In this document: positions 1 to 26,747 of the stretch, one piece after another
Layout of the letters: each line of letters begins with the position of its first letter
Numbering within the stretch: position 1 is the stretch's first letter
Source: Chloroflexota bacterium
GTDB taxonomy: Bacteria; Chloroflexota; Dormibacteria; Dormibacterales; Dormibacteraceae
Length of the DNA: 26,747 bases
Direction of reading: 5' to 3'
Assembly: GCA_005880175.1 (NCBI GenBank)
Contig: VBJR01000093.1
Location: forward strand, 3,943 to 30,689
Position numbers and translations under genes: made by a program
Notes under the pieces: generated by a model
The model's input: only the letters and a program-made list of their open reading frames with translations
The model's database searches: none
What the model was told of the DNA's origin: nothing

Positions 1-342
1 TGAACGAAAGAGGGCGGGGGGCGTCACCGTGCCTTGAAAGACCAACATCGATAGAGCAGCAAGTACGAGTCCGGGCAAGATGACAGGCGCAACGTGCGGA
101 GATTGACCAATGGTTGTGCTGGGTCCGACGACGACGTTCGCGATACGGCTTGCGGGAGCACTCAACAGGCGTCCACTGACCAACACCAGTAGAAAGATGA
201 ACCAAGCGAGCAGTCGTTGCGGATTGCGAACTGTGATACGCACTGCGTTCATGAACCGTAGGCGCTCAAGCTCGATTAGAGCCCCCACGTCCGACCAAGG
301 CGAGGCGTCGATTCTCTCAGAGAGCGCCGCTGTATCTTTCAT
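1..342 (-). CDS. ABC transporter permease, N-terminal part (runs off the left edge)
   Basis: The reading frame opens at an ATG (342) and stays open for 114 codons to the window edge, so the C-terminus is missing. About 30 hydrophilic residues lead into a basic stretch and a membrane segment (residues about 46-60, WFIFLLVLVSG), followed by a polar loop and a second hydrophobic segment (about 90-106). The start overlaps the 3' end of the ATP-binding gene by 26 nt, so the two are translationally coupled and very likely form one transporter. The layout resembles ABC-2 or putative ABC-exporter membrane subunits, which pair with a separate ATPase. Substrate unknown. Codon use is much less GC-ending than in the Tad and T4SS genes. 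Confidence 0.6.
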   Translation of the reverse strand, partial: MKDTAALSERIDASPWSDVGALIELERLRFMNAVRITVRNPQRLLAWFIFLLVLVSGRLLSAPASRIANVVVGPSTTIGQSPHVAPVILPGLVLAALSMLVFQGTVTPPALFRS

Positions 343-1042
343 TCTCGATCGTCTGGACGTGCTTGCCTCTATCAATCGTGACGATGCGATGACAGAGCCG
401 TTCCACATAGTACTTGAGGTGAGAACTCATGACTATCGACATGCCTGCGGCACTCGACTGTTGGAGCATATCGGCAAGATCCTCCTGGGCCGACTGATCC
501 AGTCCCGTGATGGGCTCGTCGAGAAGAAGGATCGGTCTGCGAACTAGAAGCGCTGTGGCGAGAAGCGTCTTCTGCCTCATCCCCTTTGACATTGCGTCGC
601 CGAGCTTGTCGCGGTGTTCGGTGAGATGGAAGCGGTCCATAAGCTCTGTTGCTCGCTCGTGCCACGAGCCATCCAGACGCCACAGCTTGGACGCGATCAG
701 AAGATGCTCCCAGACGGTGAGCATTGGATCGATGTCTGGAACCTCGGGAACGAACATGACATGCTGCCCACGCTTCGGTCCGAGGATTTGGCCAGCCCAC
801 GTAATCCGCCCAGCGTCAGGCCGCAACATTCCTGCCAAGAGGTGCAGCGTCGTCGTCTTACCTGCGCCGTTGTCGCCCATGAGACCCATCACTTGGCCCG
901 CGGCCACTTCGAAGGAGACGCCATCAACGGCGGTCGTTTTGCCGAACCGTTTCGTCAGGCCGGTGACAACCAAACCCGACCCTGGCTGCGCATCAGCCCT
1001 GGCGACATCTCCTTCCGAGTTGGCGTCGTACTCCTGCAACAT
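317..1042 (-). CDS. ABC transporter ATP-binding protein
   Basis: This 241-aa nucleotide-binding subunit powers an ABC transporter at the cytoplasmic face of the membrane. Walker A is GDNGAGKTT (residues 56-64). The Q-loop region carries E100 (FVPE), as in many ABC-2 type ATPases. The signature loop is MSKGMRQK (151-158), Walker B with catalytic Glu is ILLLDEP (171-177), the D-loop follows at GLD (180-182), and the switch histidine is H208. The ATG at 1042 is preceded by a GAGGGA ribosome site. Length is typical of CcmA/ABC-2 ATPases. Its partner is the permease that overlaps its stop codon. The substrate cannot be told. Base composition is lower in GC than the genes to the right, which suggests a separate origin. 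Confidence 0.88.
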   Translation of the reverse strand: MLQEYDANSEGDVARADAQPGSGLVVTGLTKRFGKTTAVDGVSFEVAAGQVMGLMGDNGAGKTTTLHLLAGMLRPDAGRITWAGQILGPKRGQHVMFVPEVPDIDPMLTVWEHLLIASKLWRLDGSWHERATELMDRFHLTEHRDKLGDAMSKGMRQKTLLATALLVRRPILLLDEPITGLDQSAQEDLADMLQQSSAAGMSIVMSSHLKYYVERLCHRIVTIDRGKHVQTIENERYSGAL

Positions 1043-1147
1043 GCTTCCCTCGCCACACGATCAGACCGGGCGACCCGCTTTGGGTACCTCGGCGGACTCG
1101 AATCGGCGAGGAAGAGGATACACGCATAGCGGGCACCGGCCAGGGAC

Positions 1148-1176
1148 TTGACAACTCGGATCGCTTCGAGCGTCGA
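1148..1176 (+). promoter_or_regulatory. Promoter-like element TTGACA-N14-GAGCGTC (copy 1)
   Basis: TTGACA (1148-1153) is followed after 14 nt by GAGCGTC (1168-1174), which places CGTCGA 17 nt after the TTGACA, in the -10 position. The same two blocks at the same spacing occur at 1598 and 12763. Transcription from here would begin within a few bases of the ATG at 1185, which has no Shine-Dalgarno sequence, so a leaderless mRNA is likely. Inference from position and recurrence. Confidence 0.4.
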
Positions 1177-1184
1177 TCTGGTAT

Positions 1185-1601
1185 ATGACCGACAAGCGCA
1201 TGACCTATGCAGGGCCCGGCGGCCAGCTGGACGCCTTCTTCGTCTACGGCACTCTGCGCCCCGGACAGCCCAACTTCCGTGTGATCGCGCCGCTCGTGGT
1301 CGAGACGGCGCCGGCCATCCTGCACAACCATGTCCTGTACGGACGCCGGCTGCCGTTCCCCTACGCAACTCCTGGGACTGGCCGCGTGGTCGGGTATGCC
1401 GGCGAGGGAAGGCCCAACCACTACGTACGCCGCGCGGTCAGGGTGGTTACTGAGCGAGGGACGCTGCCGGCCTGGGTCTACCTGGCCGGGATCAGCGCAT
1501 CCCGGCTGTCACCCAGCCAGGTAATTCACACTGGCGATTGGCGCGAGGTCGCGGGCGCGGCGGACGCCTCTGATTGCACGCATCGCCGGCCAGGTGCTTG
1601 A
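1185..1601 (+). CDS. Gamma-glutamylcyclotransferase-like (AIG2/GGCT fold) protein, probably internally shortened
   Basis: This 138-aa protein carries the GGCT/AIG2 nucleotide-loop motif FFVYGTLRPGQPNF (residues about 18-31) and the later NHYVRRAVRV and AWVYLAG strands. Family members cleave gamma-glutamyl amines or peptides through 5-oxoproline formation, using a Glu in an LD..EG helix. Here the segment that normally lies between the G-x-V-x-G strand and the YxRR strand is cut to a few residues (VVGYAGEG). That looks like an in-frame loss of roughly 15-20 residues that removes or displaces the catalytic region. The ATG follows a promoter-like element directly and has no ribosome site. GGCT-like genes are known companions of amidoligase/ATP-grasp sets, and such a set lies 23 kb to the right. 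The family call is firm; activity is doubtful. Confidence 0.65.
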   Translation: MTDKRMTYAGPGGQLDAFFVYGTLRPGQPNFRVIAPLVVETAPAILHNHVLYGRRLPFPYATPGTGRVVGYAGEGRPNHYVRRAVRVVTERGTLPAWVYLAGISASRLSPSQVIHTGDWREVAGAADASDCTHRRPGA

Positions 1602-1626
1602 CATCTAGGGGCGTTTCGAGCGTCGA
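1598..1626 (+). promoter_or_regulatory. Promoter-like element TTGACA-N14-GAGCGTC (copy 2)
   Basis: TTGACA (1598-1603) overlaps the stop codon of the GGCT-like gene. GAGCGTC (1618-1624) follows after exactly 14 nt, and the surrounding TTCGAGCGTCGAT is identical to copy 1. It lies 93 nt upstream of the winged-helix gene, which has its own ribosome site. This suggests that the two small genes are transcribed by the same specificity factor. Confidence 0.4.
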
Positions 1627-1718
1627 TGTCCTTGGCCTGCTGAACCGCGATGCGCACGCGGAGGTCATCCCGCCCCGGCCGGGGCATGACTCGACAACTC
1701 CAAGATAGGAGAGCGTTC

Positions 1719-2309
1719 ATGCCCAACGACGACAACGTCATGAACAACAGCGCCCTCGCCCTACCGGCCGGGGTGCCAACCACCGCTTCGACGGATGCGG
1801 TCTGGGCCGCGCTGGTCGCCAACAGCGACGCGACGGCGGCGGACCTCGCCGCGCACGCCAACGTTGGCCGGTCCACCGCGAACAAGGTGCTGGTGGCCCT
1901 GGAGACGGCCGGTGCCGCAGTGAGGCAGCCCGGCGGGCGCGACGGGGGCAGGACCCTCCCGGATCGGTGGCGTGCGGCCACAGGCGAGGCGACGCCCGAG
2001 CCGGAGTCGTCCACGTCCGCCGAGATCGCGGAGACCGCCGATGACGCCAGCGGCGACGCGGTCGCCGAGTTGGCCTCGACCGTGCTGCCGAACGGTCGCC
2101 TGGCCAAGGGCCAGCTGCGCGACATGGTGTTGGCGCACCTGCGGCAACACTACAACCAGGAGTTCACGCCGACCGCCATCGGCCGCGCGTTGGACCGATC
2201 GGCCGGAGCCACGGCCAATGCGTGCGAGCGCCTGGTTGAGAGCGGGCTGGTGACTCGCACGAGCGACACGCCACGCCGCTACCGCGTCACGCGCCGGGGC
2301 AGGCGCTGA
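1719..2309 (+). CDS. Double winged-helix DNA-binding regulator
   Basis: The start is the ATG at 1719, which has AGGAGAG (1707-1713) at good spacing; upstream in-frame codons have no ribosome site. The 196-aa protein has an N-terminal winged helix-turn-helix (residues about 23-75) with the recognition helix VGRSTANKVLVALETAG. An acidic, Thr/Ser/Ala-rich linker follows (about 80-120). A second winged helix (about 125-190) contains TPTAIGRALDRSAGATANACERLVESGLV and ends in a basic tail. The two-domain MarR/IclR-like layout is common in high-GC monoderm accessory regions. No ligand pocket is evident. It probably regulates the element, but its target is unknown. A GC-rich hairpin follows the stop. 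Confidence 0.65.
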   Translation: MPNDDNVMNNSALALPAGVPTTASTDAVWAALVANSDATAADLAAHANVGRSTANKVLVALETAGAAVRQPGGRDGGRTLPDRWRAATGEATPEPESSTSAEIAETADDASGDAVAELASTVLPNGRLAKGQLRDMVLAHLRQHYNQEFTPTAIGRALDRSAGATANACERLVESGLVTRTSDTPRRYRVTRRGRR

Positions 2310-2326
2310 CCATACGACGGCCGGGG

Positions 2327-2360
2327 GGCCGGGGAGCAGCTTTGCAAGCCGTCCCCGGCC
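2327..2360 (+). terminator. GC hairpin after the winged-helix gene
   Basis: GGCCGGGGA (2327-2335) and TCCCCGGCC (2352-2360) form a perfect 9-bp stem just after the stop at 2309. No T-tract follows, so this is either a hairpin-only terminator or a transcript-stabilising structure. A close relative of the same hairpin lies at 2773-2808. Confidence 0.5.
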
Positions 2361-2424
2361 TGTCCCTCTCGTTACCAGCGACGTCGAATCCTCGCCACGT
2401 CAGTGTCCTGGTTCGACTATTGCG

Positions 2425-2451
2425 TATTCGGTTGACAAGGTGCTGGCGGGG
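2425..2451. repeat. 27-bp direct repeat, copy 1
   Basis: This is a 27-bp sequence with core GGTTGACAAGGTGCTGGCGG that is identical at 2867-2893, same orientation, 442 bp apart. It lies 58 bp beyond the stop of the truncated gene copy. The sequence on either side of the two copies has diverged, so the repeat stands out as a conserved island. It contains TTGACA, but no recognisable -10 sequence follows. Confidence 0.75.
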
Positions 2452-2509
2452 CCGGTACTCGTCCTGTAAGCGACCCCTAGATCAGTTGGTGGTCAATGCG
2501 AGAGCGTGA

Positions 2510-2757
2510 TCACTCCCGCTGAACGTATCGCTGTCGGACCTCGGCGGCCCGAGCGCGGTGGCCAGCGGCCTCAAGTGCCTTAGCCAGCTCCTCGGCCAGG
2601 CCCCGCCGGTCGGGGTCCAGCCTGAACGCCTCGTCGAGGATCGCGACGGCGCGGCCGGCCTCTTGGAGGGCCAGGAAGTGCGAACCGAGACGGGCGAGCA
2701 GGGTGACCCGTGCCTCCGCAGCCTGATGCGGACGGTGCGGACGTACTCCTCGGCGCC
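2510..2757 (-). pseudogene. Truncated copy of the 3' end of the BTAD-like gene
   Basis: About 68 codons ending at 2510 match the C-terminal 68 residues of the gene that ends at 2948. Sixty-two of the 68 residues are identical, including AGRAVAILDEAFRLDPDR. Similarity stops at about 2757, where a hairpin begins. A 1-nt gap near 2720 breaks the frame before that. No ribosome site or promoter precedes it. By hand count, about 26 codons differ between the copies and about 20 of those differences are synonymous. The copy therefore diverged while still coding for protein and was cut down later. It is a remnant rather than a working gene. Confidence 0.7.
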
Positions 2758-2772
2758 GCCGTGTACGCCGCC

Positions 2773-2808
2773 GGGGCCGGGGAACGGTTGTCAGCCGTCC
2801 CCGGCCCC
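2773..2808. terminator. GC hairpin, second copy
   Basis: GGGGCCGGGGA (2773-2783) and TCCCCGGCCCC (2798-2808) pair perfectly over 11 bp around a 14-nt loop. The right arm and part of the loop match the hairpin at 2327-2360. It therefore seems to have been duplicated together with the truncated gene end and the 27-bp repeat. Confidence 0.5.
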
Positions 2809-2866
2809 ACCGCTGTCTTTCAGCGGACGGCGCGATCTCGTGCGACATGCTGATTTCGGATTTCGC

Positions 2867-2893
2867 TATTCGGTTGACAAGGTGCTGGCGGGG
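2867..2893. repeat. 27-bp direct repeat, copy 2
   Basis: Identical in all 27 positions to 2425-2451. It lies 54 bp beyond the stop of the intact BTAD-like gene (2948), the same relative place as copy 1 has behind the truncated copy. Function unknown: a recombination site, a protein-binding site or a 3' regulatory element are all possible. Confidence 0.75.
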
Positions 2894-2947
2894 GACTCCT
2901 CTTGCGCTGCCCCCAAACGATCTGGCGCTCAGACTGGAAACGGAGGT

Positions 2948-4222
2948 TCACTCCCGCTGGACGTAGCGCCTCCTGACCTCGGCGGCTCGCGCCCGATGAC
3001 CAGCCGCCTCCAGGGCTTTGGTCAGCTCCTCGGCGAGGCCCTGACGGTCGGGGTCCAGCCTGAACGCCTCGTCGAGGATCGCGACGGCGCGTCCGGCCTC
3101 CTTCCGCGCCAGGAAGTGGGAGCCGAGACGCGCGAGCAGGATGACCCGAGCCTCCTGTAGCCGGACTCGGACGCTGCGGACGTACTCCTCGGCGGCCCCC
3201 CGGCCTTCGTTGATCGTCTGCTCCAGGTCGTCCCAATCCGCGAGGAACTCGGCGGCGGTGGCGGCGATGGCGCTCTCGATCTCCGCGACGACCGCCTCGG
3301 GCAGCAGGCCCGTGCCCGGGTTGTCGGCCGCCAGCCGCAGGATCTCGACGGCGTCGACCCGGCAAGTCTCGACGTCTAGCATCAGGTCGCGCTCGGTCAC
3401 CGTCAGGGAACGGCTGATCGCCGGGAGCTTCGTGTGCATGCGGTTGAGCAACTTCCGAAGCCTCATCAGCTGCGTCTCGCGCTCGTAGCCCGGATGCAGT
3501 TCCTCCGCCGGGATCGTGCGCGGGATGGGGTGTCCTGGTTCATGGATCGCCCGCACGAGCAGGTACTGCCAGAGGTAGCTCGCGGTCGGAGCCGCGAGGA
3601 GTTCGGCGGTAACGTCCTTGTCGCCATCGCAGACCTTCAGCGCTCCGAGGGTCTGGACCGAGAGGGGCAGGCTGGAGGTCAGCGCCGCCTGGCGCTGCCG
3701 CTGGCCGTTGATCGCCGTGGCCGCGATCCTCGGCGGGACGGGACTCTCGTCGTCCAGCTCGGCGAGCCACGATGCCGGCGGCCCGGCGTAGTGGTGGCGG
3801 AAGCTGAGCTGGGCCTTAGTCGCTGGCGATGGATACCCACCGTCGGCCAGTCTCCTGGTCAGCTCATCTTCGTCAATCCTTCCGCGCAGGTGCGCCCAGG
3901 TCCAACCTGCCGGGGAGGTGGCCCACCTCTCGCGCGCCAGCCTGCGTCGCTGCCAGCCCAGGTACTCGACACGGAGCGTGGCCAGCCAGAGCGGGACTCC
4001 CAGCTCCAGGCAGCGCGGAGCCTCGGACGCCAACAGGCGAAGGAACCTGGGCGACACGCCATCAGGCGGCGTGAGGGCCGGCCCGAAGGGATGCCGGCGT
4101 TCGCCGCGAGCGGCGGCCTGGAGCCGGATGCGGACGGTGCGCCAGTTGCGCTTGGGCACGACCAAGGCGAGCGCGAGCCAGAGCACCGCGGCGGACAGCA
4201 GGGCGTCAGCCAGGGAGGGCAC
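2948..4222 (-). CDS. Membrane-anchored BTAD/SARP-like protein at the end of the Tad operon
   Basis: The GTG at 4222 has GGAG six bases upstream and overlaps the preceding stop by 17 nt. This gives 424 aa; a longer frame exists but lies inside the upstream gene. A membrane segment comes first (residues about 4-22, ADALLSAAVLWLALALVVP), then a basic linker. A region at about 205-325 fits the winged-helix plus bacterial transcriptional activator (BTAD) layout of SARP proteins: LGALKV strand, LWQYLLVRAI helix, MRLRKLLNRM, and LDVETCRVD. The C-terminus is helical and TPR-like (AILDEAFRLDPDRQGLAEEL). BTAD proteins with membrane segments occur in high-GC pilus clusters. The role may be regulation or assembly. 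The 3' end is duplicated at 2510. Confidence 0.6.
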   Translation of the reverse strand: MPSLADALLSAAVLWLALALVVPKRNWRTVRIRLQAAARGERRHPFGPALTPPDGVSPRFLRLLASEAPRCLELGVPLWLATLRVEYLGWQRRRLARERWATSPAGWTWAHLRGRIDEDELTRRLADGGYPSPATKAQLSFRHHYAGPPASWLAELDDESPVPPRIAATAINGQRQRQAALTSSLPLSVQTLGALKVCDGDKDVTAELLAAPTASYLWQYLLVRAIHEPGHPIPRTIPAEELHPGYERETQLMRLRKLLNRMHTKLPAISRSLTVTERDLMLDVETCRVDAVEILRLAADNPGTGLLPEAVVAEIESAIAATAAEFLADWDDLEQTINEGRGAAEEYVRSVRVRLQEARVILLARLGSHFLARKEAGRAVAILDEAFRLDPDRQGLAEELTKALEAAGHRARAAEVRRRYVQRE

Positions 4223-5237
4223 TGACGTCTCCGGTGACGGTGAACGCCTCTGGCAGGAGGTGGGCCGCCAGGTCGCGCAGCACCCGGCCACACTCACTGT
4301 CGCTCATCAGCGACCACGGCAGTCCGCGGCGATCGGCTTCCGGAACGACGTGCTCGTACGGCAGCATCGCGACGTGCTGAAAGTTCGGCAGCTCGTCGGG
4401 CAGGAAATCGGCGGCGCGCATCTGGTTGATCAGCAGCACCGTGGTGGCGAGACGGGAGGGGCGCCCCGACTCAACGAGGCCGGCCGCGGCCTCGGCTGAC
4501 CTGGGGGACACGAGGCCAACCGCGATGAGAGCGTCCGCGGTGTCCTCGGCACCCTCGCGAAGGTCGCGGTCGATGGCGCTGCTATCCACCACCACCAGGT
4601 CGTAATGCCGATCCACCGCCTGCCGGAGCAGGCGCAGCTGGTGCCTGGCGACGCGACCCCTGGGCACGCAGAGCAGCTCGCAGCCAGACGGATGGCGGAC
4701 CGTGAGGTCGACCAGGTCTTCCCCGATCCGTCCCGTGTGCTGGTCGAGGTTCAGGCGCCAGGGGTCGGACTCCAGCCCCAGTGCCTCCGAGAGCTGGCCC
4801 TCGGAAAGGAGGCAGAGCGGCCGTGGCCGGCGCGTACCTCCGTCCTCATCGGTCGGCACCTGGCCCTGGACCGCGACGAGGACGGCGAGGTTGAACGCGA
4901 GGCTGCTGGCGCCCGCACTCGACTCGAGGTCCGCGAAGGCGACGAGCGGCGCTCGGCCGCGGGTCCGGGGGGCGGCCGGCTGCGGGAGGAGCGGCTCCTC
5001 CTCGCTGGCGCTCTCCTCCCGCCAGTCGGGCAAGCGCGTTGTTGCTCCAATGCCCGCGAGCGCCAGGACGACCGCCAGTGCGGCGATGCCAGCTGCCGCG
5101 ATCGTCGCCGCACCCAGGGCTGTCACGACCTCCGGTCGGAAGCGGACCGAGGCCGGCAGCCACCTCGACGCCTGAACGGCCAAGGCGACCATCAGCAGCG
5201 TCACGAGGACGCCGACGGCCGACCCGCTCACGGGCAT
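4206..5237 (-). CDS. TadZ/CpaE-like MinD-fold protein with N-terminal membrane segments
   Basis: The ATG at 5237 lies 4 nt past the upstream stop and gives 343 aa; a TTG at 5258 inside the upstream gene is less likely. Two membrane segments come first (about 7-24 and 38-65). A MinD/ParA-like domain (about 95-330) follows, with VAFADLESSAGASSLAFNLAV in the Walker A position and YDLVVVDSSAID as the Walker B strand. The two lysines of the deviant Walker A motif are absent (SSAGASS). ATP hydrolysis is therefore unlikely, in line with the atypical Walker A of TadZ. TadZ/CpaE proteins localise Tad secretion complexes. This is the second MinD-like gene of the operon. Confidence 0.65.
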   Translation of the reverse strand: MPVSGSAVGVLVTLLMVALAVQASRWLPASVRFRPEVVTALGAATIAAAGIAALAVVLALAGIGATTRLPDWREESASEEEPLLPQPAAPRTRGRAPLVAFADLESSAGASSLAFNLAVLVAVQGQVPTDEDGGTRRPRPLCLLSEGQLSEALGLESDPWRLNLDQHTGRIGEDLVDLTVRHPSGCELLCVPRGRVARHQLRLLRQAVDRHYDLVVVDSSAIDRDLREGAEDTADALIAVGLVSPRSAEAAAGLVESGRPSRLATTVLLINQMRAADFLPDELPNFQHVAMLPYEHVVPEADRRGLPWSLMSDSECGRVLRDLAAHLLPEAFTVTGDVSALPG

Positions 5238-5241
5238 TCGC

Positions 5242-5658
5242 CTATGTGCCGATCGCAAACGTCGCCCCCTTGCTCTGGGTCAGGGTAACGGCACCAAGCA
5301 CGAACAGGTTCACCCTCACCCGCGCCGTCACCGTGACCGTGTTGCCGCTCACGCCGATCGTCCAGCCCTCCAGGCCGGGCAGCCGGCTCGCGCGAAGCGA
5401 GCGATCCGACGCCGCCCTGGCCTGGTCGGGATCGAGGCGCACCACCTGGCCACCACTGTTGCGGAAGGCCGCGACGTCGATGCTCTGGGCGCCGTCCTCG
5501 GCCGCGGCCTGGAGCGTTTCGCCCGTCTGCACGTGGGCGGCCTCGACCAGTCCGCTGTCGATCACGTAGATCGCCAGTGGGACGAAGAGGAATGCCATCA
5601 CGAAGACGGCAAGGATGAGTACCTGGCCCTGCTGGTCGCGCTGCCGGCGCTCCGTCAT
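5242..5658 (-). CDS. TadG-like pilus assembly protein
   Basis: 138 aa, starting at the ATG at 5658, which overlaps the preceding stop (ATGA). The basic N-terminus is followed by GQVLILAVFVMAFLFVPLAIYVIDSG (about 10-35), a typical TadG/pseudopilin-type hydrophobic helix after a Gly-Gln. The extracytoplasmic domain continues with AAHVQTGETLQAAAEDGAQSIDVAAF, the usual Tad_G pattern. It is short next to proteobacterial TadG, which carries a large vWA domain, so only the anchoring part is present. It likely acts as a minor structural component of the pilus or its base. Confidence 0.65.
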   Translation of the reverse strand: MTERRQRDQQGQVLILAVFVMAFLFVPLAIYVIDSGLVEAAHVQTGETLQAAAEDGAQSIDVAAFRNSGGQVVRLDPDQARAASDRSLRASRLPGLEGWTIGVSGNTVTVTARVRVNLFVLGAVTLTQSKGATFAIGT

Positions 5659-6071
5659 GCCACCCGGCTCCGGTAGGGCTCGATCAGGGCGCTGGCCTGC
5701 CATGTCAGCCGGACCCGCTGTCCCAGCACCTGCGAGATGATCGGGAACTCGCCCAGGCCGACGTAGCCCTGGACGCTGGCCGTCAGGGTTCCTCCACGTT
5801 GGAAGCCCCCGGTGTCCAGGGTCAGGTGGAAGTCCTGGAGCTGGCTGCCCTGGACAGCCTGCTGGGCGGCGTCGTTGGCGGCACGCTGCGCGTCGTTGGC
5901 GCTCGGGGCGCGAGCTGCGGCAAAGGCGGCCTGGCTGGCGGCTGAGCGCAGAGTCACGTACTGGCTCACGATCTGACCCACGGCGAGGATGCCAAGCGCG
6001 AAGAGCAGAAGGACGAAGGCGGAGACGGCCCATTCGACGAGCGCCTGGCCGGACTGTTGCTTCGCTCTCAC
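5655..6071 (-). CDS. TadE-like pseudopilin (second)
   Basis: 138 aa, starting at the GTG at 6071, which overlaps the upstream stop by 4 nt (GTGA). The N-terminus MRAKQQSGQALVEWAVSAF has the TadE signature G-x-x-x-V-E and leads into one membrane helix (about 14-35). The rest is extracytoplasmic and contains AASQAAFAAARAPSANDAQRAANDAA, the region typical of TadE/TadF. In Tad systems such proteins are processed by a prepilin peptidase at the G/x-x-x-x-E site. No such peptidase gene is in this window. Confidence 0.75.
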   Translation of the reverse strand: MRAKQQSGQALVEWAVSAFVLLLFALGILAVGQIVSQYVTLRSAASQAAFAAARAPSANDAQRAANDAAQQAVQGSQLQDFHLTLDTGGFQRGGTLTASVQGYVGLGEFPIISQVLGQRVRLTWQASALIEPYRSRVA

Positions 6072-6478
6072 GACGTGGACACCCCCGGCTGGAACTGCTC
6101 CACGGTGTGCACGGCGTGCGCCCTGATGGGCAGCGCGCGGAAGGGCGGCACGGGCACCGGCAGCAATGCGGGCGCGGTGCCGCTCGCATCGACCACCACC
6201 AGGTTTCCCTGCCGACGCGCCTGCACCTGGATGCCGCCGCCGCCCGGCTCCAGCTTGGCCCAGAGGTCCATCGTCGTCCGGCTGCCATCGGCTGGCGTGT
6301 GGCCGACCAGCGCGGCCTCGAAGGCGCCCTCCCTGGCCGCCGTGTCGAGGCTGCCCCGGTAGTGGAGGAAGATCGCGACCTGCGCGGTCAGGACGATGAG
6401 CAGCATCAGAAGCCCGACGGTGAGCGCGAACTCCACCATGCTTTGGCCCTGCTGCCGGCTTCGACGCCTTGCCGTCAC
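6068..6478 (-). CDS. TadE-like pseudopilin (first)
   Basis: 136 aa, starting at the GTG at 6478, which overlaps the tadC stop and has GGGG six bases upstream. The basic leader ends in QQGQSMVEFALTVGLLMLL, the classic TadE prepilin motif with Glu at +5 of the predicted site. The membrane helix (about 15-37) is followed by YRGSLDTAAREGAFEAALVG and an extracytoplasmic beta-rich domain. Two tandem TadE genes plus a TadG gene are common in Tad operons, where they form minor pilins. Confidence 0.78.
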   Translation of the reverse strand: MTARRRSRQQGQSMVEFALTVGLLMLLIVLTAQVAIFLHYRGSLDTAAREGAFEAALVGHTPADGSRTTMDLWAKLEPGGGGIQVQARRQGNLVVVDASGTAPALLPVPVPPFRALPIRAHAVHTVEQFQPGVSTS

Positions 6479-7410
6479 AGCTGCCCCAGGGCGCCGATGA
6501 GCGGCGTAAAGACCAGGTAGAAGATCAGGACCAGTAGCGGTCCCACGAAGAACAGCAGGGCCGGGATCGTGAGGAGGATGGGCGCGCGCGTGATCCGCTC
6601 CCGATAGCTGGCGAACCATGCCTGGCGCAGCTGCATCGACTGCTCGCTGAGCAGCTCGGCCATCCGCGTCCCGTACCGCACCCCCACCCGGAAGCTGTCG
6701 GCCAGGCGGGCGAGCGTCGTCACGCCGTGACGGTCCGCCACCTCGTCGAGGGCGGCCTCCAGCCGTACGCGACGCACGGCGCGTGCGAGCAGGGCCTCCC
6801 TGATCAGGTCGGCGGCCGAGTCCTCGTAGATGTCGACCGCGTCACTCAAGGCCCCTTCGGGCGTCGCCGCCCCGCTCTCCAGGAGGACGCGCGCGGCGAC
6901 GAGCAGCCTGGGCAGCCGGTGTTCGATGCCGGCGCGCAAGCGGCCGGCCCGCCGGCGCAGGCTCAGCCACGACCAGGCCGGCCAGAGCATGGCGCCTGCC
7001 ACGGGGAGCAGCACCGTGAACAGCGTCACCTGGCCACCGGAGCCCAGCGCCAGCAGCAGGTCGAGGACCACCGCGGCCAAACCGCCGGCCACGGCGCGCA
7101 CGCCGAGCCTGCGCACCAGCTCCTGCTCGCTGGCGGGCACCTGATGCCCGGCCAGGCGGAGCAGGGCGAGGTCGGTGCGGGCGATGGAGGCCAGGCTGGC
7201 GAGGCGCTCCAGCTGTGCCGCGAGCAGGTCGGGGCCAGCTGTGCGCGAAGGCGTCGCCGCCACCTGGGGCACCATGGGCTCGGAGATGGCCCGTCGGTGC
7301 ATCACGTACTCCTCGGCGGTCAGGCGCCGCGGCCAGGTCAGGTAGAGACCAGCGGCCCCGACGCCACAGACCCCTGCCACCAGGATCGCCATGACCAACG
7401 TCACGGTCAC
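6475..7410 (-). CDS. tadC: Tad inner-membrane platform protein TadC
   Basis: The GTG at 7410 overlaps the tadB stop (GTGA) and has GAGGA eight bases upstream, giving 311 aa. One N-terminal membrane helix is followed by a cytoplasmic stretch (RLTAEEYVMHRRAISEP) and a pair of helices near the middle. A T2SSF domain comes next (about 165-275, HRLPRLLVAARVLLESGAATPEGAL, then RVGVRYGTRMAELL). A final hydrophobic segment ends in LIGALGQL. TadB and TadC together form the membrane platform on which the TadA ATPase works. Order and overlap with tadB support the assignment. Confidence 0.8.
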   Translation of the reverse strand: MTVTLVMAILVAGVCGVGAAGLYLTWPRRLTAEEYVMHRRAISEPMVPQVAATPSRTAGPDLLAAQLERLASLASIARTDLALLRLAGHQVPASEQELVRRLGVRAVAGGLAAVVLDLLLALGSGGQVTLFTVLLPVAGAMLWPAWSWLSLRRRAGRLRAGIEHRLPRLLVAARVLLESGAATPEGALSDAVDIYEDSAADLIREALLARAVRRVRLEAALDEVADRHGVTTLARLADSFRVGVRYGTRMAELLSEQSMQLRQAWFASYRERITRAPILLTIPALLFFVGPLLVLIFYLVFTPLIGALGQL

Positions 7411-8315
7411 GGCTGCGTTCCTCTGAGGCGCAGGCGCTCCTCGCGCGGCGCCTGGGTCATCTGCTGCATCACGCGGTAGCCCAGCACCATCCAGAGGACC
7501 GCGAGTCCGAGCACCACCTGGCCGATGGGTGAACGGAAGGGCTGCAGCAGCTGCGAGGCGAGGAGCTGCAGCGAGACGAGGAAGACGATGGGAAGGATGG
7601 TCAGGACCAGGACCGAGGCTTCGACGCCGGCCCTCATCACCCTGGCGTCGCGCTGGAGCTGGACGCTCTCCTGCCACTCCTGTGCGATGGCCTCCAGCGC
7701 CGGGACCAGCTTGGCCCCTCGCCGCCAGTGGAGGATCAGGGCCAGCGCGAGGTCGTCGAACAGCGGCTCGGCCAGCCGGTCGCGCAGCGCCGCCACGCGG
7801 TCCGGAAGTGCGAAGCGTGTCTCGTCATCCGAAAGATCGGCGACCTCCGAGAAGATCGAGCGGGCCAGCCGGGGACCGCTCCGCGCGAGGGCCATCAGCA
7901 TCTCGGTGGCGTTGCCTCCTCGGGCCATGACCGAGGCGCCGTACCGGATGGCCTCCAGCAGCGCCTGCTGGCGCTCCAGCTGGCGGCGTCGGCGGCGATG
8001 CTCCATGGCCAGGCCGAGCAGGTGGTAGGTGGCCAGGCAGCCGACCAGGCCCAGGACGGCGACGCCGAAGGCGAGGTAGGACACGAGCCCAGCGACCACG
8101 CTGCCCCCCACCCGGAGAGCGATCCACGCCTCGGCGGGCAGCCACGGCATCCCGGCCTGCGCCAGATCCTCTCGTGCCCGCTCGACGGCCAGGACGCGTG
8201 CGGCACGCTGGGCCAGCCGGGCTCTCAGGCTGCCCCAGTCGGGCTCCACCAGCAGCAGCACGCAGATCACCGCGCCGGCCAGCCCCACCACCGCGGCAGC
8301 CACCAGGACGCTCAA
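7407..8315 (-). CDS. tadB: Tad inner-membrane platform protein TadB
   Basis: The TTG at 8315 overlaps the tadA stop by 4 nt (TTGA) and has GGGGA eight bases upstream. It gives 302 aa; a GTG 12 nt further in is the alternative. Membrane helices lie at the N-terminus and around residues 65-95. A T2SSF domain covers about 110-250 (LLEAIRYGASVMARGGNATEMLMALA; WRRGAKLVPALEAIAQEW). Two C-terminal helices follow (LVLTILPIVFLVSLQLL; VVLGLAVLWMVLG). It is the partner of TadC in the pilus base. Confidence 0.8.
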   Translation of the reverse strand: MSVLVAAAVVGLAGAVICVLLLVEPDWGSLRARLAQRAARVLAVERAREDLAQAGMPWLPAEAWIALRVGGSVVAGLVSYLAFGVAVLGLVGCLATYHLLGLAMEHRRRRRQLERQQALLEAIRYGASVMARGGNATEMLMALARSGPRLARSIFSEVADLSDDETRFALPDRVAALRDRLAEPLFDDLALALILHWRRGAKLVPALEAIAQEWQESVQLQRDARVMRAGVEASVLVLTILPIVFLVSLQLLASQLLQPFRSPIGQVVLGLAVLWMVLGYRVMQQMTQAPREERLRLRGTQP

Positions 8316-9617
8316 GCGCGGGTCCCCTTGGGCTGGAGATGGGTCAGGTCCAGACCGGCCATCTCCATCTTCTCCTGGACCTTCTCGGGGGCATGCAGGC
8401 CCCAGCGGTCGTCGACCTCCCAGTCGTCGCGCCGCACGTCGTAGTGGCAGAACTCGAATACGGCAGGCCGTCCCTCGGGGTCCTCCAGGTTCTCGTCCAC
8501 GAAGGCGACCCGCGCCATGCGGCGCACCTTGTCGCCGTCGCGGCGGAAATTGGACAGGTGGACGATCAGGTCGACGCACTGCCCCACCATCTGGCGCACC
8601 ACGCGCGGCGCGATGTTGGCCTCGCTCCTGGTCGCCAGCCCTTCCAGCCGACCAAGCGCGAGGCGGGGGTTGCTGGCATGGATCGTGGTCAGCGTGCCGT
8701 CATGCCCGGTGCCGATCGCGTCCAGCATCTCCATGGCCTCGTCGCCGCGGATCTCGCCCACCACGACTCGATCTGGACGCTGCCGCAGCGCGGCCTGCCT
8801 GAAGAGGTCGCCGAGGCTGACCTCGCCGGCGCCCTCGATGTTCGCCTCCCGGGCCTCGAAGCTGAAGGAGTCCTCGGGGCGCAGCTCGTGGAGCATGAGC
8901 TCGGTCTCCGTCTCCAGGACGCAGGTCCGCTCGCCACGGGGGATGAGCATGGCCAGTACCCGAGCCAGCGTGGTCTTGCCCACCCCGGTCCCGCCGCTGA
9001 TCATGATGTTGAGGCGGGCCAGTACCGCCGCTTCGAGCAGCGCCTCCAGGGCCGGCGGGACCGCGCCTTTCTCGACCAGCGAACGCAGGGTGAGGAACCG
9101 CCTGAGCTGCTGCTTACGGACCGTGAGCATGGATGGCTTGGAGAGCGGCGACATCACGGCGTTCAACCGGGAGCCGTCCCTGAACGTCAGCGTCACCACC
9201 GGCTGGGCTGGATCGAAGTGCTTGCCGGCCAGCTCCGCGTAGTAGCGGACGACCTCGACCAGCTCCTCCTCGGTCTTGAACTGCGGAGGCAACATCTCCC
9301 GGCGGTCCTCGAAGACGAGATGGCCGCCCTGAGTGCCGTGGATGTGGATGTCCTCCACGCCGGGGATCTTCAGCTTGCTGGCGAGCTGTCCCTCGGGACC
9401 GTGCCGCAGGTACAGGTCCTGCCGGATCTCCCAGAGCTGGACGTTCGAGAGCTTGGGAAGGGACCGATCGTACGCCGTCGCGCTGTGGTACCGGCGTGCG
9501 GCGGCCTCCGCGAACCCGTAGATGGCGCGATCGTCGGCTGGCTGAGGGCGCGTCTGCCTCGCGGATGATCTCCGCCGCCCGCGCGACCTCCTGCGGCGAT
9601 GCCTCCATCTCGTCCAC
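8312..9617 (-). CDS. tadA: Tad secretion ATPase TadA/CpaF, frameshifted near its N-terminus
   Basis: This is the hexameric VirB11/PulE-type ATPase that powers the Tad pilus. Walker A is SGGTGVGKTT and the Asp/Glu box CVLETETEL. Walker B is RVVVGEIRGDE and the His box HDGTLTTIHASNP, all well formed. The best start is the GTG at 9617, with GGAGG six bases upstream, reading MDEMEASPQEVARAAEIIREAD. That frame leaves the main one near 9545, where AGCCAGCC stands. Removing one AGCC would restore a continuous 433-aa protein reading APSADDRAIYGFAEAAARRY. A GTG at 9622 would be in the main frame, but it adds an Arg-rich, uncharacteristic leader and has its ribosome site only one base away. Either the gene is inactivated or the read is wrong. 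Confidence 0.82.
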
Positions 9618-9618
9618 G

Positions 9619-10110
9619 TCACGCCTCCGTGCCCACTCGCGCACCTTCCACCGCGGGCGCCTCAAGTCGGCTGGCGACGGCCTCGACAGCGCGACGGACG
9701 CGCAACGCCGGCCGGCCGAACCAGCTCACGAAGCGACCCTCATCACGAAGCTCGCTGCAGAACGCCTGGAGCGAGTGCGACAGCTCCAGACCCCGCCAGA
9801 ATTCGGGCTCGTACGGCACGGTGCCCAGAACCGGCAGGTCGTACTCGCGTTCGAGGAACTCGGCGACCCCCGCGAGCGAGTCGTCGGCCTCCTGGTTGAC
9901 GACCGCATGAACTTGTGCAAGCCAGGTGGCGCCGGCCGATCTCAGCTGCCGGAACCTCCGGTCGAAGGCGGCCAGACCGAGCGGGCTTGGCGTGACCACC
10001 CAGAGCAGCTGCCCGTTCGTCGCCGATGGGTACAGCTCGTCGCGAACGCGACCAAGGTCGAGCACCGCCCAGGAGTATCGAGCCGAAGCAGCGTCCAGTA
10101 GGCCGCTCAC
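9619..10110 (-). CDS. CpaE-like MinD-fold protein, C-terminal part of a split gene
   Basis: These 163 codons continue in the same frame as the piece to the right, separated from it by a TGA at 10120-10122 and three sense codons. The region holds YSWAVLDLG (Walker B strand), WVVTPSPLGLAAFDRRFRQL, VHAVVNQEAD and LPVLGTVPYEPEF. These are the successive strands of a MinD/CpaE domain, where the NQ and VPYEP positions match known CpaE proteins. A restart at the GTG at 10110 has only a weak ribosome site. The stop overlaps the region where tadA begins. CpaE/TadZ positions the pilus machine. Confidence 0.6.
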   Translation of the reverse strand: MSGLLDAASARYSWAVLDLGRVRDELYPSATNGQLLWVVTPSPLGLAAFDRRFRQLRSAGATWLAQVHAVVNQEADDSLAGVAEFLEREYDLPVLGTVPYEPEFWRGLELSHSLQAFCSELRDEGRFVSWFGRPALRVRRAVEAVASRLEAPAVEGARVGTEA

Positions 10111-10119
10111 GAAGTGATC

Positions 10120-10413
10120 TCAAACCTGCCTCGCCTGCTCCGGGTCCGCCGCCCCGGCCAGCACCGCCAGACCCTCGTGCCAGCGAACCCGCTCCTCCAG
10201 CGTGGCGGCGTTCACGGGTTCCAAACGGGCGTCGTGGGCGAGGTGGTATACGTTCGTCCTGTCGTCCAGGTCGAGCAGCGCGGCCACCTGTGCCAGCTCC
10301 GGGTTCAGGTCGATGAGCAGCACGCGGCCCTTCGCGGACAGCACGCCGGCCAGGCCGGTCGCGAGCGACGTGGCGCCCGCGGCGTGCGCGGACACCACGC
10401 CGACGATCCTCAC
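10120..10413 (-). CDS. CpaE-like MinD-fold protein, N-terminal part ending in an in-frame TGA
   Basis: The GTG at 10413 overlaps the cpaB stop (GTGA) and has GGAGG six bases upstream. It reads IVGVVSAHAAGATSLATGLAG, then GRVLLIDLNPELAQVAALLDL, the first two strands of a MinD/CpaE fold. The Walker A position has AHAAGATS without the family lysines. After 97 residues a TGA replaces one codon, and the same frame goes on for another 166. Together the halves would make about 264 aa, the right size for a CpaE without a receiver domain. CGA to TGA is the simplest change that would give this. Confidence 0.6.
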   Translation of the reverse strand: MRIVGVVSAHAAGATSLATGLAGVLSAKGRVLLIDLNPELAQVAALLDLDDRTNVYHLAHDARLEPVNAATLEERVRWHEGLAVLAGAADPEQARQV

Positions 10414-11069
10414 TGCCCGCCTCCGGCGGTCACGTCGCTCTGCACCACGCCGGGCTGCGTCTTGATCAGGACCAGGCCGCCGTGGTCGGCGTACCACTCG
10501 ATCTGAGGCGCTGCCTTGTACGGCAACCAGAGGTCCACTCCGTTGGAGCCCACGCGCAGCACCTGCACGTCCTGCATGACGACCACGTCCACGCTCCGTC
10601 CCGACTGCGTGCCCTCGACGAGGAGCGCGACGTGATCGCCCGCCTTCACGTCGCCCGGCATCCGCTTCACCGGCACGGCCGCGTCCCACATCGTGGCGCT
10701 GGTCTGCGAGACGGCGACGTTCGCGGGCACCAACGCGCCACTCGGGACATCGACGACCGCGGTCTGCCCGACGATCCGGTTGCGGTCGGTGTCCCTCGCG
10801 AGCGTCGTCAGCAGCGATGGGTCCTGGACGAACACCGACGTGACGCTCAGCTCGTCTGCCGTGATCCTCGTTCCAGGCATGATCTCCCTGTCGGCGCGCA
10901 GCACGGTCACCATTGGCTGTGGCCCGTTGCGGAAGCCGATGAGCAGAAGGGCAGCCGCGACCACGCCCAGGAACAGCAGGCCGCCAAACATCGCCGCCGC
11001 ACGCCGACGTCGTGCCGTCACTCCCCTGTGCGCGGACCGCGGACGCGCATCCACCGTGTCCACGCTCAT
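10410..11069 (-). CDS. cpaB: Tad pilus assembly protein CpaB/RcpC (SAF domain)
   Basis: 219 aa, with ATG at 11069 overlapping the upstream stop (ATGA). A basic N-terminus is followed by one membrane helix (about 27-46, MFGGLLFLGVVAAALLLIG) and an SAF/CpaB domain (about 53-115, VTVLRADREIMPGTRITADEL; DVPSGALVPANVAV). An RcpC-type C-terminal beta domain contains VKAGDHVALLVEG and VVMQDVQVLRVG. CpaB is periplasmic or extracytoplasmic and is thought to link the secretion apparatus to the cell wall or outer layers. Its place directly before cpaE and tadA is the usual Tad order. Confidence 0.75.
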   Translation of the reverse strand: MSVDTVDARPRSAHRGVTARRRRAAAMFGGLLFLGVVAAALLLIGFRNGPQPMVTVLRADREIMPGTRITADELSVTSVFVQDPSLLTTLARDTDRNRIVGQTAVVDVPSGALVPANVAVSQTSATMWDAAVPVKRMPGDVKAGDHVALLVEGTQSGRSVDVVVMQDVQVLRVGSNGVDLWLPYKAAPQIEWYADHGGLVLIKTQPGVVQSDVTAGGGQ

Positions 11070-11980
11070 GGCACGCTCACCGCCTGCGGCTGGAGCTGCC
11101 GCACCAGGTACGAGGTCAGGTAGTCGCGGGTCTTGAGCCCGAGGTCGCTGAACGGGCCACCATTGACCGAGAACGACACCCGCCAGCGAACCGACGCGAT
11201 CAGCTGGTAGCCCTGCCTCAAACCAGCGCTGTCGGTCTCGTACACGTGTTGGATGTCGCTCGGCGTTGGGAATGCACGACCGAGGTCGCCGCTAAGCGCG
11301 GTGCCGTCGCCGAACCGCCAAGTGACGTCCGTCATCGTCGCGTGGACCGTCACCGTAAGCGGACCCGAACTCGCGCTCGCGTCGGCCATGGCCGCGTTGC
11401 CCGCGCACCAGAACCACGACGCCAAGCCGGTCAGTCCGACACCAGGGTTGGCACTCACCAACAGGTTCGGCCACGGCTGCCTGGCACTCGCCTGCTCGGC
11501 CAACTGGAGCGGCGACACGGTGGTCGCCTGCGGCGGAGCTGGCGCCTGGTTCGGCACGCAGACGACCTGAAAGGCCGCGTTGTTGTTGGCCGAACCGACG
11601 AAAAAGCCGGTCTGTCCGGCGGGGCACGCCTGGCGCATGGCACCGGGATTGTTGATGATCAGGCCGTTGCCGCCATCGATCCCACCGATAGGCACCTGGT
11701 TGAAGGGAATCTGGCGAACGACCAGGTCAGATCCGTCGCCCGATCCGACCGCTCCGCCACCCACGGGCTGGCTGGGCTGGCCATTCGTCTTGCTCTCGGA
11801 GGCTGCTTGAGTTCCACCGCCGTCGAAGCCGGCGGTCCCCTGGCTGACCGTCGCTCCGGTGGTCTTTGGACCGACAGTCGTGACCGACCCATTGCCAATC
11901 GACTCGGCATATGCAGGGACAACTCCAAACGCAACCACCGCTCCGGCGCACAATATGGCTGCCACGATTCGGAATCTCAT
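11066..11980 (-). CDS. Secreted protein with a PKD-like domain
   Basis: 304 aa from the ATG at 11980, with AAGGGAG upstream. A clear signal peptide ends in VVPAYA-ES (cleavage after about residue 25). A Gly/Ser/Thr-rich, low-complexity stretch (about 30-85) comes next, then a short domain with two Cys (RQACPAGQ; FQVVCVP). Near residue 215 is VTWRFGDGTALSG with a later IQHVYE, the WxFGDG...HxY pattern of PKD-like beta domains. Two further Trp/Cys-rich strands complete it. Secreted PKD-like proteins recur in Tad operons of high-GC monoderms and may be surface components. No enzymatic motif is seen. Confidence 0.6.
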   Translation of the reverse strand: MRFRIVAAILCAGAVVAFGVVPAYAESIGNGSVTTVGPKTTGATVSQGTAGFDGGGTQAASESKTNGQPSQPVGGGAVGSGDGSDLVVRQIPFNQVPIGGIDGGNGLIINNPGAMRQACPAGQTGFFVGSANNNAAFQVVCVPNQAPAPPQATTVSPLQLAEQASARQPWPNLLVSANPGVGLTGLASWFWCAGNAAMADASASSGPLTVTVHATMTDVTWRFGDGTALSGDLGRAFPTPSDIQHVYETDSAGLRQGYQLIASVRWRVSFSVNGGPFSDLGLKTRDYLTSYLVRQLQPQAVSVP

Positions 11981-11983
11981 CGC

Positions 11984-12622
11984 TCACGACTCCCTTGTAA
12001 CCGAGACGTCGGCATCAGCTACCAGGTAGCGATCACCAACCCGAGTGAGCCAGAACTTTGCCTGCGAGCGGAAGCGATAGCTCGATAGCGTCTGGCCGTT
12101 TGACTTGCTGACGTATGCCGACTGGCCCGATCCGCGCTCCTCGACGCACCACACGATGGAGGTCGGCGCGTTCGGGTCAGGCAGTCGTCCCACAACCACC
12201 GAGTCGAGGTGGTGCTGTTCGCGATACACGACGCCTTGAGCGTTGTTGGCGGCCACCGTTTGGTTCAGTTTCGCGAGGTAGTTCCCGGTCGCGGTCTGCG
12301 GCAGGACGGCTGTGCTGCCCTGCGCAAATGCCGCGAGCTGGAGGTCTCCATCTCGCAGGAGGTCGCTCTTCACCTGCTGCGCGTCCGCCGCCTTGACGAG
12401 GTCACGCGCGTCTCCGGTGAACGGGTTCACGACGTAGCCGGCGGGCGGGTACGGATGCACGATCGGAACGTTCGCGTACTGCAGCCCGGCAAGGCGGCCC
12501 GTGAGCGACAGCCATCCGATGATGCCGACCAGTAAGATCGCCGCCAGCGCGAGCAGCAGACCGAAGCGCCGGCCACCGAGTGGCCTGGGCTGATTCCCTC
12601 GTCGCGAACGCGTTGTCTCCAC
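11984..12622 (-). CDS. Membrane-anchored protein of unknown function, first gene of the Tad operon
   Basis: I place the start at the GTG at 12622, with a purine-rich AAGGGGG about nine bases upstream; this gives 212 aa. The frame stays open further upstream, but that part is rich in Arg/Ser and overlaps the likely promoter. A basic N-terminus is followed by a membrane helix (about 21-39, LLLALAAILLVGIIGWLSL). An extracytoplasmic domain of about 150 residues contains DARDLVKAADAQQVKSDLL and ends in FWLTRVGDRYLVADADVSV. The helix plus curved-sheet impression is NTF2-like, but that is a weak guess. It ends 3 nt before the next gene. Confidence 0.55.
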   Translation of the reverse strand: METTRSRRGNQPRPLGGRRFGLLLALAAILLVGIIGWLSLTGRLAGLQYANVPIVHPYPPAGYVVNPFTGDARDLVKAADAQQVKSDLLRDGDLQLAAFAQGSTAVLPQTATGNYLAKLNQTVAANNAQGVVYREQHHLDSVVVGRLPDPNAPTSIVWCVEERGSGQSAYVSKSNGQTLSSYRFRSQAKFWLTRVGDRYLVADADVSVTRES

Positions 12623-12694
12623 GCTCCCGCGCCCCCTTGTCCGTGGACTAACCGCCTTCGGAACCTTCCGCCGGATCGAGGCGGATAGCGATCC

Positions 12695-12724
12695 ATTGTT
12701 CGACAGGCCCGATCCTGGCGTCAA
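12695..12724 (-). promoter_or_regulatory. Sigma-70-like promoter for the Tad operon
   Basis: On the minus strand, TTGACG (12724-12719) is followed after 18 nt by AACAAT (12700-12695). Transcription would start near 12688, giving a leader of about 66 nt to the GTG at 12622. It is the best -35/-10 pair I could find for this operon. The -10 matches consensus in four of six positions. Confidence 0.3.
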
Positions 12725-12762
12725 CCCCAACCGATAATCTCCCAGCGCCGCTGATACCCTGC

Positions 12763-12791
12763 TTGACAGCCTTACGCGCCTGGAGCGTCCC
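12763..12791 (+). promoter_or_regulatory. Promoter-like element TTGACA-N14-GAGCGTC (copy 3)
   Basis: TTGACA (12763-12768) is followed after exactly 14 nt by GAGCGTC (12783-12789), as at 1148 and 1598. It reads toward the T4SS operon, about 630 bp ahead of its first start codon. Its CGTC block is also the first box of the operator cluster, so promoter and operator overlap. Confidence 0.35.
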
Positions 12792-12923
12792 GCGCCACCG
12801 TCCTGGGCGTCTCTTGACACCGTCCCTTGGCTCGTCCCGAGGACTCCTCCCGAATACGATTGCGCCAGCTCAGCGTCCCGTGGCCCGACCTCAGCGTCTC
12901 GCGGGACGGTCCGAGCGTCCTTT
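12784..12923 (+). promoter_or_regulatory. Phased array of CGTCCCG-type boxes, cluster A
   Basis: Direct boxes related to CAGCGTCCCGTGG have their CGTC guanines at 12787, 12800, 12809, 12822, 12834, 12875, 12896 and 12917. Several pairs are 21 or 22 bp apart (12787/12809, 12800/12822, 12875/12896/12917). One inverted copy, CGGGACG, lies at 12902-12908. Spacing by whole helical turns suggests cooperative binding on one DNA face. SARP-family activators are known to use direct repeats at 11- or 22-bp spacing. Confidence 0.5.
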
Positions 12924-13299
12924 CTGCTCCCACGCTCAAACTAGGCCACCGGCTTGACTACGATTTATAGCCACCTTCCAAATGGGAAGCACTTCCGGCA
13001 ACTCGTCTGACCGACGTGGAGGTGCCGGTCGGGTCGCCGGAGCAGCCCAAGGCCGGTAGCGCCCGCTCGACGTCCATACCAGCGGTGCCCTTCGCACGGG
13101 GGGGCGGCACCGCTCGCTCAGCCTCAGCCGCCGACCTTCGAAGGCGCGCCGCGGTATCGGCGTTTCGAGTGCGCATGGCAGGCCGCTCGGACCGGTGCCC
13201 GATCGGCCAACCCGGCGTCGAGGTGAGCTGGCTGCGACCAAGTCGAACGCCGGATTTGAGCCTCGATTTCGGCCGTTTGGTGCAGAAGGGACGCTAACG

Positions 13300-13373
13300 C
13301 AGCGTCCCGTCTGAGAGTGCCACCGTCCCGTGAATTCAAAGCGCCTCTTGCCACGGGACGGTCACGGGACGGC
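13300..13373. promoter_or_regulatory. CGTCCCG-type boxes, cluster B, before the T4SS operon
   Basis: CAGCGTCCCGT (13300) and CACCGTCCCGTG (13321) are direct repeats 21 bp apart. Two inverted copies, CACGGGACGGT (13352-13362) and CACGGGACGGC (13363-13373), follow head-to-tail. ACCGTCCCGTG and CACGGGACGGT form a perfect 11-bp inverted repeat around 19 bp. The cluster ends 41 bp before the ATG at 13415, in the right place for an operator of the conjugation operon. Confidence 0.55.
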
Positions 13374-13414
13374 ACCTGCGGAGAGTGGAGCCCAACCCAC
13401 TCAGGAGGTGCCCA

Positions 13415-14131
13415 ATGTGGCTCGACCAGTTCGCGATTCAACTGCGACAGGGACTCGACAGCGTGCGCGTCGAGCTGGAGACGCGTGAGTTCGAAGACGC
13501 CCGCCAGGCCGAGCCGGCGCTGGCCGATCTGACGCTGACCAAGCTGATTGAATTCGGTCGCTGGACGAACGCGAACGCGCGCGAGCAGGACGACGTCTGG
13601 CTCGCCGTCATCCGCTGCTGGCGGCAGCGCGACGTCCGACTCTGGGGTCCCGTCCTGCTGCAGATGCTGGCGCCCGCACTCATCAACGAGACGTACCGTC
13701 TTGCGCTCGCGGTGCCGCGGATGGACCCGGTCGACGTGCAGCAGCATCTCGTGGCAGAGGTGCTGGGCGCGGCGGCCTCCCTCGCCCTGGAGGACGGCTC
13801 GCAGCGCGTGCGTTCGCAGCTCATATGGACCGCGGGGTGTCGCGTCACGGACTGGCTCCGGCGGTCGACGGACCAGGAGCCGCTGAGCCTCGAACAGTGG
13901 CGGAATCGCCGTCTGGCCATGAAGACGGTCAACGCCGAGGAAGCCCTCTGGCGTGTGGCGGAGCTTCGCGCGACGCGCATCGCCGCCGCGGACCTGGAGC
14001 TGGTGATGCGCGTGGGAGTGCTCGGCCAGGACGCGGACGAAGTCGCGCGCGCGTTGGACATGCCGACCTCGCTCGTCATGGACAGGTATTGGCGTGCACG
14101 GCGCCGGCTGCGCGGGCTGCTGGCCGCATGA
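13415..14131 (+). CDS. ECF-sigma-like regulator, first gene of the T4SS operon
   Basis: The ATG at 13415 has AGGAGGTG five bases upstream, giving 238 aa; in-frame codons before it lack a ribosome site. The middle (about 85-155) resembles sigma-70 region 2: LLQMLAPALINETYRLAL, then VDVQQHLVAEVLGAA and IWTAGCRVTDWLRRS. The C-terminal 60 residues resemble region 4: DLELVMRVGVLGQDADEVARALDMPTSLVMDRYWRARRRLR, a helix-turn-helix with the usual basic end. The 85-residue N-terminal part is helical and unassigned. Sequence match to canonical ECF factors is loose, so it may be a DNA-binding relative rather than a true sigma. It heads the operon directly behind the box cluster and may control it. Confidence 0.55.
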   Translation: MWLDQFAIQLRQGLDSVRVELETREFEDARQAEPALADLTLTKLIEFGRWTNANAREQDDVWLAVIRCWRQRDVRLWGPVLLQMLAPALINETYRLALAVPRMDPVDVQQHLVAEVLGAAASLALEDGSQRVRSQLIWTAGCRVTDWLRRSTDQEPLSLEQWRNRRLAMKTVNAEEALWRVAELRATRIAAADLELVMRVGVLGQDADEVARALDMPTSLVMDRYWRARRRLRGLLAA

Positions 14132-14151
14132 CAAGGCCCGGAGGTGGTGAC

Positions 14152-14475
14152 GTGAAGCGTCGCAGGCTCCTTCAACAACTGCTCGTCGCGACGGCGGCAA
14201 CGCTGGTCACTCTGGTCGTCGCGTCCGCGCCCGCATACGCCGTGGCGAACCTGTCGGACGTGATCGACAGCGTGCAGCGCTGGGTGGCTGGCCTCCTGCT
14301 CGGCCTGGCCACGCTGTTCTTTACGGTCGGCGCGATCCGGTACCAGACCGCGGCTGGCAACCGGCGCGACACCGAGCGCGGCAAGGAGGCCATGAAGAGC
14401 GCCCTGATCGGCTACGTCCTGGCCGGTCTGGCACCGCTCCTCATCGGCATCCTGCGCCAGATCATGGGCATCTGA
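14152..14475 (+). CDS. VirB2/TrbC-like T4SS pilin-type membrane protein
   Basis: The GTG at 14152 is preceded by GGAGGTG, which is better than the ATG at 14128 that overlaps the previous stop. It gives 107 aa. A signal peptide (about 1-27, ending SAPAYA) is followed by a helix WVAGLLLGLATLFFTVGAIRY. A short charged loop (NRRDTERGKEAMK) and a second helix (ALIGYVLAGLAPLLIGILRQIMG) complete it. Two helices around a small cytoplasmic loop after a cleaved leader is the VirB2/TrbC layout. In monoderm systems this protein is a channel component rather than a long pilus. Confidence 0.7.
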   Translation: MKRRRLLQQLLVATAATLVTLVVASAPAYAVANLSDVIDSVQRWVAGLLLGLATLFFTVGAIRYQTAAGNRRDTERGKEAMKSALIGYVLAGLAPLLIGILRQIMGI

Positions 14476-15332
14476 TGGACCCCACACAGGTCGTCATCGG
14501 GGCCATCAACGGCTGGCTGCAGAACGTGGCCGGAGCGGTCACGCCGCCCGCGCTGAAGCTGGCCGGAGCGCTCATCTTCCAGACGCCGTCGATCCCCGAC
14601 CTTCCCGGCGTCCAGCCGGTGTGGTCACTGGTCGCTGGCGTGGCGGACGTCCTGCTCGTGCTGGCGCTGATGGGCGGCGGGGTGCTCATCATGTCGTCGG
14701 GGACGTTCGAGCACCAGTACACGACCAAGCGCCTGCTGCCGCGGTTGGTGCTGGGCGCGGTCGTGAGCAACGCCAGCCTCGTCCTCTGCGGCACGTTGAT
14801 CGCGTTCAACAACGCGCTGGTGACGGCGCTGGTGGGGCCGAACCCGGACAGCACGGTGTGGGTCCAGATCTCGAACGGCCTGGTCACCCCAGACCCGTCC
14901 ACGCAGCTGCTGTCGAGCCTGATCGCGATCGTGATCGCGATACTGGCCGTACTCCTGGCCATCACCTACCTGGCACGGGACGTGCTCCTCATCGTCGCCA
15001 CCGTCATCGCGCCGCTGCCGCTGGCCGCTCTCAGCTTCCCACCACTCGCCGGGATCGCCAGTCTGTGGTTCCGCGTCTACGGCTTCGCGCTGTTCGTGCA
15101 GGTGGCCCAGGCCATCCTGCTCAGCATCGGCCTGCAGGTCGCGGGACACACGGACGCCTTCGGCCTGCCGTCGCTGGGACTGCTCCGACCGATCGTGCTC
15201 GTCACGCTCCTGTTCCTCAGCCTGCGTCTTCCCTTCGCCGCCTACCGGCTGGCGTTCGGTCACGATCTCTCCGCCAATCCGGCTGTGCGGTCCGCCGTGG
15301 CAACGGGTAGGGCCGCTCGGGAGGCGTTCTGA
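14475..15332 (+). CDS. VirB6/TrbL-like polytopic channel protein
   Basis: 285 aa, with the ATG sharing its first base with the previous stop (TGATG). It has an N-terminal amphipathic region and about six membrane helices, among them VADVLLVLALMGGGVLIMSSG, LLPRLVLGAVVSNASLVLCGTLIAF, IAIVIAILAVLLAITYLARDVLLIVATVIAPLPLAAL and IVLVTLLFLSLRLP. The conserved pattern of an Arg-Asp inside the long helix pair (YLARDVLLI) is seen in Gram-positive VirB6-like T4SS proteins. It probably forms the membrane channel together with the PrgI-like protein. Confidence 0.7.
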   Translation: MDPTQVVIGAINGWLQNVAGAVTPPALKLAGALIFQTPSIPDLPGVQPVWSLVAGVADVLLVLALMGGGVLIMSSGTFEHQYTTKRLLPRLVLGAVVSNASLVLCGTLIAFNNALVTALVGPNPDSTVWVQISNGLVTPDPSTQLLSSLIAIVIAILAVLLAITYLARDVLLIVATVIAPLPLAALSFPPLAGIASLWFRVYGFALFVQVAQAILLSIGLQVAGHTDAFGLPSLGLLRPIVLVTLLFLSLRLPFAAYRLAFGHDLSANPAVRSAVATGRAAREAF

Positions 15333-15623
15333 ATGCAGCCCGTCAAAGTACCTCAGAACCTGGAGCTGCGAGACGTGCTGGCGTGGGGCCTGGGCGCGAT
15401 CGACCTGCTCTGCCTGGCCACCGCTGGCGTCGTCGGCTGGTGGCTCATCATGGCCGTCCGGGCGCCATTCGGCGTACGCGTAGCCGTCGCCAGCCCGGTG
15501 TTCGCGATCGGCCTCGCATTGGGCATGGGCAAGCTCGGCGGTCGCACGGTGCGGGACTGGGTCGTGGTTGTGGCCGGCTACGTCCAGAGACCGCGACGCC
15601 GTGTCTACGGGGACGAGCGATGA
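15333..15623 (+). CDS. PrgI/VirB3-like T4SS membrane protein
   Basis: 96 aa, beginning directly after the previous stop and ending in an ATGA overlap with virB4. VKVPQNLELRDVLAWGLGAIDLL matches the N-terminal PrgI pattern (V.VP.dl...D..awgl). It is followed by two membrane helices (about 24-42 and 49-66) and a basic tail (QRPRRRVYGDER). PrgI-type proteins take the VirB3 place next to VirB4 in monoderm conjugation systems, and this gene lies exactly there. Confidence 0.72.
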   Translation: MQPVKVPQNLELRDVLAWGLGAIDLLCLATAGVVGWWLIMAVRAPFGVRVAVASPVFAIGLALGMGKLGGRTVRDWVVVVAGYVQRPRRRVYGDER

Positions 15624-17845
15624 TCCCGCGCCGCGCTCGCGCGACATCCCAATCGTGGCTGCCGGCACGCCAGGTCGATGGCACCATCCTGGAGCTGGAC
15701 GACGGCTCTCTGCGCGCCGTCCTAGAGTGCCCGACGCTCGCCTTCGGGCTCCGCGGCGAGAACGAGCAGCGCGCGGTGATGCACGCCTGGGCCGGGCTCC
15801 TGAACTCGCTGCCTCACCCGCTGCAGTTCCTGATCCAGACCAGGAGCATGCACCCGACGGCGCTGGCCGACAGTGCGGGACAGAGCGCGACCGAGGACGG
15901 CGCCCATGCACGCCTCCGGTCGTCGTTCGCACAGCTCGCCGGCTCGATGTCGTCCTACCGGCGGGTGGTGGCCCGCCGCTTCTACGTGATCGTGCCTTGG
16001 GACCCGATCACGGTCACGCACCTGTTCAGCCGCCGGCGTGAGCAGCTCAACCGCGAGGGCGCCGTGGACATGCTGGAGCAGCGCGTGCGCTGGGTCAGCG
16101 AGTGGCTGCGGCGCATCGACCTGGAACCGATCAGGCTCGGCGGACGCCAGCTGGCCACCGCTCTCTACGAAACGCTGTGCGCCGACACCGCGCGGTCGCA
16201 GCCGCTTCCCGATGAGCGCACCTTCGCCGACCTGGCCGCGCTGGTCGCTCCCGCCGCACTGGAGGAGCGGACGGCGGAGGTGCGCCTCGGCGATCGTCGG
16301 GGTCGGACTCTGGCGGTCAGCCACTATCCCAAGCGGCTGATCCCGGGCTGGCTCGATTCCCTGCACGCCTTCGAGGGTGACCTGGACGTCGCGCTGCACC
16401 TGTTGCCGGGCAGCCGGGGCGATCCCTACCGACGGGCGGCGCTGGAGGACGCCGAGGAGCTGCAGGACAGGATCGCCAGGGGTGAGGAGCGCCTGATCGA
16501 AGCGGCTCTGTACCTGACCGTCTGGGCCGACCGCGACGAGGGCCTGGAGAGCGCCAGTCAGCGCATGGAGGCGCTGCTCGGATCGCAGCTCATCCAGTCC
16601 CGCCGGCTGCTGTTCCAGATGGAGCCGGGGCTCGTCTCCACCCTGCCTCTCGGCCTCGACCGGGTCGGTCTTCGACGCAGCCTGAGCACGAGCGCGCTGG
16701 CGGCGACCTTCCCCTTCACGGGCAACGATCTCAACCAGGACCGCGGGCTTCTGTACGGCATCAACCCCGAGGTCCGCAGCCCGATACTGCTCGATCGCTT
16801 CCGTCTGGAGAACCACAACGCGGTGGTCTTCGCGACCAGCGGCGCCGGCAAGTCCTTCTTCGTCAAGGTCGAGCTGCTGCGCGCGTTCCTGGCCGGCATC
16901 CGTGTCCACGTCATCGATCCCGAGGGCGAGTACGCGCCAATCGTCGAGGCGCTGGGCGGCTCTGTGGTCACCATGCATCCGGGCTCGCCAGTGTCCCTCG
17001 ATGCGTTCGCCGTGCCCAACGAGGTCGGCGCGCTCAGCTCCCGCATCGCCACGCTGCTGGGCCTCTTCGGGCTTCTGGCCGGGGGGGTCAGCGCCGTCCA
17101 GCGGGCGGCGGTGGAGGACGCGCTCACATACGTGTACGCGGCCCAGGGCTTCACCGACGAGGGCGACACCGAGGATCTCGTACCGCCCACCCTGCGCGAC
17201 ATCGACGCCGCGCTGGAGCGTAAGACGGAGACCACGACCGGCCGCACGCGGTCGGAGATCGAGGAGCTTCGGCTCAAGCTGAGCCGCTACGTCAGCGGGT
17301 CCGGACGCTGGCTGTTCGCGCCCTCGCCACAGCGGTTGGCGACGGGCGACGTGGCCGCCTACGTGCTGTCCGGTCTACCCGAAGAGGAGCGCGCCGCGGC
17401 AATGTTCCTGGTCCTCGACCGCGTCTGGTCGGAGCTGGGCCGGGGCGCGGCGCCGACCCTGCTCGTGGTCGACGAGGCGTGGTGGCTGATGCAGTACCCC
17501 GACACCGCACGCGCCCTGCTGCGCATCGTCAAGACCGCCCGCAAGCGCAGGACGGGCCTGACGGTGGTCACCCAGGACGTGCCCGACGTCCTGGCCAGCG
17601 ACTACGGCGAGCCCATCGTGACCAACGCCGCGGTGCAGGTGCTGATGCGCCAGGCGCCGCAGGCGATGGCGCGACTGACCAAGCTGTTCGGGCTCACCGA
17701 GACCGAGCAGGCGTGGCTGCTCAACGCCCGACCGGGCGAGGGGCTGCTGCTCGCGCGAGGCAAACGGGTGCCTTTCTTCCTGCCAGCAACCGAGGAGGAG
17801 ATGCGCATGATCAAGCACGGCGAGAGCCGAGGCGGCGGCGCATGA
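15620..17845 (+). CDS. VirB4/TraC-like conjugation ATPase
   Basis: 741 aa from the ATG at 15620 (ATGA overlap with the previous gene). The N-terminal half (about 1-370) is the VirB4/TraC pre-ATPase region. It is followed by NDLNQDRGLLYGINPEVRSPILLDRF, typical of the family. Walker A is ATSGAGKSFFVK (about 404-415) with HVIDPEGEYAPI soon after. Walker B is TLLVVDEAWWLMQ (about 613-625), followed by TGLTVVTQDVPDVL. It energises assembly and substrate transfer at the inner face of the membrane. VirB4 is the one ATPase always present in T4SS, so this gene defines the operon. Confidence 0.9.
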   Translation: MIPRRARATSQSWLPARQVDGTILELDDGSLRAVLECPTLAFGLRGENEQRAVMHAWAGLLNSLPHPLQFLIQTRSMHPTALADSAGQSATEDGAHARLRSSFAQLAGSMSSYRRVVARRFYVIVPWDPITVTHLFSRRREQLNREGAVDMLEQRVRWVSEWLRRIDLEPIRLGGRQLATALYETLCADTARSQPLPDERTFADLAALVAPAALEERTAEVRLGDRRGRTLAVSHYPKRLIPGWLDSLHAFEGDLDVALHLLPGSRGDPYRRAALEDAEELQDRIARGEERLIEAALYLTVWADRDEGLESASQRMEALLGSQLIQSRRLLFQMEPGLVSTLPLGLDRVGLRRSLSTSALAATFPFTGNDLNQDRGLLYGINPEVRSPILLDRFRLENHNAVVFATSGAGKSFFVKVELLRAFLAGIRVHVIDPEGEYAPIVEALGGSVVTMHPGSPVSLDAFAVPNEVGALSSRIATLLGLFGLLAGGVSAVQRAAVEDALTYVYAAQGFTDEGDTEDLVPPTLRDIDAALERKTETTTGRTRSEIEELRLKLSRYVSGSGRWLFAPSPQRLATGDVAAYVLSGLPEEERAAAMFLVLDRVWSELGRGAAPTLLVVDEAWWLMQYPDTARALLRIVKTARKRRTGLTVVTQDVPDVLASDYGEPIVTNAAVQVLMRQAPQAMARLTKLFGLTETEQAWLLNARPGEGLLLARGKRVPFFLPATEEEMRMIKHGESRGGGA

Positions 17846-18333
17846 AGGGCCTCAAGTACCTCATCGCCGCCGTCCTCCTGATCATCACCGCCCCGGCCGT
17901 GATCGCGGCCCCGGCGGTCGTGACGTCCACACACGTGACGTCGTCCAGGCCGCTGCCGGCGGCCATCACGCCGCTGTTCCCGTGGGTCCCGGCCGGCGGC
18001 TATCCGGACCACTTCCCCTTCGGCCAGTGCACCTGGTGGGCGGCCTACAACCGCCGCGTGACCTGGTGGGGCGACGCTGGAAACTGGCTCGCCAACGCTG
18101 CCGCGCAGGGCGTGCCGACCAGCGCCGTCCCCAGCGTGGCGGCCATCGTCGTCTACCGGCCCGGTCCCGCCTACAGCGTGTTCGGGCACGTCGCCATCGT
18201 GCTCTCGACGCAGCCCGGCAGCTACACGGTCAGCGAGATGAACTTCATCGGCGAGGGGCGCGTGGACACGCGCACCGTCACCTGGCCGGACCCCAACGTC
18301 AGCGGGTTCATCCCCCTGGAGGCGACCGGATGA
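17842..18333 (+). CDS. Secreted CHAP-domain peptidoglycan hydrolase
   Basis: 163 aa from the ATG at 17842 (ATGA overlap). It begins with a signal peptide or anchor (about 1-25, YLIAAVLLIITAPAVIAAPAV). A CHAP domain follows, with the catalytic Cys in FGQCTWWAAYN (C about 63), AVPSVAAIVVYRPG, the catalytic His in FGHVAIVLS (about 116) and VSEMNFIGEG. CHAP amidases or endopeptidases cut peptidoglycan. In conjugation operons they make room for the channel, the part VirB1 plays in diderms. The position between virB4 and virD4 is typical of monoderm elements. Confidence 0.82.
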   Translation: MKGLKYLIAAVLLIITAPAVIAAPAVVTSTHVTSSRPLPAAITPLFPWVPAGGYPDHFPFGQCTWWAAYNRRVTWWGDAGNWLANAAAQGVPTSAVPSVAAIVVYRPGPAYSVFGHVAIVLSTQPGSYTVSEMNFIGEGRVDTRTVTWPDPNVSGFIPLEATG

Positions 18334-20663
18334 CCGCCCGATCGCTGCTCTTCGTCGTCCCCGTCAGCGTCCTGTTCGCGGCCCTGGTCGCCACCGGGAG
18401 CGTGCTGCGCTGGCGCGCCCGCCGGGTGTCCGGCGTGGTGATCGAGCTGCAATCACAGGCCGGCTCGAAGCTGGACCTGGAAGCCTGGGCGCTGTTCTTC
18501 CGAAGCCTCTACGGCGTGGTCAGGCCGCACTGGAAGGAGTGGCTGATCGGACAGCCATGGATCGTCTTCGAGCTGCACGGCGCTGACTCGGTGGTGACGG
18601 CTCGGTGCTGGTTCCCTCCCGAGCTGGAGGGCATGGTCAAGACCCTGCTGGGCACCGCCGCGCCCGGTCTCCAGATCGCGTCCATCGCGCCCGAGTTGGC
18701 GCTTTCCAAGCCGGCCTCGCGGGCGCGGCTGGTGCCTTGGCGGGAGGATCTGTTCCCGCTGGGCCAGCCCAAGCCGGACGCGCTGCGGCAGGTGGTCAAC
18801 GCGCTGTCGGAGGTGCCCGACGGCATCGCCCAGGTGGTCATCAGCCCCGACACCCGCTGGCAGCGAGAGGCGACCGGCCGACTGGACGAGCTGGCCGGCA
18901 TCCCGAGGCCACAGTCGCTGCCGGTGCGCCTGCTGTCGGGTGCGGTCGGCATCGTCTTCGACCTGATCTGGTCCGGTGACGCGAAGGCGCCCCCGAAGCA
19001 GTCCGTGCGCTCGTACGCCGACGTCCAGCCGCCGCCCGACAAGGCGGGCCGGCTGGGCTATCGGACCGAGGTGCGGCTGCGTGTCAGCGCCCCCACGACG
19101 GGCCTGGCGCGCCGCTACATGCAGACCCTGGCATCGGCGTTCAGGGGACTCGACGGCGCCAACGGGCTTCGCTCCAAGCGCGTCTGGCTGGGCGGACGGT
19201 TCGACGACGCGATTAGTCAGCGCCGTCGGCCGGGCGCTGGCTCGCCCGTGTTCGTCCCCGAGGAGCTGGCCGCCATCTTCCATCTGCCCATCTGGGGCAG
19301 CGCCATGGAGGCGGCGCCCGTGCGCTTCGCGCCCGCTCAGCTGCCGTCGTCGGAGGGCAAGATCATCTGCCTCGCCGACAACGCTGACCACACGCCCGCC
19401 GTCCTCTCACCCGTGGACGGCCGCCATCAGACCCACGTCCTCGGATCGACCGGGAGCGGCAAGAGCACGCTCCTGCTCAACATGGCGCTCGACGACATCC
19501 GCGCCGGTCGCGGGGTCGGGATCATCGATCCAGAGGGTGACCTGGTGCGCGCGCTACTCGAGCGCATCCCCCGCGAGGACTGGGATCGCGTACGGCTCAT
19601 CGATCCCGCCGCCACCGATCTGCCGGTCGGCCTGAACACCCTGGAGTGCGAGGACCCGGACCTGCGCGACCTGGTGGCGGATCAGACCGTGACCATCTTC
19701 CGCAAGACCTGGGAGCGCTACTGGGGACCGCGTATGGAGGACGTGCTGCGCGCCGTGGTGCTGACCCTCCTCCACCAGCCGGACGCCACCATCTGCGAGA
19801 TCCCGCTGCTGCTCCAGCAGCCCGACGCCTGGCGTCACGTGATCGGCCGGGTGAACGATCCGATCGGTCTCGGTCCCTGGTGGCAGGAGTACCTCCAGGC
19901 GTCCCAGACGCAGCGCATGCAGATGACCGGGCCGCTGCTCTACAAGCTGCGCGCCGTCCTGCTGCGCAGCAACATCCGCAACATCCTCGGGCAGCCGCGC
20001 TCGACCATCGACCTGGCGGACACGATGGACCGCGGCGGCATCCTGCTCGTCTCGCTGGCCAAGGGCCTGTTGGGCGAGGAGACGAGCCAACTCATGGGCG
20101 CCATGCTGTTCGCCCGCATCTGGCAGACCGCGCTGGGGCGGGCCGACCGTCCGGAGGCATGGCGGCCCGACTTCACGCTCTACGCAGACGAGTTCTGGTC
20201 CTACCTGCACATGCCCCAGAACCTCGGCGACGTGCTGGTCCAGGCCCGCAAGTACCACCTCGGTCTGGTCCTCGCCAATCAGCACCTGGGCCAGCTGGGG
20301 TCGTCCATCCGCGAGGCGCTCACCGCCAACGCGCGTACGCGCGTCCTCTTCCAGACCGGCCAGGACGACGCCCAGTACCTGGCGCGGGAGTACGAGCCGC
20401 TGACCGCCTACGACCTGCGCAACCTCCAGGCCAACCAGGTCGCGGTCCGGCTCTGCGTGAACCGTCGCACACAGGTGCCGTTCACCGGGATCACGAGGCC
20501 GGCGCCTGAGAGCCTGGGCACGGACCACGCCCGAGAGCTGGTCCAGTTCGCGCTGTCGCGCTACGGACGGCCGCGGACCGCGGTGGAGGCCGACATGGAG
20601 CGACGGCTGCGCGCCAAGGGCCTCCGACCGTCCGACAACTACCACACCGGAGCGGGCGGATGA
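18330..20663 (+). CDS. VirD4/TraD-like type IV coupling protein
   Basis: 777 aa from the ATG at 18330 (ATGA overlap). One N-terminal membrane helix (about 4-24) anchors the protein. A region of about 330 residues with PrgI/VirB4-neighbour character (SLYGVVRPHWKEWLIG; VRLRVSAP) precedes the motor domain. Walker A is GSTGSGKSTLLLNMA (about 371-385), followed by GVGIIDPEGDL. Walker B is DFTLYADEFWSYL (about 613), with VLANQHLGQL downstream. The HerA/FtsK-type ATPase brings the relaxase-bound DNA strand to the channel. It is the last gene before the candidate transfer origin. Confidence 0.85.
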   Translation: MTARSLLFVVPVSVLFAALVATGSVLRWRARRVSGVVIELQSQAGSKLDLEAWALFFRSLYGVVRPHWKEWLIGQPWIVFELHGADSVVTARCWFPPELEGMVKTLLGTAAPGLQIASIAPELALSKPASRARLVPWREDLFPLGQPKPDALRQVVNALSEVPDGIAQVVISPDTRWQREATGRLDELAGIPRPQSLPVRLLSGAVGIVFDLIWSGDAKAPPKQSVRSYADVQPPPDKAGRLGYRTEVRLRVSAPTTGLARRYMQTLASAFRGLDGANGLRSKRVWLGGRFDDAISQRRRPGAGSPVFVPEELAAIFHLPIWGSAMEAAPVRFAPAQLPSSEGKIICLADNADHTPAVLSPVDGRHQTHVLGSTGSGKSTLLLNMALDDIRAGRGVGIIDPEGDLVRALLERIPREDWDRVRLIDPAATDLPVGLNTLECEDPDLRDLVADQTVTIFRKTWERYWGPRMEDVLRAVVLTLLHQPDATICEIPLLLQQPDAWRHVIGRVNDPIGLGPWWQEYLQASQTQRMQMTGPLLYKLRAVLLRSNIRNILGQPRSTIDLADTMDRGGILLVSLAKGLLGEETSQLMGAMLFARIWQTALGRADRPEAWRPDFTLYADEFWSYLHMPQNLGDVLVQARKYHLGLVLANQHLGQLGSSIREALTANARTRVLFQTGQDDAQYLAREYEPLTAYDLRNLQANQVAVRLCVNRRTQVPFTGITRPAPESLGTDHARELVQFALSRYGRPRTAVEADMERRLRAKGLRPSDNYHTGAGG

Positions 20664-20688
20664 GGGATCTGCACACGCTCCGGCCAGC

Positions 20689-20730
20689 GCTTCACGGGCA
20701 GTGCTTCCGCACCAATGCTTCACCGCCAAT
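20689..20730. repeat. Three tandem 14-bp repeats (iteron-like)
   Basis: Units at 20689-20702, 20703-20716 and 20717-20730 all begin with GCTTC and end in T. The last two are GCTTCCGCACCAAT and GCTTCACCGCCAAT; the first is more diverged. They lie between the coupling-protein gene and the relaxase gene, where a relaxase or accessory protein would bind. Inference from position. Confidence 0.55.
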
Positions 20731-20754
20731 GCGGCACATAGCTGAGGGGAAGTA

Positions 20755-20916
20755 ATGGAAAGGAACAAGAGACAGGTTCAAATCAGCTCCATTTTCGACC
20801 CGACCATTTCAGAGAACGAGAGGCGGCACGCCAGTCGTTCTCTGGGACCGGCCGTGCGAAGCACGGTCGGTCGGACATGGGGGGTGGGGGCCGGGGGCGG
20901 GGGGACGCTCGCGTGA
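20755..20916 (+). CDS. Small protein of unknown function overlapping the relaxase start
   Basis: 53 codons from the ATG at 20755, with GAGGGGA at good spacing. The stop overlaps the relaxase GTG start (GTGA), the same coupling seen elsewhere in the operon. The N-terminal part is charged and polar (MERNKRQVQISSIFDPTISE); the C-terminal part is Gly-rich because it reads through the G-tract. Codon use in the first 25 codons is less GC-ending than in neighbouring genes. It could be a relaxosome accessory peptide. Alternatively the frame may be an accident of an origin region. I do not recognise a family. Confidence 0.4.
   Translation: MERNKRQVQISSIFDPTISENERRHASRSLGPAVRSTVGRTWGVGAGGGGTLA
20846..20872. 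other. Stable hairpin with a GCGAAGC tip
   Basis: GACCGGCCGTGC (20846-20857) and GCACGGTCGGTC (20861-20872) pair in 11 of 12 positions, the last as G-T wobble, around the triloop GAA. The tip reads GCGAAGC, a sequence known to form an unusually stable single-stranded DNA mini-hairpin. It lies 41 bp before the relaxase start codon and is a natural candidate for a nick-site or relaxase-recognition structure. Confidence 0.55.
20879..20904 (+). other. G-quadruplex-type G tract
   Basis: Four runs of five or six G are separated by T, CC and C (20879-20884, 20886-20890, 20893-20897, 20899-20904). This fits the G4 consensus with very short loops, the most stable class. It ends 9 bp before the relaxase GTG and would sit in the 5' part of its mRNA or in the displaced DNA strand. 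Confidence 0.6.
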
Positions 20917-21831
20917 GGCCGCAGCGCGTCCTCTCCACCCATCGCACGATCTTCGTCCGCGCCACGGAGTGGCGCTCGGAGACCGGCATGCGCATTCCGG
21001 CCGAGGAGATGTCCACGCTGCTGCGCAGCCTGCGCACGCGCGACGTGTGCCTCCTGAACATGCTCGGCCAGCACCACTACCTCACCACCGACCTGCTGCA
21101 GTCCCTGTTCTTTCCCTCCCTGCGCTACACCCGGATGCGCCTTCGCTGGCTGACCGAGTCCCGACGCCTTCTCATGCGCTGGCGCCAGCTGGAGCCGCGA
21201 AACCAGGGCTGGCGCCGCCGCTACTCGCTCTTCCTGCTGGCCGAGCGCGGAGCAGTCGTGCTCGCCCGCATCACGAGGGCCGATGTTCGGTCGCTCGTCA
21301 AGCGCTCCTGGCACGCCGCCGAGTACGGACTGCAGGTGGGCCACGACCTCGACGTCAACGCCTTCTTCGTCGGACTCGCGTCGCGCAGCCGGGACCTGGC
21401 CGATCAGGGTCTCTACCACTGGGTCGGCCAGGACAGCCTTCGTCGCGAGTACCAGGACGAGGGAGCCGACCTCGCTCCGGACGGCTGGGGCCGATACCTC
21501 ACGCCGGACGGCGAGGTGCTGTTCCATCTCGAATGGGACCTGGGCACCGAGTCCTACCGGCGATTGGTCGCCAAGGCCCAGACCTACGTCAACTACGCCG
21601 ACGTGCGGCCCGGCGGTGACCTGAACCACGTCCTCTTCGTGCACCACGCATCTCGACCTGCTCCAGGAGCGGGGACACCTCGGGGCCATCTGGCTCGGGC
21701 ACAACGACAAGGGTCAACGGCTGAGGCTGCCAGAGCTGCCGGCCATCCCCAACACCGGCCGTCTGGTCAGCGACAGCATCGGCAAGCCCGGCTGGTGGGA
21801 GCGCCGCCCGGGAGCTGGGGAGGGCGCATGA
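20913..21831 (+). CDS. Replic_Relax-family relaxase-like protein, frameshifted near the C-terminus
   Basis: The GTG at 20913 overlaps the small ORF's stop. The N-terminal part, LLRSLRTRDVCLLNMLGQHHYLTTDLLQSLFF with the following helices, is the winged-helix start of the replication-relaxation (Replic_Relax) family. That family is found next to FtsK/VirD4 genes on mobile elements of high-GC monoderms. The central part contains WHAAEYGLQVGHDLDVNAFF and FHLEWDLGTESYRRL, the family core. Near 21642 the frame is lost: one extra C in GTGCACCACG. Skipping it continues as THLDLLQERGHLGAIWLGH to a stop at 21831, about 305 aa in all. Unrepaired, translation runs on to 21914 into unrelated residues and into the parB start. 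Confidence 0.7.
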
Positions 21832-21855
21832 CCTGCCTTCGCTGGCTCACGTGTG

Positions 21856-21897
21856 CGGGGGTCCGACTTCGGCCCCCGGCCTCACCCGCCAGGCGGG
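21856..21897 (+). promoter_or_regulatory. Two hairpins before the ParB-like gene
   Basis: CGGGGGTC (21856-21863) pairs with GGCCCCCG (21871-21878), one G-T wobble. CCCGCC-A-GGCGGG (21885-21897) forms a tight second stem whose right arm includes the start of the ribosome site GGGAGA (21895-21900). Folding of the second stem would hide the ribosome site of the GTG at 21907, so translation may be tuned here. Confidence 0.4.
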
Positions 21898-21906
21898 AGA
21901 TACCCC

Positions 21907-22929
21907 GTGACTGAATCGCGGCAGCTGCCCGATGGCCTGGCCCTGGTCGCCGTCGACCAGATCCAGCCCTGCCCCATCCAACCCCGCGTCAACTTCTCGG
22001 TGGACCTGATCGAGCAGCTGTCCACCTCGATGCGAGCCGGACGCCACAATCCGGTCCTCGAAGTCGAGCCCGCCCCCGGCCTGCCGGGGCGCTATCAGAT
22101 CGTGTGCGGCGAGCAGCGCTGGCGTGCGGCACGCGCCGCCGGCCTGGCCGAGATCCTGGTCCGCGTCCATCCCCCACTCCGCTACCTGGAGCGGCTGCAG
22201 AAGCAGTACGAGGAGAACCGCCTGCGCTCCGAGTTGGACCCGGTCGAGGAGGCGCACGTGCTGGTGCTTGACCACACCATGAGGTCGGTCGCGCTCGCTG
22301 AACAGCTGCTGCACGACGCGCTGGTTCCCTTCCAGGCCCTCGACGACAAGCGGCTGAGCCGGCGCGAGGACTTCGGTCAGCACCTGGCCGACCTCCAGGC
22401 CCTGCTGGTCAAGCACCGCGTCCACGTGGTGCGCTCGGCTGACGGTCGCCTGCTGCCGGGCACTCTCGCGCCCTGGCGGGAGACCGAGCAGGCCCTTGGA
22501 ATTTCGGAGTCCGTACGGAAGGCGAAGGTTGGCATCCTCCGCCTCGACGCCGACCTCCAGGACGAGGTGAGGCAGCTCCCTGCCGAGCACGCCATCCAGA
22601 TCTCGCGCCTGCCCGATCGCGAGCGCCAAGCGGAGCTGGTGACGCACGCCCGCGAGCTGACGCACGACCAGGTCCACGCCGCCGTCGATCGCCTGCGCCG
22701 CGATCCCAGCCTGGACGTGGCCGCGGCGCTCAAGCCGGCCGACGACGAGAAGCCGGCACCACTCGGCTTCGTGGGCCAGCTGTCCATGCTCGCCGACCTC
22801 GGGCGCCAACTGCGCCGGTCGCTGACCAACCTGCGCGCGCGCCTGTCCGCCTCCGAGCGGCAGGAGGTGTCCGCGATCCTGGGCGACCTGCGCCGCGCCA
22901 TCGCCGCCTTCGACGAGGAGGACGCGTGA
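21907..22929 (+). CDS. ParB/Spo0J-like DNA-binding protein
   Basis: 340 aa from the GTG at 21907, with GGGAGA six bases upstream. The ParB nuclease-like domain (about 10-120) shows the order expected: LVAVDQIQPCPIQPR, then QIVCGEQRWRAARAAGL (the GERR/GEQR box) and EENRLRSELDPVEEA. The middle (about 125-200) is longer than usual and ends in a helix-turn-helix-like ALGISESVRKAKVGILRL. A helical C-terminus with QLSMLADLGRQLRRSLTNLRARL could dimerise. ParB-like proteins on elements act in partition, plasmid maintenance or regulation. No partner parA is adjacent. The stop overlaps the next start. Confidence 0.75.
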   Translation: MTESRQLPDGLALVAVDQIQPCPIQPRVNFSVDLIEQLSTSMRAGRHNPVLEVEPAPGLPGRYQIVCGEQRWRAARAAGLAEILVRVHPPLRYLERLQKQYEENRLRSELDPVEEAHVLVLDHTMRSVALAEQLLHDALVPFQALDDKRLSRREDFGQHLADLQALLVKHRVHVVRSADGRLLPGTLAPWRETEQALGISESVRKAKVGILRLDADLQDEVRQLPAEHAIQISRLPDRERQAELVTHARELTHDQVHAAVDRLRRDPSLDVAAALKPADDEKPAPLGFVGQLSMLADLGRQLRRSLTNLRARLSASERQEVSAILGDLRRAIAAFDEEDA

Positions 22930-23936
22930 TCCCCGCCTGCCCACTCGACTGCCGCCTCTGCCCAGCCCTGAAGCAGTGCGGTGGCGGCTCCAACCTCTGC
23001 CTACTCGGCCGCTGTGACGACTGCGGCGAACGGGAGCTGCTGCGCATGGACGTGCGGCGGCGAGTCATCGACCAGCTGGGGGGCCTCGACTTCAGCTGGC
23101 CTCGTCCTGTCGAACATCACCGGCCCACGGAGCTGCCCCTCCACCTGCCGGCGCTGATCCAGGCATACGCCGACCCGGTCGACGTGCCCTGGGTTGCCCT
23201 TCACGCCGGCCGCGTGCTCGGCGTGACCGGCAGCCAGGTCACCCCCAAGCACCTCGCGCGTCCATTGCACGAGGTCTATCGCCTGGCGCCCGGCACCAGG
23301 ATCGCGCTCCAGTTCTACGTCGAGGATCGGGTGCTGGCCGGCCTGTGGGCCAACCGCCGCTTCGTGATCGACCAGCTCCGTCAGCTCGCCTTCGACCTGG
23401 TCCTGGCCCCGAACGTCTCGGTCTGGCGCGACGAGTCCCGATTCAACCAGCTGGTCGCCGAGCGTCGCGCCTTCGTCCTCTACCACGAGCTGCGGGAGGC
23501 CGGGCTGCCGGTCATCCCCGACGTGGGCTTCAGCCGCTTCGAGCCGGACGGCCGGCGCTGGGCCAGATGGATGAACGGCCAGCCGGACCTGCGGGCCGTC
23601 TCCATCTTCTGCGGCGGACAGAAGGTCCACGCCGAGCGCCGCGCCCACCGCGAGACGGTGGAGGACATCGCGCTCCTCCACCGCGCGGTGCGGCCCGACA
23701 TCGCCTTCGTCCTGGGCGGTATCCACGCCCCTGAGCGCCTTGCCGACTACCGGCGGGCAGCGCCTGGCAGGGAGCTGGCCATCTGCAACGGCATGGCCTA
23801 TGCCCTGGCCCAGCGGCGTCGCCTTCTGGCCGGTGCCGCACCTGGCGTGGCCCGCTCGGCACGCGAGTGCTTCCTCCTCAACTGCGGCCACAACGACCGG
23901 CTGTACGCCCAGGTGCTGGGCGAGGAGACGCCCTGA
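22926..23936 (+). CDS. DUF4417-like protein with a cysteine-rich N-terminus
   Basis: 336 aa; the ATG overlaps the ParB stop by 4 nt (the window reads GTGATC at this junction, with GTG as first codon). Seven Cys lie in the first 33 residues (CPLDCRLCPALKQC, then NLCLLGRCDDC), a likely zinc or Fe-S site. The region 150-230, LVLAPNVSVWRDESRFNQ followed by GLPVIPDVGFSRFEPDG and AVSIFCGGQKV, fits the DUF4417 pattern (pdFSvy..., vIP.v.W). Later VLGGIHAPERLADY and AICNGMAYALAQR complete the fold. DUF4417 proteins are found on phages and elements and have no known function. It is tightly packed with the ATP-grasp gene. Confidence 0.6.
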   Translation: MIPACPLDCRLCPALKQCGGGSNLCLLGRCDDCGERELLRMDVRRRVIDQLGGLDFSWPRPVEHHRPTELPLHLPALIQAYADPVDVPWVALHAGRVLGVTGSQVTPKHLARPLHEVYRLAPGTRIALQFYVEDRVLAGLWANRRFVIDQLRQLAFDLVLAPNVSVWRDESRFNQLVAERRAFVLYHELREAGLPVIPDVGFSRFEPDGRRWARWMNGQPDLRAVSIFCGGQKVHAERRAHRETVEDIALLHRAVRPDIAFVLGGIHAPERLADYRRAAPGRELAICNGMAYALAQRRRLLAGAAPGVARSARECFLLNCGHNDRLYAQVLGEETP

Positions 23937-25237
23937 TGCCGTCCAAGTCCGGTAACCGCGCACGTGGGAGGCAGCCGGCCGGCGCCTCGATGGGGACCAG
24001 CGCACCCCGCCGCGGCGTCGATCTCGCCACCCTCTTGCCCAACGCCCGGGACCAACAACCCCTGCGCCGCGGCGCCGAGGTCGCACGGTTCAACGACCTG
24101 GCCCGCCGCCAGGACGAGCTGCCCGAGGACGAGGCCGACGAGCTGTACCGCTACCGCCTTCGCCGCCTGCGCACACGGGCGGACCAGCTCCGCCGGGCGA
24201 TGGACGCCCAGGACGAGCAGGCCATCCGCCGGGCTGTGGCCGACTTCGACCGCCGCCTGGCCGAGCTGCAGCGGCTGGAGGAGGTCCGCGTTCGCGCCGG
24301 CCTGCCCGTCGTCAGTGATCCCGAGCTGACCCCGAGGGACGATGCCGTCGCGGCCCTGGTGGCGCTGGCGGAGGCCCGCCCTCGCGGCCTGATCACCGGC
24401 TGGGAGGGATCACCCGCGCAGCCCACCGGCAGCGTCCGGCTGCCCGAAGTTGCCTTCGCTCCCGGGACGGACGACGTGCCCATCTACGTCCTGGCCCCTC
24501 CCTCACTTTCATCCGAAAGCCTGGGCAGCCGCGTCGAGGCGGTCGCCGCCGAAGGCGCCCAGATCCGCGTCGTCCACGACCCGGCGGACATCCCTCACGA
24601 CGACGGACCGCCGCCGCTGGTCCTGAACTGGGGGGCGGCCCAGACACTGCCCGCCGACCTGGTCGCCCTCAACCACCCGAACTCGGTCCGGATCGCGTCC
24701 GACCAGGTGCATGGCGCCATCCGGCTCGGCGACCTGGCTCCCAGGAGCGTCGTCAACCCACGGGACATCCATCTCCTGGGCGGCGAGCGCATCGTGGCCA
24801 AGCGGCGTCGGGGCAGTCGCGGCAGCGGCGTGGCGGTGCTGCCCATCGATGCGCCGGCTCGCGAGCTGGCGAACTACGACCTCTACCAGGAGTACATCCC
24901 CGATCGCCAGGAGTACCGCGTCTCGGTCCTCTCCGGCCGCGTGGTCTCCGCGTACGCCCGCAACCGGCCCGAGGGCTCGGCCCCCGATGATCCCCACCCC
25001 GGCTGGCGCTACGAGCGCGCCTCGGTCCTGCCGCGATCGGTGGTGACCGCCGCCCGCGAGGCCGCGCAGCGGGTGGGACTGGACTACGCCGGGATCGACG
25101 TGGTCGAGGACCGCTCCAACGGTCGCGTCCTGTGCCTGGAGGCGAACGCCGCTCCGGGCATGTCCGAGGACACGGTGCGGAGCCTGTACGCCCACGTTCA
25201 GCAGGCCCTTCGCGGTCGGGCCACCCGAGCCAGCTAG
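23936..25237 (+). CDS. ATP-grasp carboxylate-amine ligase (RimK-like)
   Basis: 433 aa; the ATG shares a base with the previous stop (TGATG). It begins with MPSKSGNRARGR, a tag shared with the next protein. A charged helical stretch (about 45-120, possible coiled coil) follows. The ATP-grasp fold then fills the C-terminal half: VLNWGAAQTLP, ERIVAKRRRGSRGSGVAVL (the lysine and Gly-rich loop), YQEYIPDRQEYRVSVLSGRV, YAGIDVVEDRSNGRVLCLEANAAPG (metal and ATP ligands). Family members make amide bonds through an acyl-phosphate. No substrate-specific domain is recognisable. With the amidoligase next door it looks like a two-enzyme peptide- or protein-modification set. Confidence 0.78.
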   Translation: MPSKSGNRARGRQPAGASMGTSAPRRGVDLATLLPNARDQQPLRRGAEVARFNDLARRQDELPEDEADELYRYRLRRLRTRADQLRRAMDAQDEQAIRRAVADFDRRLAELQRLEEVRVRAGLPVVSDPELTPRDDAVAALVALAEARPRGLITGWEGSPAQPTGSVRLPEVAFAPGTDDVPIYVLAPPSLSSESLGSRVEAVAAEGAQIRVVHDPADIPHDDGPPPLVLNWGAAQTLPADLVALNHPNSVRIASDQVHGAIRLGDLAPRSVVNPRDIHLLGGERIVAKRRRGSRGSGVAVLPIDAPARELANYDLYQEYIPDRQEYRVSVLSGRVVSAYARNRPEGSAPDDPHPGWRYERASVLPRSVVTAAREAAQRVGLDYAGIDVVEDRSNGRVLCLEANAAPGMSEDTVRSLYAHVQQALRGRATRAS

Positions 25238-25239
25238 CC

Positions 25240-26384
25240 ATGCCGAGCAAGAGCAGGAACCGCGCAACCCGATCGACCGTGGTCGTCTCGGTGACGGCCC
25301 CTCCCGTCGATCCCGTCAGCCGGCTGGCCGACGGTCCGGTCGCCGTGGCCGAGGTCAATCCCTTCGCGGCGGTGCCCGAGGACGACCCGGTGGTCGACAC
25401 CCCGCTCTGGGCGGAGATGTACGAGCGCGCCTTCGCGCGCTATCGAGATCGACGCGATCTGACCGATCGCGAGCAGCAGGAGGCCCAGCAGCTGTGGGAG
25501 GAGTTCCTGCGCGCCCAGGGCGAGCAGGTACCCGAAGGTGAGCGCTCGCTGGTCGCCAACGACGAGCTGCACCGCCAGCTCATGGAGCTGGCCGGCACCG
25601 AAGCAGGCCGCCAGTACCAGCGGGAGAACGTGATCGGCGACCCCAACCAGACCTTCGGCATCGAGATCGAGTTCGATGGCGGCAACCCGACCGAGATCGC
25701 CAGGGCCATGTACGCCGCCGGGCTCACCTCCAGCCCCCGCCAGGAGGGCTACCACTCGGGCCATCGGCGGGCCGGCATGTGGTCGGTGGAGACGGATGTC
25801 ACGGTCAACGGCGAGGTCGTCAGCCCGGTCCTCCGCGACACGCCGGAGACCTGGGCGCAGCTGGAGCGCGTCTGCCAGATCCTCAACGATCACGGCGCCC
25901 GCGTCACCTCTCGTACCGGCGGTCACGTCCACGTGGGCGTCGATTCGTCCGGCCTGGACCACGACGTCGACCGCTTCCGCCGCGTGGCCAGGACGTGCGC
26001 CTGGGCAGAAGACCTGATGTACCGGCTGGCCGCCGGCACGGGCGCTGGGGGACGCGAACACCGCGGCGCTGGCAACGGCTACCGGTGGTGCGGGCCGATG
26101 CGCTCGGGTGACTTCGAGCACGCTTCGACTCCAGCCTCGACCCCTCACGCCTTCAGGCCAACGTCCAGCTCGCCTGCTGGCTGACCAGGCGGGCGGCCGA
26201 GCTGCCCGACTCGGCGATCCCACGTGAACGCGTGCGCCTGGGCAGCAACCGGAGTGCCGCAGATCAGCGCCGGGGCGAGCGCCAGCTGCGGCGCTTCGCC
26301 GACCTGGTCTTCGTCCGGCCCCAGGACCGGCTCAGGCTCTACTGGCTGTTCCGCCGCTCCGAGTGGCAGCCGAGGGCCGCATGA
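25240..26384 (+). CDS. Amidoligase_2-family protein (COOH-NH2 ligase), frameshifted
   Basis: It starts 2 nt after the ATP-grasp stop with MPSKSRNRATRS, the same tag with different codons. A Pro/Val-rich and then helical linker (about 20-130) precedes the glutamine-synthetase-like core: TFGIEIEFDGG (about 138-148), MWSVETDVTVNGEVVSPVL (about 180-198) and TGGHVHVGVD (about 226-235). These are the three hallmark motifs of Amidoligase_2. Near 26114 one base is missing. The other frame then continues well (RFDSSLDPSRLQANVQLACW, ending WLFRRSEWQPRAA) to 26384, about 381 aa. Without repair it stops at 26184. Amidoligases join carboxyl and amine groups at the cost of ATP. Confidence 0.75.
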
Positions 26385-26458
26385 GCGTCCTCACCATGTC
26401 CAACGGCCAGTGCCGCGACGCTGTCGCGCGCGCCCTGACCCACGAGGAGGCCGCTTGA
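26381..26458 (+). CDS. 25-aa peptide downstream of the amidoligase
   Basis: The ATG overlaps the amidoligase stop (ATGA). Twenty-five codons follow, nearly all ending in G or C like the neighbouring genes. The peptide (MSVLTMSNGQCRDA and on to HEEAA) has one Cys, several Ser/Thr, and a Glu-Glu near the C-terminus. Its end carries the ribosome site GGAGG for the next gene, so a leader or coupling peptide is one explanation. Given the ligases before it, a substrate peptide is another. Very short, so uncertain. Confidence 0.4.
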   Translation: MSVLTMSNGQCRDAVARALTHEEAA

Positions 26459-26460
26459 AG

Positions 26461-26747
26461 ATGTACCGCCTCATCCATCCCAACTCCGACCGGCAGCTGC
26501 CATTGCGGATGCTCTTCCAGCCCGCTGGCGCCGGCACCTTCCTCCGCGCCTGCGAGGCCGACAGCTGGCGCGCCCTCGTCGCCGCCATGCTCGACGACCC
26601 CGACTATGAGACTGCCAACGCCGAAGATCGGCTGGTCGAGCGCCTTCGCCTCGCCGACGACGTGAAGCTGCTGGCAGCCATCGACGATCGCCAGCTCACC
26701 GTCGCCGACCGCGACGGACCCGAGACCGTGAACATCAGCTCCGACGA
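26461..26747 (+). CDS. Unknown protein, N-terminal part (runs off the right edge)
   Basis: The ATG at 26461 has GGAGG ten bases upstream; a TTG at 26455 that overlaps the previous stop is the alternative. Ninety-five codons are visible, with GC-ending codons throughout and no stop. It is soluble and acidic (RLIHPNSDRQLPLRMLFQP; LVAAMLDDPDYETANAEDRLVERLRLADDVK), with no membrane segment and no motif I recognise. It continues the operon of the ligases. Confidence 0.6.
   Translation, partial: MYRLIHPNSDRQLPLRMLFQPAGAGTFLRACEADSWRALVAAMLDDPDYETANAEDRLVERLRLADDVKLLAAIDDRQLTVADRDGPETVNISSD

What the first reader, a model, noticed from the sequence alone, without database searches (positions are those of the whole stretch)
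23936..26458. ATP-grasp ligase and Amidoligase_2 pair share an N-terminal tag, on a conjugative element
Seen: the two adjacent enzymes begin MPSKSGNRARGR and MPSKSRNRATRS. The shared residues use different codons (TCC against AGC for Ser), so the likeness is kept at protein level and is not a fresh DNA copy. The rest of the N-termini differ. Known: ATP-grasp/amidoligase neighbourhoods are predicted to make peptide or amide modifications, but here the pair sits in the processing operon of a T4SS element with DUF4417 and ParB-like genes. Inference: the tag could bring both enzymes to one partner (membrane, T4SS or DUF4417 protein), or be a modification site.
Basis: partly seen in the sequence, partly recalled or inferred. 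Interest (0 to 1): 0.78.

Follow-up and report, generated by a model that had tools for sequence, protein, structure and literature searches.

The report
Shared N-terminal tag on plasmid enzymes
Unrelated modifying enzymes encoded next to plasmid transfer genes begin with the same short peptide on a floppy tether, which looks like an address label that brings them to one common partner, possibly for delivery together with the plasmid.

Summary
The ATP-grasp ligase begins MPSKSGNR, the amidoligase MPSKSRNR. The tag is family-wide: 100 of 120 listed ATP-grasp and 87 of 120 amidoligase homologs show it; 52 of the other 53 start downstream of it, in a variable linker. Partner genes use different codons.

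Actinobacterial plasmids with a like module (transfer genes, Replic_Relax, ParB, DUF4417) repeat the design with another tag: three amidoligases starting MGSG[ST]RIDHQHH (5 plasmids), or two unrelated large proteins starting MGT[NG]SK[ST]SH (26 plasmids), one with a DarT-like fold, one weakly kinase-like. Tag searches hit only such plasmids.

Best reading: a tethered docking signal for one module component, perhaps loading enzymes for co-delivery with the plasmid. Docking is well supported; translocation is inferred. Against it: one of five dormibacterial tagged pairs (G019) has no detectable VirD4 in its genome. Closest parallel: phage T4's capsid targeting sequence.

The window's amidoligase is broken near 26124-26130 (or mis-assembled); full-length relatives exist. 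Descent of MPSK and MGxxS[KR] tags from one tag is suggested but not shown.

The parts
23936..23959 (+). N-terminal tag of the ATP-grasp ligase, MPSKSGNR
   Evidence: family-wide; residues 1-25 predicted disordered
23936..25237 (+). RimK-like ATP-grasp ligase (433 aa): tag, variable linker, helical region, ATP-grasp domain
   Evidence: Pfam PF08443; AlphaFold2 mean pLDDT 86; best PDB matches RimK and graspetide ligase PsnB
25240..25263 (+). N-terminal tag of the amidoligase, MPSKSRNR
   Evidence: family-wide
25240..26130 (+). Amidoligase_2, N-terminal piece, in frame as far as the break near 26124-26130
   Evidence: Pfam PF12224; tblastn of P0123
26124..26384 (+). Amidoligase C-terminal piece in another frame, stop included; about 34 residues of relatives missing at the junction
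22926..23936 (+). DUF4417 protein (336 aa); its stop overlaps the ligase start by one base
   Evidence: PF14386 at E 2.9e-6, just below the curated cut-off; 65-68% identical homologs in the same place in L001, L003, L026, L027
21853..22929 (+). ParB-like protein
   Evidence: PF02195; homologs in the same place in 4 of 4 other loci
20877..21914 (+). Replication-relaxation (Replic_Relax) protein
   Evidence: PF13814 E 6e-22; in the same place in L001, L003, L027, not found in L026
18330..20663 (+). VirD4/TraG-like coupling ATPase (start assigned by eye)
   Evidence: TrwB_AAD_bind 22.2 bits against 20.5; in place in L001 and L027, not found in L026
17842..18333 (+). CHAP-like cell-wall hydrolase (name inferred by reading the sequence)
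   Evidence: 56% identical homolog between VirB4 and VirD4 in L001
15620..17845 (+). VirB4/TraC-like ATPase (start assigned by eye)
   Evidence: P-loop_TraG and AAA_10 (from 15647); homolog in L001
26458..26747 (+). Small conserved protein (open at window end) after the amidoligase
   Evidence: 59-64% identical in the same place in L003, L025, L027

Best explanation
The first 8-17 residues are a docking (address) signal on a disordered, fast-evolving tether, carried by every large enzyme encoded behind DUF4417 in this plasmid module. One component of the module (the DUF4417 / ParB / Replic_Relax nucleoprotein complex, or the coupling ATPase) reads it. It thereby loads several modifying enzymes (ATP-grasp ligase, amidoligases, DarT-like protein, kinase-like protein) for transfer, so that they enter the recipient with the plasmid or act on the DNA and proteins in transit. 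Shown here: the tag, its conservation at protein level, its presence on unrelated proteins, its confinement to this module in the collections searched, its predicted disorder. Inferred: that it is a docking signal, which partner reads it, and that the enzymes are translocated.
Against: No direct evidence of translocation or of any binding partner. G019 carries the tagged pair with ParB and DUF4417 but no VirD4 match in its (draft) genome and no Replic_Relax within the 20 kb upstream; its ParB match is split between two frames, so the locus may be decayed. In G002 two further VirD4/Replic_Relax loci had no match to the window's DUF4417, ligase or amidoligase. In the Nonomuraea plasmid no Replic_Relax or VirD4 gene is annotated beside ParB. 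In S. mirabilis a TraB homolog and VirD4/VirB4 genes lie on the chromosome, so pI transfer is not tied to this module (PMC9195940). T4SS protein signals that I recall are mostly C-terminal. The tag in the h3 family varies outside G2, H9 and P16. The plasmids read are typed non-mobilizable. Four of 36 DUF4417 records have no detected tag. A1 and A4 rows were chosen among tagged proteins, so their tag columns are no independent measure.
Confidence: 0.35

Rival explanations
1. Docking in the donor only: the tag tethers the enzymes to a scaffold (DUF4417, ParB or Replic_Relax protein), which they modify to control replication or transfer. Nothing is translocated.
For: All the tag evidence above fits equally well. 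DUF4417 directly precedes the tagged genes in 5 of 5 dormibacterial loci and lies upstream of the tag in all 26 h2/h3 plasmids. G019 keeps ParB, DUF4417 and the tagged pair without a VirD4 match. [quoted passage not shown]). The ligase resembles RimK.
Against: It does not by itself explain why the enzyme set is so changeable (ligases in one plasmid, DarT-like and kinase-like proteins in another), which suits cargo better.
Confidence: 0.4
2. The tag is a modification site: the ligases attach amino acids or peptides to their own and each other's N-terminal peptide (for example at Lys4).
For: Lys4 is invariant in the 36-row alignments A1 and A4 (rows chosen among tagged proteins); RimK and graspetide enzymes act on peptides.
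Against: Plasmids with no ligase seen in the loci read carry a tag of the same design on DarT-like and kinase-like proteins.
Confidence: 0.1
3. A nucleotide-level feature of the 5' ends (translation start, mRNA site) or repeated DNA copying, without a role for the peptide.
For: In L056 and L057 the h2 and h3 tags are 44/48 nt identical, so copying does seem to occur.
Against: In 5 of 8 loci nucleotide identity is only 28-32 of 48 while 14 of 16 residues stay the same; Ser3 codon classes TCN and AGC differ between the partners in 5 of 5 loci.
Confidence: 0.05

Closest known systems
Capsid targeting sequence of phage T4 internal proteins (PMC3012670, passages read)
   Same: A short conserved peptide is the only thing shared by a diverse set of proteins that travel with the DNA; there it can encapsidate foreign proteins.
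   Different: T4 uses a capsid; here the genes mostly sit beside T4SS-type genes. Delivery is not shown, and cleavage of the tag is not known.
T4SS protein substrates (bacteria-killing effectors with a C-terminal consensus: PMC8262851, start of abstract seen; conjugative substrates such as VirE2: recalled)
   Same: Proteins encoded with VirB4/VirD4-type machines and sharing a short motif.
   Different: The motif here is N-terminal and on a long tether; export untested; one tagged pair has no VirD4 in its draft genome.
Amidoligase / ATP-grasp gene neighbourhoods (Iyer et al. 2009; recalled, the paper is not held)
   Same: ATP-grasp and Amidoligase_2 neighbours; in S. alboflavus also GATase_6 and GGACT genes.
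   Different: I recall no description of a shared N-terminal tag there; here it extends to proteins that are not ligases.
RimK and graspetide ligases
   Same: Closest solved folds to the ligase (5zct, 7dro); PHROG 2599, annotated as S6 glutaminyl transferase, E 8e-27.
   Different: About 20% identity, extra N-terminal tag, linker and helical region; substrate unknown.
DarT DNA ADP-ribosyltransferase
   Different: Fused to a long multidomain N-terminus with tag; no DarG partner sought; Foldseek alone gave no significant match.

Membership tests
RimK-like ATP-grasp ligase | Pfam RimK domain above curated cut-off | tested here: met
   29.9 bits against 21
RimK-like ATP-grasp ligase | ATP-grasp fold | tested here: met
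   Model matches 5zct RimK, E 2.8e-11
RimK-like ATP-grasp ligase | Glutamate ligase activity on a protein tail | not testable with these tools
   -
Amidoligase_2 | Pfam Amidoligase_2 above cut-off | tested here: met
   47.8 bits against 22, on the N-terminal piece
Amidoligase_2 | Intact open frame in this window | tested here: not met
   About 34 residues missing and frame changed near 26124-26130; relatives such as P0123, 449 aa, are longer
T4SS protein substrate | Encoded with VirB4- and VirD4-type ATPases | tested here: inconclusive
   Met in the window, L001 and (VirD4) L027; not in G019, no VirD4 match in the genome; L003 ends before that place
T4SS protein substrate | Shown to be translocated | not testable with these tools
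   -
T4-type capsid targeting sequence | Short N-terminal peptide shared by otherwise unrelated proteins | tested here: met
T4-type capsid targeting sequence | Capsid and prohead protease that cleaves the peptide | not tested
   No capsid gene was searched for
DarT (for plasmid protein h3) | DarT fold | tested here: met
DarT (for plasmid protein h3) | Conserved glutamate near the C-terminal strands (motif recalled) | tested here: inconclusive
   N613-E614 invariant in the 47 rows of A5; its equivalence to DarT's catalytic Glu was not checked in the superposition
DarT (for plasmid protein h3) | ADP-ribosylates DNA | not testable with these tools
   -
PI3K/HipA-type kinase (for plasmid protein h2) | Significant profile match | tested here: inconclusive
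   PI3K type 3 (Vps34) E 0.1-0.2, below two unrelated chains at 0.03; HipA_C in 2 of 8 members, best E 0.12, PI3_PI4_kinase in 1, E 0.3
One tag family in Dormibacteria and Actinobacteria | MPSK tags score above background on the actinobacterial tag profile | tested here: inconclusive
   Without shift, 11 of 11 scored -13.2 or lower, no better than unrelated starts. With shifts of up to 8, 30% of 79 ligases and 46% of 87 amidoligases exceed the 99% point of 7,077 controls, and 38% and 37% exceed 95% of their own shuffles, mostly at offsets 3-5. The proteins are related to each other, so these are not independent.

The most novel reading that the evidence does not exclude
A previously undescribed N-terminal transfer signal: T4SS-type plasmids of Actinobacteria and Dormibacteria tag an exchangeable kit of DNA- and protein-modifying enzymes (ligases, a DarT-like ADP-ribosyltransferase, a kinase-like protein) with one lineage-specific peptide, so that they enter the recipient with the plasmid, as T4's internal proteins do with phage DNA.
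Probability: 0.3. Interest if true: 0.9.

Novelty: new variant of a known kind. Interest (0 to 1): 0.72.

Why it matters
If right, the tag is a simple sequence handle for recognising proteins that plasmid transfer or partition machinery carries or recruits in two phyla. It gives a first lead to proteins annotated only as hypothetical on 26 Streptomyces and Kitasatospora plasmids. It would link amidoligases, ATP-grasp ligases and a DarT-like protein to plasmid biology, and it is directly testable in S. mirabilis pI, whose transfer to S. lividans is published.

Tried and rejected
Chance or a common start sequence: made unlikely. Recent DNA copy: not the rule, but seen in L056 and L057. Loss of the tag in some homologs: 52 of the 53 untagged ones start inside the linker of their tagged relatives, so most are probably start-call errors; their DNA was not seen. 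One tag family for both phyla: first judged absent without shift; with shift and shuffle controls it is suggestive but not decisive. A tag-only search of phage records gave nothing. h3: no Foldseek match in PDB or viral models that I trust (the one viral hit under 1e-3 has TM 0.06); DarT appeared only with VIA-align. h2: weak kinase signals only. Direct tblastn of 18 window proteins or pieces against eight plasmid loci matched only DUF4417 and the amidoligase pieces at E <= 1e-3. The likeness of the rest of the module therefore rests on Pfam domains, annotation and gene order. On pI, Pfam found AAA_10, TcpC, wall hydrolases, Replic_Relax and DUF4417, but no domain in the protein at the VirD4 position nor in the ParB-annotated one. 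Euzebya h2 and h3 share no tag that I could find. Other VirD4/Replic_Relax or Replic_Relax loci of G001 and G002 were read for further tagged cargo in Dormibacteria; none was found (pattern scan of five stretches). Literature: nothing for the string MPSKGG or for Replic_Relax with amidoligase.
Full report
What is there. The two enzymes are as described: an ATP-grasp ligase (23936-25237) and, two bases after its stop codon, an Amidoligase_2 gene (25240 on), starting MPSKSGNRARGR and MPSKSRNRATRS. They follow a DUF4417 gene, a ParB-like gene, Replic_Relax and VirD4/VirB4-like ATPases. The amidoligase is not intact in this contig. The frame breaks near 26124-26130 and about 34 residues of the close relative P0123 are missing. 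Whether that is biology or assembly I cannot tell. P0123 (449 aa) and the ligase relative P0003 (96% identical) both list a longest contig of 86,963 bases, so they probably come from one contig.

The tag is family-wide. The protein search returned 212 ATP-grasp and 194 amidoligase homologs, of which the best 120 each are listed. Of the listed ones, 100 (79 at the very start, 21 within 45 residues) and 87 carry the motif. Of the other 20 and 33, 20 and 32 begin at a place that lies downstream of the tag in their closest tagged relative, that is, inside the linker, so most are probably start-call errors. Behind the tag comes a variable linker (42-68 residues from tag to core in the ligases, 44-96 in the amidoligases), then the conserved enzyme. 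AlphaFold2 gives residues 1-25 of the ligase pLDDT below 50 and a confident remainder (mean 86 over all). Its nearest solved folds are RimK and graspetide ligases.

Its neighbourhood. Four other elements carry the pair: dormibacterial MAG contigs L001, L027 and L025/L026 (G019), and an IMG/VR contig L003. Both enzymes are tagged in all of them; with the window, 5 of 5 pairs (the ligase of L003 starts with TTG inside a longer frame). ParB and DUF4417 precede the pair in all. L001 has the whole order from VirB4 on, L027 from VirD4, L003 from Replic_Relax at its contig start. G019 is different: neither Replic_Relax nor VirD4 nor VirB4 matched in the 20 kb upstream, its genome has no VirD4 match at all, and its nearest Replic_Relax on that contig lies about 200 kb away. 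Its ParB match is split between two frames, so it may be a decayed copy, but it counts against a strict link to transfer. Conversely G002 has two further VirD4/Replic_Relax loci without a match to the window's DUF4417, ligase or amidoligase in the 20-kb stretches read. A ligase match at E<=1e-30 was found in 6 of 110 held genomes of the class, three of them fragments. A DNA pattern for the tag over these six genomes found, as clear starts of long MPSK proteins, only genes of the pair; one 246-aa ORF on G201 is unresolved.

The same design elsewhere. Tblastn in PLSDB with the DUF4417 protein of a Streptomyces plasmid found 36 records. Three kinds carry tagged proteins behind DUF4417. (a) Five Streptomyces plasmids carry three amidoligases with the tag MGSG[ST]RIDHQHH. 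I read four of the five (L053, L054, L055, L062); the third amidoligase of L053 is annotated from a start inside, but the tag search counts three tag places in that record too. (b) Twenty-six Streptomyces/Kitasatospora plasmids carry two large proteins; in the eight read, h2 (868-904 aa) and h3 (743-764 aa) both start MGT[NG]SK[ST]SH. The tag search found 26 records with 51 places; the 52nd expected, h2 of NBC_00445, was read directly. In the 18 unread records only the coordinates of the best place are known. (c) Nonomuraea carries one amidoligase whose annotated start omits an in-frame MGRGSRSSHVHREVAPT; no Replic_Relax or VirD4 gene is annotated beside its ParB. The remaining four records (Mycolicibacterium, Euzebya, Rhizobium, Planctomyces) showed no such tag; Rhizobium was not read. 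A profile built only from h3-family tags was run over 7,370 possible starts of ORFs of 100 aa or more in 18 plasmid loci. It ranks h2/h3 first (32.9 to 43.4; h3 by construction, h2 as a test). Next come the Streptomyces and Nonomuraea amidoligases (16.2 to -1.1), then the best other start (-2.9, internal to h3); the mean is -38.5. So three unrelated protein families share one tag in Actinobacteria. The dormibacterial MPSK tag does not match this profile in the same register. Allowing shifts, it scores above controls and above its own shuffles more often than chance, mostly with GG[SR]R under the actinobacterial GxxS[KR]; as the proteins are related to each other this is suggestive only.

Protein-level conservation. 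Within a plasmid, the h2 and h3 tags agree in 14 of 16 residues in all eight loci read. In five of them 8-10 of those 14 residues are spelt with different codons (28-32 of 48 nt identical). In one it is 6, and in two (L056, L057) just 1, which looks like recent copying. Lineage-specific changes appear in both partners: N or G at position 4 and S or T at position 7 match within each of the eight plasmids. Of eight ligase-amidoligase pairs compared (seven of them paired only by equal contig length), three have MPSKS in both, four MPSKGG in both, and one is mixed. This fits a common reader that changes with them, though shared ancestry of the loci would also correlate them.

How it may work. A short conserved peptide on a long variable tether, on otherwise unrelated enzymes, confined to one gene module in the collections searched, is what a docking or targeting signal looks like. 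The module mostly sits with transfer genes. S. mirabilis pI, which carries it (L067, L070: TcpC, AAA_10 ATPase, wall hydrolases, Replic_Relax, DUF4417, h2, h3), was moved to S. lividans by conjugation, and its authors found no TraB homolog on it; they did find a TraB homolog and VirD4/VirB4 genes on the chromosome (PMC9195940; passages and section 13). Hence my preferred reading: the tag loads the enzymes for transfer, and they act in the recipient or in transit, much as T4's diverse internal proteins share only a capsid targeting sequence (PMC3012670, passages). Translocation is not shown. Docking in the donor alone, to DUF4417 or ParB for instance, explains the sequence facts as well and fits G019 better; I give it 0.40 against 0.35, and put the transfer reading first because it alone explains the changeable cargo and is the bolder one to test.

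Novelty. I found no mention of the tag: MPSKGG returned no paper, and Replic_Relax with amidoligase none. [quoted passage not shown] The held library is only the open part of the literature.

Noticed in passing
window 26124-26130: Amidoligase frame broken with about 34 residues missing against relatives; real or an assembly fault. Full-length relatives exist (P0123).
   Followed up: partly
window 6475-11069 (minus strand): Tad/Flp-pilus-like genes (TadA, TadB, TadC, CpaB-like by reading the sequence) on the other strand, left of the T4SS genes; the Nonomuraea plasmid L052 also has TadE/TadG and F-family genes some 9 kb upstream of its ParB-DUF4417 genes.
   Followed up: no
L053, L054, L055, L062 behind the amidoligases: Gamma-glutamylcyclotransferase genes, and in L053 a GATase_6 gene, stand next to the triple amidoligases.
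   Followed up: partly
L068 1204-9867; L069 5089-11751: Very large proteins (2887 and 2220 aa) of Streptomyces plasmids annotated as amidoligase and toxin glutamine deamidase proteins, outside the tagged module.
   Followed up: no
L052 15013, L053 18354, L065 13534: Annotated starts leave out the tag of Nonomuraea and S. alboflavus amidoligases and S. clavuligerus h3; annotation pipelines hide the tag.
   Followed up: yes
L056, L057 h2/h3 starts: Tag DNA nearly identical between h2 and h3 (44 of 48 nt), as if copied recently.
   Followed up: partly
L071 4116-7735; L072 15404-18828: Two more VirD4 plus Replic_Relax loci in G002, without DUF4417 or tagged ligases nearby.
   Followed up: partly
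window 26458 on; L053 17579-18121: A small protein lies beside the ligases in both phyla; the two look alike to the eye, but tblastn showed no match.
   Followed up: partly
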